DNA of 64,000 nt from an uncultured Pseudomonadota bacterium (GTDB taxonomy: Bacteria; Pseudomonadota; Gammaproteobacteria; Ga0077536): positions 1-64,000 of the forward strand of contig CAIKBL010000051.1 of NCBI GenBank assembly GCA_903825645.1, written 5' to 3'. Shown here piece by piece: positions 1 to 64,000 of this stretch. The notes under the pieces were generated by a model. The model made no database searches and had not been told where the DNA came from. It saw only the letters and a list, made by a program, of their open reading frames with translations. The translations under genes and the position numbers were made by a program. The stretch's first letter is position 1; the number at the start of each line of letters is the position of its first letter.

Positions 1-2176
1 GCACCAGCAAGTCGATTGGCGCTTCGGCGTTAAGGATCTGGCGGGCGGCATAATCCAACAGTCCATGGAGCGTTTCGTGAAATTCTTCAGGCGAAAACTC
101 ATCGAGCTTACGTCGGCCTTCCAGCCGCGGACGCAGCCATTCTGACAGCGTTGAGGCAAGCACCTCATCCGACAGATTCGGGAGGTTGATCTCCGGACAC
201 CACACGCGGAGGTTTTCGATCCGTAGCTGCCATTCACGCAAGCCTTCACGCCAGGGCAGGGCTTGCAGGCCTGCTTGACGAATACCTTCGAGTAGCAGAT
301 CAGCCGTTGCGGCGTCACGGGTGGTGGGGACGAGCCGGTCGGTTAACATAAGGGCGCTAAATCTGCGTTGATCCCGTGTTTCGACGGCGTGCGTTTCGGT
401 GTTGAAACTCAACGAGCGGGCGTGTGTAAAGCGTGTCGGGAAGGTGGCTTCCAGCACGGTTTTATCGAGTGGCGCTGCCCGCAGGATAAGACTAACGCGA
501 TTGTCGAAGCGAATTTCGGCAATGGCGAGCCAGGGCTCGCCGACGAGTGTCGATTCATGCAGCAACTGGGCGCCACGGCCGTTGCTCAGTTGATAACGCC
601 GTGGATTGTTCACATCCATGCGCGCAATTCGGTCCGGATAGGCGAGGGCTAGGATCAGCCCAATTTCATCTGCTGCGGGGGGCAGGCTAGCGATCTCTGT
701 CGCCTTGAGACGCCGTCGCCACATCTGGGCCGCTTGATCGATGCGCTGCAGGGCGCCCAGATCGGCCTGCTGGCGCGAAAGCCTGCCCGTGCGGAGCGCA
801 TGCAATGCGGTCATACGGGTGAGGAGAGCATCGCTTCGCCGCGCATCACCCCGCAAGGGATCTCGCGCGTCGAGCATGGCCGCCACGTCACAGGCAACGC
901 CACTCAAGGCGCCGGGTGCGCGAAGCATCGCGTTGCCGAGACGGGGATGGACACCGAGTTCAAGTAGGCGTTTCCCGTGCGCAGTCGGCCGACCCGTCGC
1001 ATCGACAGCTTCCAGAGAATGCAATAAATCGAGCGCCTGTGCCAATGCCCCGGGCGGCGGGGCATCTAGGAAACGCAGGGCTTCATTGCCCCAGCTCTTC
1101 ATTTCGAGCAGGAATGAGCACAACTCGATCCGCTGCAGCTCGGGCCGAGTGGCGGAGTCGAGGCGTTGGCTCTCCGGCCACAGGCGGTAACAGGTACCCG
1201 GGGCAACTCGCCCGGCGCGTCCGGCCCGCTGGACAGCCGAAGATTGTGCAATGGCGACGGTCTCTAGCCGACTCATGCCGCTGGCCGGATCAAAGCGTGG
1301 TTCCCGTGCCTGACCGGTATCGACGACCGCGCGCACACTGGGCAGGGTGATGCTTGATTCGGCCACATTGGTGGCCAGAATTACCCGCCTACGCGTGCCC
1401 GCGCCCAGAAGACGCGCCTGCTCGCTAATTGTCATTTCGCCATGGAGTGCTTCCAGCTCAGCGTCTAAATCGCCTAGCGATCGCATGGCACGATCGATCT
1501 CGAACTTGCCGGGGAGGAAGCACAACACGTCGCCTTCATTTTCTTCGAGCGCTCGGCGAACCGCGCGGGCGAAATGGGCACCGGCGGAATCTTGAGGACG
1601 GGCAGCCAGGTGCGTGATCTGGACGGGGAAACTTCTACCGGCTGTCGTGATCCGCGGGGCATCGATAAAACGCGCAAGTCTCTCGCCATCGAGGGTGGCG
1701 GACATCACCAGCATGCGCAGTTCGGGGCGCAAGCTCTGCTGAATATCCAGGCAGAGCGCCAGTCCCAGATCACTGCTGAGGTGTCGTTCATGAAACTCAT
1801 CGAACAGGACCGCCGAGAAACCTTCGAGGCTCGGATCATCCTGCACCATTCGGGTCAAGATCCCTTCGGTAACGATCTCGATGCGGGTGGCCTCGGACAA
1901 CCGTCGTTCAAACCTGATTTGATAACCCACGGTGGCGCCAACTGATTCACCCAGCTGGGTAGCCATGAAGGTGGCGGCGGCTCGTGCGGCGATTCTGCGC
2001 GGCTCCAGCATCAAAATTTTTCCAGTACACCAGTCTGCCTTCAGCAGGGCCAGCGGGACCTGGGTCGTTTTACCGGCACCGGGGGGGGCCTCGAGGACGA
2101 GCCGTGGATGAGTCGCCAGACTGCCGAGAATTTCGGGCAAACTGACATTGATGGGAAAATGGAGATCTGCGGGCAT
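1..2176 (-). CDS. hrpB: ATP-dependent helicase HrpB (3' end beyond window)
   Basis: DExH-box helicase of the HrpB family; its precise cellular role is not well established. The frame is open from the ATG at 2174-2176 to the window edge, giving about 725 residues. HrpB proteins are usually just over 800, so roughly the last 100 residues lie outside. Seen in order: Walker A PPGAGKT (about residues 31-37), DEFH (about 126-129), VMSATL (about 158-163), ATNVAESSITL, and the motif-VI-like QRAGRAGRVAPG. The C-terminal part fits the HrpB-specific region. The start is the first ATG that gives the typical HrpB N terminus directly before Walker A. The next gene is divergent. Confidence 0.93.
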   Translation of the reverse strand, partial: MPADLHFPINVSLPEILGSLATHPRLVLEAPPGAGKTTQVPLALLKADWCTGKILMLEPRRIAARAAATFMATQLGESVGATVGYQIRFERRLSEATRIEIVTEGILTRMVQDDPSLEGFSAVLFDEFHERHLSSDLGLALCLDIQQSLRPELRMLVMSATLDGERLARFIDAPRITTAGRSFPVQITHLAARPQDSAGAHFARAVRRALEENEGDVLCFLPGKFEIDRAMRSLGDLDAELEALHGEMTISEQARLLGAGTRRRVILATNVAESSITLPSVRAVVDTGQAREPRFDPASGMSRLETVAIAQSSAVQRAGRAGRVAPGTCYRLWPESQRLDSATRPELQRIELCSFLLEMKSWGNEALRFLDAPPPGALAQALDLLHSLEAVDATGRPTAHGKRLLELGVHPRLGNAMLRAPGALSGVACDVAAMLDARDPLRGDARRSDALLTRMTALHALRTGRLSRQQADLGALQRIDQAAQMWRRRLKATEIASLPPAADEIGLILALAYPDRIARMDVNNPRRYQLSNGRGAQLLHESTLVGEPWLAIAEIRFDNRVSLILRAAPLDKTVLEATFPTRFTHARSLSFNTETHAVETRDQRRFSALMLTDRLVPTTRDAATADLLLEGIRQAGLQALPWREGLREWQLRIENLRVWCPEINLPNLSDEVLASTLSEWLRPRLEGRRKLDEFSPEEFHETLHGLLDYAARQILNAEAPIDLLV

Positions 2177-2310
2177 GCGATGCTGGCTGGGGTTCGCGAC
2201 GTACCGGAAACCGCTATCTTACCCGTAAAGGCTGGCACCTGCGTCGCGATCACGATGACTGCGGGGCGAGCCTGCTAAACTGCGCGCCGGAGCACGAGGA
2301 CGTCACAGAT

Positions 2311-2658
2311 ATGTATGAAAAAAAAGGTGAACTACCGCTGGCGCGCCGCGGCTTCTTGCAGCGTCTGGTTGGCCATTTTCTATTGGCGTCTGGCCTATTG
2401 GCAGGCTCTCTCGGGCTCGGCATCGCCGGCTACATGCATTACGAAAACCTTTCCTGGGTCGACGCCTTTCTGAATTCGGCGATGCTTCTCGGTGGCATGG
2501 GGCCTGTCAACGCGCCGGTGACGGTCGGTGGCAAGCTGTTTGCCGGCGTTTATGCCTTATATGCCGGGCTGCTTTTCATCGTGACCGCAGCACTCATTTT
2601 GTCCCCGGTCGTGCATCGCCTGCTGCATCGTTTCCACTGGGACGATGGGACGCCGTGA
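2311..2658 (+). CDS. small two-helix channel-like membrane protein
   Basis: A 115-residue protein with two hydrophobic helices (about residues 20-45 and 80-103) separated by a short loop. The loop carries GGMGPV about where a pore loop and selectivity filter would sit in a two-helix K+ channel. Small proteins of this shape are often annotated as ion-channel-like, but the canonical TVGYG filter is absent, so potassium selectivity cannot be assumed. The basic N terminus suggests a cytoplasmic start. It ends one base before the ATG of the next gene, so the two are probably cotranscribed. Function is inferred from topology only. Confidence 0.7.
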   Translation: MYEKKGELPLARRGFLQRLVGHFLLASGLLAGSLGLGIAGYMHYENLSWVDAFLNSAMLLGGMGPVNAPVTVGGKLFAGVYALYAGLLFIVTAALILSPVVHRLLHRFHWDDGTP

Positions 2659-2659
2659 C

Positions 2660-3184
2660 ATGGCGGAAGCGGGGGCGACGTCATTTGAGATTGTGCGGGG
2701 CTATCTGCCGGGCACGATCGGTCGGATTGCAGAGCTACATGCTGCGTATTATCACAAGGCGCATGGTTTCGGCTTGGCCTTCGAACAGAAGGTCGCGCGA
2801 GAGTTGGGTGATTTTTGTCTGCGAATCGATAGCGCTCGCGATGGGCTGTGGTTATTGCGCCGGGACGATCATATCGAGGGAGCGATAGTCATCGACGGCG
2901 TACATGCGAGCAGTGAAGGTGCCCATCTGCGCTGGTTCATCATCAGCGACAGTGTCCGGGGGCAGGGCCACGGCGCAGAGCTTCTGAGCGCTGCCATGGC
3001 GCATTGCCGTGTGCTCGGCTTTACCCGGGTTTATCTTTGGACATTCGAAGGGCTCGATGCCGCCCGCCATCTTTATGAGCAGGTGGGTTTTCGTCTTACC
3101 CAGGCAGCACGCGGGAGCCAATGGGGTCGTGAGGTCACCGAACAACGCTTTGAGGCAAGACTAGACCTCCTTGCGTATAAGTAG
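2660..3184 (+). CDS. GNAT-family N-acetyltransferase
   Basis: A GNAT-fold acetyltransferase of about 174 residues. The acetyl-CoA-binding segment VRGQGHGAEL (an R/Q-x-x-G-x-G/A-type motif) is visible, followed by a C-terminal YEQVGFRL strand typical of the fold. Some MarR-GNAT fusions carry a similar C-terminal domain, but no winged helix is present here. The substrate is not evident. The ATG at 2660 was chosen because it follows the upstream stop by one base; an in-frame ATG at 2645 overlaps the upstream gene. Probably one transcript with the channel-like gene. Confidence 0.82.
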   Translation: MAEAGATSFEIVRGYLPGTIGRIAELHAAYYHKAHGFGLAFEQKVARELGDFCLRIDSARDGLWLLRRDDHIEGAIVIDGVHASSEGAHLRWFIISDSVRGQGHGAELLSAAMAHCRVLGFTRVYLWTFEGLDAARHLYEQVGFRLTQAARGSQWGREVTEQRFEARLDLLAYK

Positions 3185-3239
3185 GACCGCTCGTCGCGTG
3201 CGGTGGGGTTCAGAGCTCCGGTTCGGTAGCCCAAACTCG

Positions 3240-3698
3240 TCTAGCGCAAAGAACACAGCGAACCGCTGGTCAACACCTTCCGGCACTGGTGTGAGGCCCA
3301 ATGCCTGCGCGGGGATTTACTGCCCAGCAATCCGTCGAGCAAGGCACTCCACTATGCCCGGGAACGACGCATGGTCCTGCAGGTGTTCCTTCAGACCCGG
3401 AGGTGCCGATCGACACCAATCACCTCGAACAGGCCCTGCGGGTAATTCCAATGGGGCGCTGGAACTGGCTCTTCTGTGGACCGAGGTGGGGGCCCGACAG
3501 GTCGATATCATCCAGAGCATTCTCGTGACCTGTCGTCTCTACGGCCTCGATGTCTACCCTATCTGGTCGACTTCCTGCAACGCGTCGCTCTCCCTTCGGC
3601 ATAAGACGCCAACAGTCATCGAGCTGACGCCCCGTGTCTGCAAAGACAAGTTCGCTCACGCGCCGGTCAGAGCAGACCTTGAGGTTGTGGATGAATAA
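3240..3698 (+). pseudogene. IS66-type transposase (TnpC) C-terminal remnant
   Basis: The three frames together spell the C-terminal third of an IS66-family TnpC: LLPSNPSSKALHYARERR, then VPIDTNHLEQALRVIPMGRW, then NWLFC, then ARQVDIIQSILVTCRLYGLD, then ELTPRVCKDKFAHAPVRADL. At least three frame changes are needed, and the N-terminal and central parts are missing. It is therefore an old fragment, not a live element. No terminal inverted repeat was recognised. It borders the toxin-antitoxin patch that follows. Confidence 0.8.
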
Positions 3699-3810
3699 CG
3701 GCCTGGATTGAGCGGTTGCCGTTAACCCGAGTTCGGAGCCCTGAACGACCGGACGCCTATCTTGAATTGGGGTGATGAACGCCGTATTCTTACACGACAC
3801 AGTAAGAAAA

Positions 3811-4071
3811 ATGCCTGCCATGAGGATCACGTCAAAAGGTCAGGTCACCATCCCGCAGGATGTCCGAGCGCGCGCGGGCCTGATGCCAGGAACCGACGTC
3901 GAATTCAAGATCGAGGCCGGCGTGGTCCGACTGGTGAAGTCGGCGTCAGGCGGCGCTCGCCAGACAAGAGGACAAAAGCTTGTTGAAAGCCTGCGAGGAC
4001 GTGGCGACTTCAAGATGACCACTGATGAGATCGTGGCGTTGATGCGAGGTCCCTCCGCGGACGAAGGCTGA
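3811..4071 (+). CDS. AbrB/MazE-type (VapB-like) antitoxin
   Basis: SpoVT/AbrB swapped-hairpin DNA-binding protein, expected to neutralise the toxin encoded next and repress the operon. The N terminus MRITSKGQVTIPQDVRARAG is diagnostic of the fold. The acidic, helical C-terminal half (about residues 45-85) is the likely toxin-wrapping tail. The ATG at 3811 follows a purine-rich stretch (agtaagaaaa); in-frame starts at 3772 and 3820 are alternatives. The stop lies 11 nt before the ATG of the PIN-domain gene, the usual antitoxin-toxin order. It sits between an IS66 remnant and a Fic gene. Confidence 0.88.
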   Translation: MPAMRITSKGQVTIPQDVRARAGLMPGTDVEFKIEAGVVRLVKSASGGARQTRGQKLVESLRGRGDFKMTTDEIVALMRGPSADEG

Positions 4072-4082
4072 ACCAGCCAAGG

Positions 4083-4484
4083 ATGATCCTCGTCGATTCC
4101 AACATCATCCTCGATGTCCTGACTAGGGACCCATCCTGGCTGGCTTGGTCGGAGGCGGCTCTTACCGACGCCGCTAACCGTGACGACTTGGCGATCAATC
4201 CGATCATATATGCCGAGATCGCCGCCGGGTTCACGACGATGGGTGATCTTGATCGATGCCTTGCCGCCGACGCGTTTCGAAGGCTGGCGCTGCCCTATGA
4301 AGCTGGATTTGTCGCTGGCCGTGCGTTTGTGGAGTATCGCCGACGCGGCGGCGTTCGGACGTCGCCGCTTCCGGATTTCTATATCGGCGCGCACGCGGCG
4401 GTCTCGGGCTTGAGCTTGTTAACGCGTGACGCTCGCCGGTACGCTGGCTACTTTTCGAGAGTGCAGCTGATTTCACCGGCGTGA
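4083..4484 (+). CDS. PIN-domain ribonuclease toxin (VapC-like)
   Basis: A 133-residue PIN-domain protein, the usual length for VapC toxins, which cleave RNA with Mg2+. The acidic active-site positions are present: Asp in MILVDSNI near the start, Glu in IYAEIAAGF (about residue 43), Asp in LPDFYIGAHA, and Asp in LLTRDARRY. Nothing suggests inactivation. An AAGG Shine-Dalgarno sequence lies just before the ATG. It pairs with the AbrB-type antitoxin directly upstream. The RNA target cannot be read from sequence. Confidence 0.88.
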   Translation: MILVDSNIILDVLTRDPSWLAWSEAALTDAANRDDLAINPIIYAEIAAGFTTMGDLDRCLAADAFRRLALPYEAGFVAGRAFVEYRRRGGVRTSPLPDFYIGAHAAVSGLSLLTRDARRYAGYFSRVQLISPA

Positions 4485-4769
4485 GGCCTTCGGCGGATAG
4501 CGCAAATGGGGTTTGGCCGCCTCTCAATGATTTTTATAACATGAGGATCAAGCTGAACTCTGCATAATGCCCAGCCAAGGTTCGGATGCGTGTCGGCCGC
4601 CCCGTCCTACCCTGATCTCGCAAGGCGCATGATGATAGAGATACGTGCCTCCGTATAGCGAGCGAGGCGCGCCCTGAAAAACGCCAGCAACGCGTCGAGC
4701 ACCAGCCAGTGCCGCGTTGTGCCGCCAGTAACCTCGTCAATTCCGGACGCGGCTACGCCGGCAGATCGT

Positions 4770-5876
4770 TTAGCCCGTGCTGGTGCTGCGCCCACCTGCA
4801 GTCGGCTTGCGGAGCACAGCCCGCGCAACTAGATCGTTGATGTCGCGCAGGGCCGTGTCCGGCGAACACTTGGCAACCACCGACCACGTTCTGCTGGTGA
4901 GCTCGCCCTCGAAGCCGTCGAGCAGTCTGTTGAGCAACTTCGCCTGTCGTGCATTCAACGGCACGCTCGCCCAGCGCTGCCAAAAGCGAGCCTTCGTCAG
5001 CACCGCGTCGAGTGTATGCTGCGCCTGATGGACGGCACGATGGAGCGTGTCGAGGAACCAGACGAGCCAATCGGTGACGTCCATAGACCGCTTCTGGGTC
5101 CCTTCCAAAATGTCGTAGTAAGCCTTGCGCTCGCGCTCGATCTGAGCCGACAGGCTGTAGAAGCGTTGAGGACTTAGATCTGCACGGGGCAGGAACAGAT
5201 CGCCGATGGCACTGGCGATGCGCCCGTTGCCATCATCGAATGGGTGCAGGGTGACCAACCAAAGGTGCGCGAGCCCGGCCTTGATCAGCGGTGGCTCGCT
5301 TGACGCACTGTCGGCCCAGGCCAGAAAGCGTTCGATTCCGGACTCCAACCGACCTGGCGGCGGCGCATCGAAATGGACGCGTTGGCGCCCCATTGGTCCG
5401 GAAACGACCGGCATTGCACCGCTGGCATCGTCGCGCCAGCCGGCCACGTTGATCTGGAACAAGCCCGAATAGCCCATTGGGAATAAAGCGGCGTGCCATC
5501 CGAATAGTCGATCCCGGGTAACTGGGGTGTTGGCATTAGCAGTGGCGTAGAGCACCATCTCGACCAGGCCTTCGACATGACGATCCTCCGGCGCCCGCGC
5601 ACCGATGTCGAGGCCGAGCCGGCGCGCGATGGAGGATCGCACGGACGCGACGTTGATCTGCTCGCCCTCGATCTCGCTTGTTTTGATAACATCCTCGGTC
5701 AACACCGACAGGCTGGTCTGGTCGCGCAGGGTTACGCCAATGTCGCTCAGCCGTCCCATCAAAAGGCCTTTTGCGCGACTGACATCGGCCAAGCGTCCGG
5801 CCAAGGCAGCTAGGTCAAAGCGCCACATTGGCCGGTCTCTGTCCTGCCAGATGAAGGTGTAATCTCCGCTTTTCAT
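4770..5876 (-). CDS. Fic family protein (DUF4172 type)
   Basis: Fic-domain protein of 369 residues that probably transfers AMP, or another phosphate-containing group, from a nucleotide to target proteins. An N-terminal DUF4172-like segment (YTFIWQDRDRPMWRFD) is followed by TSEIEGE, which matches the (S/T)xxxE(G/N) inhibitory helix of self-inhibited Fic proteins. The catalytic loop HPFDDGNGR is intact. A helical C terminus resembles a winged-helix region. The ATG at 5876 gives the family N terminus; the frame extends upstream to 6047 without family-like sequence. A decayed Doc fragment lies just upstream on the same strand. Confidence 0.9.
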   Translation of the reverse strand: MKSGDYTFIWQDRDRPMWRFDLAALAGRLADVSRAKGLLMGRLSDIGVTLRDQTSLSVLTEDVIKTSEIEGEQINVASVRSSIARRLGLDIGARAPEDRHVEGLVEMVLYATANANTPVTRDRLFGWHAALFPMGYSGLFQINVAGWRDDASGAMPVVSGPMGRQRVHFDAPPPGRLESGIERFLAWADSASSEPPLIKAGLAHLWLVTLHPFDDGNGRIASAIGDLFLPRADLSPQRFYSLSAQIERERKAYYDILEGTQKRSMDVTDWLVWFLDTLHRAVHQAQHTLDAVLTKARFWQRWASVPLNARQAKLLNRLLDGFEGELTSRTWSVVAKCSPDTALRDINDLVARAVLRKPTAGGRSTSTG

Positions 5877-5950
5877 GCGGTTGTTATGCGGCTCATTCTT
5901 CGTGGGCGCCAGATATTCACCGCGCAATACGCGGCGATTATGAGCACTAT

Positions 5951-6145
5951 TCACCCCAGAGGAGAGAACGTGGGAGCACGCTCTTGGGTTGCGAGGGCGT
6001 GGTCGTTGATAGCCGAAAACAGTTCCCTGCAAACCAAAGCGGCGCATTTTTTGTGGCCTGTGAAAGGGTGTTTGCGGGCAATTCCGAAGCAGTAAGTCGC
6101 CGCCAAATCGGCAAAATCAGGATTGGCGTCAGCCGTCGGATTCAA
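5951..6145 (-). pseudogene. decayed Doc-type (death-on-curing) Fic fragment
   Basis: A 64-codon reading frame with clear similarity to the core of Doc toxins: DFADLAATYCFGIARKHPF followed by a damaged motif. Where Doc has HPFxDGNKRT this has HPFTGHKKCA, so the catalytic Asp-Gly-Asn triplet is lost. Both ends are missing; Doc proteins are usually about 125 residues. No Phd-type antitoxin was recognised nearby. It is interpreted as the relic of a second Fic-fold toxin next to the intact Fic gene. The identification rests on about 40 residues. Confidence 0.5.
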
Positions 6146-6381
6146 CGGCCTTGATCATGACCGGCAACACATCGGTTGTGCGCGATTTGGTACAGGGGGT
6201 CGCATTTAATTTCGCACTCGGACCCTGCTTGAAAGCAAATGTTTTTTTTTGGCGCCCGCACCCTCCCTGACGGCTTGATTTATTAGGTTCTCAAGGTGTT
6301 CCTTTGAGTCCCCGGGTCTACTCGCCTCGGGGACAGCGCGAGCTGCACACAATCCAGCGCCAATCTCTACTCATTCAACAC

Positions 6382-8463
6382 TCAAGCCTCTTGCAGACCG
6401 CTATGGCGGAGTAGGGCAGCGGGGTTTGGATCTCGTCCACGAAAATCCCGAAAAATGGCCATCGGATGCCGACTGCCGCCTTGCGCGAGGACGGTATCCC
6501 TGAAACGTCGACCGGTGCGGGCCACGGCTGCGGCGTCGTCGAGACCCGCTTCCTCGAAAGCGGCAAACGCATCCGCACTCAACACCTCAGCCCATTTGTA
6601 GCTGTAGTATCCCGCGCAATAGCCCCCCGCGAAGATGTGGGAGAAGGCACAAAGAAACCGATTCTCGGGCAAGGGTGGGAGAAGGCTAGTGCGTGTCGCG
6701 ATTTGTCGCTCGATCTCAAAAGGTGAGCTACCCGCTTGTGCCGCGTCAAAGCTATCGTGCAAGGCCATGTCCGTCATGCCGAACTGTAGCTGTCGCAGCA
6801 TGGCCGAGGCGGCACGATAGGTCTTTGCTGCGCGGAGCTTTTCGTAGAGCACGTTGGGTAGCACTTCTCCTGTGGCGTAATGGATCGCCATGCCGGCCAG
6901 GGTGGGCCGGTGCAGGCACCAGTTTTCCATAAATTGGCTGGGCAGTTCGACCGCGTCCCACTCAACGCCGGCGATCCCGGCGGCGTCTCGGTAGCCGACG
7001 GTCGTCAGCATGTGCTGCAGACCGTGTCCGAACTCGTGAAACAACGTCTCCACCTCGCGAAAGGTCATCAACGAAGGAATATCGCCCGTCGGCGGCGTGC
7101 CGTTGCAGACCAGATGGGCAACCGGCTGACGCACGCCGTGCGGGGTGAGCGAGCGCTGAATACAATCGTTCATCCAGGCGCCGCCTCGCTTATTTTCAGG
7201 GCGCGAATACGGATCTAAGAAAAAACCGGCGATGAGCGCACCGGCTTCGTCGAAAATAGAGTAATAACGGACATCGCTATGCCAGCGGGGGATCGACGCC
7301 GTAGCGGGTTTCACGGTAATGCCGAACAGGCGATGACTGAGTGAAAAGAGTCCGGCGAGAACGCGGTCCAGGGAGAAATAAGGTCGCAACTGTTCGTCCG
7401 TGAAGGCGTATCGCTCTTCGCGAAGGCGCTCGGCCCAGAACCCGATGTCCCAATGCGCCAGCGGACCGACGTGTCCGTGCTGCTCGGCATAGGCGGCCAG
7501 CTCGTCAAGCTCTCGTCGAGCGATCGGCATGGCAGCGCTCAGCAGCTGCTCCTGGAGTAAGGCTACCGCCTCTACACTGCCGGCCATTTTTTGGGCGAGG
7601 CTGATTTCCGCATAACTTTGAAAGCCGAGCAGACGGGCTTTCTCCTGCCGCAGTTGCAGGATTTCGACGATAAGCGGCGTGTTATCGGTGGGGTCAGAAG
7701 AGGCCCGTGCCACATATGCGCGATACGCCTGTTCACGCAGACCCCTGTCTTGGCAATGCTCCATGAAAGGGCCGAAGCAGGGCGCATCCAGCGTAATCCG
7801 CCAGGGTCCGGCCTCTGGTGTTGTCGGTGACGTTTTCTCATGAGCTTGAGACCAAGACGCGGCGGCCATCCGGCGAAGGCTGTCCGGCCAACCCTTGCTT
7901 TGCGCGCTTGCGCTAACATCCAGATGATAGGCCTTGGTCGCATCAAGCAAATGATTGGAGAAACGAGTGGCCAGTTGGGAGAGGGCTTGCTCGATTTCGT
8001 TGAAGCGCGCGCGGGCCGCACCCTCCAGATTGATCCCGGACAGTTCGGAGACTTGCAACGAGCGATCGATGATTCTTTGCTGAGCCGGACTGAAGCTGGA
8101 CCAGTTCGATGACCTTTTTAATTGACGCATTTTTTCGTACAGCGATTTGCTCTGCCGCAGCTCAAGACTGAAGGTCACCATTTTGGGCATCGCGGCATCG
8201 TGTGCCGCGCGCAAAGCGTCGGTGTTGGCGACACTGAGTAGGTGGCCGATCGGCGCCCACCCGTATTCCTGCAACAAATCGATTTCCTCGAGCGGGCCCA
8301 TGACGGTTTCCCATGAGGTGATCGCCGCGTGCTCGACGCTGGCTAGGATTTCGCGGCTCCGTGCGAGGACCGCGGTCACCGCGGGCTCGATATGGGCAGG
8401 GGTAATTCGGTCGTAAGCGGGCAACCCCTGCGTGATCAGCAGGGGGTTCAGCAAGTCATTCAT
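6382..8463 (-). CDS. prlC: oligopeptidase A (M3 family zinc peptidase)
   Basis: Cytoplasmic M3-family metallopeptidase of 693 residues, close to the usual PrlC length. It degrades short peptides and, in enteric bacteria, cleaved signal peptides. The zinc motif HExxH is visible as FHEFGHGLQHML, and the third ligand region GIAGVEWDAVELPSQF follows about 25 residues on. The N terminus NPLLITQGLPAYDRI is typical. Its ATG lies only 4 nt after the leuA stop, so it is almost certainly on the leuA transcript and would share the operator region at 10.3 kb. No damage seen. Confidence 0.95.
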   Translation of the reverse strand: MNDLLNPLLITQGLPAYDRITPAHIEPAVTAVLARSREILASVEHAAITSWETVMGPLEEIDLLQEYGWAPIGHLLSVANTDALRAAHDAAMPKMVTFSLELRQSKSLYEKMRQLKRSSNWSSFSPAQQRIIDRSLQVSELSGINLEGAARARFNEIEQALSQLATRFSNHLLDATKAYHLDVSASAQSKGWPDSLRRMAAASWSQAHEKTSPTTPEAGPWRITLDAPCFGPFMEHCQDRGLREQAYRAYVARASSDPTDNTPLIVEILQLRQEKARLLGFQSYAEISLAQKMAGSVEAVALLQEQLLSAAMPIARRELDELAAYAEQHGHVGPLAHWDIGFWAERLREERYAFTDEQLRPYFSLDRVLAGLFSLSHRLFGITVKPATASIPRWHSDVRYYSIFDEAGALIAGFFLDPYSRPENKRGGAWMNDCIQRSLTPHGVRQPVAHLVCNGTPPTGDIPSLMTFREVETLFHEFGHGLQHMLTTVGYRDAAGIAGVEWDAVELPSQFMENWCLHRPTLAGMAIHYATGEVLPNVLYEKLRAAKTYRAASAMLRQLQFGMTDMALHDSFDAAQAGSSPFEIERQIATRTSLLPPLPENRFLCAFSHIFAGGYCAGYYSYKWAEVLSADAFAAFEEAGLDDAAAVARTGRRFRDTVLAQGGSRHPMAIFRDFRGRDPNPAALLRHSGLQEA

Positions 8464-8467
8464 GCAG

Positions 8468-10162
8468 TTACTCTTTGGCTTGTGCGGCGATCTGTTTCGC
8501 CCGGGCGCTCATGCGTTGATTCACGGCGCTCAGGATGGCGCGGAGCGAGGCTTCCACGATATCGCTGCTGGTGCCAGCGCCACAGTAGCGCTGCCCTTCT
8601 AGATTCAGCTGGACGTAGGCAACGGCATCCGCCCCGGCACCTGCGCTCGCGCTGAGTGAATGTTCGTTGTACTCGACCAAAATAATATTGGTCCCGCAGT
8701 GTTGCTCAAGCGCTGCGACAAAGGCACCGATGACCCCGGATGCATGGCCGTGCAAGGTCACCGACGCGTGGCCATCGCGTAAGGTCGCCTGTAATCGATC
8801 TTCATCCTGCTCACGGGTGACCTGGTAGGAGACGAGCTCATAGGGGCTTCGCTGAGCCAGATAATTGGACTCGAATAGCGCTAGAATCTTCTGAGGCTCC
8901 ACTTCGGCTTCGGTCACTTCAGCATAGCCCTGGATGACTGAGCTGAAATCGATCTGAAACCAGCGGGGGAGTTCGAAGCCAGCCTGCTGTTCCAGCACAT
9001 ACGCGACCCCCCCTTTGCCCGACTGGCTGTTGATGCGGATGACCTCTTGGTAGCTTCGTCCAATATCCGTCGGGTCGATGGGCAGATAGGCAACTTCCCA
9101 AGGGGACGCCGGATCGCGCCGTTCCAGACACTTTTTAATGGCATCCTGGTGACTACCGGAGAAGGCCGTGAAGACGAGCTCCCCGGCATACGGATGGCGC
9201 GGGTGAACAGGCAATTGGGTACAGGCTTTTACACAGCGGATGATTTCGTCCATCCGTGACAGATCGAGCATCGGATCTATCCCTTGGCTATAGAGATTCA
9301 TCGCCATCGTGACGATGTCCATATTGCCGGTGCGCTCCCCATTGCCGAGCAACGTGCCTTCAACGCGATCGGCGCCCGCCATGACGGCGAGCTCTGCAGC
9401 GGCGACAGCACATCCACGATCGTTGTGGGTATGCAGACTGACGAGTACGGCGTCACGTCGAGCCAGATGTCTACAGAACCATTCAATCTGATCTGCATAA
9501 ACATTCGGCGTGCTCATCTCGACCGTGGCCGGCAGGTTTAGAATGCATTTTCGCGCAGGCGTGGCTTGCCAGATTTCAACGACGGCATCGCAGACTTCAA
9601 CCGCGTAGTCGAGCTCGGTGCCCGTAAAGCTCTCGGGAGAATACTGATAGACCCATTCGGTCGCGGGATATTGTGCGGCGCATTCGAGGACCTTGGCGGC
9701 ACCCTCCGTGGCAATCGCTTTGATACCGGCGCGATCGAGTCCGAAAACGTATTGACGTTGAACCGTCGATGTCGAGTTATAGAGGTGCATGATCGCGCGC
9801 CGCGCGCCGCGCAAGGCCTCAAAAGAGCGTTCGATGAGCTCCGGGCGCGCCTGAGTCAGCACCTGTACGGTCACGTCTTCGGGGATCAGCTTGTGTTCGA
9901 TGAGGTGGCGGACGAAATCGAAGTCGGGTTGAGAGGCCGCCGGGAAACCGATCTCGATTTCTTTGAAGCCGACCGCGACCAGCAGTTTGAACATCTGCAA
10001 CTTCTGGGCAACGTTCATCGGCTCGATAAGCGCTTGATTTCCATCACGCAGATCAACGGAGCACCAGCGGGGTGCTTGTGTGATCACCTGATCGGGCCAC
10101 GTGCGATCGCGGAGATTGATCGGTGCAAACGGGCGGTACTTGCGATGATCGAAAACGTTCAT
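8468..10162 (-). CDS. leuA: 2-isopropylmalate synthase
   Basis: Condenses acetyl-CoA and 2-oxoisovalerate, the first committed step of leucine synthesis. About 564 residues, matching the longer LeuA form that starts with a segment such as PFAPINLRDRTWPDQ. CSVDLRDGNQALIEPM is the substrate and metal-binding start of the HMGL-like TIM barrel, SLHTHNDRGCAVAAAEL carries the metal-binding HxH, and a LeuA allosteric dimer domain with ending YCGAGTSSDIVEASLRAIL is present. The ATG at 10162 has AGAGGA upstream; longer in-frame starts have no family similarity. Divergent from the Lrp/AsnC gene. Confidence 0.95.
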   Translation of the reverse strand: MNVFDHRKYRPFAPINLRDRTWPDQVITQAPRWCSVDLRDGNQALIEPMNVAQKLQMFKLLVAVGFKEIEIGFPAASQPDFDFVRHLIEHKLIPEDVTVQVLTQARPELIERSFEALRGARRAIMHLYNSTSTVQRQYVFGLDRAGIKAIATEGAAKVLECAAQYPATEWVYQYSPESFTGTELDYAVEVCDAVVEIWQATPARKCILNLPATVEMSTPNVYADQIEWFCRHLARRDAVLVSLHTHNDRGCAVAAAELAVMAGADRVEGTLLGNGERTGNMDIVTMAMNLYSQGIDPMLDLSRMDEIIRCVKACTQLPVHPRHPYAGELVFTAFSGSHQDAIKKCLERRDPASPWEVAYLPIDPTDIGRSYQEVIRINSQSGKGGVAYVLEQQAGFELPRWFQIDFSSVIQGYAEVTEAEVEPQKILALFESNYLAQRSPYELVSYQVTREQDEDRLQATLRDGHASVTLHGHASGVIGAFVAALEQHCGTNIILVEYNEHSLSASAGAGADAVAYVQLNLEGQRYCGAGTSSDIVEASLRAILSAVNQRMSARAKQIAAQAKE

Positions 10163-10307
10163 GATGAATCCTCTCCCTCGGTCTGTGTTCTTTTGTGTGC
10201 CGCCCGAGCGCGTAAGTGCGCGCCGGACAAGCATTACGACTAATTTCCTGACAAGTAGTATACGGGGAGACGGGGAGTGAAAAATTCCAAATTTACTAAT
10301 ATTAATC

Positions 10308-10337
10308 ATTATTTTGGATAAAAATATCCAAAATAAT
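10308..10337. promoter_or_regulatory. perfect 13-bp inverted repeat between leuA and lrp-like gene (likely operator)
   Basis: ATTATTTTGGATA (10308-10320), a 4-nt AAAA spacer, then its exact reverse complement TATCCAAAATAAT (10325-10337). A direct repeat ACTAATATT flanks it at 10295-10303 and 10358-10366. The block lies in a strikingly AT-rich stretch between divergent leuA and the Lrp/AsnC gene. Lrp-family proteins bind AT-rich palindromes and commonly autoregulate and control a divergent neighbour, so this is the best candidate binding site. The regulatory assignment is inferred; the symmetry is read directly. Confidence 0.7.
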
Positions 10338-10394
10338 AAAAAAAATTAGTGGAATAAACTAATATTCAGATATCAGAATTTTAGGCAGCAAGCG

Positions 10395-10889
10395 ATGGCA
10401 ACCGTAACGCGCGAACACCCCAAGCTGGATCGTTTGGATAAACGCATCTTGGGCATTATGCAGTCCAACGGACGGATCACGAATCTCGAACTGGCAGAGC
10501 AGGTGGGATTGTCTCCCACCCCCTGTGCGCGCAGGGTTAAGCGGCTCGAAGATTCAGGACTGATTGAGCGTCACGTGACCTTACTCAACCAGACCCGGCT
10601 TGGATTGAACATTACCGCGATGATCAGCATCAGTATGGACCGGCATACCCCAGAGCGGTTTGAGAACTTCGAACGTCAGGTCCGAAAATTTCCGGAGGTC
10701 GTTGAATGCAGCATTGTGACCGGCCAGGCGGCGGACTATCTACTGAAAGCGGTTCTCCCGGATATAACTTACTACGAGGAGTTTCTGCTGGGACGTCTCA
10801 CCCGGATTGATGGCGTAACTGGCGTCCATTCTAGCTTTGTGCTGCGCAAGGTTATCGACCGCACGGAATTACCGCTCGATCGCCTATAG
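10395..10889 (+). CDS. Lrp/AsnC family transcriptional regulator
   Basis: A 164-residue Lrp/AsnC regulator: N-terminal winged helix (LDRLDKRILGIMQSNGRITN then ELAEQVGLSPTPCARRVKRL) followed by an RAM/ligand-binding domain with VVECSIVTGQAADYLLKAVL. Members assemble as octamers and respond to amino acids. Its position opposite leuA and the palindrome in the shared upstream region suggest autoregulation plus control of leuA-prlC, possibly with leucine or another amino acid as effector. A weak AGGCAG precedes the ATG. The LLM gene downstream starts 50 nt after its stop. Confidence 0.93.
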   Translation: MATVTREHPKLDRLDKRILGIMQSNGRITNLELAEQVGLSPTPCARRVKRLEDSGLIERHVTLLNQTRLGLNITAMISISMDRHTPERFENFERQVRKFPEVVECSIVTGQAADYLLKAVLPDITYYEEFLLGRLTRIDGVTGVHSSFVLRKVIDRTELPLDRL

Positions 10890-10938
10890 TGTCCAGGCAG
10901 CGGCTTGCTGTGGCGGTTCTCAATTCCAGGAGGCGTTT

Positions 10939-11823
10939 GTGCGTAATATTCCTATAGGGCTTTTGCAGTTTACTGATGGGGTCGATGGCAAAACGCTGAC
11001 GGCGCACACGCGGCGAGTCGAGCAGCTTGGCTACGATATTTTGTGGATCCCGGAGTTGGCGGGACGCGATCCGGTGGCGACGAGCGGTTTTCTGTTGGCG
11101 CACACCGAGCGACTCCGCATCGGGACGGGTATTCTCAACGTCTATGCGCGTGATGCGCATGCAGCGGCGCAGACCCGTCATACGCTCGCGGAGCTGTCAG
11201 GCGGGCGATTCGTGCTGGGCCTCGGTGTTTCACATCCGGTGCTGGTGGAGCCACGTGGTCATGCGTTCTCGCCACCCGCGACTAAGATGCGCCAATATGT
11301 CGAGGCCTTGTGTGCCGTCCCTGTAGAGGGACCCGGGCCTGTCCATCCGGCGCCGATCGTGATCGCGGGGCATGGACCGAAGCTCATGCAGGTAGCGTCC
11401 GATCTCGCCGCAGGCCTTTTCGTTTATCTACAGTCGCCTGCGGCCGTGCGCAGAGCACGCGCGCTGCTAGGGCCGAATAAAGAAATTCATGCGGTGGTGC
11501 GTACGGTGCTCATCCCTGATCGGGAAAAGGCACTTGCCGTGGCGCGGAAGGCACTTGGATTCTACTTGCAGCTGCCACCTTATCAGCGCGCTTGGGCTCT
11601 CGATGGTTTCGATGCCAGCGATCTGGCGGGGGAGGGCAGCGACCGACTGATCGATATGCTAGCGCCGAGTGGTGACGCCGACGCGTTACGTATGGCCGTC
11701 CAAACGTATATCGACGCGGGCGCCTCGCATATCAGTCTGTGTCCTATCCTGCCAGGTACTGGGATCGAGGCAATGGCGTGGGATTGGGCGACTATAGAGG
11801 CCCTGGCGCCTACGCAACGCTGA
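10939..11823 (+). CDS. LLM-family flavin oxidoreductase (LLM 1)
   Basis: Luciferase-like monooxygenase-superfamily TIM-barrel protein of about 294 residues, expected to use FMN or F420. Family hallmarks are GRFVLGLGVSHP at the phosphate end of the barrel and the N-terminal LGYDILWIPELAGRDPV strand. The best start is the GTG at 10939, with AGGAGG five bases upstream (10928-10933); the longer frame from 10837 runs into lrp and has no similarity. Its closest relative here is the gene at 54520 (shared FVLGLGVSH and similar ends). Substrate unknown. Probably cotranscribed with the regulator. Confidence 0.85.
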   Translation: MRNIPIGLLQFTDGVDGKTLTAHTRRVEQLGYDILWIPELAGRDPVATSGFLLAHTERLRIGTGILNVYARDAHAAAQTRHTLAELSGGRFVLGLGVSHPVLVEPRGHAFSPPATKMRQYVEALCAVPVEGPGPVHPAPIVIAGHGPKLMQVASDLAAGLFVYLQSPAAVRRARALLGPNKEIHAVVRTVLIPDREKALAVARKALGFYLQLPPYQRAWALDGFDASDLAGEGSDRLIDMLAPSGDADALRMAVQTYIDAGASHISLCPILPGTGIEAMAWDWATIEALAPTQR

Positions 11824-12438
11824 ACGATGACTGCAGTGGCCACGTCGACGCTGGGATGACCTCACTTGGACAGGGCGCCGGAAACGGTCCCATCAACGTG
11901 GTAATGATCAGCGCGGCCGCACTTGCCAGGGCTTGGATGTGAAGCGGTGGCTGGCGGCACAAGACGAAACAGGGGATGGGGAAATGATTGGGATAGGTTC
12001 GGCGCACCTTTTTACCGCGAGTGCTAACTGGCTCGTATGTGATGGGTATGGCGAATCCTGTTCGAGATCCTCGGCTTCGAGGCCGATAGGCTCAAGCTAG
12101 CAGGCGTCTGGGCCTGAGCCGCAGTGACTTGAGATGTTATTTTTCCGTGCCGCCTCAAGTGGAGGCAGGTCGCTTCAATTCGTGAATCGCGGTCGCCTGC
12201 ATAATTCCGCTCGTTTTACCTTTCCGAGGGGGTGGGCTCATTTAGCCTGGTCGGTATCCCAAGGTGTGCTGGCGCCACTATCGACATTTTTTTGCTTGGG
12301 TGCATGACCTAATCTCCTTCGCTATTACGAGTTATGGGCGTCCTATAGACTCAGGGGCGTCGCGCTGCGCGGAAGTCACGAGTGAGTGATCGCGCACTGC
12401 GCGGTACCACGCGATTTCGTTACCGAGCAGCGCGCGAA
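11824..12438. other. 615-bp gap without a recognisable gene
   Basis: The sequence between convergent LLM 1 and the acyl-CoA dehydrogenase gene. Only short frames without family similarity were seen. One stretch (about 12050-12110) reads LFEILGFEADRLKLAG before a stop, faintly like the end of an iron-sulfur hydrogenase-type subunit, but too short to call. No convincing terminator was recognised. Confidence 0.5.
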
Positions 12439-13698
12439 TTAAGAGGTCGTAAACTGCCCCTCGGCTGCGGCCATCGGATCATAGTCCGCTCCCGCCAGAA
12501 TCCGTTGTAGCTGGAGCCGCCGCACGCCCACGTTGCCACCGTCGAAGAGCGGATAGGCCAAGGCATCCTTCAGCAATTCAGCCAGACCGTTGGATTCCCG
12601 GTAAGCCTCGGCGCCGACTACCCGCATGGCATCGGTAATCACGGTAAGCATGAGTTCGGAGCAGAACACTTTACTCAGAATGGACAACTCCTGGTGTTGA
12701 CCGCGACTGCGGTCGAAATTGTCACAAGCCTTCCACGACAGATAACGTGCTGCTTCAATTTTGGCTTTCATGTCCGCGAGAATGGTGGCGACGTTTTGAT
12801 GGGCGATGATGGGTACTGCCCCACCCCGACGTTCGTTTCGAGCAAATTGGAGTGCCATATCGAATGCTTTGCGGGCAACGCCTACGGCCATGATACCCAC
12901 CAGGCCGGCGGTAGCCGCGAAGGCCGTCTCCGCAATCCTGATGCCATCACCCACCTGTCCGAGGAGATTCTCGCGCGGCGCGCGCACATTATCGTAATGG
13001 ACAATACAGACCTCTGCGCCCGGATGTCCGACCGTCTCGATCGACTCGGTCACCGTGATGCCTGGCGAATTTCCGGGGATCAGGATAATCGAAAGCGATT
13101 CTTGCGCGGGTTTGGTCAGGTCGACGCGCGCCGCGACGGCCAACAAATCGGCACCTGAGCCACCCCACCCGCGAGCATGCGGTGTCCAGATCTTCTTCCC
13201 GCTCAGCACCCATTCGTCCCCCTCGAGCCGCGCTGAAGTTTGAAAGCCCAGCGCGGGATCGGGGTGGTGGTAGTTCGCGGTGCCGTCGGGCTCGCTGAAG
13301 GAGACTGCGGCCAGTGGCGCACCCGTACCGCGGCTAAAGGGCGGTATGAAGCGGCGGCACTGGGCAGGATCTCCAAAAAAAAGCAACGGCATCAAGCCCA
13401 GTCCGGTCGACAAGATGGACAGCGGTACACTTGCCTCGACCGCCATCAGCTCCTCGACGATTAAGGTGAAATCCAGCAGGCTGGTGAAGGTGCCACCAAG
13501 CGCCGATGGGATTTGAGCCTTCAGATAGCCTGCTTCAACGGCCGCGACATACGCCGGTCGCGTTGCCTCGAACCTAGCCTCGGGTGTGGTCAGGGGGCGT
13601 AGCAACGCACGTATACCGCTGAGGTGTGTGTTGGCGAAAGCACGTGCAGTGAGTTGCAGTTCGCGTTGATGTGCGCTGAATTCGAAGTTCATCGACAT
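12439..13698 (-). CDS. acyl-CoA dehydrogenase
   Basis: FAD-dependent acyl-CoA dehydrogenase of 419 residues that would oxidise an acyl-CoA to the 2-enoyl-CoA. N-terminal helical domain, then the middle beta domain with AAVSFSEPDGTANYHHPDP and VLSGKKIWTPHARG, then the C-terminal helical domain with MRVVGAEAYRESNGLAELLKDA. The C-terminal part carries ALAYPLFDGGNVGVRRLQLQ, which differs from the usual QIYGGTGY-type ending and marks a divergent branch. A strong Shine-Dalgarno (AGGAGGA) precedes the ATG. Same strand as the MFS and acyl-CoA ligase genes; a joint catabolic role is inferred. Confidence 0.9.
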   Translation of the reverse strand: MSMNFEFSAHQRELQLTARAFANTHLSGIRALLRPLTTPEARFEATRPAYVAAVEAGYLKAQIPSALGGTFTSLLDFTLIVEELMAVEASVPLSILSTGLGLMPLLFFGDPAQCRRFIPPFSRGTGAPLAAVSFSEPDGTANYHHPDPALGFQTSARLEGDEWVLSGKKIWTPHARGWGGSGADLLAVAARVDLTKPAQESLSIILIPGNSPGITVTESIETVGHPGAEVCIVHYDNVRAPRENLLGQVGDGIRIAETAFAATAGLVGIMAVGVARKAFDMALQFARNERRGGAVPIIAHQNVATILADMKAKIEAARYLSWKACDNFDRSRGQHQELSILSKVFCSELMLTVITDAMRVVGAEAYRESNGLAELLKDALAYPLFDGGNVGVRRLQLQRILAGADYDPMAAAEGQFTTS

Positions 13699-13922
13699 GA
13701 TGGAGTCCTCCTCTAGGCGGCGGATGGTCGCGGGAATTTCTAACCCTGATAATGGGGCCGCTGGTTGATTAGGCCGTAACGACCTTGGTCTGCGGTGGTG
13801 TGATGGCGCCCGCGGCCCACGTGTCCCCTATGGCCCTCGGCTCACGCCAATTACTTTCCAATCCCTTCAATTCCTGATCCCGCGCACGGCGTCTACAGGT
13901 GATGTCACTCGCGACCTCGGCG

Positions 13923-15083
13923 CTAATTGCCCAGTGCGGTGCGGGGTTCGCGTACGGGGAGTATAAGACAGGTCCCGACCAGCAAACCTAGGCTGGATAA
14001 TTGCCAAGCCCCCGCCCAGTGGTGGGTGTAGTCGACGAATAGCCCGAACAGGGGGGGCAACGAGATGATCCCCGCATACATTAGCGTCATGGCGGCGCCG
14101 ATCGTACGCCCCTGCTTTTCAGGACCAGCGATTTCGGACACGAGTGAAATCCAGCTCCCATGCCAGCCGATGGCGTTAAAGGCGTAGCCGAGGACGATCA
14201 GCGCAATCACCCAGACGGGTGTGCCGCCCGGGAGGCTGCCGAGCACGAACGAGCCGACTGCGGAAAGCAGTCCGGCCAGCAATAAGGTCGGCTTGCGGCG
14301 CCGGCGAAAGAGTCGATCGCTCCAGACGCCCCATAGTAATCGGCCCGCGGCGCCGGCGATTTGCGCGCCGACCAGAAGCATGGCCGAGACGGTAATGGCA
14401 ATGCCTTGTGTCTCTTTCAGATACAGGGCCAGATAGGTAACCAATGCGAACTGACCGAGTGGCAGGAGTGCGGCGGAAATCCCCAACAGCACGATATCCC
14501 GGGTCAGTAATGATCGAAATCCATAGGCCGGCGCCGCGCGGGCGGCTGCCCGTTCAACCTTGTCCGGCGCCGGATAGCGTGCCCAGCACAGCAACGCGGT
14601 GAGGATATTGGAGATACCACTGATGACGATGGCGGCACGCCAGCCAGCGGTGAGGGCGATGATTGGCAGCAGGGCCGCCGCGATGGCACCCCCAATCGGG
14701 ATCCCGGTCTGTCGGAGCCCCATGGCTGCACCCCGCTGCGCAGGCGGAAACCAACGCATGACGGTGCGACTTCCCGCTGGCGTTGAAAAAGCAGCACCAA
14801 TTCCCGTCAGGAAAAAAATGGCCAGCGCAGTGTCGAATTGGTTCGTGGCGATGATGGCGATGCAACTCAGCCCGACCAGGAGATTGCCCCAGAACAAGGC
14901 AGTCCGCTCGCCTTTTATATCGACGAGCCAGCCGGCGAAAAAAAGCGAAATAAATGAGCCACTCATGATGGCAGAGTTGAATAGACCGACCTGCGCGCGT
15001 GTCAGCGATAGATCTGCCTGGAGGAATGGCGCGAGGGTGGGGACTCCTTGCGTGACGATGGACACCGTGATCTGCGCTGCCAA
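13923..15083 (-). CDS. MFS transporter
   Basis: Major facilitator superfamily inner-membrane transporter, about 386 residues from a TTG at 15083, with 12 predicted helices. GWLVDIKGERTALFWGN is the loop 2-3 motif (a variant of G-x-x-x-D-R-x-G-R-R), and PAGSRTVMRWFPPAQRGAAM is the conserved segment after helix 4. The frame is open upstream to 15222, and HWHLLALALAAQ just before the TTG looks like the true beginning of helix 1, yet no ATG or GTG occurs there, so the start is unsettled. It follows the acyl-CoA ligase gene in the same frame and direction. Substrate unknown, plausibly an organic acid. Confidence 0.88.
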   Translation of the reverse strand: MAAQITVSIVTQGVPTLAPFLQADLSLTRAQVGLFNSAIMSGSFISLFFAGWLVDIKGERTALFWGNLLVGLSCIAIIATNQFDTALAIFFLTGIGAAFSTPAGSRTVMRWFPPAQRGAAMGLRQTGIPIGGAIAAALLPIIALTAGWRAAIVISGISNILTALLCWARYPAPDKVERAAARAAPAYGFRSLLTRDIVLLGISAALLPLGQFALVTYLALYLKETQGIAITVSAMLLVGAQIAGAAGRLLWGVWSDRLFRRRRKPTLLLAGLLSAVGSFVLGSLPGGTPVWVIALIVLGYAFNAIGWHGSWISLVSEIAGPEKQGRTIGAAMTLMYAGIISLPPLFGLFVDYTHHWAGAWQLSSLGLLVGTCLILPVREPRTALGN

Positions 15084-15221
15084 CGCAAGCGCTAGCAGGT
15101 GCCAGTGCGAAACAGCCGGGTTATTGATGGTCAGATCCTTGCCGACGATGCGACGCGGCTGTGCGCCGCGTCGAGTGTGGTCGATCTCGCTGGTGAGAGA
15201 CCGACCACTTTCGAAAACACC

Positions 15222-16871
15222 CTACTTACGGAGCTCCCGGCGCATAATTTTGCCGCTTGCCGTTTTCGGCAGTTCGTCAACAATTTCGATTTCTCGCGGT
15301 CGCTTGTACGCAGCCATGTTGTCTTTGCAGAAGGCGATGATCTCTTCAGGCGTCGCCGAGACCCCAGCCTTTAGACTGACAAAGGCCTTGACGGACTCGC
15401 CTCGATACTCATCGGCCACACCCACCACGGCGGCTTCGCGCACCGCCGGATGTGTGTAGAGCACATCTTCCACCTCACGGGGCCACACTTTGTAGCCAGA
15501 GGCGATGATGAGATCTTTCTTGCGGTCTACAATGTAGAACCAGCCCTTTTCGTCCATGAAACCCACATCACCGGTATGGATCCCGCGTGCCTCGAAGCTG
15601 CGCGCGGTTTCTTCCGGTTTCTGCCAATAGCCGGGCACGACCATCGGGCCGCCGCTCACGAGCTCCCCGATTTCTCCGACAGGCAAGGCATTGCCCTCAT
15701 CATCGACGATGTAAACCACAGCGCCGCACACCGGCACGCCGACGGCGAGCGCGCCGGTATTCGGATCAACCGGGGCATCTCCACCCAACGGCACTGCATG
15801 TGTGGGACTCGTGGTTTCGGTCATCCCATAGATATTGTGGATGTAAGCACCAAATTGCTTCTTGAACGCGGCGACTGTCGCGGGCGAAACTGGCGCGCCC
15901 CCACTGTAGACCTTCGTTAAGGTCGAGAAGTCACGCCGCTTTGCCTCCTCATTGTTCATGAGCGCGATATAGACCGTAATCGAGGCGACGACGAAAGTCG
16001 CGCCGTGCATTTCGATCAACTCAGCCGTAGTCGCCGGGTCGAAGCGGAAATAGAGGATCTGGGGGCAGGGCAGGAGAAAGGACGTCGTAATTTGGGCAAT
16101 GAGTCCCGTGATATGGAACAGCGGCGCTACCCCGAGGATGACATCCTTGGAACTGAGATTCATCCATTCGCGATAGGTTTGCGTGTTGTACACAATATTC
16201 GCGTGGGTATTCATCGCGCCCTTCGGCGGACCGGTAGTGCCGGAGGTGTAGGTCAATAACGCCGTATCCGTGCTGGCAATCTCCACGGGGGCGGGCTGCT
16301 TGCCCATGAATTCTTGCAGGGTGCTCAGGAAATCTGACGCCTGCTCGCAGGCTTGCCGCTTGGAGTCTTTCAGGAGCCCCGGGCGGTTGGCGCCAAGAAA
16401 TTCAAGCTCGGAAGTGGTGAACACGTGCTCAACCTTGGAATCCGGGACGACGGCCTGTGCGACTTCGTGGAAAAGCGATTCGAGTGTGACGAGCACGCGC
16501 GCACCGGAATCGGCGAGGACCAGCGCGACTTCCTTGTGGCGGAGCATTGGGTTAACGGAGACCATGACGCCGCCCGCTTTCCAAGTGCCGAGCAACGAAA
16601 TGACAAACTGCGGGACGTTCTGGAGATAGACAGCGACGCGGTCGCCCTTACGCAGACCGCGCGCGTTGAGTGCGCAGGCGAAGGCGTCGCTCAGGCGGTC
16701 AACTTCCGCGGCGGAGATCGCGTGATCAAAGTAGTAAATGAGGGTGCGTTCTGGTGATCGCTCGACGGCGGTCTTGAACATCGCAAGGGCATGCGGAAAT
16801 TCGGGGACGATTTCGGCCGGCGTGCCGGGGCGATATTGGCTGAGCCAAGGCTTGTCGGTGTAGGCGTTCAT
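15222..16871 (-). CDS. long-chain/aromatic acyl-CoA ligase (AMP-binding)
   Basis: ANL-superfamily adenylate-forming ligase of 549 residues that activates a carboxylic acid as the acyl-AMP and then acyl-CoA. The P-loop TYTSGTTGPPKGAM, the A5-type motif IYGMTETTSPTHAVP, the hinge region TGDVGFMDEKGWFYIVDRKK, and the catalytic lysine segment LPKTASGKIMRREL are all present. Whether the substrate is a fatty or aromatic acid cannot be decided. Together with the MFS transporter and acyl-CoA dehydrogenase downstream it makes a plausible uptake-activation-oxidation set. Confidence 0.92.
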   Translation of the reverse strand: MNAYTDKPWLSQYRPGTPAEIVPEFPHALAMFKTAVERSPERTLIYYFDHAISAAEVDRLSDAFACALNARGLRKGDRVAVYLQNVPQFVISLLGTWKAGGVMVSVNPMLRHKEVALVLADSGARVLVTLESLFHEVAQAVVPDSKVEHVFTTSELEFLGANRPGLLKDSKRQACEQASDFLSTLQEFMGKQPAPVEIASTDTALLTYTSGTTGPPKGAMNTHANIVYNTQTYREWMNLSSKDVILGVAPLFHITGLIAQITTSFLLPCPQILYFRFDPATTAELIEMHGATFVVASITVYIALMNNEEAKRRDFSTLTKVYSGGAPVSPATVAAFKKQFGAYIHNIYGMTETTSPTHAVPLGGDAPVDPNTGALAVGVPVCGAVVYIVDDEGNALPVGEIGELVSGGPMVVPGYWQKPEETARSFEARGIHTGDVGFMDEKGWFYIVDRKKDLIIASGYKVWPREVEDVLYTHPAVREAAVVGVADEYRGESVKAFVSLKAGVSATPEEIIAFCKDNMAAYKRPREIEIVDELPKTASGKIMRRELRK

Positions 16872-16967
16872 GTGGGTTCCGAGCTAACGTTGAAGGAGGT
16901 CGCACACTATACCGAAACACGCACGAATTGCAGCGGGGTTAATTAATGCTGCAGACGCAGCATTTTT

Positions 16968-18059
16968 CTATAGGACGGTTACCCGGGTGGCGCCATTCTC
17001 GAGATAGATGTCGGCGAATTCCGCTCGCGCACGACCGTGCTGAAAGCTGGCGAGCCCGATGATCCAGATGCGGACGATACGGGCGGGCGGCGGACCCATC
17101 GCGGTGGCTACATCGGCGTATACCGCGCGCTGCTCGGCGTGCCAGATACCTATCCCGTCCAGGCCACTACGCACCACAAAGTGGGTCTCGCGCAAAGACC
17201 AGGCAGGCACCGGACAGGGAAAGTGCGTATTAGGCGGCAGCGCCGCACTCCACATCCAGGTGAGATCTCGCCCGTTATCGAATTCGGCGCCGACCGAAAA
17301 ATAATCATGAGTATGGGTTCTATTCTCCGGGAGACGGCTCGGCAGCTCTACTGGGCGCCAAGACCAGTGCAGGCGCGTCTCGGGGGTTAGAGGTATATCC
17401 ACCGGGGCAGTGATGATGCCTTGTTCATCTTCCGCGTCCAGGCTGATGATTCGGCGCCCTTGCGCCCAGTCGTCGTGGTAAACCGCCGCAATGCCTGTCT
17501 CCAGGAGATAATCCCAGCCCGTGGGGGCGCGCGCTTCTGTGGCTAGGCGTGCGGTTTCTCTGGTGACCCATTCGCCCGTGGGAAGCGCGCAGAGCTTTTC
17601 GAGGCCTGCTTCGGCACTAGCCCGCCAGACGATCAGCCAGCACGCCAGCGTGCCGGACAGGCGTTGATAAAGATTTTCCGAGGTCGCGAGGTTGCCATAG
17701 GCATCTCGCCATACGCCCATATAAATGCCCAACTCAATTTCACCACTGACATCGGCGTTGAAGGTGCCGCTGTCAGCGCTCAGATTCGCGATCTTCCCAC
17801 CGGGGCTAACCCGCGCCCAGAGATGAAAAGAAGGTCCGCCATAGCGCTCCGGACTGCTCGCGGACCACTGGATTCGGCCCGCCGCGAATAGGCTGTAGGT
17901 TTGCCCCTTGGTGATGTGTAGCCCTGAACGTTGCCATGGCGGCTGATTACCCGGCAATTCACACCAAGCTTCCTGGGCGATTGGCGACTGACCGGCGGCG
18001 GTCACCAGACTGTCGCGCAGTTGGATTACTTGCGTGTGGAGGGTGCTCTGCAAAATCAT
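16968..18059 (-). CDS. DUF3047-like protein with an N-terminal beta domain
   Basis: A 363-residue protein of unknown function. The C-terminal half has DUF3047-like features: LHWSWRPVELPS, DLTWMWSAALPPNTHFPCPV and WSLRETHFVVRSGLDGIGIW. The N-terminal 150 residues (LHITKGQTYSLFAAGRI, DSGTFNADVSGEIELGIYMG) look like a beta-sandwich of the lectin or galactose-binding kind. No signal peptide is evident at the chosen ATG. It precedes the acyl-CoA ligase gene by about 100 nt on the same strand and is divergent from the GST gene. Function is not known; the family match is by eye. Confidence 0.6.
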   Translation of the reverse strand: MILQSTLHTQVIQLRDSLVTAAGQSPIAQEAWCELPGNQPPWQRSGLHITKGQTYSLFAAGRIQWSASSPERYGGPSFHLWARVSPGGKIANLSADSGTFNADVSGEIELGIYMGVWRDAYGNLATSENLYQRLSGTLACWLIVWRASAEAGLEKLCALPTGEWVTRETARLATEARAPTGWDYLLETGIAAVYHDDWAQGRRIISLDAEDEQGIITAPVDIPLTPETRLHWSWRPVELPSRLPENRTHTHDYFSVGAEFDNGRDLTWMWSAALPPNTHFPCPVPAWSLRETHFVVRSGLDGIGIWHAEQRAVYADVATAMGPPPARIVRIWIIGLASFQHGRARAEFADIYLENGATRVTVL

Positions 18060-18177
18060 GCGATGGCTCCTGTGCTGTGCTTGCGACAGGCCAGGGTGAG
18101 TCTGAACACTGCCTCGACCGAATTGCTCGGTTCAGCGTAGGATACGCCAACAATTTACGGTCGGAGGCAAATATCAC

Positions 18178-18945
18178 GTGCTCAATTATCTCAGCCCAGC
18201 AGAAATTATCGCGCATCCCGGGCTACGCCTGGTCTTGGTGCAGGGGATGCCTAGTCCTTGGGGACAAGCCGCGAAAACGATGTTCGAATTTAAGCGGCTC
18301 GACTATGTGGTTGCCCCGTGGCTGACCGGGGATGCGAATCAGGAGATTGTTGATTGGGCCCATGCCGACAACGCGCCGGTCGTCGCCTGGCAGAAAGAGC
18401 CACCGCTTAATCGGTGGCTCGATATTTTGTTTCTCGCCGAGCGCCTGGCGCCGACGCGCCCGTTGGTGCCCGCAGATGTGCACGATCGTGCCCTGATGAT
18501 CGGACTGGCACACGAGATCTGTGGTGAGTACGGGATTGGCTGGAACCGGCGCTTGCAGATGTTTGCACCGATGATCGATTCTGGAAAGGCGCCGCCAGGT
18601 ATCCAGCTCATGGGACACAAGTATCGTTACAGTAAGGAGGATGCACAGCGGGCAGGCGAGCGCACGGCGGCCCAACTGCGTTTGCTCGCGAATCAGCTCA
18701 GGATACAGCAGGCGCGAGGCGTCGATTATTTTGTAGGAGACATGCTCAGCGCACTCGACATTTACTGGACTTGTTTTTGTAATCTTATCGCGCCACTGCC
18801 CAAAGCCCAGTGCCCGATCCCGGATGATTGGCGCCCGATGTTCGTTGCGACGGATCCGCAGATCGCGGATGCGCTGGATCCTATTTTGTTGGCACACCGC
18901 GACCGTATTTTTACGGCACATTTTCCCAATCCCATGGAACTCTGA
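18178..18945 (+). CDS. glutathione S-transferase-like protein (GST 1)
   Basis: A 255-residue GST-fold protein: N-terminal thioredoxin-like part (LRLVLVQGMPSPWGQAAKTM) and a helical C-terminal part with the N-capping-like VDYFVGDMLSALDIYWTCF segment. An Asp following the helix cap is typical of GSTs. The GTG at 18178 is preceded by GGAGG at 18163-18167. It starts a tight + strand run with LLM 2 (24-nt gap) and the enoyl-CoA hydratase gene, so it probably conjugates or isomerises an intermediate of the same pathway. Confidence 0.8.
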   Translation: MLNYLSPAEIIAHPGLRLVLVQGMPSPWGQAAKTMFEFKRLDYVVAPWLTGDANQEIVDWAHADNAPVVAWQKEPPLNRWLDILFLAERLAPTRPLVPADVHDRALMIGLAHEICGEYGIGWNRRLQMFAPMIDSGKAPPGIQLMGHKYRYSKEDAQRAGERTAAQLRLLANQLRIQQARGVDYFVGDMLSALDIYWTCFCNLIAPLPKAQCPIPDDWRPMFVATDPQIADALDPILLAHRDRIFTAHFPNPMEL

Positions 18946-18969
18946 AACAATTTAAATAAAGGGTAGATT

Positions 18970-19902
18970 ATGGCCGTTCGTGCTGGTTTTGGTATCGCGA
19001 GCTTCCCGTTTGATGCGCCCCGGAGCTGGTTCGAGTGGGTCCAGCTGCTGGAAAGTTATAAAGTCGACTCGGTCTGGCAGACCGATCGACTCGTCTCGAT
19101 AGATCCCTATTTGGAAACCATCAGCGTGATGGCGACGCTTGCCGGCTGCACGGAGAAAATAAAATTCGGCATGAATGCCATTGTGGCGCCTTTGCGGGAT
19201 CCGCTCGTGCTGGCAAAGCAATGTGCGACGATTGATTACCTGAGCAACGGTCGGTTGTTGCCCATGTTTGGAGTGGGTTACCCGAATGCCGCCGAATGGC
19301 GCAGCACGGGCCAAAACCCCGGGGAGCGTGGCGCACGGTCATCCGAAATTTTCACGTTGCTGTCGATGCTTTGGAGTCAGGAATCGGTGACCTTTGAAGG
19401 CAAATTCTACAAATACAAAGATGCCACCATTTCACCGCGGCCTATTCAGCAGCCTTTGCCGTTATGGATAGGAGGCAATGCCGAGGCGGCGCTGAAGCGT
19501 ACGGCGCGATTGGGCTCTGGCTGGATTGGCGGTATTACGACACCGGAACAGGTTGGTCACGCGATCAATACAATCAAGACGGAAGCGATAGCGGTCGGCC
19601 GACATATCGATCCCGACCATTTTGGGACTTCGCTCGCATTCCGCATCGGCACACTCGACGATCCGGTGGTTAGCCAATTCCCACTGGTACGGCGTGCCGG
19701 TATTGGTGATGAAATCGATCTGCGCCCCCTGCTTGCCATAGGGACGGTCAAAGAAATCATTGCTCGAATTGAAGCCTACAAAGCGATGGGGGCATCCAAG
19801 TTTGTGTTGGTCCCCATCGCGATGGGTGACCGGGATGTCTTTGATCAAACACGACGTGCCTGCGAAGAAATTTTGCCCGCTATTGAGGATCGCAAATCAT
19901 GA
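18970..19902 (+). CDS. LLM-family flavin oxidoreductase (LLM 2)
   Basis: A 310-residue luciferase-like/F420-dependent-type oxidoreductase. The barrel signature reads LSNGRLLPMFGVGYPNAAEW, and a PLPLWIGGNAEAALKRTARL segment is the common bend before the C-terminal strands. The last four bases (ATGA, 19899-19902) overlap the start of the enoyl-CoA hydratase gene, showing translational coupling. The pairing with an enoyl-CoA hydratase suggests it acts on a CoA-bound or acid intermediate, but the substrate is not deducible. Confidence 0.88.
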   Translation: MAVRAGFGIASFPFDAPRSWFEWVQLLESYKVDSVWQTDRLVSIDPYLETISVMATLAGCTEKIKFGMNAIVAPLRDPLVLAKQCATIDYLSNGRLLPMFGVGYPNAAEWRSTGQNPGERGARSSEIFTLLSMLWSQESVTFEGKFYKYKDATISPRPIQQPLPLWIGGNAEAALKRTARLGSGWIGGITTPEQVGHAINTIKTEAIAVGRHIDPDHFGTSLAFRIGTLDDPVVSQFPLVRRAGIGDEIDLRPLLAIGTVKEIIARIEAYKAMGASKFVLVPIAMGDRDVFDQTRRACEEILPAIEDRKS

Positions 19903-20723
19903 CCGACGCGCTCATTCTGACTAATCTGAGAGAGGGTGTGTTGACGCTTACGCTCAATCGGGCCGACAAGCTCAACGCGATGAGTTATCCCATGCTGGAT
20001 GCGCTATTAGCGGCGCTCGATCAAGCGGATACTGACGACGAGGTGCGAGCCATCATCCTGACGGGTTCTGGGCGCGGCTTCTGCGCGGGTACTGATCTGT
20101 CAGGGGGAGCGGAGACTTTTAGTGCGTCGAAGAAAACCGACATGGACGAACATCGAGATGCGGGTGGCGTCCTCGCGCTCCGTATTTTTGATCTGCTTAA
20201 GCCTGTCATCGCGGCTATCAACGGACCCGCGACCGGCGTTGGGATCACCATGACGCTCCCGTGTGACGTCAGGATCGCGTCCACCACGGCGCGTATGGGC
20301 TTTGTGTTTGTCCGGCGCGGTATTGCACCCGACGCGTGCAGCTCGTGGTTTGCGCCAAGGATCGTCGGGATCAGCCAGGCCGCGCAATGGTTTATGAGTG
20401 GTCGGGTGTTTGATGCAACAGAGGCGTTACAGGGCGGATTGGTCAAAGAGCTCGTGGCACCGGAAGCGCTGTTGGCGCGGGCGCACGAGATCGCACGACA
20501 ATTTGTAGTCGATACGAGTCAGGTCTCGGTGGCCGTTACGCGTCGTCTGCTGTGGCGCATGTTGGGTGCCACTAATCCGCGGGATGCTTTTAGCCAGGAA
20601 TCGAAGACGCTGTGGTATATGGGGAAGGGAATGGATTCGAAGGAAGGCGTGACCAGCTTTCTCGAAAAGCGGGCACCGGAGTTTTCCATGCGGGTGGCGC
20701 GCGATTTCCCCGATTTTCTCTAA
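19899..20723 (+). CDS. enoyl-CoA hydratase/isomerase family protein
   Basis: Crotonase-superfamily protein of 274 residues. The first oxyanion segment reads AIILTGSGRGFCAGTDLSGG and the second KPVIAAINGPATGVGITMTL. At the hydratase catalytic Glu positions the RRGIAPDACSSWFAPRIVG stretch lacks the usual double-Glu pattern, so isomerase, dehydratase or hydrolase chemistry is possible. The C-terminal helices are intact. The ATG overlaps the stop of LLM 2. Confidence 0.9.
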   Translation: MTDALILTNLREGVLTLTLNRADKLNAMSYPMLDALLAALDQADTDDEVRAIILTGSGRGFCAGTDLSGGAETFSASKKTDMDEHRDAGGVLALRIFDLLKPVIAAINGPATGVGITMTLPCDVRIASTTARMGFVFVRRGIAPDACSSWFAPRIVGISQAAQWFMSGRVFDATEALQGGLVKELVAPEALLARAHEIARQFVVDTSQVSVAVTRRLLWRMLGATNPRDAFSQESKTLWYMGKGMDSKEGVTSFLEKRAPEFSMRVARDFPDFL

Positions 20724-21048
20724 AGCATTTTCGAAAAAATTAGCGCCTGATTTTGTTTGGCGGCTAGTCATCAATCAGGATGCCGCACGAGGCTGCTTCA
20801 GCGAACAAGAATGATTACTTATCTCGCACAGATAGGAGCCGCTGCAGTCGAGATTAAGACCGCCGACTGAACGGGGGTTGTCCGAGCGGCGCCGCCGGAT
20901 AGGTTCGCGATCTGGGTTCTGCTCGTGAAATCTGGCGCATGCGTTACATCCAGCGCATCAACGCGAAAATAGCGCGACCTCGACGCTCTTACTCGACTAG
21001 TGATGACATTCTTGGCTGAGCACGCCTCCCGCGCGGGAGATATGCCGG
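20724..21048. other. 325-bp gap without a recognisable gene
   Basis: The sequence between the enoyl-CoA hydratase gene and the interrupted binding-protein gene. A minus-strand frame (20819-21064) contains ASRSRYFRVDALDVTHAPDF, which is peptide-like but has no identifiable family. No clear promoter or hairpin was found. Confidence 0.4.
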
Positions 21049-22176
21049 GTGTGGCGTAGCGCATGGTGCACCGCTTTATGCGGCGCTTCGTTAGCGGTTG
21101 CTCCGCGTTCAGTAGGGGCCGTCGAGATACCTCAGATCGGCGCCGATCAGGCCTATGCGCAGCATGAGTTGGCAGGCCTCACCGACTTACCCAAATGCAT
21201 ATCGCCAGGCCCAAGTTTCGATGTGCATAACGTCATCGACGGGAAATCCACTCTGATCATCGCGTGCGGTACTAACCTCAGCATGACTTTGCGTTGGTCC
21301 AGTGGGATCAAGGACGCCGCAGAAGCCGTCGAATATCCGACATCCATATGGCTTAACCGGGGAAACCTTTCCGAATACTAGCAAGGACTGATGAGCGCCC
21401 TGGGAACCAAGCCGTCACTCGTCGATCTCGTCGGCTGCACAAACCCGGCGCTACTCAAGAAAGAGATCGATGCGGTGAAGGCGGCCGGGTCGACGCATCA
21501 TCACAGGGTGGGGCGGGTGGCGCCGAACGGGCGTTATCGCGTACCACTCGACTTTGTCCGCGCCGGCCGGTTGCTTGCCGACCGGGTCATCATGAAATAT
21601 CCAACGGCGCGTGTGCTCGTGCTGGTTTCGGACGAATATGCCTGTACAAAAGTGATGAGGGCAGCCATCGAAGACGAATTCCATCGTCATGGGGCGCGAT
21701 CTATCCAATATAAAATGATCAATGTGATTTTGGAGCAACGGCATACCGTCATCCCACCCGTGGTTCTGGCCGCCGTGGCTGATGATCCCAAGCTGACCTA
21801 TGTCATCGGCATGTATGATTCCATGGTAGTGGATATCGCCGCGGCGCTCGCCGAGGCAAGGGTAGACAAACGGATCAAGATCATTGGTTTCAATGAAACG
21901 CCGGACGCTATTGATCTCGTCAGGACATGCAAAGCCGAAATGGTGATCGCCGAGGGTATCGAATGGAGCGGGTACGCTATCGCCGACGCCGAAATGCGGA
22001 TCTTGGCAGGACTCCCTGTCCCCCAAACCCTGGCCTTTCCTTTCCGGATCTTTACCCGGGAGAACGCGGCGGAAGCGGGTGTGCCGGCACAATACGACGA
22101 AGGTTTCGGGACCGACTACAAGCACCAATTCCTCAAGTTATGGCAGGTGCCGGCTGCGCCTGTGGCGCGGTACTAG
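21049..22176 (+). pseudogene. periplasmic sugar-binding-type protein split by in-frame TAG
   Basis: A type-1 periplasmic-binding-protein (RbsB-like) gene of about 376 codons. It carries one in-frame TAG at 21379-21381 and otherwise a continuous frame. Before the stop: a weak secretory-like N terminus (LCGASLAVAPRSVGAVEIP) and the first lobe start TLIIACGTNLSMTLRWSSGI. After it: LMSALGTKPSLVDLVGCTNP, VLVLVSDEYACTKVMRAAIE, KIIGFNETPDAIDL and the end of the second lobe. No ABC transporter permease or ATPase gene is nearby. The GTG start at 21049 is tentative. A nonsense-mutated pseudogene is most likely; readthrough or two separate products cannot be excluded. Confidence 0.72.
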
Positions 22177-22412
22177 ACGGGCGCTCGACATTACGTGCCG
22201 CAGTCCCTCGTCCACGTCAGCTATCAGTGGACGGGTTCAACGCCGCCTGCAGTGAGAGTCCTTTGAAGGGGCACACGCGATACGCGGCGGATCTTTAAGT
22301 CGCCCCCTGTAAGCGTCTGAGAGAAAGCACCTGTTTTTGGCTATAGGCGCGGAAAGCACAGGGCGTAAGCGTTCTTCTCGGGGTATAAGCCTAGGGCCTG
22401 TGATCTTTCGCA

Positions 22413-22870
22413 TTACATTGGCAACCAAACCATCACGAATGCCAGCGCAAGCATGCTGGCGAAGTTCCGTGCAAGCTTGCCCCATCTTGTTGCGATGGCG
22501 CGGAAATGTTTGATTCTGGCAAACCTGTTCTCGACCAAATGCAGATACTTGTGCAGACACCAGTCCATCCCGTCGTTGCCCCGGGTATTGTGCTTGCGAC
22601 GGGGAATAACCGGCTGTGCGCCACGCCCCTCGATGGCTTCTCTTAGCGCCTGACTGTCGTAGCCTTTATCGGCAATCACGTATTCGCTGAAAGGCGTGCC
22701 TTCGAGCAACGACGCGGCCCTGGAAATATCGCTGAACTGGCCCGTCGAGCGCTCGAAATGAACGGGGAGTCCATAACTGTCTTCCGCCAAATGGCTCTGG
22801 GTGGTACTGCCGCCTCGGCTCTTGCCGAGTTCTCGGCATGATGGGCTCGCTAATTCTAGTGTCGTAGCGA
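22413..22870 (-). pseudogene. IS5-family transposase C-terminal fragment
   Basis: The frame encodes the C-terminal half of an IS5/IS427-type DDE transposase: ELGKSRGGSTTQSH, then EGTPFSEYVIADKGYDSQAL with a catalytic Asp, then ARIKHFRAIATRWGKLARNF near the end. The glutamate region (KYLHLVENRFARIKHF) is present. The N-terminal half is missing: upstream of about 22870 the similarity stops. A possible terminal sequence (AGGGCCTGTGATCTTTCG) lies at about 22393-22411. This is a truncated, inactive element beside the decayed binding-protein gene and the tandem array. Confidence 0.8.
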
Positions 22871-23104
22871 CCCCAATATTACCGGGTCCTTCATGCCGCC
22901 TTCTTTTGTCTTTCCTGAAAGATCAACAGGCCCTAGGACACTCCGGGTAGGGGGCGACGCGATGGAACGGGCACGCCGTCTCGAGATACCGCACGCAGGC
23001 GAGCGGGTGGCCCCACCTGTCGCCAGGTTTGAATGGATTGTGTCGTCAGTCAGCCGAGCGGCGAGAAGGGAACGTGCGAGTATGTTGACAAGAGGCACTC
23101 ATAA

Positions 23105-23960
23105 TATGCATTTAATCTTGCGCGCGCGGGCAAATATAGAGAGGAGGGGCCGCGCGGGGCTGGCAGGACACTGAGAGTTTGATGGGCGCAGTGAATCGTT
23201 CCTGGACATCCCTAGGGTAAAAAACCTCAGATGGATTGTAAAGTATATACTTCAATTACCTTAAAAATAACAAGATTTTTATTTTATTAGCTATCGATCT
23301 CTGCACAGATCTCGGTAAGAAAACCACGGGAAATTTCACACTGCTCGAAGAAGGATGTCCCGAACGGCGGTTGGCGGGGCACCGGACCGCGGGCGGAAAT
23401 TATCTGATCATTCTCGGACGTCGCTGGTGCCAGCGATCTCGACTATATTCTCAAGAAGATACCGTAATAGTCTAAAATTTAACTAAAAATTAATATTTTA
23501 TATATCGATTTTTGCGCAGATCTTGGTGAGATAGCCGGCGGAAATTTCGCGTTGCCTGGAGAAGATGGGCCGTGCGACTGTTGGCAGGGTACCGCATCGT
23601 GGGCGGGAAGCAGCTGATCGGTCACGGATCTCCAAGGTGGCAATAACCTAATGTAGATTATTACAAATATATTCCAATTAATTGAAAAATATTAAAATTA
23701 AACTAAAATTTTCGCGAACGTTATTGACTTAGCGCATGGAAAATCCCCTGTCACAGGGAGAAAAGATGTCACGCGGACGAGCAGGACACAGGCGGAGGAG
23801 CGGGGATAAAATTAACGTAGATAACTTATTATAAAAATACTCCAACTAAATGAAAATTAAACTAAAAAAATTTATCGCTATCGACAGCTATACAGAGCAC
23901 GGTGACCCTACCGCGCGCAATTCCACGGTACGAACCGGCCGCCGAGGTGCCAGATCGTCA
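23105..23960. repeat. degenerate tandem array, four to five units of roughly 170-230 bp
   Basis: Units alternate an AT-rich block (containing AAAATTAAACTAAAA-like runs) with a GC-rich block. The anchor TATCGAT..CTGCACAGATCTCGGTAAG occurs at 23292, its relative TATCGAT..TTGCGCAGATCTTGGTGAG at 23503, a diverged form near 23708, and another near 23879. The GC-rich part includes GAAATTTCGC-like sequence, then a purine-rich GAGAAGATG, then CGNNCGG..TTGGCAGG. A tail of a further unit is at about 23135-23215. Three units carry an ATG at the same place (23355, 23565, 23766) opening Arg-rich frames of 43, 28 and 22 codons. The first two are similar (VGxxPxRGR). No identical repeats or spacers, so not CRISPR. 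Origin unknown. Confidence 0.7.
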
Positions 23961-24030
23961 TAAAGCGGGAGCTTTATCAGGCCCGATCGGGCATAATGGT
24001 CGTTGTTTTCCCTACCGGCCGGAATTCCCC

Positions 24031-24333
24031 ATGAAGCTTTCAGGTTATACCCCGCGGAATGCCGTCGATGGGCTGATTCACTTCCCCATACTCGAGTGTT
24101 GGAATCCGGTCACGAAGTGCGTGAGCATTGCGGCTGACGTTAATGGTCGGCGGGTTCTCTGCCGGATCCCCGAGACCGTTCTCAAAAAGCGGTTCGATGC
24201 CGTCGATGGCGGACCTACCGCGCAGGTCTCGGCTAATCGGCGGGTTATCGAGGCTGCGGCGACCGGACTTATTCAGAAAAAAGCGTTCGCAGCCGACGGT
24301 ATGATTGACATCCGTTTGGAAGATTTCGGCTGA
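24031..24333 (+). CDS. DUF1488-like small protein
   Basis: A 100-residue protein with a central segment VNGRRVLCRIPETVLKKRFD, which resembles the DUF1488 pattern of a (V/I)xGxxVxCxI(S/P)xExL stretch. No signal peptide or membrane segment. The ATG at 24031 was chosen over 23902 because the upstream frame runs into the tandem array and has a different composition. Function unknown; the family suggestion is by eye. It lies just 3' of the array and convergent with ltaE. Confidence 0.6.
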   Translation: MKLSGYTPRNAVDGLIHFPILECWNPVTKCVSIAADVNGRRVLCRIPETVLKKRFDAVDGGPTAQVSANRRVIEAAATGLIQKKAFAADGMIDIRLEDFG

Positions 24334-24358
24334 GCGATCGCGAAGAATAGGCGAGTAT

Positions 24359-25360
24359 TCACGCGCGACGTTGGCGTGTGAAACGCTTCGCCACGTCGAG
24401 CAAATGCGCGATGTCCTCGGTGCTGACGTCTAGATGAGTGACCAGACGAAGCCGTTCTCCTGGTAATACCTTGATATCATGCTGGGCAAGATATGCCGAA
24501 AAGCCGGCCGGCGCGTGCAAGAAAACCATATTCGTTCTCGCGGGCGTCGCCTCGTAACCCGCATGAAGCAATCCCTCGGACAGCATGATGGCGTTGGCGT
24601 GATCTTCGGCCAGTCGCTCCACGTGGTGTTCGATCGCGTATAGGCCCGCGGCTGCAAGGAACCCCGCCTGCCGCAGGCCCCCACCCAGAATTTTCCGACA
24701 CCGATGTGCCCGCGCGATGAATGTCTGACTGCCGCAGAGCAGCGTGCCTGCGGGCGCACCGAGGCCTTTCGACAAACAAAGTGAGACGGAGTCGAAGCCA
24801 GCGCACAGTTGACTAATCGGACGTCCCATAGCCACCGCAGCGTTGAACAGACGAGCGCCATCGAGATGTAAGGCGAGACCGTGACGTCTGGCGAGCGCCT
24901 GCGCGGCGTGGACAAAATCGGGTGAAAGGATGCGTCCCCCGATCGTATTCTCCAAGGCCAGTAGTCGGGTTCGCGCGAAATGCGGATCGTCTGGCTTAAT
25001 CGCGGCTTCCACTTCGGCGAGATCCAGCGAGCCATCTGCCTGGTTGGCGAGTGGTTGGGGCTGGATCGAGCCGAGCACTGCGGCACCGCCGGCCTCGTAG
25101 CGGTAGGTATGCGCCTCCTGCCCCACGAGATATTCGTCGCCCCGTCCGCAATGGCTCATTAATGCGGCTAGATTCGACTGGGTGCCGCTTGGGAACCATA
25201 GCACTGACTCAAACCCGCACAAGGCCGCTGCCTGTTGTTGGAGGCGATTGACGGAGGGATCATCGCCGAACACATCGTCGCCCACGTCGGCGTCGAACAT
25301 GGCCTGCCGCATGCCGTCAGTGGGGCGGGTCACCGTATCCGAGCGTAGATCGATACTCAT
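24359..25360 (-). CDS. ltaE: low-specificity L-threonine aldolase
   Basis: PLP-dependent (fold type I) aldolase of 333 residues converting L-threonine or allo-threonine to glycine and acetaldehyde. IDLRSDTVTRPTDGMRQAM is the classical N terminus, LHLDGARLFNAAVAMG carries the PLP-ring Asp, and SVSLCLSKGLGAPAGTLLCG contains the Schiff-base lysine. The ATG at 25360 (MSIDLRSD) is preferred to the in-frame TTG two codons upstream. It stands alone, convergent with the DUF1488-like gene. Confidence 0.94.
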   Translation of the reverse strand: MSIDLRSDTVTRPTDGMRQAMFDADVGDDVFGDDPSVNRLQQQAAALCGFESVLWFPSGTQSNLAALMSHCGRGDEYLVGQEAHTYRYEAGGAAVLGSIQPQPLANQADGSLDLAEVEAAIKPDDPHFARTRLLALENTIGGRILSPDFVHAAQALARRHGLALHLDGARLFNAAVAMGRPISQLCAGFDSVSLCLSKGLGAPAGTLLCGSQTFIARAHRCRKILGGGLRQAGFLAAAGLYAIEHHVERLAEDHANAIMLSEGLLHAGYEATPARTNMVFLHAPAGFSAYLAQHDIKVLPGERLRLVTHLDVSTEDIAHLLDVAKRFTRQRRA

Positions 25361-25548
25361 GGTCAATCTGTATCCATTTTTGTCGCGGTATCCGTCGTCA
25401 GGCGATCTGTGCGCGCCCTAGTGCTGGCCGCCAACATTTGATGGTGGGTAAGGAATGCGTACGCCACCTTGTCCGGCAGGGGTACTTTAGGATTGCGTCA
25501 GTGGCCGCGCACGCACGACTACTGACGACCCCAAGTCAAGAATGGAAT

Positions 25549-25851
25549 TTAGTAACGCGGACCGCGTGGGCGATCGCCGCGTGGCGCACCGCCACCACCA
25601 CTCTCACGAGGTTTGGCTGGGTTGACCCGGAGCGGTCGGCCGTTTAGACCCTGGCCATCGAGCCCTTTGATCGCGGCTTCACCTTCGCCGTCATCAGGCA
25701 TCTCGACAAAACCGAAACCTTTGGAGCGATTGGTTTCTCGATCAATCACAATTTTAGCGGAGCTGACTGCACCGTAGCGTTCGAAAGTCTCTCTGAGCTC
25801 TTCCTCTTGCATCGTATAGGGCAGATTACCGACGTAGATATTCATGGACAT
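25549..25851 (-). CDS. RRM-domain RNA-binding protein (copy 1)
   Basis: A 100-residue single-RRM protein. RNP-2 is IYVGNL (about residues 5-10) and RNP-1 is SKGFGFVEM (about 43-51), followed by a Gly/Arg-rich tail (GGGGAPRGDRPRGPRY). Bacterial proteins of this class bind single-stranded RNA and are often cold- or stress-responsive. GGAGGAA precedes the ATG at 25851. A second, similar gene lies at 28409-28699 with the ygiQ gene between them, all on the minus strand. Confidence 0.93.
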   Translation of the reverse strand: MSMNIYVGNLPYTMQEEELRETFERYGAVSSAKIVIDRETNRSKGFGFVEMPDDGEGEAAIKGLDGQGLNGRPLRVNPAKPRESGGGGAPRGDRPRGPRY

Positions 25852-26040
25852 TGCGTTCCTCCGCGCGCCAGGGCTGTGGGTTTACGATCAGCGCCTGATA
25901 AGGCACGCGTGTCGGGCGCTGATGACGAGTCTGTGCTCGTTTGGGTGCGGAGCGGGGACGATCAGCGTCCATCTCACGGCGCGTCCCGACTGTAGCAACG
26001 TAACCTGTGGCTGACAACATTCAGCGATAAAAATTTCGCA

Positions 26041-28272
26041 CTACCGTTGAGCCGGGCGTGATCCAGAGGGACGCCGTCTTGACGACGGTGGTGTGGTGGT
26101 TGCCGGTGGCGTTCGGCCAGGACGAGGTGGCGTCGGACGGCGCGTGTCCTGCAATGGTAAGGATGGCAAGCCGGTATGTTGTGTGGAAAATTTTCCCGCA
26201 CGTGCACCCTCAGGCGCGTGACCCGTGCCCTTTGGCTGAAAATGGGGGATCAGATGACCGGGGCTGTTACCGATCAAATCACTGCGTCCCATGCGCTGTA
26301 GTGCCGCACGCAGCAGGGGCCAATTATTCGGATCGTGGTAGCGCAGAAAAGCCTTGTGCAGGCGACGAACTTTAAGGCCTTTAGGGATGGGGACTTCTTC
26401 GCTGGTGCGGGTCACTTTGCGCAGTGGATTGCGGCCGGAGTGATACATCGCCGTTGCCGTCGCCATCGGCGAGGGTAGGAAGGCCTGGACCTGATCGGCG
26501 CGGTATTTGTGTTTCTTCAGCCAGAGTGCGAGTTCGAGCATATCCTCATCACGCGTCCCCGGATGTGCCGCGATGAAATAGGGAATGAGATATTGTTCTT
26601 TGCCTGCGGCGCGCGAGTACTTGTCGAACAGTTGCTTGAATCGGTAGTAAGTCCCGACGCCGGGCTTCATCATCTTCGAGAGTGGACCTTCTTCCGTGTG
26701 CTCGGGCGCTATCTTGAGATATCCGCCGACGTGATGACTCGCCAGTTCCTTCACATAATCCGGAGACTGTAGGGCGAGATCGTAGCGTACGCCAGAGGCT
26801 ATCAGGATTTTTTTAACCCCGGGAACAGCCCGCGCACGGCGGTACAGATTGATCAGGGCCGTGTGATCTGTATTGAGGTTCGGACAGATATCCGGATATA
26901 CACACGCGGGTCTGCGACAGGCCGACTCGATCTCCGGACTCTTGCAGGCGATGCGATACATGTTCGCGGTCGGTCCGCCCAGATCCGAAATCACGCCCGT
27001 AAAGCCGGGCACCGTGTCACGGATGGTCTCGATCTCGCGAATGACGGAATCTTCAGAACGATTCTGAATAATGCGGCCTTCATGTTCGGTGATTGAGCAG
27101 AAGGTGCAGCCGCCGAAGCAGCCACGCTGGATCGGAATTGAAAAGCGGATCATTTCGTAAGCCGGGATCCGGGCCTCACCATAAGATGGATGGGGTAATC
27201 GGGTATACGGAAGCTCGTAAATTCCGTCCATTTCCGGCGTGGTCAAGGGGATCGGCGGCGGATTGAGCCAGACGTCAATATCACCGTGGCGTTGGACGAG
27301 CGCGCGTGCGTTACCCGGGTTGGACTCGAGGTGTACGATGCGCGAAGCATGGGCGTACAGCACCGCGTCATCCCGAAGTTGCTCGAATGAGGGGAGGCGC
27401 AAAACAGAGCGTGTGCGATGGCTATTCTTCACCTCGCGGGCGGTGCGCACGACGTTCAACGGAACCGTGGTTGTCCCCTCGGCCGTTGGCTCGTTGGTTT
27501 TTCGGCGCCCTTCGCCAAGAGTCATCGCGTAGGGGTTGATCGGTGGATTCAGCGCACCCGGATCGTCAATCTCCGTCGAATCGATTTCGATCCAGTCGGC
27601 GGGCGTCGAGCAAACGATTGCCGTTCCGCGGATGTTCGTCAGCGCCGTGATGGGCTCGCCGGCGGCCAGCCGATGGGCGATTTCGACGATTTGGCGCTCG
27701 CCATTGCCGAAAACCAACAGATCGGCGCGGGCATCCAGGAGGATCGAACGGCGAATCTTCTCCGACCAATAATCAAAGTGAGCGACCCGACGCAGACTCG
27801 CCTCGATGCCGCCGATGATGAGGGGGCAGGTGGGAAACGCCTCACGTGCGCGGTGTGCGTAGACAATTACCGAGCGATCGGGTCGTTTGCCGGGCTCACC
27901 GCCCGGTGTATACGCATCATCGCTACGGATCCGACGGTCCGCCGTATAGCGATTGACCATGGAGTCCATGTTGCCGGCGGTGATACCGAAAAAAAGGCGA
28001 GGGGCACCCAATCGCATGAAGTCATCGGTGGTGCGCCAGTCGGGTTGCGCGATTATGCCGACCCGGAATCCTTGTGCTTCCAGCATGCGCCCGACGATGG
28101 CCATGCCGAAGCTGGGATGATCGACGTAAGCATCTCCCGTGATGATGATGATGTCGCAGGCATCCCAGCCAAGCGCGTCCATCTCGGCACGGGTCGTCGG
28201 CAAGAACGGCGCAGGTCCTAAGCGATGGGCCCAGAACTTCCGATAGGTAAAGAGATTTTTTGCAGCATCCAT
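26041..28272 (-). CDS. YgiQ-family radical SAM protein
   Basis: Radical SAM protein of 743 residues, YgiQ/UPF0313 type. The 4Fe-4S-binding triad appears as [18 protein letters not shown] (C-x3-C-x2-C). The N terminus [20 protein letters not shown] and the B12-binding-like [20 protein letters not shown] segment are typical. The C terminus is a low-complexity Pro/Arg/Thr-rich tail ([14 protein letters not shown]), not conserved in the family. The biochemical reaction of YgiQ is not established. An RRM gene lies on each side. Confidence 0.92.
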
Positions 28273-28354
28273 GCGTAATTTACAGCCTTGATGAGTTGCT
28301 CACGCAAGGCGCGCAGCCCAGAGCTGCTTCGAAGGCGTAGATAGGGGTAACAGA

Positions 28355-28390
28355 CGCCAGCCGGGCGTTCCACGGAACGACCGGCTGGCG
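28355..28390. terminator. 36-nt hairpin between RRM copy 2 and ygiQ
   Basis: CGCCAGCCGG (28355-28364) pairs exactly with CCGGCTGGCG (28381-28390), and the inner CGTTCC/GGAACG (28366-28371, 28374-28379) continues the stem with one G-A mismatch and an AC loop. It lies after the RRM copy 2 stop on the minus strand and 83 nt before the ygiQ ATG. No U-run follows on either strand, so it may be a processing or attenuation hairpin rather than a standard rho-independent terminator. Confidence 0.5.
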
Positions 28391-28408
28391 CAAGGCTAGA
28401 TCAATCGT

Positions 28409-28699
28409 TTAACGATCGTAGCCACCGGTCCGACGCGGTGGACGCGCCGGGCGATCTTCGCGGGGCTTAGCCTCGTTAACTCGCATGTTGCGGCCCTTGA
28501 GCGGCTTCTCGTTGAGGTTTTTGATTGCCTCGTTCGCCTCAGAGTTATTCGGCATTTCAACAAAGCCGAAACCCTTCGATTGACCAGAAAACTTGTCTTT
28601 GATGACACTGGCATTCGCCACCGCACCATAAGCCGAGAATGCCTGGGACAGATCTGCATCTGTCACGCCATAGGCCAGATTTCCAACATATATATTCAT
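28409..28699 (-). CDS. RRM-domain RNA-binding protein (copy 2)
   Basis: A 96-residue single-RRM protein: RNP-2 IYVGNL near the N terminus, RNP-1 QSKGFGFVEMP, then AIKNLNEKPLKGRNMRVNEA and a short Arg/Pro-rich tail with an RTGGYDR ending. It is clearly homologous to copy 1. GAGAGA precedes the ATG at 28699. A perfect 16-bp palindrome, TCGCCGCATGCGGCGA (28780-28795), lies in its upstream region and could be a regulator site. Its tail is Arg/Pro-rich rather than Gly-rich, which suggests a diverged role. Confidence 0.92.
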   Translation of the reverse strand: MNIYVGNLAYGVTDADLSQAFSAYGAVANASVIKDKFSGQSKGFGFVEMPNNSEANEAIKNLNEKPLKGRNMRVNEAKPREDRPARPPRRTGGYDR

Positions 28700-29005
28700 C
28701 AGTCTCTCTCATCATTGATCGTGGGTTGTCTTCAATCGCGTCGCCGAGAAACCAACCGCACAAATTTCTCGCCAATGAATCGCCGCATGCGGCGAATTCT
28801 AAAACTGCTCTGTGTGTCGCTGAATGTCGGAAATAGCGTCCTATTTGGGCCTTACCTGAGTGCAGCCGCAAAATGAAAATTGGCTTAGGCGCTCGTTAGC
28901 TTGAATCTTACATCAGAATTATGGTAATGCCAGCATTATTTTTCGGATGCTTGTAAGCACCTAGCGCCGGTCCGTTCCCGCGGGCTTTTTGATGCGCCGC
29001 AAAAT
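28700..29005. other. 306-bp intergenic region upstream of RRM copy 2
   Basis: The sequence between the MBL-fold gene and RRM copy 2. The only notable feature is the perfect 16-bp palindrome TCGCCGCATGCGGCGA at 28780-28795, in the presumptive 5' leader of the RRM gene. No gene or convincing promoter elements were recognised. Confidence 0.45.
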
Positions 29006-29878
29006 TTAGATGGGTAGATACTGGAAGTGGAAAGCATTGCCGCGGCTCACAATCCGGCCGACTGAAGGCGAGGGGAAGTGAGTCCCCAGAACCAGCGTAT
29101 CGCCGTCTGCGTACCGGCTCAGAAACGCGTGACGGGTGCGCGCCGCAAGCTGCGGATCATTGTCATAAATAAAGTTCCACTCAGGATGTGCGCACTGCAG
29201 CGGGCTATGGATGAGATCCCCGGTCACGACGCCGGAGGCGCCGTGGGAGGCGATTCGAATCGCGCAGTGTCCCGGGGTGTGCCCCGGGGTCGATTCCAGA
29301 TAAAGGGTGTCGTCCACGGCGTAGTCGACATCGACCAGCACACCGCGGCCGGCTTCCATGACCGGCACGATGTTTTCCCTGAACACGGGATCTGGGTTCG
29401 CGCGGTATTCCCGCTCTGCGTGCGCATATTCCTCTTTTGCAAAAATATAGCGCGCATTGGGGAATGTCGGGACCCAGCGACCGTCCTGCTGGCGGGTATG
29501 CCAGCCGCAGTGATCTAAATGGAGGTGAGTACAGAATACAAAGTCGATTTCTTCCGGGTGCACACCTGCCGCGCGCAAGTTATCCAGAAAGGTCTGATCG
29601 TCACGCCCCGCCCAGCGTTTGAATCCAGCAAAGGATTTGTGATTACCAACGCAGGTATCCACCAGCGCAAGATGATGGGGCGTGCGAATGAGATAACTTT
29701 GAATCGGCAGAATCAACCGACCGGTATCTCGACACATAGCCTGCGGCACAAGCCAATCAAGGTAAGGCGCAATGGCTTCAGGTGTCGCCTCGGCGAACAT
29801 TTTGTCTGGCGCCAAGAAAGGCTCATCTATTTCGACGATACGCGTAAACGATGTATGTCCGATGGTCGACCAAGTCAT
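29006..29878 (-). CDS. MBL-fold metallohydrolase
   Basis: A 290-residue metallo-beta-lactamase-fold hydrolase. The zinc motif HxHxDH is HLHLDHCGW (about residues 117-125). Further ligands are supplied by TPGHTPGHCAIRI and the C-terminal LGTHFPSPSVGRI. The set is complete for a two-metal site of the quorum-quenching lactonase or alkylsulfatase-like branch; which of these is not decidable. No signal peptide is seen. A SEC-C gene lies upstream on the same strand with a 72-nt gap. Confidence 0.9.
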   Translation of the reverse strand: MTWSTIGHTSFTRIVEIDEPFLAPDKMFAEATPEAIAPYLDWLVPQAMCRDTGRLILPIQSYLIRTPHHLALVDTCVGNHKSFAGFKRWAGRDDQTFLDNLRAAGVHPEEIDFVFCTHLHLDHCGWHTRQQDGRWVPTFPNARYIFAKEEYAHAEREYRANPDPVFRENIVPVMEAGRGVLVDVDYAVDDTLYLESTPGHTPGHCAIRIASHGASGVVTGDLIHSPLQCAHPEWNFIYDNDPQLAARTRHAFLSRYADGDTLVLGTHFPSPSVGRIVSRGNAFHFQYLPI

Positions 29879-29950
29879 GGTGGTTTCCCTTTTTTACGGC
29901 AGCGCTTGTTCAACCCGGTCCGCCGGATAAGATCCGGCGCAGGGAGGTGC

Positions 29951-30133
29951 TCAGCTTTTAATGTTTCCGTGGCATTTTTTGAATTTCTGTCCGCTGCCAC
30001 AGGGGCAGGGATCATTGCGACCGACGTGCCGGAGCGGATTCCGCACCGGATCGCTGACATGCGTCTGTTCGTGATCGTGGCTGCACTCGGGACCATGGAC
30101 ATGTGCGGGTGCGTCAAGTTTTTCGTCTTGCAT
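29951..30133 (-). CDS. SEC-C motif protein
   Basis: A 60-residue protein with a C-terminal SEC-C zinc-binding motif, [17 protein letters not shown], as at the C terminus of SecA. The N-terminal half is His/Asp-rich ([16 protein letters not shown]), which could bind additional metal. As a stand-alone SEC-C protein its role is unknown; the motif is generally associated with zinc binding and protein or nucleic-acid contacts. It lies between the MBL hydrolase and MetX-like genes on the same strand. Confidence 0.85.
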
Positions 30134-30238
30134 TAAGGTCGCTCGGTTGTGTTAAACAAAATAAGGCGGAGATCCTCCGGTGCGAGGCGGGTTGCCGGTC
30201 GCATTTTAGGCGTCCGGCAGCCGGACTGTTCCTCGGAC

Positions 30239-31300
30239 TCACACCGGTATCGCGAGCAGCTCCTTCAGATGTTGATCCACCTGCTGCAGAAAATCAGGAT
30301 CAAGACCGGTGACCACCAGATGTCCGCAGATCGAATTAAGGACCCGGAACTCACTGGACTTAATCATTTTTTGCTCGTGACGGCAATCTCTTGGTGGAAA
30401 AAACATGTCTTCATCAATGGGCATTACAAAGGTCTTGGCCGTGATTCGACCCAGCGCCTTTTTAAGATCGCCGCCCGTATGGCGCGCGACGTCACCATGC
30501 TGCCATTTCCAGGCCTGGCAGAGCAGGTTATTGGGATCCATGGCGGTGAAAACGGCTTCGAGTAGATTGGTTCGAAAATCGTCGACGGAGCTGAAACCCA
30601 ACTGACGCCAGAATTCCTGCTTGTAGAATGCCGTGCTCAGTCCCATAACCGCCCACAGCAGCGCGTGTCGCGCAAGCCCCTCTCGAACCTCGGTGTGCGA
30701 GTCGTACCAGCCGTTTTTGAAACCCGGATCGCTCTTAATGGCATCGATAAGGCTTTCCGTGTACAGAAAATCATGGGGTGTGTTCTGCGCGGTGCCGGCA
30801 ATCGGTGCTGCTCGCCGCACCATGGCGGGATAACGGACGGCCCATTCGTAGGTTTGTTGTGCGCCCATCGATCCACCCACCACGAGGGCGAGATAGCTGA
30901 TGCCGAAATGTTCGGTGATGAGCTTGTGCTGGGCCCTCACATCGTCACCAATTCGTATTCGCGGAAAGTTTCCCCGCCCCCCATTTCCGGGCGTATTGTG
31001 TGGCGAGCTAGAGAGCCCGTTGCCCAACTGGTTGACGCAAATGATGAAGTACCGGGAAGGATCGAGGGCACGCCCCTTGGCGATATAGGCTTGCTCGAAG
31101 ACTTTGCTGGTCCCGCTAAACCACGAGGGGATGAGGATGGCATTGTCCCGGGCCTTATTCAGCTTCCCGTGCGTGGCATAGGCCAGGGTGGCGCCGCGCA
31201 GGGTGCCGCCTTCTTCCAGTATCCAATCGCCGAGCGGGTAGGATTGGAAGGGGCCTTGCATTTCTTGTGAGTAAAAAGGGTTGTTCATCATGGCCTGCAT
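30239..31300 (-). CDS. alpha/beta hydrolase, homoserine O-acetyltransferase-like (MetX-like)
   Basis: A 353-residue alpha/beta-hydrolase of the MetX clade. The nucleophile elbow GGSMGAQQTYEWAVRYP carries the catalytic Ser, and a C-terminal CGHLVVTGLDPDF carries the candidate His. True MetX enzymes acetylate homoserine, but the neighbours are not methionine genes and the typical MetX C-terminal GH-S/DAFL pattern is absent, so another acyl transfer or hydrolysis is likely. The ATG at 31300 is tentative; in-frame ATGs at 31291 and 31288 exist. Followed on the same strand by the SEC-C gene. Confidence 0.8.
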   Translation of the reverse strand: MQAMMNNPFYSQEMQGPFQSYPLGDWILEEGGTLRGATLAYATHGKLNKARDNAILIPSWFSGTSKVFEQAYIAKGRALDPSRYFIICVNQLGNGLSSSPHNTPGNGGRGNFPRIRIGDDVRAQHKLITEHFGISYLALVVGGSMGAQQTYEWAVRYPAMVRRAAPIAGTAQNTPHDFLYTESLIDAIKSDPGFKNGWYDSHTEVREGLARHALLWAVMGLSTAFYKQEFWRQLGFSSVDDFRTNLLEAVFTAMDPNNLLCQAWKWQHGDVARHTGGDLKKALGRITAKTFVMPIDEDMFFPPRDCRHEQKMIKSSEFRVLNSICGHLVVTGLDPDFLQQVDQHLKELLAIPV

Positions 31301-31348
31301 CAAACTCCGGATTCCTAGTGGACCTATTCTATCAATGCCAAGGCGTCT

Positions 31349-32254
31349 TCAACCGCCTAGGCGCGCTTTTAACCAGGCGGCAAGCTTGGCGATCGCCAAA
31401 TCGGCCTCGGGCATGCCGCCGGCGGCGATCTGGAAAACATGTTGCATCTCTGGAAAGATTTCGAGCGAGAGGTCGACCCCGGCTTTTTTCGCCAATTCGG
31501 CGAAACGCACCGCATCATCCAGCAGCACTTCCTCGTCACCGACTTGGATGCAGATCGGGGGGAGGCCCTTTAGGGCGGCGTACAACGGTGAGGCATACGG
31601 ATCGCGCGTGCTCGCGCCCTGCAGGTAGACCCCGGCGAGTTGCCCGATTGCGCTGGGATCGACGATCATATCGTCCGCTGCCCGTGTCTGCATCGAGGCG
31701 CCCGTCGCCTCCATGTCCGTCCAGGGAGACAAGGTCATCAGTGCCGCAGGTAGGGGTAGACCTAGATCACGCAATTTAAGCGTCGCCCCAAGACAAAGCC
31801 CACCGCCCGCGGAGTCCCCCGCAATCGCAATAGCGGTGGGCTTGACGCCTTGCGCCAAGAGCCATTGGTAGGCTGCGACGGTGTCGTTCAACGCGGCGGG
31901 GTAGGGATGTTCCGGTGCCAGTCGGTAATCCAGATTCAGGGCGCGGCAACCGGCGCCCTTGGCGATGTGCCCGACCATCTTTCGATGCGTTTCCGCCGAG
32001 CACATGACGTATCCGCCACCATGGACATAGAGCAACACACGGTCCGGCGCGGCGCCAGACGGCGTCAGCCACTGTGCGGGTACCCCACCGGCGTCAACCG
32101 CGACGCAGTGGACACCGGCGGGCTCATTCGTCAGATTTCCGAAGGCAACTGCGCCGGCCCGCATTTCCGCAATGCTGGGCTGCGGCTTGCCGACCGCTTG
32201 GTTACGAAAAAAGCGGAAGGCTTCTTTGAGCTTGATGGCTTGTGGGCTTGCCAT
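31349..32254 (-). CDS. alpha/beta hydrolase (hormone-sensitive-lipase-type esterase)
   Basis: An esterase/lipase-type alpha/beta hydrolase of 301 residues. The oxyanion motif HGGGYVMCSAE and the nucleophile elbow GDSAGGGLCLG mark the HSL family. The catalytic Asp and His are expected in the C-terminal DAVRFAELAKKAG and PEMQHVFQIAAGG segments, where the His is visible. AGGAG precedes the ATG at 32254; the longer frame to 32335 is not family-like. It probably hydrolyses short-chain esters or lactones. It precedes the MetX-like gene on the same strand. Confidence 0.9.
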   Translation of the reverse strand: MASPQAIKLKEAFRFFRNQAVGKPQPSIAEMRAGAVAFGNLTNEPAGVHCVAVDAGGVPAQWLTPSGAAPDRVLLYVHGGGYVMCSAETHRKMVGHIAKGAGCRALNLDYRLAPEHPYPAALNDTVAAYQWLLAQGVKPTAIAIAGDSAGGGLCLGATLKLRDLGLPLPAALMTLSPWTDMEATGASMQTRAADDMIVDPSAIGQLAGVYLQGASTRDPYASPLYAALKGLPPICIQVGDEEVLLDDAVRFAELAKKAGVDLSLEIFPEMQHVFQIAAGGMPEADLAIAKLAAWLKARLGG

Positions 32255-32431
32255 GAAATTCTCCTGAGGAAACGGTTCCGGAGTGTCCGGGGTTAGCGTG
32301 TCCTTGATTCGAAGCGATTTCCCGGGGGCGGTCAATCAAAAAATGCGTGTCGCGTGCCCGCCTAGCGCGCGTCACAGGGCTGTTCATGGCGGGTTAGGTC
32401 CACGAAGCGGCCTGAGCGTCGTGTCGACAGC

Positions 32432-32926
32432 TCAAAATCGATTCGAGAAATGCGGGAGCACTTGAGTGGCGGCTAGTTCGATCGAGCGGAGCAGCGCGCG
32501 CTGGTCAACCAACCCATTCGAGGTGAAAAGCCAGAGGTATTCGATGGGCGTCTTACCAAAGGCCGCCTGGAATTTACGACACACAGTGTCGGGTTCGCCA
32601 CGGAATAAAAGATGTCGGTCGATGCGCGCAGCGGATTGTGCGCCGGGAGGACATAGCCCATGGCGCCGTGGCGCAATCGTTGCGTTTTGAGTCCCAGATA
32701 AACATTGCGCAGGGCAGGGTTGTTCGAGGTGGTCATTCCCTCAATGGACAGATGGTGCTCGGTAAATGCGATCCCGTAGTATCCATAGCCCGTCGGCCGA
32801 CTGCGCGAGTTCGGTCAACTCACGCAACATGCGCTGATAGAGATCAGGACGCTGCCCCCCGGCCATGCCCTGGGAAAGCTCTTCTTGGTTGCCCGTGGTT
32901 GGCGGAAAAAAAAGGCCTACTTCCAT
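32432..32926 (-). pseudogene. LLM-family oxidoreductase remnant (LLM 3)
   Basis: The N-terminal part MEVGLFFPPTTGNQEELSQG and a segment in another frame, TTSNNPALRNVYLGLKTQRL then RHGAMGYVLPAHNPLRA, give the start of a luciferase-like gene with one frame change near 32770. After an internal deletion the C-terminal end follows: CRKFQAAFGKTPIEYLWLF then VDQRALLRSIELAATQVLPHF. About 165 codons remain of the usual 350 or so. A Shine-Dalgarno (GGAGCA) precedes the original ATG at 32926. It trails the FAH and MDR genes on the same strand, so it was probably the third gene of that operon. Confidence 0.78.
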
Positions 32927-33046
32927 GCGCTGCTCCTTTTGTCTGCCCAATGCCCGCGGTACATAGCCGAGACGACCGCCGCCGGCCTCTCAGGCGTGAC
33001 GCCGCGGGAGACAAGCCTTGAAGTCGTCTCCCGCGGGCGCGGTGTC

Positions 33047-34024
33047 TTAGCGTTTGATCACGACCTTGCCGTAGACCTCGCGTGATTCAATCAGTCGCAA
33101 GCCCTCCTTGGTATCGGCGAAGGGAAGCACCTTGTAGATGACTGGATCTATCTGCTTGCGTGCGATCAAATCGTAGAACAGCGCCTGCGCCACGCCGGGC
33201 AACTCTGAGCCGCGGTCCAAGTATTGGCCCCAGGCCAGTCCGATGACCGACATGTTTTTCAGGAGGATGCGGTTCAGTTCGATACTGGGGATCTTGCCAC
33301 CGGCGAAGCCGATCACGACCAGTCGGCTCCCCCATGCGACACAGCGTTTGACCTGATCGAATATCTCCCCGCCGACGGGATCGTAAACCACGTCCGCACC
33401 GTGCCCACCGGTGATAGCTTTTACCCGCGCCACCAGATCTTCTGTTTTATAGTTAATCAGGTGGTGAGCCCCTTGCTGTGCGCAGATATCGAGCTTTTTG
33501 CTATCGCCTGCGCAGGCAATGACATTCGCCCCCATGAGACGACCCAGTTGAATAGCAGCGAGACCGACGCCCCCCGCCGCCCCCAGCACGAGCAACGTTT
33601 CGCCTGCCCGCATTTGGGCACGATGTTCCAGGGCGAAGTACGAGGTGCCATAAACCACGGACAGGGCGGCTGCCTGCTCATCGCTGACGTGCGTCGGCAC
33701 TGTCCAGGCGGAGCTATTATTTACTAGAAACGAGTCCGCCAGTGTGCCGCCCGAATGCGAGAAACCGACGACGCGATCGCCGATTTTGAATTTACTGGCC
33801 GGACCCACGGCCTCCACAATTCCAACGGCTTCAACACCCGGGACCGCTGGGAGAGGCGCCTTGTGCTGGTACATGCCTTGGATGATTAAGAGATCCGGAA
33901 AATTGAGCGACACCGCGGCGGTGCGTACCAACGCTTGGTCGTGGCTCGGTGTGGGCGCCGCGCGTTCGACCCAATGCAGGACGTCTTTATAATTGCCGTA
34001 TTTTTCAAATTGCCAAGCGTGCAT
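33047..34024 (-). CDS. NADPH:quinone oxidoreductase-like MDR protein
   Basis: A 325-residue medium-chain dehydrogenase/reductase of the quinone oxidoreductase/enoyl reductase branch that would use NAD(P)H to reduce an enone or quinone. The Rossmann motif LVLGAAGGVGLAAIQL is clear, and the N terminus PGVEAVGIVEAVGP is typical. It lacks the zinc-binding Cys cluster of alcohol dehydrogenases. The start ATG at 34024 lies 11 nt after the FAH-family stop, so the two are cotranscribed. The substrate is not readable. Confidence 0.9.
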   Translation of the reverse strand: MHAWQFEKYGNYKDVLHWVERAAPTPSHDQALVRTAAVSLNFPDLLIIQGMYQHKAPLPAVPGVEAVGIVEAVGPASKFKIGDRVVGFSHSGGTLADSFLVNNSSAWTVPTHVSDEQAAALSVVYGTSYFALEHRAQMRAGETLLVLGAAGGVGLAAIQLGRLMGANVIACAGDSKKLDICAQQGAHHLINYKTEDLVARVKAITGGHGADVVYDPVGGEIFDQVKRCVAWGSRLVVIGFAGGKIPSIELNRILLKNMSVIGLAWGQYLDRGSELPGVAQALFYDLIARKQIDPVIYKVLPFADTKEGLRLIESREVYGKVVIKR

Positions 34025-34035
34025 CTAAAAATTCC

Positions 34036-34896
34036 TTAAATCATGTCTGTGGACGCGGGTTCCGCGATGACTTTGTTTTCGATGTGACCGAGCTTCGCGA
34101 TCTCTACCCGAACGCTGTCACCGACAGCCAGGTATTTCGGGGGTTTGAAGCCGATCCCGACGCCACTCGGGGTGCCGGTCAGGACTACGTCCCCCGGCTC
34201 CAAGGTGAAGGCGGCTGTCAGTGTCTCTATCTGCGTGTAGCAATCAAACACCAGATGGCGCGTGTTCGAGTGTTGACGGAGCTCGCCGTTCACGTAGGTT
34301 TTGAGTTCGAGATCGTGGGGATCCCCGACCTCATCGGGGGTGACCAGAAAAGGGCCGAACGGCGCGTGAGTGTCAAAGGACTTGCCGAGGGTGAAGGTTT
34401 GCGCGCGCATCTGCCAGTCGCGGACACTCACATCATTACAGACCACAAATCCGGCGATCACCTCGTGTGCGCGGTCGCGGGGAACATGGCGACAGCGCCG
34501 GCCGATGATGAAACCAAGCTCACCTTCATAATCCAGCTTATCCGAGACGCGGGGCAGATGGATGGGCGCATAGGGCGGATGGGCTGCCGTGGACTGCTTG
34601 TTGAAGAACATCGGGAAGGCCGGTGTTTCGAGTTTTGTCTCGGCAATATGGTCCTGATAGTTAAGACCAATCGCCAGAATTTTGGGTGGCCTTAGTACCG
34701 GCGCATGCAGGATCACGCTGGCGAATGGGTGGCGTGGTCCGTGGCCGTTGCGGGCACGCGCGAGGCCATCTGGCGCGGCGAGTAACGCCGACATCTCCAT
34801 GGGGATCTCCGTGCCTGAGAGATCGATAATCTCCTCACCCTCGACCCGACCAATTCGCGGCTCGCCACCGGCAAGACTGAATGTTGCTAGTTTCAT
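34036..34896 (-). CDS. fumarylacetoacetate hydrolase family protein
   Basis: A 286-residue FAH-superfamily protein, expected to hydrolyse or decarboxylate a beta-diketone-like acid using Mg2+ or Ca2+. ILAIGLNYQDHIAETKLETP is the family start of the catalytic domain. DYEGELGFIIGRR carries metal-binding Glu residues, and CNDVSVRDWQMRAQ and DTHAPFGPFLVT carry further catalytic positions. The terminal LTGTPSGVGIGFKPPKYL is standard. It is the first gene of a minus-strand group with the MDR and broken LLM 3 genes, consistent with an aromatic ring-cleavage context. Confidence 0.9.
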   Translation of the reverse strand: MKLATFSLAGGEPRIGRVEGEEIIDLSGTEIPMEMSALLAAPDGLARARNGHGPRHPFASVILHAPVLRPPKILAIGLNYQDHIAETKLETPAFPMFFNKQSTAAHPPYAPIHLPRVSDKLDYEGELGFIIGRRCRHVPRDRAHEVIAGFVVCNDVSVRDWQMRAQTFTLGKSFDTHAPFGPFLVTPDEVGDPHDLELKTYVNGELRQHSNTRHLVFDCYTQIETLTAAFTLEPGDVVLTGTPSGVGIGFKPPKYLAVGDSVRVEIAKLGHIENKVIAEPASTDMI

Positions 34897-35191
34897 GTGG
34901 TAATGGTCACCTTGTCATAGAAAGCAGAGCGGGTGCATTTGAATCTGTCTGGGCGGCCGCGAGGGCGCCTCAGCGCGCATGCGACGCAGACCCGGGCCGC
35001 ATGGCTGCCACAGGATAACCGGCCGCGGCGCTGTGTGCACCGTGTCGCCTGCCGAACCCGTAGCGGCGGTCGTAATGTCGGTGCGTCGGGTGGGGTAACC
35101 GGACTTCGCCCGGCCGGGCATTGCTTGTCGTCAGATCCCAGCCTCCCTACAATCAGTGGGTCTTGAATTTTTCTGTTGAGGGAGACCCCCG

Positions 35192-36214
35192 GTGAAAATT
35201 GCCTTTATGCCCGATACGCACTTTGGCGCGTATGATCAGCCGAGCCTGCCAAGTGGTCCTGACGTGGCTGACGCGATGGAGCATTGTCTCAAGGAATCCG
35301 AATTAGCCGAGCGTTGCGGGTTCGACGGCTTATGGGTCCCCGAACGCCATCAGCGGCCCGAGACATGGTGGCCGAATACGATTACTCAACTGGCTGCGAT
35401 CGCGGCGCGCACGACCCGCGTAGATATCGCCTGTACGGTCATCCAACCGACGTTCCACCACCCGGTGCATCTCGCAGAGCAACTCGCCAATATCGACTGC
35501 CTTTCCCGTGGGCGGCTAACCTTTGGGGCGGGCGTCGGCTATCACCAAGATTATTTCAGACATTTTGGCGTGCCCTATGCGAAACGCGGTGCCCGGTTTG
35601 AAGAAGTGATGGACATCATCGAAGCCTGCTGGACGCAGGAAACGGTGAACTATCACGGAGAGTTCTTCAACTACGATGGGGTTAAAATGTCGCCGAAACC
35701 GTATCAGCAGCCCCGACCGCCGGTTTGGATTGGGGCGTTTGCCGACAAGGCGCTGGAGCGGGCGCTACGTTGGGATGGCTGGTGTCTGTGGTTTCCCCCC
35801 AATGTGAAGATATTGAAGCCGCAGGTCGAGGCGATGCGGGAAAAAGCCGACAAACTGGGCAAAAAAAATTGGCAATTCACCATGGGGTTCGAAGGCTGGA
35901 TCGGCGATGATCCGGATATTCGCAAAAAACACGGGCACCGCTGGGTTCGCGAGTGGGGTTTCTACGCCGAGAAAGGGCTGTCGCCGGATGCCGATGCGAA
36001 AGATGAATTAAGCGCGATTGAGGACATGTTCCTTTGTCTGGGCAATAAGCAGAAATGGCTTGACCGTCTCGGCGAGCTAAAGGAGCAGGTCAACCCCGAC
36101 TGGATTTGCATCCGCACGCGTAATCCGGTCAACCTCGGGCAATACTATCCATCCCGACAAGAATCTCTCGAAGTCATCGAGCAGTTTGGGGAAATTCTGC
36201 CGGCAGTCCGGTAA
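35192..36214 (+). CDS. LLM-family flavin oxidoreductase (LLM 4)
   Basis: A 340-residue luciferase-like/F420-dependent-type oxidoreductase. The N terminus MKIAFMPDTHFGAYDQPSLP is followed by RCGFDGLWVPERHQRPETWW, where the motif resembles the active-site loop of bacterial luciferase-like hydrolases. LSRGRLTFGAGVGYHQDYFR is the barrel phosphate-binding motif. The C-terminal region is intact. It is followed by LLM 5 (121 nt) and GST 2, apparently in one direction. Substrate unknown. Confidence 0.9.
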   Translation: MKIAFMPDTHFGAYDQPSLPSGPDVADAMEHCLKESELAERCGFDGLWVPERHQRPETWWPNTITQLAAIAARTTRVDIACTVIQPTFHHPVHLAEQLANIDCLSRGRLTFGAGVGYHQDYFRHFGVPYAKRGARFEEVMDIIEACWTQETVNYHGEFFNYDGVKMSPKPYQQPRPPVWIGAFADKALERALRWDGWCLWFPPNVKILKPQVEAMREKADKLGKKNWQFTMGFEGWIGDDPDIRKKHGHRWVREWGFYAEKGLSPDADAKDELSAIEDMFLCLGNKQKWLDRLGELKEQVNPDWICIRTRNPVNLGQYYPSRQESLEVIEQFGEILPAVR

Positions 36215-36334
36215 GCGACGAGTGCACGGAGGCCTGGCCACTGTGCGAAACTATCCAATAACAATGATGAGATAGGCGGACTTGCCCGTGCGCGGATACG
36301 CCTGCTCCCTGTCTCTAGTCAGAAAGGCGACCGT

Positions 36335-37375
36335 ATGAAACTCGGTTTAATGCTCGGCTACGCCGGCGCACACTACAAACTTCCCCTGGAATTGGTCCTC
36401 GAAGCGGAGAATCTGGGCTTCGATTCGGTCTGGACGGCAGAAGCCTACGGGTCCGATGCGGTGACGCCGGCCGCCTGGGTGCTTGCCCAGACCCGTAGGA
36501 TCAAAGCAGGCACGGCGATCATGCAACTCGCGGGGCGAACGCCCGCGATGACGGCGATGACCGCGATGACGCTCGATCATCTGTCCGGTGGCCGTTTTAT
36601 CTTGGGCGTCGGGCCCTCCGGACCCCAGGTCGTGGAAGGTTGGCACGGCGAGCGCTATGGCAAGCCGCTATCGCGACAGCGTGAGTACATCGAGATCATT
36701 CGCCAAATTCTCGCGCGGGAAAAACCGCTCGTTCATCAAGGAGAGCACTATCAGATTCCAAATACCGGTGCCGGGACGACGGGACTCGGCAAACCGCTGA
36801 AAAGTATTCTGCATGGCAACGCCAGCTTACCGATCTACACCGGCGCGGTAACGACAAGCGGCGTGCAACTTGCGGCCGAGGTCGCGGACGGCACTTTTGT
36901 GGTGTGGATGAATCCCGAACGCCCCGACGTCTTTGCACCTGCGCTGGCCGCGGGTTTTGCCAAGGCAGGAAACGGTAAAACACAGGCGAAATTTGATTTG
37001 GCGCCTTTCGTCCGCATCTCGATGGGCGATGATTTGGATACCTGCCGTTTGGTTATTAAGGATTTTCTTGCGCTATATATCGGTGGCATGGGCGCGCGCG
37101 GCAAGAACTTCTATAACGACTACGCCTGCAGGCTCGGTTACGCTGATGCCGCGGTTAAAATACAAGACCTGTATCTCGCCGGTGACAAAACCGCGGCGAT
37201 CGCGGCGGTGCCTGACCAACTAGTCGATGAGTGTGCTCTGGTCGGCCCCGAAGGACGCATTCGCGAACAGCTACAGATGTGGAAAAAGGCCGGCGCCGCA
37301 GGATATCTGGGGACCATGGTCGTCATCGCGAAAGACACCCATGCCTTGCGGGTGGTCGCCGAAGAAATTTTGTAA
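36335..37375 (+). CDS. LLM-family flavin oxidoreductase (LLM 5, F420-type)
   Basis: A 346-residue luciferase-like protein of the longer F420-dependent type ([20 protein letters not shown] start). [20 protein letters not shown] is the clear barrel motif, and [20 protein letters not shown] follows the usual insertion. It differs clearly from LLM 4 and from LLM 6 and 7, so it is a separate lineage. Whether this organism makes F420 cannot be judged from the window, since no F420-synthesis gene is visible. Probably transcribed with LLM 4 and GST 2. Confidence 0.9.
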
Positions 37376-37458
37376 AACCCCCGGGCGGCCCTACAGGTCG
37401 CTCCACGGTCGACTGGATCGGGGGGGTGCTTTTGAAAACATGACGCGGGAGAAATACG

Positions 37459-38136
37459 ATGGGTTACAAATTACTTGGCGCAAATGTCTCACCTTACGTC
37501 CGGAAATGTCGGGCTTATCTGGCGGAGAAGGGGATTGCTTATACGTATGAAGCGGTCAGCCCTTTCAGCCCCCCCCCGGGCTTTCGGGACATAAGTCCTC
37601 TGGGCCGGATCCCGGTGCTCTTGGACGGCGATAGACCCATCGCGGATTCGACCGTAATTTGTTTGTATCTGGAGCGCTGCAACCCGACGCCAGCTTTGCA
37701 TCCCGCAGATCCCTATCTTTACGCGCATGCCCTGTGGATCGAGGAATTCATGGATGGTGGCATGATGCCATTTGCGGGGCCACTGGTGTTCCGTCCGCTG
37801 GTACTCGGGCCGATTGCGATGAAACAACCGGTAACGCCGACGATAAAGGCCGACGCGCTCAAAGTCGTGGAGACGTCGATTCACCCGCAGTGGGATTACC
37901 TCGAAAAAGAACTCGCTGACAAGCTCTTCTTTGTGGGGGACATGTTGACCATTGCCGACATCGCTGTCGCGAGCGGACACGTGAATCTTCGCCACGCTGA
38001 TGTTTCTCCCGACGCGAACCGTTGGCCTAAGCTCGCCGCGTTCCTGACCCGCATGTATGCCAGGCCTTCCTTCGCGGCGCTGCTAGCCGAGGAAACGAAG
38101 CCTTGGGATCAACGCGAAATCCTACGCGCCGTCTAA
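37459..38136 (+). CDS. glutathione S-transferase (GST 2)
   Basis: A 225-residue glutathione S-transferase. The N-terminal thioredoxin fold has KLLGANVSPYVRKCRAYLAE with a Ser/Cys-type active-site region, the cis-Pro segment PLGRIPVLLDGDRPIADSTV with the conserved Asp-Ser, and a C-terminal helical domain with a capping LFFVGDMLTIADIAVASGH. Conjugation of glutathione to electrophiles or isomerisation are the likely activities. It lies 83 nt downstream of LLM 5 in the same direction. Confidence 0.9.
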   Translation: MGYKLLGANVSPYVRKCRAYLAEKGIAYTYEAVSPFSPPPGFRDISPLGRIPVLLDGDRPIADSTVICLYLERCNPTPALHPADPYLYAHALWIEEFMDGGMMPFAGPLVFRPLVLGPIAMKQPVTPTIKADALKVVETSIHPQWDYLEKELADKLFFVGDMLTIADIAVASGHVNLRHADVSPDANRWPKLAAFLTRMYARPSFAALLAEETKPWDQREILRAV

Positions 38137-38461
38137 AACAACCGCTTGCGGCGCCGTGACTTAAAAATCCGGTGCCGTTGAGGCGCCCCCAAGCCTGCGG
38201 TCGACGACCTTTACGGACGCAGATCGTCAAACGCCGGCATTGCACACCCCCGATGTCAGTAAACATGAGATTCCCGGATTTTTTAATAAATCCACACGAT
38301 TTTTACTAATTGCGAGATGATGTGGCGTCCGCTTCCGGAAGGAGTGGGCTGAGGGTCCGTCGGTAGCGGGCATACACCGGGGCAAAAGGTTGCGCGATTG
38401 CGCCTCGATGTGGCTTTTTTCTAATCAACCTGCTAGCGTTGACTCGACATAGAGGTGCGGC
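38137..38461. other. 325-bp intergenic region
   Basis: The sequence between GST 2 and a small 78-codon gene. Only a modest inverted repeat (GGCGCCG.. / ..CGGTGCC near 38150-38175) was seen. No gene or clear terminator was recognised. Confidence 0.4.
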
Positions 38462-38698
38462 ATGGAATCGAACGAGAAGATCATCGCGTGGGCGCTCTAC
38501 AATTCGTGCCCGCACTGCGAAAAGCCGACCGATCTCGTCAGGATTACGGCGGTCAAAGATGAGGCACGCGCGTGGCGCTATAGCGGCAAACACGTCAAAT
38601 CCCTCTATGAGCAGGAGCGTTTGACTGATGAAACCTGGACACGGGAAGATTTCGACCAACACCTGCCCGAATTGACGGCCTTGAGGGATGGAAAATAG
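38462..38698 (+). CDS. small hypothetical protein with CPHC motif
   Basis: A 78-residue protein with an N-terminal CPHC pair (ALYNSCPHCEKPTDLVRI), a half zinc-ribbon or redox-like motif, and an acidic, helical C-terminal half (TREDFDQHLPELTALRDGK). AGAGGTG precedes the ATG. No family recognised. The coding start and composition look genuine, but function is not deducible. Confidence 0.55.
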   Translation: MESNEKIIAWALYNSCPHCEKPTDLVRITAVKDEARAWRYSGKHVKSLYEQERLTDETWTREDFDQHLPELTALRDGK

Positions 38699-38941
38699 CG
38701 TGCGCCGAGAGGCGCGGAGATCCGCAGGCGGCACAAGGCCACGTTACCATGGGAGGTTATAAATTAGTCCGGTCGCTCACACGATAGCTGAAGGCTCGGC
38801 GCCGATAAAAAACGACGAGGCCGTCGGAGCAAACACCGACCTAACAAACGACCGGGCGCTATCGCAGAACTAGGTCAATCGATAAACCTCCGATACGCCG
38901 CGCTGTCTTGCTCGTAACTTGCCGCAGCGCCCTGCAAGACG

Positions 38942-40057
38942 CTAGCGCTCGGTTAACAAGCGTTGGCATAACATCTTGGAGACGTTGAACATAAGATGCG
39001 CTGCGATGGCGGGATCGCTGTCGATCAACTGGCGCAGATTGGCCTCGCTGAGACTGAGCACGCGAACGCCATCGCTCACCGCATAAACATCCATTGTTCT
39101 CGGTCGGTCCAACAAGAACGCCATTTCCCCGAAGATATCGCCTGTCGCTCAGCCGGCGCGCAGCACGTTACCGTCACGCACTTCAAGAGTACCTTCAAGA
39201 ACGACAAAAAGATTCCTGGCAACGCCCCCTTTTTTAAGTAGGCGATCGCCATTTTGACACGAAATGATCGTGCTCTTATCCAAGCAACGTTCAGCTTCCT
39301 CTGCGGTAAAACCGTCGAGGGCGGAAAACCGTGAGCCTGCCGTTTCCTGCAGAGCGCCCTGAACTTCATCCCAGTAATCGCTCGACGTGACTTGCCGTCG
39401 ACTCATCACCGAGATCCCCTCGGAGATGATGCGTTCCAGACACGCAGGAATGCGCGCATCGGCCCCGAAATCCTGCACATACTCGAGCATGGGGGAGTTT
39501 ATCCGCCGCAAATAACCGAAATCCTCGGGCACGAACACGATAGGGATCAGATAGCCCGCCTCAGTACTATTCACGTTGACCTGAGAGTAAGCCCGTTGGC
39601 CGTGTCCCAGATACAAATTCAGTAAGTGGGGCTCACAGTCACCAAAAATCAACTGGATACGCTGCTGATTAGCGAATTGATAGCCAGCGCCGATCAAGCG
39701 CAGGAACAGATCGGTCCCGCGCAGACTGGGGAGCACCATCCCCCGTTCACCCACCGCGATCGCGGTGGGTGACATTTCAGCGAGGAAGGGGGCAAGTCCA
39801 TATTGTTCGATCATGCGCGCCGGCAGCGCGGCATCGCCGCCCCACGTGAGGCGCATGGTGGCGACAACCTTGCCCGCCTGCAGCGCATAAAAGATCCGAC
39901 TATGCGCATCGCACGGCTCGTAAAAAAGTCGCTGACTATGGTCTGCGATGCTGCGATATCGTCCCATTTCTTCAACGTAGATATCATACCTAAAGCTGAA
40001 AACCGCGCGCTTTTCTTCTTCTGTATCAGCACAGGCGATTGTGATGTTGGTGTCCAT
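38942..40057 (-). pseudogene. acyltransferase/cNMP-binding fusion interrupted by in-frame TGA
   Basis: A continuous frame of 372 codons with one in-frame TGA at 39149-39151. The N-terminal 215 or so residues resemble FeeM-type N-acyl amino acid synthases and other acyl-acyltransferases of the autoinducer-synthase fold (VFSFRYDIYVEEMGRYRSIA, TAIAVGERGMVLPSLRGTDL). The C-terminal part is a cyclic nucleotide-binding domain: LLKKGGVARNLFVVLEGTLE before the stop, and the phosphate-binding cassette DIFGEMAFLLDRPRTMDVYA after it. The stop falls inside the cNMP domain. ATG 40057 was chosen; a TTG six codons upstream is an alternative. Readthrough is possible but unproven. Confidence 0.72.
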
Positions 40058-40075
40058 GAAGATCCGTTTGATCAA

Positions 40076-41027
40076 GGTTGTATTACGGCCCCACCGGCGC
40101 CATGAAAGCGTGGGGGCCGGTCTCCTGCAGATCCCTGAAAAAAGATTTCAGGTCAGTTGGCGGTAGCTCAAACGCCAGGATGGCGAGAGTGTATCTAGCT
40201 TTAGTGTCGCTGACCGTCGTTTCTCGTTAAATCGATTTCAGGTGTACCGTTGTTTATTCGACAGAGTAAGGGTTACAGGCTCGGTGTCGGGACGGAACTG
40301 GCTCTGTTCGAAAGGACCGAGGAGACGCTACCGAGAAGGCGCGTACCGATGTCTCGACCTCGCGACGTCAGTCTTGCTGCCGCCGACCGTGGGGTTGTGT
40401 GCGAGGAGCGCCCAGCTCCCGTCAGCGATAGCTCGGGTCCGGGTGGTTTTTCGGGCATTTCACAAAGCGGATCTAGGTTGCCGCACCGCCGCCCGTGGCT
40501 GCGGCCGGGTACTTCAAGGGCCCATTGAACGCGAGGGTTTCGGCCGAGGGTGCCTTGACGGCTAGGCGGAAGTTCGCCAGGACGGTCGCCGAACTCAGGG
40601 CGCGCTACAATCGATGTCGACGAGGAGAGAAAGTAGCCTGCCGGTCGCCCGATTGAACGCGACGAGCGCTGGCGACAGAAAAAACCGCTTAAAGCGTTAA
40701 TCAATCAACAAGATTGCGCGGTGCTTCGTCGAGAGACGGACCTATACGTCCTGAGTTACGCCGTTCCGAGTCGATGATGGGCATGACGAGGTACCGCGTA
40801 CATCTGAAGAGGATCAGAACCCGTCTCGTCGCTAGTCGTGCAATTCCGCGCAGCGTGTCTTTTTGTGACAGGAGCGCAGAAGATAAATTGAGGGCGCCGG
40901 TAATCGGCGGATAGGGCAAGGTTCTGGGATCCATTAAAATGGCAAGCTTGGTAACAGGCTACCCCGACGGGATTCGGCCACGAGCCAGAAGAAATTTTTT
41001 CAAATACCTAGTTATAGAGATATCAAT
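40076..41027. other. 950-bp region without a recognisable gene
   Basis: The sequence between the acyltransferase gene start and the ABC-F gene. Short frames on both strands have no family similarity. One stretch (about 40280-40310) reads SGRNWLCSKGPRR, vaguely like the IS66 transposase C terminus, which could be a second, heavily worn fragment, but it is too weak to call. Otherwise nothing is identified. Confidence 0.45.
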
Positions 41028-42944
41028 TTGCTCTCCTTCAACGACGTCAGCCTCTTACGTGGCGGGGAATGTCTGTTCTCTGCAGTTACCTTCACGGTGC
41101 ACGCCGGTCAGAAAGTAGGACTTACTGGCGCAAACGGCGCGGGCAAGTCTAGTTTGTTCAGTCTCGTCCGCGAGGAGCTCGGGGTGGAAACCGGCACCAT
41201 TGGTCTACCAGCCGGGGTGGTGATGGCGCATGTAGCCCAGGAAACGCCACCCGACACCCGCGCGGCAATCGACTATGTTCTGGATGGTGATATCGAACTA
41301 CGCGCCTTGCAAGCCGCGATAAAGCAAGGCGAAGCCAATGGCAGCGTCGATCTCGGCGAGTTACATACGCGCATGGCGACTATCGATGGGTACGCAGCCC
41401 CCGCCCGTGCCGCTCGATTGCTGGTGGGGTTGGGATTCGCCGCCGGATCTGAACAATCGCCAGTGGTCAGTTTTTCGGGTGGCTGGCGCATGCGGCTCAA
41501 TCTTGCACGCGCGCTGATGTGTCGCTCTGATCTCTTGTTACTTGATGAGCCGACGAATCATCTCGATCTGGATGCGGTCATCTGGTTGGAGAGCTGGTTG
41601 CTGACTTATCCGGGAACCCTGTTGCTGATTTCGCATGATCGGGATTTTCTAGATCGGGTCGTCGGCATCATCGCGCAGCTCGAGCATGGCGCATTACGGC
41701 TCTATACGGGGAATTACAGTGCCTTCGAGGCGGCACGAGCCGCACAACTGGCGAGTCAGCAGGCCGCATATGAGCGGCAGCAGCGCACTGTCGCCCATAT
41801 GCAATCCTTTGTGGAGCGTTTTCGTTACAGCGCCAGCAAAGCCCGTCAGGCGCAGAGCCGACTGAAGGCGCTTGAACGCCTTGAGGCCATCGCACCTGCC
41901 CACGCCGATTCGCCTTTCACCTTCGAATTTTTGCCTCCCCGAAAATTACCACGGCCGTTGCAGTCGCTAGAAGCCGTGAGCGTCGGGTATGGCGAGCGCC
42001 AGATCCTGGCGGGCGTCAAGCTGGCCGTGATGCCCGGTGATCGGATCGCGTTGCTGGGGGCAAACGGGGCGGGAAAATCGACCTTGATAAAATTGCTGGC
42101 CGGGGTTCTGGCGCCGATGGGCGGCGAGGTCTTGAGTGCCAAGGATCTGGCCATTGGTTACTTTGCGCAGCACCAGCTTGAGCAGCTTGAGGCGACCGAG
42201 ACGCCATTATTCCATCTCCAGAAACTCGACCCGAAGGCACGCGATCAGGATCTGCGCAATTTTCTCGGCGGATTCAACTTCCAGGGTGCGATGGTGCAAC
42301 GCGCGGTAGGCACGTTCTCGGGCGGCGAAAAGGCACGGTTGGTGCTTGCGATGCTGATGTACGCGCGTCCGAATCTGCTCTTGCTGGATGAGCCGACGAA
42401 CCATCTCGATTTAGAAATGCGGCATGCACTCACCATCGCCATGCAGGATTTTGGGGGGGGCTTGGTGGTGGTCGCGCACGATCGGCATCTGCTGCGTACG
42501 ACTACAGACACGTTTTTACTGGTCAATAATGGGCAGGTCGAGCCGTGGGTCGGTGATCTGGACGACTACGCCCAGTGGTTGAGTAATGGGCGCCGGTTCC
42601 AGGTGGAGGCGAGCCCGACTGCGAGTGCAAGCAATCAAGATGCCGGACGGGGAAACGAGCGTGAGAAGCGTCAGCAGGCGGCCCAATTGCGCGAACGGCT
42701 TCGACCGTTGCGCGCGGCGGTGCGGGAAGCGGAGGCGGAGATCGAGAAGATCGAGAAAGCGCGCGCGGTCATGACCGCGCGACTCACCGATCCGGTACTC
42801 TACGAGCCATCAGCCCGCGAGACCCTGAAGACCATTCTGCTCGATAGGGGACGGCTTGATGCGCGGGCGGCGGAGTTGGAAACGCGTTGGCTAAAAGACA
42901 GCGAAGCGCTCGACGCGGCCGAGCGGGCTGAAATGGCCGGCTGA
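41028..42944 (+). CDS. ABC-F family ATP-binding protein (YheS-like)
   Basis: A 638-residue duplicated ABC-ATPase of the ABC-F class, thought to act on ribosomes rather than transport. First domain: GLTGANGAGKSS, FSGGWRMRLNLARAL, LLLDEPTNHLD. Second: ALLGANGAGKSTLIKLLAGV, FSGGEKARLVLAMLMYA, LLLDEPTNHLDLEM. A C-terminal coiled-coil-like region (LRAAVREAEAEIEKIEKARA) ends the protein. The start codon is a TTG at 41028, since MLSFNDVSLLRGGECLF aligns with the YheS N terminus and no ATG is near. It lacks transmembrane helices. Confidence 0.92.
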   Translation: MLSFNDVSLLRGGECLFSAVTFTVHAGQKVGLTGANGAGKSSLFSLVREELGVETGTIGLPAGVVMAHVAQETPPDTRAAIDYVLDGDIELRALQAAIKQGEANGSVDLGELHTRMATIDGYAAPARAARLLVGLGFAAGSEQSPVVSFSGGWRMRLNLARALMCRSDLLLLDEPTNHLDLDAVIWLESWLLTYPGTLLLISHDRDFLDRVVGIIAQLEHGALRLYTGNYSAFEAARAAQLASQQAAYERQQRTVAHMQSFVERFRYSASKARQAQSRLKALERLEAIAPAHADSPFTFEFLPPRKLPRPLQSLEAVSVGYGERQILAGVKLAVMPGDRIALLGANGAGKSTLIKLLAGVLAPMGGEVLSAKDLAIGYFAQHQLEQLEATETPLFHLQKLDPKARDQDLRNFLGGFNFQGAMVQRAVGTFSGGEKARLVLAMLMYARPNLLLLDEPTNHLDLEMRHALTIAMQDFGGGLVVVAHDRHLLRTTTDTFLLVNNGQVEPWVGDLDDYAQWLSNGRRFQVEASPTASASNQDAGRGNEREKRQQAAQLRERLRPLRAAVREAEAEIEKIEKARAVMTARLTDPVLYEPSARETLKTILLDRGRLDARAAELETRWLKDSEALDAAERAEMAG

Positions 42945-43040
42945 TCTGATTTGAGTCACGCACGGCGAACAAGCGCCCGACAATGCGTGCGCAGGGAGCC
43001 TATAATCGAGTCCCGAGTGATTTTTTGGCTAGGGGGTCAG

Positions 43041-44867
43041 ATGGGGATCGTAATCCGGAGATTTTTAGCAGCGTTGACGTTGACGCCACTCGCTATGCTC
43101 AGCGTGTGTGCGGCGCAACCTGATACGGACGTCCTTTCGCCAATTGCACCGACGGCGTGGAATCGAGCGCGCGCGGCGCACCTGCTGGAGCGCGCGGGGT
43201 TCGGCGGAACGTCCGCGGAAATCACACTGTTTACCGCATTGGGGCCTCACGCGGCGGTACGCCGCTTGGTCTATTTTGATGGCGCGCCTGCTCCACACCA
43301 GCCTGTCTTTCAGCCGTCGGACATTTTCGAACCAGGCCTTGATCCCTTCACGCCTAGCCGGCCGGCCACCACAGAGCTCGCGGCTCGGACGGGGAGTGCG
43401 CTCGGCGTTGCGGTCAAGGTCGGCGGAAATCGGCGCCTACAACCGGTTGCCGACAAATTCTTTTACTGGTTGCGGGCCAGCCGACTAGAGACCGATAGGG
43501 TGGCGTACTGGTGGGCAAATCGGATGTTGACGTCGCCCCGCCCCCTGCAAGAAAAAATGGCGCTTTTCTGGCACGGGCATTTCGCCACCAGCGAAGAAAA
43601 AGTGCGTGATGCGCGCAAGATGCTGCAGCAAGTCGAGTTATTTCAAAAAGAGGGACTCGGAGATTTTCGGACATTATTGCTGGACGTGGCGCGGGGCCCT
43701 GCGATGCTCGCTTTTCTGGATGCCGGCGTGAACGTCAAGGACAAGCCGAATGAGAATTTCGCGCGCGAGATCATGGAATTGTTCACCATGGGCGTTGGCA
43801 ACTACACGGAGCATGATGTCCGGGAAGCCGCGCGTGCCTTCACCGGCTGGAACTACCAAGGACTCGCTTACCAGCTTAACGCCGACCAACACGACGCCGG
43901 TCTGAAAGAAATTTTCGGTCATACAGGACGCTTCGATGGGGAGGAGGTTATTGATCTTATTCTGGCAAAGCCCACCACGGCGACTTTCATCGCGAGCAAG
44001 CTTTATCGGTACTACGTGCGGGATGATTTGGATCCGGTCTTGGCGCAAGCATTGGGCCAAAAGCTGCGTGACTTCCATTATCAGCTTGCGCCCTTCCTCG
44101 CGATGTTGTTCGAATCCGAAGATTTCTATGCGCCGGACGCGGTGGCGACGCGCATCAAGTCCCCCGTTGAACTGGTGGTATCGACCTACCATAAGCTCGG
44201 CCTTCAGCGTGTACCAGGTGTGCCGGATTTGAATGAGCTCTGCGAGTCCTTGGGGCAGCGCTTGCTCCATCCTCCGACGGTCGCGGGGTGGGCCTATGGC
44301 CGAAGCTGGATCACCCCGGGATTGCTATTGCTGCGGGGGAACTTCGCGCTTGATGTGGTTTTCCCCGATATCAACTTCATTGCGCACGATCGCTATCCCG
44401 ATTACGCGGCCGGGGAGGAGATCCGCACTGTGCATGAGCGGATCCGTGCCGGCATGGACATCACGTCGGCTACTAAGCCCACGGCGAGCGACGGCGGTAA
44501 AGACACGATGGCCATGTCAAACGTGATGGCCGATCGGGATGAGGCTTTCAATACCCGCTATGCCAGTTATCGCGGCTGGCAGCAGGCCATCGAGCGGGTT
44601 ATCCCGATTTCACGGGAAACCGCCCGGCTCGATTTGGCAGGGCAGGTGGTGCGCGCAAAGCTCAAAACACCGGAGGCTGTCGTGGATTATTTTGCACATC
44701 AATTTTTGTCTACCCCGCTCGATCCGGCTGGGCGCGCGGCGTTGGTCAAGTTTTTGGTGGACGAGCTCGGTACCGCCGATATCGCGGTGACGACGACCTA
44801 TCTTGAAGATCCGCTGCGTAAGCTGCTGCACCTGATCCTGAGCCGGCCGGAGTATCAGCTCGGGTAA
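43041..44867 (+). CDS. DUF1800 family secreted protein
   Basis: A 608-residue DUF1800-family protein. N-terminal signal peptide (RRFLAALTLTPLAMLSVCAA) with a cleavage or lipobox-like site; the C is not preceded by a perfect lipobox. The body has AAHLLERAGFGGTSAEITLF, MALFWHGHFATSEEKV, NENFAREIMELFTMGVGNYT and FTGWNYQG, all characteristic. The ATG at 43041 has AGGGGGT upstream; an in-frame start at 42951 has no signal sequence. The DUF1501 gene follows 76 nt later, a typical pairing in exported complexes of unknown function. Confidence 0.92.
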   Translation: MGIVIRRFLAALTLTPLAMLSVCAAQPDTDVLSPIAPTAWNRARAAHLLERAGFGGTSAEITLFTALGPHAAVRRLVYFDGAPAPHQPVFQPSDIFEPGLDPFTPSRPATTELAARTGSALGVAVKVGGNRRLQPVADKFFYWLRASRLETDRVAYWWANRMLTSPRPLQEKMALFWHGHFATSEEKVRDARKMLQQVELFQKEGLGDFRTLLLDVARGPAMLAFLDAGVNVKDKPNENFAREIMELFTMGVGNYTEHDVREAARAFTGWNYQGLAYQLNADQHDAGLKEIFGHTGRFDGEEVIDLILAKPTTATFIASKLYRYYVRDDLDPVLAQALGQKLRDFHYQLAPFLAMLFESEDFYAPDAVATRIKSPVELVVSTYHKLGLQRVPGVPDLNELCESLGQRLLHPPTVAGWAYGRSWITPGLLLLRGNFALDVVFPDINFIAHDRYPDYAAGEEIRTVHERIRAGMDITSATKPTASDGGKDTMAMSNVMADRDEAFNTRYASYRGWQQAIERVIPISRETARLDLAGQVVRAKLKTPEAVVDYFAHQFLSTPLDPAGRAALVKFLVDELGTADIAVTTTYLEDPLRKLLHLILSRPEYQLG

Positions 44868-44943
44868 ACCTGCCCTGGGGTCTTGGCATGTCAACTACCG
44901 GGTGGGCCTGAAGGCCTGCCCCAACGTTTTAGGAGCGCTGGTT

Positions 44944-46161
44944 ATGAATCTGAATTCGCGCAGACGATTCCTCCAACACCTTGCGGCGACCGGTTGTGTC
45001 GGCATGTCCGGGCTCCTGAATCCGCTCAGCGCGCTGGGTGCGACCGGGACTGGTGTCACCGCGGCCGCGACGGATCGTATTTTGGTCGTGCTCGAATTGT
45101 CCGGCGGGAATGACGGGCTGAATACGGTGGTGCCGTATACCAACGATCATTACTATCGTCTGCGACCTAAGCTTGCTATCAAGCGGAAGCAAGCGTTGCG
45201 CTTGGACGATCATTGGGGTTTGAATCCAGGCATGATTGGCTTCAAGCGGCTGTGGGATGCTGGACAATTGGGCATCGTGCACGGATGTGGTTACACGCAG
45301 CCGTCATTTTCGCACTTTACCTCGATGGCTTACTGGCAAACGGCGGCACCCAACAGCGGTGACGATTATGGCTGGGTGGGCCGTGTGGCGGACACGATTG
45401 CACCCAAACCGGTGCCGAACTTCATCGTCAATGTCGATGTCGTCGAGTCGCTCGCGGTCAAGAGCCGTATCCATACGCCGGTCGTGTTCGATGAGCCCGA
45501 CGGCTTCGTTCGCAAGGGACTTTTTGAAACTCGTGATCTGCTTGATGGCGTGTCCGGCGTTGCGACCTCGAATGCGACACTCGCCTACCTGGAGAGCGTC
45601 GCCGTCGGCGCGCGGGACGCGTCCGCACAAGTGAGAGCAGCTTGGCATCAATATAAATCGTCTGTCGATTATGGACTGGTACCCTTGCAGCTCCCCAAAA
45701 TCGCGGCGTGCATTGCCGCCGGCTTACCCGCTCGATTGTACTATGCGGCGTTCCGAAACAATGCCTTCGATACCCACGTTCAGCAAGCCGATTTGCATCA
45801 GCGCCTGCTCAGTTACGCCGCGGATGCGTTGTACGGCTTTACCCGGGATCTAGAACGCCTCGGTCTCGCCGATCGCGTGACGGTGCTCGTATTTTCCGAG
45901 TTCGGGCGCCGCGTTCCGGAAAACGCGAATCTGGGCACTGACCATGGGACCGCGAATGTAATGTTCGTGCTGGGCAAACACGTCGAAGGTGGCCACTACG
46001 GTGAGCCGCCGGCGCTCGATAAGCTGGACGCCGGGGATAATCTCCAATTCACCACCGATTTTCGTCGGGTGTACGCGAGTGTGATGGATGGATGGCTACA
46101 ACCTGGACTATCCAAAACCGTGCTAAAAGGCGATTTCGCCCCCTTCTCCCTGACCGGCTGA
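44944..46161 (+). CDS. DUF1501 family protein with Tat signal
   Basis: A 405-residue DUF1501-family protein. The N terminus MNLNSRRRFLQHLAATGCVG carries a twin-arginine-type SRRRFL signal followed by a hydrophobic stretch, so it is probably exported folded by Tat. Inside are LVVLELSGGNDGLNTVVPYT and SHFTSMAYWQTAAPNSG, family hallmarks, and a metal-binding-like FSEFGRRVPENANLGTDHGT near the end. AGGAG precedes the ATG. Paired with DUF1800 upstream. Enzymatic activity is not established; the region resembles sulfatase/phosphatase-fold metal sites. Confidence 0.92.
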   Translation: MNLNSRRRFLQHLAATGCVGMSGLLNPLSALGATGTGVTAAATDRILVVLELSGGNDGLNTVVPYTNDHYYRLRPKLAIKRKQALRLDDHWGLNPGMIGFKRLWDAGQLGIVHGCGYTQPSFSHFTSMAYWQTAAPNSGDDYGWVGRVADTIAPKPVPNFIVNVDVVESLAVKSRIHTPVVFDEPDGFVRKGLFETRDLLDGVSGVATSNATLAYLESVAVGARDASAQVRAAWHQYKSSVDYGLVPLQLPKIAACIAAGLPARLYYAAFRNNAFDTHVQQADLHQRLLSYAADALYGFTRDLERLGLADRVTVLVFSEFGRRVPENANLGTDHGTANVMFVLGKHVEGGHYGEPPALDKLDAGDNLQFTTDFRRVYASVMDGWLQPGLSKTVLKGDFAPFSLTG

Positions 46162-46189
46162 CCGGCACGGGCGCCGAAGTCGTCGGGGC

Positions 46190-47158
46190 CTACCAGCCTC
46201 GCGCGGCGCTGACGAGCTTGATATTGGTAGCGCCGTCGGCGCCGGAGGCGAGTAGCGTGGGCTTGCCGCGTACCGCGGCCCCAAATTGACTGATCTGGGC
46301 GGTGTAGGTGTCGAAGGCGTCGAGCGTTTCGTGCGTGGGCGCTTTGCCGGTGAATGCGATTTCCAAGGTGCCGGGCTTGGCGAAGAGGCCGCCCTCGAGA
46401 CGAAAATAGCCACGGGACCCAAAAAATTCGAGGCGTGATGGGCCACCCTGTGCGCCGGTGCAGGCGGTGACGCTGCCCACGGCGCCGTTTTGGTATAGGA
46501 TCTGGACCTGTGCATGGTCATCGATGGCTAACTGCCAGCATCGACTCGTCAGATGTCCCTGTGCCGCCCGTGGGGGTGAATTCATGATCCAGCCGACCAA
46601 ATCGAGCAGATGTGTCCCGATATCGCCGAGGGCCCAGCCGCCGCTGCGACGTTTGTCGGCCCGCCAACTGGTGGGCGGCGTCGCGTAGGCGGCATACATC
46701 TGCGCACGCGCTTCCAGGATGTCGCCAAATTTTCCGGCGGCAACTGCTTTGGCCAGTTTCTGTAAGGTCGGATTAGTCCGGTTGTTAAATCCGACCATGA
46801 GTTGACGTTTGGCCTGTGTGGCGGCCTTGAGCATGGCCGCGCAATCGCTCGTGTTGATCGCCATCGGTTTCTCGCAAAGCACATGTTTTCCCGCCCGCAG
46901 CGCGGCGATCGCCTGCGCGCGGTGGATGTCCGGAGGGCTGGCAATCCAGACGGCATCGAGACCGGGGTGGTCGAGAAAAGCGGGCAGCGCGTGATAAGCA
47001 CCGTTGAGCGCGTGACGTTCGGCATAATCCGCAGCGCCCTGGGCGGTTGAACTCAAGACCGCGACAAGGGCATGCCCAGGGGTGCGGCTTATCGCGGGAC
47101 CAAACGTATGATCGGCCCAACCGGAAGCGCCGATAATCCCCCATTTCAGTGTTGCCAT
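46190..47158 (-). CDS. Gfo/Idh/MocA family oxidoreductase
   Basis: A 322-residue NAD(P)-dependent oxidoreductase: N-terminal Rossmann fold (LKWGIIGASGWADHTFGPA) and a C-terminal alpha/beta dimer domain. HVLCEKPMAINTSDC is the signature EKP motif, GGWALGDIGTHLLDLVGWIM carries the D-x-G-x-H catalytic-site motif. Likely acts on a sugar, inositol or related alcohol. The ATG at 47158 follows GGGAGACC; the longer frame to 47233 is not family-like. Convergent with the DUF1501 gene. Confidence 0.9.
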   Translation of the reverse strand: MATLKWGIIGASGWADHTFGPAISRTPGHALVAVLSSTAQGAADYAERHALNGAYHALPAFLDHPGLDAVWIASPPDIHRAQAIAALRAGKHVLCEKPMAINTSDCAAMLKAATQAKRQLMVGFNNRTNPTLQKLAKAVAAGKFGDILEARAQMYAAYATPPTSWRADKRRSGGWALGDIGTHLLDLVGWIMNSPPRAAQGHLTSRCWQLAIDDHAQVQILYQNGAVGSVTACTGAQGGPSRLEFFGSRGYFRLEGGLFAKPGTLEIAFTGKAPTHETLDAFDTYTAQISQFGAAVRGKPTLLASGADGATNIKLVSAARGW

Positions 47159-47397
47159 CGGTGGTCTCCCGCGTGTTCGTATGGATGGGCCCGGATGCTC
47201 AACCCCCGGCCGTGGCGTGTCAACTGCGGCCACGGTCCGCCTTGCAACAGCCGTCGTTACGGTAAGATAGCTATGGTGCTTTGCGCGCGCGAGCCTTAAG
47301 GTCAGATCCGCTGCAGCCCGGCGCGTTCAACACCACATCCCCGTGTGCGCGTGCGGCACGGGACGTAGTGACTCAACCTAAAAACAGGAGAGCGTGC

Positions 47398-48276
47398 ATG
47401 AGAAAATCCAGTGGTATCGGCGTGGGCATCTTTCATGTCCTGGCAGACTTGCCAGGGGGAGATCCCGCTATCGTGGCCAAACATGCTGAAGCGCTTGGTT
47501 TTGCCTCGTATTGGCTACCGGAACACGGCATCATCCCGCAGGGCTCCTGCGACGTTTATCCGGGCAAGCAAGCCAACGAACCTCCGCCGGCCTATATTTT
47601 TAAAATCCCCGATCCCTTGATCGGGCTGAGTCGGGCAGCAGCGACCACCTCCGAAATTCGCCTGGGGACGGGTATCGCGCTAGTGCCGGAGCGGAACCCG
47701 TTGCTCGCCGCCATCGAGATCGCGTCGCTTGACCATTATTCGGGGGGGCGTTTCATCTATGGCATCGGGGCGGGCTGGAATGAGCCGGAGTGTACGGTCA
47801 TGGGCGGCGATTTCCCGCATCGATGGACGCAGACGAAGGAAGCCATTCAGGTCATGAAAAAATTCTGGACGGGTGAATACGTCGAACATCACGGTAAATA
47901 TTTCGATTTTCCGCCGTCGATTTGTTTGCCAAAGCCGACCCAGCGCCCGCATCCGCCGATTTTGCTCGGCAGCATTGGTTCCCCCAATGTCTATCGGCGC
48001 GTGGCTGAGTGGGGCGATGGATGGCTGCCGTTCTGCACCGATCCGCAGGAGATCACCGACGGTAAACGAGAAATCGCGGAATACGCGCGGGCGGCCGGAC
48101 GTCATCCTGCCGCGCTCGAGATTTCGGCGTTCGCGCCGCCCGGAATGTTTCAAACCGCCAAGGACATCAAGGCGCTGGCCAATGCTGGCGCGGATAGCGT
48201 GGTCTTGTGGCTGAAAGACGGTAATCAAGCTGAGATGTTGAAGCAGATAGAAATGCTGGCGCACCAAATTTTCTGA
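47398..48276 (+). CDS. LLM-family flavin oxidoreductase (LLM 6)
   Basis: A 292-residue luciferase-like protein of the short F420-dependent type: GFASYWLPEHGIIPQGSCD, then LGTGIALVPERNPLLAAIEI, then YSGGRFIYGIGAGWNEPECT (the barrel motif). AGGAGA precedes the ATG at 47398; an in-frame start at 47281 lies far upstream. It is followed after 161 nt by LLM 7, to which it aligns almost without gaps and with most residues identical by eye. The pair looks like a recent tandem duplication that has begun to diverge, especially at the C terminus. Confidence 0.9.
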   Translation: MRKSSGIGVGIFHVLADLPGGDPAIVAKHAEALGFASYWLPEHGIIPQGSCDVYPGKQANEPPPAYIFKIPDPLIGLSRAAATTSEIRLGTGIALVPERNPLLAAIEIASLDHYSGGRFIYGIGAGWNEPECTVMGGDFPHRWTQTKEAIQVMKKFWTGEYVEHHGKYFDFPPSICLPKPTQRPHPPILLGSIGSPNVYRRVAEWGDGWLPFCTDPQEITDGKREIAEYARAAGRHPAALEISAFAPPGMFQTAKDIKALANAGADSVVLWLKDGNQAEMLKQIEMLAHQIF

Positions 48277-48437
48277 GCCGTAGCACCTTACTTGGCACGG
48301 CGCCGAGCGGCGTGCTGCCTATCCGTCAGGAGATGAGAGGGTAGACTCTGTCATCGTAGAGAACACATAACACGGGCGAGTTTCTCGGCAAACGCTACTC
48401 GCGGCGGCCGAAGCTCGCGCCCCAAAAGGAGGGCCGC

Positions 48438-49316
48438 ATGAAAAAATCAAGTGGAATTGGCGTGGGTATTTTTCAGATCACGGGCGATTTAACGCATGGC
48501 GATCCCGCCGTTGTCGCCCATCGTGCCGAAGAGCTCGGCTTCGCGTCGTACTGGCTGCCGGAGCACGCGATCATTCCCCAGGGCTCGTGCGATTTATACC
48601 CGGGTAAGCAGGCGGGAGAGCCGCCGCCCGCTTATCTGTTCAATATGCCAGATCCGCTTATAGGTCTCAGTCGGGCGGCGGCGGCCACCCGAGAGATCCG
48701 TTTAGGTACGGGCGTCGCGCTAGTCCCTGAGCGCAATCCATTGCTCGCGGCCATCGAGATTGCTTCGCTAGACCACTACTCCGGCGGTCGGTTCGTGTAC
48801 GGCATTGGCGCGGGTTGGAACGCTGCCGAATGCACGATGCTTGGTGGTGACTTCGACCATCGATGGGCGCAGACGAAGGAGGCTGTTCAGGTCATGAAGA
48901 AGCTCTGGAGCGGCGAATACGTTGAGCACCATGGCAAGTATTTTGATTTCCCGCCTTCGGTGTGTCTGCCGACACCTGCGCAGCGACCCCACCCACCCGT
49001 GTTGCTCGGCAGCATTGGCTCGCCAAATGTTTTCCGGCGGGTGGTGGAGTGGGGGAACGGTTGGTTACCTTTCTGCTTGGATCCGCAAGAATTAGTCGAT
49101 GGTCGCGCCGAAATCGCTAAATATGCAAAAGCGGCCGGGCGCGATCCATCTTTGTACGAAATCTCAGCCTTCGCACCCCCAGGCATGTTTCAGAGCAAGG
49201 CAGACGTCAAGGCGCTTGCGCACGCTGGCGCGGACAGTGTAGTGCTGTTCGTGGACGAGCCCAGCCAGGCCGCGACGCTAGCGCGCATCGAGGCACTGGC
49301 GGGGGCGCTTTTCTGA
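48438..49316 (+). CDS. LLM-family flavin oxidoreductase (LLM 7, tandem copy of LLM 6)
   Basis: A 292-residue paralogue of LLM 6: GFASYWLPEHAIIPQGSCDL, VALVPERNPLLAAIEIASLD, YSGGRFVYGIGAGWNAAECT. The residues that differ cluster in the N-terminal segment after position 12 and in the last 15 positions, as expected if substrate contacts have changed. A strong AGGAGG (aaaaggaggg) precedes the ATG. Each copy has its own ribosome-binding site, so they are separately translated, perhaps on one transcript. Convergent with LLM 8. Confidence 0.9.
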   Translation: MKKSSGIGVGIFQITGDLTHGDPAVVAHRAEELGFASYWLPEHAIIPQGSCDLYPGKQAGEPPPAYLFNMPDPLIGLSRAAAATREIRLGTGVALVPERNPLLAAIEIASLDHYSGGRFVYGIGAGWNAAECTMLGGDFDHRWAQTKEAVQVMKKLWSGEYVEHHGKYFDFPPSVCLPTPAQRPHPPVLLGSIGSPNVFRRVVEWGNGWLPFCLDPQELVDGRAEIAKYAKAAGRDPSLYEISAFAPPGMFQSKADVKALAHAGADSVVLFVDEPSQAATLARIEALAGALF

Positions 49317-49326
49317 CACGCTGATA

Positions 49327-49355
49327 GCCGGCGCGCGGGGTTTCTACGCGCCGGC
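49327..49355. terminator. hairpin between convergent LLM 7 and broken LLM 8
   Basis: GCCGGCGCG (49327-49335) pairs exactly with CGCGCCGGC (49347-49355) around an 11-nt loop. It lies 10 nt after the LLM 7 stop and about 20 nt from the end of the converging pseudogene. No U-run follows on either strand. It may act as a bidirectional terminator or mRNA-stabilising hairpin. Confidence 0.4.
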
Positions 49356-49374
49356 CTACCGGCCAGCGATGCGG

Positions 49375-50433
49375 CTAGGCATAGCGCCGCATCACGGTCT
49401 CTGCGAAGTAGCGCATCTGTCCGACAGGATCATCGGTGACCTGAAAAGCGAAATGGGAGAGTCCCTCGGCTTCGAGCGCCTTGATCCGTGCGATGACCTC
49501 ATCTGGCTCGCCGATCATCGCCGCGACCTCGGCGATTTCGGGGGTCAGGAAGGCTTACTCATCTTCCCGGGTATAGACCAGATGTCCCTCATGCAGGGTG
49601 AGATGGCGTCGCGCGCGCGGCATGCCATCTACGTACGCGCGATAGCGCCCCACCAAATCTGCAATTGAAGCGTCGGAGGCTAGCAAGTTATCGTCCCATT
49701 CGCACATCACATGCAGCAGGTTGGTGATGAAAGGACCGAGCGCGTGCAGGATGCGCGGACTCGCGGCGGTTTCACCGGGACGAAGAAGCGCGAGTGGGAA
49801 AATAGCCTAGGACGGGATGCTGAGGGGCTTACGCCCCGCGCGAATTGCGCCAGTCGAGATTTGGAGACGGGCTGCGCGCAGCGCTGAGGGGGTGATATTC
49901 CAGGTCAGGTGCGCATCGCATTCCGCGCCGCAGTAGTCCAGCGTCTGCGGACCAAAAGCCGACAACGTCACGGGAATTTTATGGGACAGGTCGATAAAAC
50001 CATGGTTTTGATGCAATAGACGAATCAAATGGGTTTCCCCTTCGACGTCGAACAGTGTGTCTTCTCCACGTAGCAGGGCCTGAATTATTCTGATTTCCCG
50101 CTTCATTCGGTTGAGCGGAACCGGGCGCAAACCCATGGTGAGCCGCGCGGTGTTGCCATTGCCGACGCCGAGTTCGACACGGCCGGGGGCGATGGCCGCG
50201 ATGGTCGCGATTGAATGCGCAATGACCGGTGCCAAGCGCGTCGTGGGAACGGCGACGCCTGTCGCGAGACGAATGCGCCGAGTGGCGCGCGCGGCGACTG
50301 CCATCGTGGCGTAGACATCTGAATAAAGCATCTGAGAATCAAAAAACCAGGCTTGGTCATACCCAAGTGATTCAGCCATCGCGACCAAATCATCGTCTCC
50401 AATGCGGGAGGTGAAAGTCACACCGAATTCCAT
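49375..50433 (-). pseudogene. LLM-family oxidoreductase interrupted by two in-frame stops (LLM 8)
   Basis: A full-length frame of 353 codons, MEFGVTFTSRIGDDDLVAMA to a natural end at 49375-49377, but with TAG at 49807-49809 and TAA at 49555-49557. Both stops are in the same frame, and the segments between and after read as standard LLM C-terminal sequence (GPFITNLLHVMCEWDDNL, HLTLHEGHLVYTREDE, FLTPEIAEVAAMIGEPDEVI). No frameshift or deletion is apparent, so the two changes are point substitutions. An ATG with a GAGG nearby starts the frame at 50433. The stops are recent relative to overall sequence decay. Confidence 0.85.
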
Positions 50434-50542
50434 GCGGGCCTCGCTTGCTTCGTGAAGGAGTGTCGCCGAGTATAACGGCAACGATGTGCCATCAAGGTCC
50501 ATCTCCCCTTTGGTTAGACGATACGCCCGCAGGAGCCCCGAA

Positions 50543-51787
50543 ATGGAGCAAGCAGTCTTGACGTCTCTGAAAGTGGCGGTGGTCGGAGGATCCATCACCG
50601 GCTGCACAGCCGCCATTGAGCTCGCGCGCCTCGGTTGTGTCGTCACGCTTTTCGAACGGAGCGGCGAGGAGTTGAAGGACAGGGGCGCGGGTATCGGCGT
50701 ACCGCCTTCGGTAATGGCGGCGTACATTGGGCGCGGCCTCATCGGTGCCGATGTGCCGTATTTCGATGCCGAACATTTTGTCCGGCGTTGGCGTACGGCT
50801 GCGGCCCCCGAGTTTGGTGTGCTGGCCTGGGAACAGCCGGCTAATATTGCCTTACTCAACTGGGGTGGGCTTTATCAGAACTTGCGCGCGCGCGTCCCGG
50901 ACGGCGTCTACCATACCGGTCAGCGGGTAGTTGCCTTACATCAAGCAGCACAAGGTGTCGACGTGGCGTTGGCTAATGGCGAGGTCCAGAACTTCGATTT
51001 GGTTGTCTGTGCGGACGGCTATGCTTCGCTTGGACGACGCACGCTTTTTCCCACGCTTGAGCTGAATTATCCAGGCTATGTGCTGTGGCGGGGCAGTTTA
51101 CCGGCGTCTGCAATGGTCGCCGCGGCGCCGATGGCCTCAGGTGTTCACGCCCTCGGCTATCCAGATGGGCACGGCATCTTTTATCTCGTGCCGGGTACCG
51201 ACGCGAGCACGGGAAGAGACCAACGCCTAGTGAATTGGGGAATGTATGTGCCGGTGCCAGATCTCGCGGCATTCATGGTCGATCGAGACGGGCGGGCGCA
51301 CGAGGGATCGTTACCGCCGGGCGCCATGCCTTTGGCGACTGAAGCGAAACTCAAATCGGATGCCCGACATCGACTGCCCGATTTTTATGCCGATATCGTG
51401 GCGGCCAGTCACGACACCTACGTCTATGCTATTTACGACTGTGAAGTGCCAGCCTATCGGGCGGGCCGCATTTGTCTCGCCGGCGACGCTGGCGCTTTTG
51501 CACGACCGCACAGCGGTGCTGGGGCCCTTAAAGGTGTCAGCGATGCGGTAGCGCTGCGCACGGCGCTGGCCTCACATCCCGATCTGGAAACAGCGCTCAC
51601 TACCTGGGATCGCGAACAGACGGCAAGTGGTAACCAGATGGTGCGTTTCGGCAACCAACTCGGGCGCGCGCTGGTGCTGGAAATTCCTGATTGGTCGGCA
51701 ATGAGTGTCGCAGAGATGGCGCGCTGGTTTACCGCGTCGGTGACGATTGAGGCAGAGCTTTTTGATGCGTGGAAACCCGCTTCTTGA
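50543..51787 (+). CDS. FAD-dependent aromatic hydroxylase-like monooxygenase
   Basis: A 414-residue group A flavoprotein hydroxylase. The FAD-binding Rossmann motif is VAVVGGSITGCTAAIELARL and an ERSGEELKDRGAGIGVP segment follows. GDAGAFARPHSGAGALKGVS is the second FAD-binding motif (GD-x-x-x-x-x-P). These enzymes hydroxylate an aromatic or N-heteroaromatic acid using NAD(P)H and O2, and 6-hydroxynicotinate 3-monooxygenase-like proteins share this shape. AGGAG precedes the ATG at 50543. Divergent from LLM 8. Confidence 0.9.
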   Translation: MEQAVLTSLKVAVVGGSITGCTAAIELARLGCVVTLFERSGEELKDRGAGIGVPPSVMAAYIGRGLIGADVPYFDAEHFVRRWRTAAAPEFGVLAWEQPANIALLNWGGLYQNLRARVPDGVYHTGQRVVALHQAAQGVDVALANGEVQNFDLVVCADGYASLGRRTLFPTLELNYPGYVLWRGSLPASAMVAAAPMASGVHALGYPDGHGIFYLVPGTDASTGRDQRLVNWGMYVPVPDLAAFMVDRDGRAHEGSLPPGAMPLATEAKLKSDARHRLPDFYADIVAASHDTYVYAIYDCEVPAYRAGRICLAGDAGAFARPHSGAGALKGVSDAVALRTALASHPDLETALTTWDREQTASGNQMVRFGNQLGRALVLEIPDWSAMSVAEMARWFTASVTIEAELFDAWKPAS

Positions 51788-51837
51788 GTCGACGCGGTAT
51801 CGGCATCGCGCGGCGTCGCGCGATGCCGGCTGATGGA

Positions 51838-52362
51838 CTAGAGCGGGCCCTTGCGGATAGCGTTCTGGCCATCCCATCCTTTGGCCGCGTTTTCCACCAT
51901 AAAAAACAAGTCTTTGAATACGTTTGAGTTATCCCACAGCTCAGTGTAATGCCCCAGCATCGACACCGTATCAAAATAGGTAAGCGCCGCACCGCCCACA
52001 GTGCACTCGAAGGCCGCGGCGTGACCCAGCTTCCGGTATTGTTCACAAGTCGCCGCGTAATCGACAGGCATCAGGCCAAAGTGGTGTACTCCCACCCGAC
52101 CGGCGTCTAGAAATTCCTTGTAGACAGAGGGCGCGTCGTTATGCTGATAAATCAATTCAATCTGCAGATCTCCGCTATTGCCGAGCGCCAAACTCACATC
52201 CGCATTACCCGGCTTACCGAGGTATTTCTGGTCGAGCAAGGGGCAATGTTCGAACAAAAAGAACGGACCGACCTTCAGGACATCGACCCAGTATTTGAGC
52301 GCGGCATCGAGATCTCTGACGACGTAGGCGAGTTGACGGATCGTGTGGAGCGGTTGTGTCAT
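51838..52362 (-). CDS. VOC-family protein (glyoxalase/ring-cleavage dioxygenase fold)
   Basis: A 174-residue protein of the vicinal oxygen chelate superfamily: N-terminal beta-alpha-beta-beta-beta module (LAYVVRDLDAALKYWVDVLK) and a second module (GVHHFGLMPVDYAATCEQYR). The His in GVHHFGLM is a plausible metal ligand; the usual ligand at the first strand is replaced by a Gln (IRQLAYVV), so metal binding there is doubtful. A partner to the nearby hotdog and FAD hydroxylase genes is possible but unproven. Confidence 0.8.
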   Translation of the reverse strand: MTQPLHTIRQLAYVVRDLDAALKYWVDVLKVGPFFLFEHCPLLDQKYLGKPGNADVSLALGNSGDLQIELIYQHNDAPSVYKEFLDAGRVGVHHFGLMPVDYAATCEQYRKLGHAAAFECTVGGAALTYFDTVSMLGHYTELWDNSNVFKDLFFMVENAAKGWDGQNAIRKGPL

Positions 52363-52475
52363 TGGCCATTCCTTTCAGGTTATAAATTACAACGGTGACA
52401 CTACCCGGAATGCGCGAATGCAGCTAGTGTGTTCCAGTTTTTCCGTAATCGTTACTTTTTAAAAAGAGAACACTG

Positions 52476-53318
52476 ATGCACGAAGCGATACGACCGGCGC
52501 AGGCGCGCTGGCAATTTGGGGTAGGCGAGCGACTCCCGATTTGGCAGATCGTCGCCGAAAACGACGCGACCGACAGCGGGAACCCGATGCACGACGACGC
52601 CCGCGCGCGGGCGCTCGGTTTCGCGGGCGGACTTGTCCCGGGTGTCACGCTCTATGGTTATCTCATGCATCCCCTGGTGAGCCTGTTTGGTGCGGCGTTT
52701 CTGCAACGTGGGGTGTTCGAGGCGCGCTTCCGTCGACCCGTTTATGCAGGCGAGATGGTGTCGACGCATATTGAGATCACCGCGGCTGCCGCGGCATCAA
52801 CCCGCTTCGCACTCGAACTGCGTAATGCAGCGGGCGATGTCTGCGTGATCGGTAGTGCCGAGTACCGCGACACCGACTCGGCCCTAGCTCTCGAGATCCC
52901 GGCCATTGTCGAGATCCCGGCTGAGCGGCGTCCGGCGACACCGGAGGCGTTACGCGCCAATCCAGTGCTGGGCACACTGCATGAGATCTTCAGTGCGACG
53001 CAGAGTGCCGAATTTGTCGCGAGCATGGGTGATAGGGATAGCGCGTTATATGAAACGGTTGTCCATCCGGCCTGGCTACTGCGGCAGGCAAACCTCATTG
53101 TCGATAGAAATCTTGCCGTTGGACCCTGGATTCATGTGTCGAGTCACATTCGTCACGCCGGCACCATTCGCCTGGGCGAGGGGTACACGGTCCATGCGCG
53201 CGCGGTCGAGCTCAGTACCCGCAAAGGGCACGACTACGCCGATTTCGAAGTAGTGATGGCGACCACGCGGCCTGTTCTTTCGGTGCTACATCGCGCCATC
53301 TACCGCATGGGCGCGTGA
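52476..53318 (+). CDS. MaoC-like hotdog-fold protein
   Basis: A 280-residue protein with two hotdog-like halves. The first carries DDARARALGFAGGLVPGVTL, the hydratase-2 region with the Asp and His catalytic type (a preceding NPMHDD). The second half is more diverged (HSSHIRHAGTIRLGEGYTVH in short form: VSSHIRHAGTIRLG). The fold is used by acyl-CoA hydratases/thioesterases. AGAGAA precedes the ATG. Divergent from the VOC gene. It fits the CoA-ester chemistry of the surroundings. Confidence 0.78.
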   Translation: MHEAIRPAQARWQFGVGERLPIWQIVAENDATDSGNPMHDDARARALGFAGGLVPGVTLYGYLMHPLVSLFGAAFLQRGVFEARFRRPVYAGEMVSTHIEITAAAAASTRFALELRNAAGDVCVIGSAEYRDTDSALALEIPAIVEIPAERRPATPEALRANPVLGTLHEIFSATQSAEFVASMGDRDSALYETVVHPAWLLRQANLIVDRNLAVGPWIHVSSHIRHAGTIRLGEGYTVHARAVELSTRKGHDYADFEVVMATTRPVLSVLHRAIYRMGA

Positions 53319-53358
53319 ACCGCATGCAGTAGGGGGCGAGGCGAGGTATTGAGCGGGA

Positions 53359-54507
53359 TCACCGCATCGCGCGAAAGGCGGTCCGGATTTCGTTGATGAA
53401 ATGCGCCGGTTGTTCAAAGGCTGCGAAGTGACCGCCTTTGTCCAGGGTGTTGTAGTGCACTATTTTCGAGAATCGGGTTTCCGCCCAGCGTTTGGATAAC
53501 CGAAATATTTCGTGAGGATAGATACTGATGCCGGTCGGCACATCAATGGGACGCTTGGGTTGCAGCAATATCGCCGAGAAGTTCTCCCAGTACATGCGGG
53601 CGGAAGAGGCCGCCGCCGCGGGTAGCCAGTACATCATGACATTATCAAGCAACTCATCACGGGTCAGCACGTTCTCGGGATGGCCATCACAGTCGGTCCA
53701 AGCCCAGAATTTCTCGAGGATCCAGGCGGCTTGACCGACCGCCGAATCCACCAAGGCGTACCCGATGGTTTGCGGGCGGGTGCTTTGCTCTTTGGAGTAG
53801 CCGGAGTCCCAATCCCAGTAGTGCTGGAAACCGGCGAGCGCACTTTTTTCGAACGCGGTCGGATCTTCGATCATCGCAGGGGTGAGATCGACCAGCGGCA
53901 TGTTGGTGTGGATCCCCTCGCAATGCGCGGCTTCGGTAACGCCGATACTCATCGTGACTCCTGCGCCCCAGTCGCCGCCTTGTGCGAAATACCGGTCATA
54001 ACCTAGGCGGGCCATGAGTGTCGTCCATGCACGACCGATACGTTCGAGCGTCCAGCCGGTCGCCGTGGGTTTGCCCGAATAGCCGAAACCCGGTAGTGAG
54101 GGGCAGACCAGATGGAAGGCATCTTGCGGATCGCCGCCGTGCGCTACAGGATCGGTGAGCGGTCCGATCACCTTCATGAATTCGATGACCGAGCCCGGCC
54201 AGCCGTGCGTCATGATCAGGGGACGGGCGCCGGGATGAGGCGAGAGCGCGTGCATGAATTGAATGTCGAGGCCGTCGATTTCGGTGATGAACTGCGGCTG
54301 GGCGTTCAAGGCTGCTTCACAGCGCCGCCAATCGTATTGGGTCCGCCAGTACTCGCAAATCTCCCGCGTATACGCGAGCGGGATCCCCTGACTCCAGTCC
54401 GTTGGAGTCTCCCGCTCTGGCCATCGGGTTTGTGCGATCCGCCGTCGCAGATCGTCAAGCTCCGTCTCAGGAACATCAAATTTGAACGGTCGGATAGCAA
54501 CATTCAT
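53359..54507 (-). CDS. epoxide hydrolase (EHN-type alpha/beta hydrolase)
   Basis: A 382-residue epoxide hydrolase: N-terminal EHN domain (FDVPETELDDLRRRIAQTRW), oxyanion motif MTHGWPGSVIEF, nucleophile GGDWGAGVTMSI with the catalytic Asp, and a His in the DKGGHFAAFEQP segment. The lid carries Tyr-rich stretches (YWDWDSGYSKEQ), as expected for epoxide activation. It converts epoxides to vicinal diols. The LLM 9 gene ends 12 nt upstream on the same strand, so the two are cotranscribed. An LLM-epoxide-hydrolase pair suggests monooxygenation of an alkene followed by epoxide opening. Confidence 0.93.
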   Translation of the reverse strand: MNVAIRPFKFDVPETELDDLRRRIAQTRWPERETPTDWSQGIPLAYTREICEYWRTQYDWRRCEAALNAQPQFITEIDGLDIQFMHALSPHPGARPLIMTHGWPGSVIEFMKVIGPLTDPVAHGGDPQDAFHLVCPSLPGFGYSGKPTATGWTLERIGRAWTTLMARLGYDRYFAQGGDWGAGVTMSIGVTEAAHCEGIHTNMPLVDLTPAMIEDPTAFEKSALAGFQHYWDWDSGYSKEQSTRPQTIGYALVDSAVGQAAWILEKFWAWTDCDGHPENVLTRDELLDNVMMYWLPAAAASSARMYWENFSAILLQPKRPIDVPTGISIYPHEIFRLSKRWAETRFSKIVHYNTLDKGGHFAAFEQPAHFINEIRTAFRAMR

Positions 54508-54519
54508 CGCAGATCTCCT

Positions 54520-55395
54520 TTAGGCCATTGACGCCAATGCTTCCAGGGCCGGCCAGTCAGGACCCGGGCCGCCATCGGAACGAATCGGTTGGATGACGAC
54601 CTGATCAGCGCCCTGGTCAAAATATTGCTGAAGTTTTGCCTTGATCTGATCGGCATCACCCCAGTAGACCATGGCGTCCATCAACCGATCGCTGCCGCCG
54701 TTTTCCAAGTCGCTCTCGTTAAAGCCAAGCCGGAACCAGTTTTTATAATAGTTCGGGAGCGGCATGTAGAGCGCCAGCGCGGCGCGCGCGGTCTTGCGTG
54801 CCAGCACCGGATCGGTGCACAGGCATATCTTCTGCTCGCAGATGATGGCGCCCTTCGGACCCATCGCGGCACGTGACAGGGCGACCTGCGCGGGGGTGAT
54901 GTTGTAGGGAAATGCGCCGAGCGTCCGATTAGCCGACAGTTCTGACATATTAGGCCCGAGTGCCGCCAGCACGACCTGCTTGACCGCAGGCGTATTGTTC
55001 ATGGCCGCCCACGCTTGATCCATCTGGTCGAGGTAGGTGCGCATGGTGGCGACGGGTTGTTTGTATTGGTGACCGCGCACGTCGGCGACGAGCGGCGCGT
55101 GGGAAACACCGAGTCCGAGAACAAAGCGGTTGCCGTAGAAGCTGTTGAGGCTATTGTGACCCATCGCAGATGCGGCCGGATCGCGCGCATAAATATTGGC
55201 GATGCCGCTGGCGACGACCAATTTTTTGCTGTGGCTGAGCAGATAGCCGCCGATGGCAAACGTTTCGTAATTAAGGGCCTCCGGGTACCACAACGTCGAA
55301 TAGTTCAAGGCCTCAAGACGGGTGGCAAGCGACGCAAGTTCGGTAGCCCCGAGGACGTCCGTAAAAGTGAATACACCGAGTTTTCCGAATTTCAT
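54520..55395 (-). CDS. LLM-family flavin oxidoreductase (LLM 9)
   Basis: A 291-residue luciferase-like protein closely related in layout to LLM 1: MKFGKLGVFTFTDVLGATEL at the start, the barrel motif GNRFVLGLGVSHAPLVADVR, and YWGDADQIKAKLQQYFDQGA at the end. GGAGA precedes the ATG at 55395; an in-frame start upstream to 55554 is not family-like. Cotranscribed with the epoxide hydrolase, which it precedes. It is the most plausible source of an epoxide for that enzyme, though LLM proteins do many other reactions. Confidence 0.9.
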   Translation of the reverse strand: MKFGKLGVFTFTDVLGATELASLATRLEALNYSTLWYPEALNYETFAIGGYLLSHSKKLVVASGIANIYARDPAASAMGHNSLNSFYGNRFVLGLGVSHAPLVADVRGHQYKQPVATMRTYLDQMDQAWAAMNNTPAVKQVVLAALGPNMSELSANRTLGAFPYNITPAQVALSRAAMGPKGAIICEQKICLCTDPVLARKTARAALALYMPLPNYYKNWFRLGFNESDLENGGSDRLMDAMVYWGDADQIKAKLQQYFDQGADQVVIQPIRSDGGPGPDWPALEALASMA

Positions 55396-55617
55396 CGCAC
55401 GGTCTCCAAATATCTTAAATCTAAGGTAAGGATGGCAGACGCCCGACAACGACGACGCTGCCAAGTTTCTGCGCATGGAGAGTATGCGATCCTTGGCCGC
55501 GCACGGTCTACAGGAATCGGCGCGGTCCCCTCGAAAAACGGTCGGGCGCCCCATTGTCAGGTCCGGCCATCTCGTTTAATGTCCTCTGCTCTCTCACCTG
55601 TGATGGAGATTCGTTAT

Positions 55618-56112
55618 ATGGTCACCCTACCCAAAGATTGCCCGCAAGATCCGATTGCGGCACTGACTTACCTGAAATCCCGCCCGTCGTTGTCCGTCGA
55701 GGATTTGAAAATTCTTGCCATGATTGAGACTTGGGGTGAGGTGTACTACCAGGTACTTGCGCGCGGCCTCGGCGATGAAGAGTCTAAAAAATTGCTGCTC
55801 CGCAACGGTGCGGAAGAGCGGGGCCATGCTGCCCGTCTGCTGAAGGCGATCAATCTAAAGGGCGGCGCTTGGGAATTGCCCTCAAACGCTGAAAACCCGT
55901 TCAACCCCGAAGGACTTGGTGACGTCTCGGCAGAGCCTGAGCTCCTGAGCATGCTGCAGCAGGCAGAAGTGGACGGCGACCGGCAGTACCAGATATGGGC
56001 GGATGCAGAAAGCAATGCCGAAGTGGCACAGCTCCTGCGCCTGAATGGTCGCGAAGAAATCCGGCACTTCGAGCGTGTCGAGGAAGTCAAAAAACGGATG
56101 GCCGCGGCCTAG
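55618..56112 (+). CDS. ferritin-like (rubrerythrin-type) diiron protein
   Basis: A 164-residue four-helix ferritin-like protein: MIETWGEVYYQVLARGL, GAEERGHAARLLKAI, QQAEVDGDRQYQIWADAES and REEIRHFERVEEVKKRM give the pairs of E and ExxH metal ligands. The rubredoxin domain of true rubrerythrins is absent. GGAGA precedes the ATG at 55618, and the frame continues upstream to 55015 without a matching sequence. It may detoxify peroxide, or serve as an oxidase or electron donor for the flavin systems nearby. Confidence 0.82.
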   Translation: MVTLPKDCPQDPIAALTYLKSRPSLSVEDLKILAMIETWGEVYYQVLARGLGDEESKKLLLRNGAEERGHAARLLKAINLKGGAWELPSNAENPFNPEGLGDVSAEPELLSMLQQAEVDGDRQYQIWADAESNAEVAQLLRLNGREEIRHFERVEEVKKRMAAA

Positions 56113-56127
56113 CGCGTGCCTGTTTCG

Positions 56128-56155
56128 GCAGTGCCCGGCTTGAGCTGGGCACTGC
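56128..56155. other. 9-bp perfect hairpin after the ferritin-like gene
   Basis: GCAGTGCCC (56128-56136) and GGGCACTGC (56147-56155) form a perfect stem with a 10-nt loop. It is followed on the plus strand by a run of A residues (ATAAAAAAAA), not T, so it is not a canonical rho-independent terminator. It may stabilise or separate transcripts between the ferritin-like and CMD genes. Confidence 0.4.
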
Positions 56156-56269
56156 ATAAAAAAAACCCGAGGTGGGCAGCGGCGACGCCGGACTGCCCGA
56201 ACGACTCAGTCGGGTGTCCACTCACTCCCGGGCGTTACGCCCCAATCCCCCCTGACAGGAGACTGCCGC

Positions 56270-56833
56270 ATGAAACTCAGCACACCGCGCGTGAACCCAC
56301 TGGAACGATCCGAATGGAGCCAATCCGTTCAGAACACCCTGCGGGAGGTCAAAGTAGGGACGGGTGAAGTACCGAATATTTTCAAGACGCTGGCCCATCA
56401 TCCGGATTTGATGAAACGTTGGCTGGTGTTCGGTAACCATGTGCTGTTCAAGTCGACGGTGCCAGCGCGGGAACGTGAACTGGTGATCTTACGGATCGGC
56501 TGGTTGTGTGAAGCGGAATATGAGTGGGCTCAGCATGTTCGCATTGGGCAGCAGACCGGGCTTACCGATGAGGAGATCCACCGCATCAAAATTGGCCACA
56601 CCGCGAAGGGCTGGAGCGCGCGTGATGTGTTGTTACTGAAAGCTACCGATGAGTTATACAAGGACGCGTGCATTACCGACCCTACCTGGGCCGGTTTGAG
56701 CGAGCATTACAATACCCAGCAATTAATGGATCTAGTGTTCGCCATTGGTCAATACAACCTAGTCTCGATGGTCCTAAATACCTTTGGGGTACAGCTTGAC
56801 GCCGATCTCGATACTTCGTTCGAAAATACCTGA
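56270..56833 (+). CDS. carboxymuconolactone decarboxylase family protein
   Basis: A 187-residue CMD/AhpD-fold protein. The motif GWLCEAEYEWAQHVRIG has a single Cys followed by Glu and His in the pattern of the CMD family, not the CxxC of AhpD peroxidases. Members decarboxylate gamma-carboxymuconolactone in protocatechuate breakdown or act in related reactions. Its place beside an SDR and the aromatic-monooxygenase cluster fits a ring-degradation role, though the exact substrate is unknown. The frame ends 50 nt before the SDR gene. Confidence 0.85.
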   Translation: MKLSTPRVNPLERSEWSQSVQNTLREVKVGTGEVPNIFKTLAHHPDLMKRWLVFGNHVLFKSTVPARERELVILRIGWLCEAEYEWAQHVRIGQQTGLTDEEIHRIKIGHTAKGWSARDVLLLKATDELYKDACITDPTWAGLSEHYNTQQLMDLVFAIGQYNLVSMVLNTFGVQLDADLDTSFENT

Positions 56834-56883
56834 GCGAGTGCTCGTCGAGCGTTCTGCAGACAAATAAGGGGGGGGAGGTCGAC

Positions 56884-57684
56884 ATGGCAGGGCGCCTTGC
56901 GGGCAAAGTGGCCGTTGTAGTGGGGGCCGGACAAACGCCCGGCGAGACTGTCGGCAATGGCCGCGCGTCGGCTATTTTGTATGCGCGAGAGGGAGCCCAA
57001 GTTGTCGTGGTCGATCATCATCTCGACTCGGCCACGGAGACCTGTCAACTCATCGTCAACGCGGGCGGCGTCGCGGTGCCTTTTCAGGCGGACGCGACCG
57101 ACGACGAGGCGTGTCGCGCGCTGGTCGAAAAATGCCTCGAACGCCATGGCCGTATTGATATCCTGCATAACAATGTGGGTATTGGTCTCGGCGACGGGAG
57201 CTTGAGTCATGTTTCTGAAGAGGCTTGGGATCGCATCCTCGCCGTTAACCTGAAAAGCGTGCTAATGCCCTGTAAGCACGTCGTGCCGGTGATGCGCCGG
57301 CAGCAGCAAGGGGCGATCTTGAACATCTCCTCGGTCGCTGCGGTATGTCACACCGGCATGTTGGCCTACAAGACTTCCAAAGCGGGCGTCAACGCCATGA
57401 CGCAGCAGCTTGCGCTTGCCAATGCCCGCTATGGGATCCGTGTCAATGGCATCATGCCTGGCTTGATGGATACGCCGATGGCCATTGAAGGTCTCTCTCA
57501 GGCACGAGGCGTGACGCGCGACGAGTTGCGCGCCGCGCGCGACGCCACGGTGCCCCTCGGAGCCAAAATGGGCACCGGATGGGATATTGCGTATGCCGCG
57601 CTCTTCCTGAATTCCGACGAGGCCAAGTTCATCACCGGAATCGTCTTGCCCGTCGATGGCGGGCAGTCGGCCAAGATTGGCTGA
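56884..57684 (+). CDS. short-chain dehydrogenase/reductase (SDR)
   Basis: A 266-residue classical SDR. The cofactor loop is VVVGAGQTPGETVGNGRASA, an extended Rossmann glycine motif with a TPGE insertion known from one SDR branch. The active site is intact: Ser in ILNISSVAAVCHTG, Tyr and Lys in MLAYKTSKAGVNA, Asn in NGIMPGLMDTPM. It would oxidise or reduce a hydroxyl or keto group with NAD(P). It follows the CMD gene by 50 nt, with a purine-rich GGGGGGAGG before the ATG, and is convergent with the STAS gene. Confidence 0.92.
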   Translation: MAGRLAGKVAVVVGAGQTPGETVGNGRASAILYAREGAQVVVVDHHLDSATETCQLIVNAGGVAVPFQADATDDEACRALVEKCLERHGRIDILHNNVGIGLGDGSLSHVSEEAWDRILAVNLKSVLMPCKHVVPVMRRQQQGAILNISSVAAVCHTGMLAYKTSKAGVNAMTQQLALANARYGIRVNGIMPGLMDTPMAIEGLSQARGVTRDELRAARDATVPLGAKMGTGWDIAYAALFLNSDEAKFITGIVLPVDGGQSAKIG

Positions 57685-57718
57685 GGCGATGCACGGCGGC
57701 CGATCGTGCACGCGGGGG

Positions 57719-58057
57719 TTACTGGACCCGTGCTAAAGCGTCCTCGTAGGAGTCCACGATCTGCAAGATGTCGGTGAGGGCGGCGTGCTCGAATACTTCC
57801 TTGACCTGTGGCTGCGGATTATAAAACGCGACTTTGCCCTGTTTATGGCCGATCGTACGAGCCAGCACGATGAACATGCGTAGGCCCAAGGATCCCACAA
57901 AAGTTAACTCTGCCAAATCCAGGATGACGCGCTGTTTTTGCTGTGTCACCGTGGCGGTTAGGCGGGTCTCGAGGGCTCCGACCGCCAGGGTGTCGAGATG
58001 TCCGCGCAGGATGACTTTCATCGGGTGATCGGGGGATTCTTGGACTTCCATTTCCAT
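57719..58057 (-). CDS. STAS-domain anti-sigma factor antagonist
   Basis: A 112-residue single STAS domain. LDLAELTFVGSLGLRMFIVL contains the Ser that anti-anti-sigma proteins present for phosphorylation by a partner kinase. Such proteins relieve inhibition of alternative sigma factors or act in phosphoregulation circuits. No anti-sigma kinase or phosphatase gene is in the window. The ATG at 58057 begins MEMEVQESPDHPM, with no clear ribosome-binding site. Confidence 0.82.
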   Translation of the reverse strand: MEMEVQESPDHPMKVILRGHLDTLAVGALETRLTATVTQQKQRVILDLAELTFVGSLGLRMFIVLARTIGHKQGKVAFYNPQPQVKEVFEHAALTDILQIVDSYEDALARVQ

Positions 58058-58289
58058 GTGCGGCTCCGTCGGGTCTGAATGGGTAGGGGACGCCTATTTT
58101 GACGCAACGGGAGGTGAAAAGGGGATGTCCATGCGCAAACTTCTCGTGACGCCTAAAGGGCCAGTAAATTGACCTAAACCCGCGCCGGTCAGTCGCCGGA
58201 CAACGGACTTAACTTTCATGGGACCCTTGCGCGATGTCGACGATCCGCGTTTTTAAAAAATGAGCCGCAAAGCTCCGGAGAAGTAGGCG

Positions 58290-58975
58290 ATGTTGTTTGC
58301 ACGAGCCGGTTTCGAACTTGGCTTATTTTCCAACCAGCGCGAGGCACAACTGGATTTTTGGCAGCATGCCGTGGGTTTAACGTACGACCACAGCGGAAAG
58401 CTCAGGGGTGGCATTCAACAGCACCGGCACCAGTTAGCGGATGCCGTGCTCAGGATGAACCATGCGCGCGATCGCCTGCAGGCCGCGCCGTCTTCAGGCT
58501 ATCACGCGCTGCAAATCGTGACGCGGGAGATTACCGCGGCCACGCGGTTGACCGATCCCGAGGGGAATCGGGTGACTTTGCTGCCCGCGCGGGAGGAGAG
58601 TCCGGCTTACGCTCTGGTTATGCGGGTGAAAGATCCGGTCGCCCACGCCCGTTTTATACCGACACGTTCGGCCTTCTCTGTACGGCGCCCGGTACCATCC
58701 GGCATGGCGAAGCCGAGATTATTCTGCACGCGGCAGACACGCGCGTCTCAGTTGACGTGCACTGGCAGAGACCCGGGTTTCGTTACATCACTCTGCAGGT
58801 GACCGACGCTCGGGCGGCGATGGTGGCGGCGTTTGCCGCGGGCGCGCATCCGGGTGAGCCGCCACGCGATCTCGATGATCTCGTGTGTTACGGCTTTGTT
58901 CGAGATCCGGATGGTAATTGGACTGAAATCAGCGAGCGCACGACTTTCACGGGGCGGGCGCTTTCAGCTCCCTAA
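58290..58975 (+). pseudogene. two-domain VOC protein with a frameshift
   Basis: The first frame (58290 on) encodes a VOC domain (MLFARAGFELGLFSNQREAQ, DPEGNRVTLLPAREES) and then RVKDPVAHARF before the frame changes. The second frame continues smoothly as YTDTFGLLCTAPGTIRHGEA, VSVDVHWQRPGFRYITLQVT, VRDPDGNWTEISERTTF. The shift is at about 58650 in a short T run, where one missing T would restore the match. About 228 residues in all if repaired. Either a recent 1-nt deletion or a sequencing or assembly error. Confidence 0.75.
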
Positions 58976-58985
58976 CGCCCCGACG

Positions 58986-60260
58986 TCACATAATCCCGAA
59001 GAAAGGCTCGACGTCTACGAGGGTCTCTGCGTCCACCTGTCCGGTGTCCATATCCAGCAGGATGAAACAGTTGGCATTGACCATGGAGCTCAAAATGCCG
59101 CTGCCCTGATCCCCTGTCGGAGTGACGATATAGTCGCCACTAGTGTCCCGGGCAAGCCATGCCCGCTGGAATTCCACCCTGCCCGGGCGCTTTTTCAAAA
59201 TCCTGGTTGTCTTCGCTTTAACGGTCACCGGGAGTCTGGCGGTAGCGCCCATCAACTGCAGCAGTGCTGGCTGCACGAACTGGTAAAAAGTCACCATCAC
59301 CGACACCGGGTTGCCGGGTAGGCCGAAAAATAACGCGGAGCCCAAATCGCCGAAAGCGAGCGGTCGGCCAGGTTTCATGGCCACCTTCCAGAAACGGACC
59401 TGTCCCAGCTCGGCCAGAATATCCTTGGTGTAATCCGCTTCACCGACCGACACGCCCCCGGAGGTGATGACCATATCCGCGATTCGGCGGGCGCGCGCAA
59501 ATGCATCGGCAAGCGCGGCTTGATCATCGGCCACAACGCCGAGATCAAGGATCTCAACACCCAGCCGCGTGAGCATCCCCCACAAGGTGTACCGGTTGCT
59601 GTCATAGACACCCCCCGCACTGAGCACTTGCCCGAGCGCGCATAATTCATCGCCGGTCGAGAAAAAGGCGACTCGGGGTCGCCGCAAGACTGTCACTTCG
59701 CCTAATCCGAGTGAAGCCAACAGACCGAGCTCGGCGGGCGTCATTAAGTGTCCGGCCTCGAGGATGATCTGACCTGCCCGAAAATCTTCGCCCGCGGCGC
59801 GCACGTGTTGGCCGCGGCGGTGTCGCCCATCAATGGCGATCGTGTCGCCCTGCCGTTCAACCTGCTCCTGTGGCACGATGATATCGGCATCTATGGGGAC
59901 TACCGCGCCCGTCATGATTCGCACTGCGCTGCCTTCAGGCAAAGGCGTCAAAAATGGCCGCCCTGCGAGCGATTTTCCGATTACGGTTAAGGTGCGGATA
60001 CCTGTCGAGGGGACATCCGTGGCACGAATGGCATACCCGTCCATCGCGGAATTGGTGTGGCCGGGCACATTGAAAGGAGCCGTCACCGACGCGCCGAGCA
60101 CGCGTCCGAGGGCCGCCCGGAGGTTGACCGTCTCCACATCCACGATCGGACGCACTTGTGCGGCGATGCGTTGTCGGGCTTCTGCGCAGGTCAGGGCGTC
60201 CGGGTCGAAATCGTCATCACAGCTCGGCGTTGTTATCAAAGCGGAAGGCGTCATCGGCAT
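58986..60260 (-). CDS. moeA: molybdopterin molybdotransferase
   Basis: MoeA, about 424 residues, inserts molybdate into adenylylated molybdopterin. The N-terminal GHTNSAMDGYAIRATD motif and GLPGNPVSVMVTFYQFVQP near the end of the central domain are characteristic. The ATG at 60260 (MPMTPSAL) lies just after the mobB stop at 60265; the longer frame to 60467 would run inside mobB. It is the last gene of a minus-strand moaA-mobA-mobB-moeA run. Confidence 0.93.
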   Translation of the reverse strand: MPMTPSALITTPSCDDDFDPDALTCAEARQRIAAQVRPIVDVETVNLRAALGRVLGASVTAPFNVPGHTNSAMDGYAIRATDVPSTGIRTLTVIGKSLAGRPFLTPLPEGSAVRIMTGAVVPIDADIIVPQEQVERQGDTIAIDGRHRRGQHVRAAGEDFRAGQIILEAGHLMTPAELGLLASLGLGEVTVLRRPRVAFFSTGDELCALGQVLSAGGVYDSNRYTLWGMLTRLGVEILDLGVVADDQAALADAFARARRIADMVITSGGVSVGEADYTKDILAELGQVRFWKVAMKPGRPLAFGDLGSALFFGLPGNPVSVMVTFYQFVQPALLQLMGATARLPVTVKAKTTRILKKRPGRVEFQRAWLARDTSGDYIVTPTGDQGSGILSSMVNANCFILLDMDTGQVDAETLVDVEPFFGIM

Positions 60261-60264
60261 AATC

Positions 60265-60786
60265 TCAAGAGGGGAGTGTCGGGGCCAGATAGGCATGCAC
60301 AAAAGTTTCGACTGCGTCGACATCATTGAGGTCGAGCCGCGGCAGTCCGCGACTGTCCAAGTCTGTGGCGTCGGTTGCGATGGCAATGATGGAGTCATCT
60401 TGATGCGCCAATACGGCGCGACCCAGTGACGGGCGATGCACTTCGATTTTTGGGAATTTTTCGTCACGAAAACCTTCTACGAAGACGAGATCAACCGTCT
60501 CTGGGGAGATTACCGTGAGCATTTCAACGAGTGTCGCCTCTGCCGGTGCTGATCGTTCGACGATGAGTGCCCAACGACGAGCGGAGCCGACAACGATACG
60601 GGCAGCACCGGCATGTCGTAACTCGTAGCTATCTTTACCGGGGTGGTCAATATCGAATTCATGGTGGGTATGTTTGATAACCGCCACCCGGTACCCACGC
60701 GCGCTGAAGCGTGTGATCAACTGGCGAAGCAGGGTGGTTTTGCCGCTTCCGCTGAAGCCCGCCAAACCGATGATCGGTACAGGCAA
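60265..60786 (-). CDS. mobB: molybdopterin-guanine dinucleotide biosynthesis protein B
   Basis: MobB, 173 residues, a GTP-binding protein that supports MGD synthesis. The P-loop GLAGFSGSGKTTLLRQL is clear. The start is taken as a TTG at 60784-60786, giving PVPIIGLAGFSGSG, because AGGAGG is in place just before it within the mobA end; the longer frame begins in the middle of mobA. The mobA stop sits one base upstream of this TTG, so translation is tightly coupled. Confidence 0.88.
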   Translation of the reverse strand: MPVPIIGLAGFSGSGKTTLLRQLITRFSARGYRVAVIKHTHHEFDIDHPGKDSYELRHAGAARIVVGSARRWALIVERSAPAEATLVEMLTVISPETVDLVFVEGFRDEKFPKIEVHRPSLGRAVLAHQDDSIIAIATDATDLDSRGLPRLDLNDVDAVETFVHAYLAPTLPS

Positions 60787-60787
60787 C

Positions 60788-61414
60788 TTACGCCTCCTGT
60801 AAGGACAAGCGGCGCAGAGCGTCTGTGCGCTCCGCTTCCGTATTGATGTTGGTAAACGCGGCAGAATCATCCTCGAAATCGACCGCCAGCCAAGGGTGCT
60901 CTTCGAACCAGTCGGTCATTTTGCGGCGTCCGCTCGCCAAGAATGCCGCGAGCGTGTACTGCAGACGAGTCGGCATCAGGGCAAATACGGGTTGTAGGGC
61001 TGCGCCGGCGCGCGCGATGGCGATCGCGTTGGCGGGCAGTGCCACCTGCGCTAAGCGCGCGACGAGATCGCATGGCAGGAAGGGACTGTCGCAAGGCACC
61101 ACGGCCAGCCAAGGCGTGGTCGTGATCTGCAGGGCGCTCAGTATGCCCGCGAGTGGCCCGGGATAATCTGGTAGAACGTCAGCCACGATCGCGGCACCCA
61201 GCGTCGCATAGCGTGTTTGATGTCGGTTTGCGCTGATGAGCAGAGCGCCCACCTGCGGCGCAAAGCGTGCGATGACGTGTTCGACCAAAGTGCGACCATC
61301 CAAGTCGACGAGTCCTTTGTCCTGCCCTCCCATGCGCTGCGCTCGCCCCCCGGCGAGGATCAGGCCGGTAATCGCTTCCGCAGGGTGAAATGTCTGCTCA
61401 TCCACCCGTCGCAT
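60788..61414 (-). CDS. mobA: molybdenum cofactor guanylyltransferase
   Basis: MobA, 208 residues, attaches GMP to molybdopterin to form [23 protein letters not shown] is the nucleotidyltransferase N-terminal signature, and [16 protein letters not shown] carries the metal-binding Asp. The ATG at 61414 lies 17 bp inside the moaA end, so the genes overlap and are translationally coupled. The presence of MobA indicates that the cell makes bis-MGD-type molybdoenzymes, none of which is in the window. Confidence 0.94.
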
Positions 61415-62411
61415 TCATATGCCGGAAAATTATCGGCTTGGCGGCGAGCTGAAAGTCGTGTCCGAGGGGTTTGATATCCATGGCGGCGCGAATGGCCAAT
61501 TTTAGTGCCGCTTCGTCGCCCGGTCGCTCGCGAATAACGGCACGCAGGTCAACGGAATGCTCCTGGCCGAGACACAGCAGCAGCCGACCTTCGGCGGTGA
61601 CCCTGACGCGATTGCAAGATTCGCAGAAATTATGGCTATGCGGGGAGATGAAGCCAACGCGCGTGTTCGTCTCGCCAAGGCGGTAGTAATGGGAGGGACC
61701 GCCCGTCACTTCGCGGGTGGGGAGGAGGGTAAAGACTTTTTCTAGATCCTGCTTTATCTGATCGCTGGAGTAATACGCTTCGGCACGATCGTGGTCGCCG
61801 ATCACGCCCAGCGGCATTTCTTCGATAAATGAGATGTCCATGCCGCGAGTTGACGCGAAACGGACTAGCGCGACCACTTCGTCGTGGTTGCGGTGCCGCA
61901 GAATGACGGTATTGATCTTCAGCCGTTCAAATCCCGCGGTACGGGCCGCCTCAATACCTGCCAGCACCTCGCCCAAATCGCCGGTGCGCGTGATCCGCCG
62001 AAAGCGTTCCGGATCGAGGGAATCCAGACTGATGTTGATGCGATTGACGCCGGCCGCGCGCAAGGGCCCCGCAAGCTTGGACAGTTGAGAGCCGTTGGTC
62101 GTCAGCAGCAGCTCCCGCAGTCCCGGTAACGGGGCTATGCGGCGCATGAGCGCCACGACGTTTCGGCGTACGAGGGGCTCGCCGCCCGTGATTCGGATTT
62201 TATCGACCCCTAGCGCCACGAAAGCGCGTGCGATCAGTTCGAACTCTTCCAACGTCAGGATTTCCGCGCGGGGGACGAACTGGGTATCCGGCTCCATGCA
62301 GTAAACACACCGGAAGTCGCACCGATCGGTGACTGAAATGCGAACGTAATCAACGGTTCGACCAAAACGATCCGTGAGTTTCTCGCGGATTGATACGTCG
62401 GGTTCGATCAT
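61398..62411 (-). CDS. moaA: GTP 3',8-cyclase MoaA
   Basis: MoaA, about 337 residues, radical SAM enzyme for the first step of molybdopterin synthesis. The SAM cluster is in [17 protein letters not shown] (C-x3-C-x2-C); the C-terminal cluster is in [20 protein letters not shown] followed by a third Cys. The C-terminal GG (NATGG) needed for activity is present. The ATG at 62411 (MIEPDV) was chosen; a second ATG lies at 62423. First gene of the Moco operon. Confidence 0.93.
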
Positions 62412-62481
62412 AATGGTTGGCACGTCCTGAGGTGGGAGGCACGATTACTTAGTAATTCACTTGGTAATTATACACGTGCAC

Positions 62482-62967
62482 TCACGCCCGCGTCACCGCC
62501 GGCCAGCCTCGGAAGGGAAACTCGATCAGGCGCGAGTTGTAATACCGAGGATCGTCAGAGACTTCCTCGCCTAGCCAATCGGGGATCGCGAAGGTCTCTG
62601 TAGGGCTCGAGAGTTCGATTTCTGCCACCACTAACCCCTCATTATCACCATGGAATACGTCGATTTCCCAAGTGTGAGGGCCGTTTGGCACGTAATAGCG
62701 ATCCTTACTCAGACTACGCTGTGCGCAAAACAGCGCGAACATTTCAGTGGCCTCAGGGACCGGCACCGCGTACTCGAATTCGTGTCGGGAGACGCCCAAC
62801 GTGGCGCTTTTAATATTCAGAAAGGCCGCATCGCCCGTGATCCGGATCCGAATCGAGCAGCGCTGATCCCCTGCCAGGTAGCCTTGCCGCATCGACTCTT
62901 GCCGCCGCGCGAAGGCGCGCCAGTGGTCGTTTTTCAGCAGAAACTTCCGTTCTATTTCCATCGGCAT
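62482..62967 (-). CDS. CYTH/triphosphate tunnel metalloenzyme
   Basis: A 161-residue CYTH-domain protein. EIERKFLL at the N terminus is the ExExK signature that binds the triphosphate and metals. SIRIRITGDAAFLNIKSA and WEIDVFHGDNEGLVVAEIEL are the expected tunnel-wall strands. Most bacterial stand-alone members are inorganic triphosphatases; adenylate cyclase activity is possible but less likely. GGAGAG precedes the ATG at 62967; the second start two codons on is an alternative. Divergent from the AmpG-like gene. Confidence 0.9.
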   Translation of the reverse strand: MPMEIERKFLLKNDHWRAFARRQESMRQGYLAGDQRCSIRIRITGDAAFLNIKSATLGVSRHEFEYAVPVPEATEMFALFCAQRSLSKDRYYVPNGPHTWEIDVFHGDNEGLVVAEIELSSPTETFAIPDWLGEEVSDDPRYYNSRLIEFPFRGWPAVTRA

Positions 62968-63016
62968 CCAACACTCTCCTTCCGCTAGCGCTGGCGCAGT
63001 GTGCCACAATGTGCCA

Positions 63017-64000
63017 ATGACGCCAGCGCCTGCAGATGAGCCCCTGTCTCGCGACCATCGACGCGCGCTCATGAGCGTCGGATTGCTCGGTTTTGCCTCA
63101 GGTCTGCCGCTTGCGCTGACCGGTAGTACTTTACAGGCCTGGCTCACCACCGAGGGGGTGAGCCTGAAAACCATCGGCGCCATGTCGCTGGTCGGGTTAC
63201 CTTACCTCTACAAGTTTTTATGGGCCCCCTTGCTTGACCGTTTTCGGTTGCCGGGACTCGGTCGCCGCCGGGGATGGTTGCTGCTGACGCAAGGCGTGCT
63301 CGCTGTCCTTTTCTGGATACTGGCCGCGAGCGATCCGCACGCCCACTTGTCGGTCATCGTCGGGGTGGTGTTGTCGCTGGCATGGGTGTCCGCGACCCAG
63401 GATATTGTGGTGGATGCCTATCGCGCGGAGATCCTTCCACCAGAGGAGCGAGGCTACGGCGCAGGGTTGTCCGTGGCGGGTTATCGCTTGGCAATGGTCG
63501 TTTCGGGCGCGGGCGTGTTGTTGGCGGCAGATCGACTGGGGTTTGCGACTAGCTTCCACTTGCTAAGCGTGTTGATGACGATCCTTATGGGAATCACCTG
63601 GTGGACAGAAGAGCCGCCGCCGCCCGCCCCAAGCGAGGCGTCCCTGTGGACTGACGTTACGGCGTCGTGGCGCAGCCTCTACCTGACTCCGGGATTCAAG
63701 ACGCTGGCAGCCTTTGTCGTCCTGTATAAATTGGGTGACGCCTTCGCCGGAAGCCTGACGATGGCGTTTTTCTTGCGCGGACAGGGTTTTACACTCACTG
63801 AGATTGGTGTCGCCTACAAGGTGCTCGGCATGGTCGCGGCGATCACGGGCGGGATAGCAGGGGGACTCTGGATGCGCCGCCTTGGTTTATATGGCGCGCT
63901 TTGGCGTTTTGGCCTACTCCAGGCGATCACTAATCTCGGGTTTCTAGGACTCGCCCTATACGGCAAAAGCTTGACGGGCATGATGGTTGCGGTCGCATTA
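63017..64000 (+). CDS. AmpG-like muropeptide MFS transporter (3' end beyond window)
   Basis: The first 328 residues of an AmpG-family permease that imports anhydro-muropeptides for peptidoglycan recycling. ALMSVGLLGFASGLPLALTG and MSLVGLPYLYKFLWAPLLDR are hallmark, and VLSLAWVSATQDIVVDAYRA is the QD-x-x-x-D-A-x segment diagnostic of the family. The frame runs off the window at 64000 with the C-terminal third missing. The ATG at 63017 has only a weak ribosome-binding site; an in-frame ATG at 63071 is the alternative start. Confidence 0.88.
   Translation, partial: MTPAPADEPLSRDHRRALMSVGLLGFASGLPLALTGSTLQAWLTTEGVSLKTIGAMSLVGLPYLYKFLWAPLLDRFRLPGLGRRRGWLLLTQGVLAVLFWILAASDPHAHLSVIVGVVLSLAWVSATQDIVVDAYRAEILPPEERGYGAGLSVAGYRLAMVVSGAGVLLAADRLGFATSFHLLSVLMTILMGITWWTEEPPPPAPSEASLWTDVTASWRSLYLTPGFKTLAAFVVLYKLGDAFAGSLTMAFFLRGQGFTLTEIGVAYKVLGMVAAITGGIAGGLWMRRLGLYGALWRFGLLQAITNLGFLGLALYGKSLTGMMVAVAL

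Follow-up and report, generated by a model that had tools for sequence, protein, structure and literature searches.

What are the diverged direct repeats that lie between an IS5-family remnant and a DUF1488 gene, and do they carry a function? A sequence-only reading of the window (the whole stretch of 64 kb analysed here) had described them as a worn tandem array of alternating AT-rich and GC-rich blocks with coordinated small open frames, and had proposed that each unit could be a small gene, a small RNA or a protein-binding site. Our analysis favours, with a probability of about two in three, a duplication in tandem of noncoding DNA, specific to this lineage and now decaying, for which no function of its own could be detected.

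Homology and layout of the repeat units

Direct repeats in register occupy positions 23015 to 23970, arranged head to tail with a unit of about 210 bp, as four clear copies and a fainter fifth:

About 23015 to 23225, no strand: U0, the faint unit, placed by its alignment with U2 and by diagonals 420 and 422
23226 to 23441, no strand: U1, an AT-rich block and, after it, a GC-richer body that carries TATCGAT and CAGATCTCGG
23442 to 23650, no strand: U2, built in the same way as U1, its GC-richer body carrying TATCGAT and CAGATCTTGG
23651 to 23812, no strand: U3, AT-rich block common to U4, then a diverged body without both motifs
23813 to 23965, no strand: U4, AT-rich block, TATCGAC and CAGAGCACGG, then a shortened body that ends at the insertion edge

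The local alignment of U1 with U2 spans about 175 bp and scores 132, compared with 28.4 (s.d. 4.7) for locally shuffled copies, and none of 300 shuffles scored as high. The pairs U1/U4, U2/U4 and U3/U4 reach 52, 35 and 65, each likewise unequalled in 300 shuffles, and the weaker pairs U2/U3 and U1/U3 were equalled in 4 and 15 of 300, respectively. In a self-comparison, off-diagonal similarity is evident: the top ungapped diagonals, at offsets 211, 210, 422 and 168, score 33, 32, 26 and 22, all above the maximum of 20 found in 100 local shuffles. A profile of U1 to U4 searched against the 64 kb matches 23230–23406, 23443–23616, 23652–23812 and 23820–23974 (E 2.6e-43 to 1.5e-31; start-to-start steps of 213, 209 and 168). 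To take this as evidence of homology would be circular, because the profile was built from the very units that it recovers. The profile reveals no further clear copy in the 64 kb, the next match having an E value of 1.2.

U0 aligns with U2 at a z-score of 4.9 (none of 300 shuffles as high in one test, 1 of 400 in another) and is in register with the array on diagonals 420 and 422. It shows no match above chance to U1, U3 or U4, and the U1–U4 profile also misses it. The flanks of the IS5-family element hold no additional unit leftward, a strong U0 match there being a trivial overlap.

Dedicated software gave a different answer: at a score of 30, Tandem Repeats Finder missed the array, its sole detection being a run of 2 x 11 bp, while the alignments and diagonals show direct repeats. 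The array of four to five units is thus a true feature, borne out by alignments with shuffled controls, off-diagonals and profile, which repeat software overlooked.

Composition and motifs of the units

In each clear unit, an AT-rich block of 51–68 bp with 12–24% GC is followed by a body of 96–148 bp with 50–58% GC, so that the alternation read from the letters holds in all four. This contrast is retained despite heavy divergence; it could reflect selection on composition, and it counts against pure decay. Elsewhere in the 64 kb, 50 bp windows below 26% GC are confined to a single place, 10281–10380.

Motif conservation is less complete. The motif TATCGAY-N6-RCAGAKCWYGGTRA, of 21 positions, occurs in U1, U2 and U4 at 23292, 23503 and 23879, and was absent from all 100 shuffled versions of the window, although it was derived from these same units. 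The motif set CAGATCTYGGTRAGA...GAAATTTC is present in U1 and U2 only, and in U3 neither was found. The recurrent motif order that had been described is therefore complete in two units and not in every one.

Distribution in other genomes

A profile built from U1, U2 and U4 (R1) recovered in the genome of origin three units of this locus (E 1.5e-20 or better). No other confident locus was found in 36 family genomes, nor a second one in 369 sampled class genomes (own included in both sets), the latter under stricter filters that lose weak matches. At E up to 1, R1 had matches in 21 of the 36 family genomes, own included; those outside the array reached at most 17.3 bits with a best E value of 0.011, and we took them as chance. 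An 881 bp blastn query against 40 genomes (own and 39 relatives) matched the own genome only, and positions 23100–24000 gave nothing at 1e-5 among 50,697 phage and 72,556 plasmid records.

Shorter queries returned further candidates. Searching U2 by blastn in six genus genomes, with E values of up to 10 allowed, gave many short matches, with U1 and U4 unlisted, which makes this search weak for diverged copies; six of its loci were examined by reading. The best other place, in the own genome (C8; E 0.004, 40 bp, 80%), was rejected, as GC content nowhere in its 3 kb locus drops below 45% over 60 bp. With U1 and U2 together (425 bp), 4 others among 398 phylum genomes gave one match of 28–64 bp each (E 5.6e-5 to 7.4e-4), all within query positions 228–287, the AT-rich block of U2, and judged low-complexity by that position. 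The motif TATCGAY-N6-RCAGAKCWYGGTRA occurs in 1 of 369 class genomes, namely the own genome, three times. A two-motif pattern, which within the window picks out U1 and U2, had no match in viral contigs; one viral contig (L165) with TATCGAY-N6-RCAGAKCWYGGTRA was set aside as chance, the surrounding 400 bases being gene-like, without an AT-rich block, and matching the unit profile at E 0.45. The search of the clade thus yields one confident locus, in the own genome, and no description of this array was apparent in our literature searches.

Insertion site and neighbouring genes

The array forms the right end of an insert of about 3.2 kb that separates an enoyl-CoA hydratase gene from the DUF1488 gene:

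19899 to 20723: enoyl-CoA hydratase gene, upstream neighbour of the insertion
20724 to 23960, no strand: lineage-specific inserted segment, right edge uncertain by about 10–20 bp
22391 to 22936, minus strand: IS5-family element with an internal deletion (DDE_Tnp_1 match; IS5-family annotation of matching plasmid records)
24031 to 24333, plus strand: DUF1488 gene (100 aa), neighbour outside the array (PF07369, E 2.7e-10)
24359 to 25366: beta-eliminating-lyase gene downstream of DUF1488, by family a threonine aldolase

The gap between hydratase and DUF1488 is 3307 bp here, compared with 115 bp in G002 (L004), 69 bp in G003 (L005) and 71 bp in G001 (L006), so that the insertion is absent from this junction in 3 of the 5 other genus genomes. 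G004 has DUF1488 with no hydratase match within the 3.3 kb compared, and G005 has no DUF1488 match. Alignment to G002 breaks off at 20719 and restarts at 23971, at the end of U4. Counting the own genome, 6 of the 36 family genomes have DUF1488, and tblastn (1e-6) did not find it in 80 named loci. Ahead of the gene, at 23989, stands GGGCATAAT, which is also found in the G001–G004 loci (L004–L007) and is absent from the G013 locus (L008); it is perhaps the DUF1488 promoter.

The IS5-family element has near-identical inverted ends, with CTAG at 22391 and 22933, and lacks about 330 bp relative to the G024 copy (L157), the joint lying at about 22828/22829. Its left part is 94–95% identical to three copies in the own genome and G002, and 71% and 77% to two others; its right part is 91–94% identical to copies in G002 and G024. 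Because the left part is that close to three other copies, its sequence suggests that this remnant arrived later.

Further left, the region 21049–22176 has a fragment similar to a periplasmic protein of the sugar-binding kind (Peripla_BP_4; its 28.4 bits fall short of the 35.1 cut-off), and a second reading frame adjoins this fragment upstream; the two are possibly one broken gene. DNA related to this fragment at 67–71% exists elsewhere in the own genome.

Domain and sequence matches confirm both neighbours named by the sequence-only reading, the IS5-family remnant and DUF1488. Its description of a decayed accessory patch is also supported: the insertion is lineage-specific and contains both an IS5-family element with an internal deletion and a fragment resembling a periplasmic binding protein.

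Divergence and age of the duplication

Between the bodies of U1 and U2, 32% of the 146 aligned columns differ. From copy to copy the bodies are 35–68% alike, and because those of U3 and U4 are only 35% identical, we conclude that parts of the array did not decay alike. At fourfold sites, differences between the own genome and G002 amount to 58% in the hydratase, 64% in DUF1488 and 67% in the aldolase. If both kinds of site evolve neutrally, the lower divergence of the bodies makes the U1/U2 duplication look younger than the split from G002, which agrees with the absence of the insertion from that genome.

Transitions account for 13 of the 16 differences between U1 and U2 over 23293–23353, for 14 of 29 over 23354–23440, and for 28 of 46 across the aligned bodies. 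In the gapped alignment of this pair, changes between A/T and T/A make up 10 of 24 differences in the AT blocks versus 4 of 46 in the bodies; along ungapped diagonals that take in AT blocks, and that overlap one another, the result is mixed (3/17, 3/6, 4/21, 5/32 and 10/37).

The units show no consistent coding signal

The units might derive from a small protein gene that expanded in tandem and then wore down, with a plus-strand frame for peptides like MSRTAVGG/MGRATVGR or a minus-strand frame ending in LTKICAKID. Some features encourage this idea: an ATG falls in the identical column in U1 (23355) and U2 (23565) and two columns off in U3 (23766), with purine-rich sequence ahead, and on the minus strand the reading frames end in EISRGFLTEICAEIDS in U1 and EISAGYLTKICAKIDI in U2. 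The substitution pattern does not follow suit. U1/U2 differences fall on the three codon positions as 9, 11 and 9 over 23354–23440, and as 7, 4 and 5 over 23293–23353.

We compared 66 combinations of frame, block and pair with simulated neutral changes; U1/U2, U1/U3 and U2/U3 were among the pairs covered, and U3/U4 and U0 lay outside. Amino-acid similarity was equalled in at most 15 of 300 simulations in 5 of the 66, near the 3 or so expected by chance. The plus-strand frame of the U3 ATG stands above chance in U1/U3 (9/300) and U2/U3 (8/300), two pairs that are non-independent; in U1/U2, however, it is not favoured (255/300), it contains one stop, and it differs from the ATG frames of U1 and U2. 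No frame was favoured in all pairs tested. Among six peptides, none matched Pfam at E values of up to 10, and there was a single PHROGs match, at E 0.21. The "coordinated small open frames" thus stand as start columns shared by U1 and U2 and approached in U3, with no consistent coding signal, and we regard the small protein gene as very improbable.

The tests gave no consistent sign of an RNA array

Alternatively, the units could be an array of small-RNA or leader-RNA genes, in which the AT-rich block would be a promoter and the GC-richer body a short transcript. The alternation of composition fits such a layout, as does the number of promoter-like (4 versus 1.5, s.d. 1.2, in shuffles) and terminator-like matches (3 versus 1.3, s.d. 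1.5), an excess to be read with the fact that shuffling spreads the AT-rich blocks regionwide. Yet no promoter-like site occupies a position shared among the units, positions and strands both differing. All eight folds (both strands of four unit bodies) were no better than shuffles, with z-scores from -0.90 to 0.44. A consensus fold of three units had an unfavourable covariation term of +0.62, though 3 of its 22 pairs were kept through two-sided changes.

A known structured RNA was discarded: Rfam at gathering thresholds gave no match in the window, and a relaxed search of 22800–24100 gave three, at 18 bits against a gathering score of 83, 17.6 against 65.6 and 17.2 against 40, each less than half. 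The proposal that a unit is a small RNA is accordingly unsupported, and an RNA array of any kind appears quite unlikely.

A possible protein-binding array

In a third reading, the AT-rich blocks or the TATCGAT...CAGATC motif would bind a regulator or nucleoid protein that acts on DUF1488 or on the insert. Three observations speak for it. The motif is common to three units; the composition contrast persists in four; and the array ends about 25 bp ahead of GGGCATAAT, conserved upstream of DUF1488. Motif spacings of 211 and 376 bp (U1, U2, U4) correspond to 20.1 and 35.8 turns at 10.5 bp, a helical phasing that is suggestive only, resting on two measured spacings, with the U0 and U3 anchors placed by register.

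Against this, U3 lacks the motif, and relatives possess DUF1488 without the array. A search limited to the Histone_HNS domain (PF00816) found no match in the own genome, while the control worked: of 14 control genomes, the one from E. coli matched. H-NS-bound AT-rich DNA was rejected on this ground. The binding array of the sequence-only reading therefore finds no support, and we rate it as rather improbable.

Origin of the array

The reading that we prefer, duplicated and decaying noncoding DNA, builds on the tandem homology, the single locus among the searched genomes, the lineage-specific insertion, and coding and RNA-structure tests without a consistent signal. From these we infer how the duplication came about, that the array evolves neutrally, and in what order the events took place. 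In this account, about 210 bp of noncoding DNA, made of an AT-rich spacer and a GC-richer stretch, would have been duplicated in tandem inside the insertion upstream of DUF1488. Unequal recombination or replication slippage is the most likely route to the four or five copies, which would afterwards have drifted through point changes and indels. Of the origins first proposed, that of a worn expansion is upheld by the diverged copies that lie in tandem within a lineage-specific insertion; that the expanded unit was a small gene is not.

Selection on the units is poorly measurable because all copies come from one locus. A bolder view sees the four or five AT-rich/GC-richer modules as a spaced nucleoprotein locus or a multi-copy regulatory RNA locus upstream of DUF1488, in which selection would keep the composition and the 21-position motif as the remainder of each unit drifted; we consider it decidedly unlikely.

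Comparison with known repeat classes

The sequence-only reading recognised no IS, CRISPR or known repeat class in the array, and in our tests the CRISPR, IS, MITE and REP/BIME classes did not fit it. CRISPR arrays have near-identical repeats of 20–50 bp between unlike spacers, whereas here homology extends over entire units of about 210 bp, which have diverged, the repeat families being 60–76% alike, save a 13 bp pair at 92%. MITEs are intergenic repeats with terminal inverted repeats and dispersed genome copies. The array is intergenic too, but its unit has no inverted ends: three inverted pairs exist in 22800–24200, two of them AT-rich at 77% and one a 14 bp palindrome at 23976–23997. As to dispersed copies of an IS or MITE, R1 has only two other matches in the own genome, at E 0.1. 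REP/BIME elements are intergenic with many short palindromic copies per genome (PMC2817692); the array shares the intergenic setting but occupies one locus and has no unit-wide palindrome.

Two classes come closer. The E. coli type I toxin-antitoxin loci LDR/Ldr-Rdl and Sib/Ibs consist, like the present array, of intergenic units a few hundred bases long that are repeated in tandem and carry small reading frames; the array, however, has no conserved small hydrophobic reading frame in the pairs tested and no family match, and this type was rejected with no frame favoured across those pairs. Degenerate intergenic tandem duplications or minisatellites are a general class of bacterial chromosomal repeats, and the array resembles them in being head-to-tail, noncoding, confined to a single locus and lineage-specific. 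What sets it apart is the length of its unit (about 210 bp), a strong alternation of AT-rich and GC-rich parts, bodies that are only 35–68% alike, and the failure of Tandem Repeats Finder to detect it.

The locus illustrates how a tandem array with long and strongly diverged units can escape tandem-repeat software; the empty hydratase/DUF1488 junction dates it relative to relatives. If selection acts on its composition contrast, the locus would represent a small regulatory array for which our literature searches gave no description.

The other AT-rich patch of the window, at 10281–10380, has 12–16% GC in 50 bp windows and lies directly before a reading frame that, read by eye, resembles an Lrp/AsnC regulator. 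It contains a TTTTGGAT...ATCCAAAA dyad.
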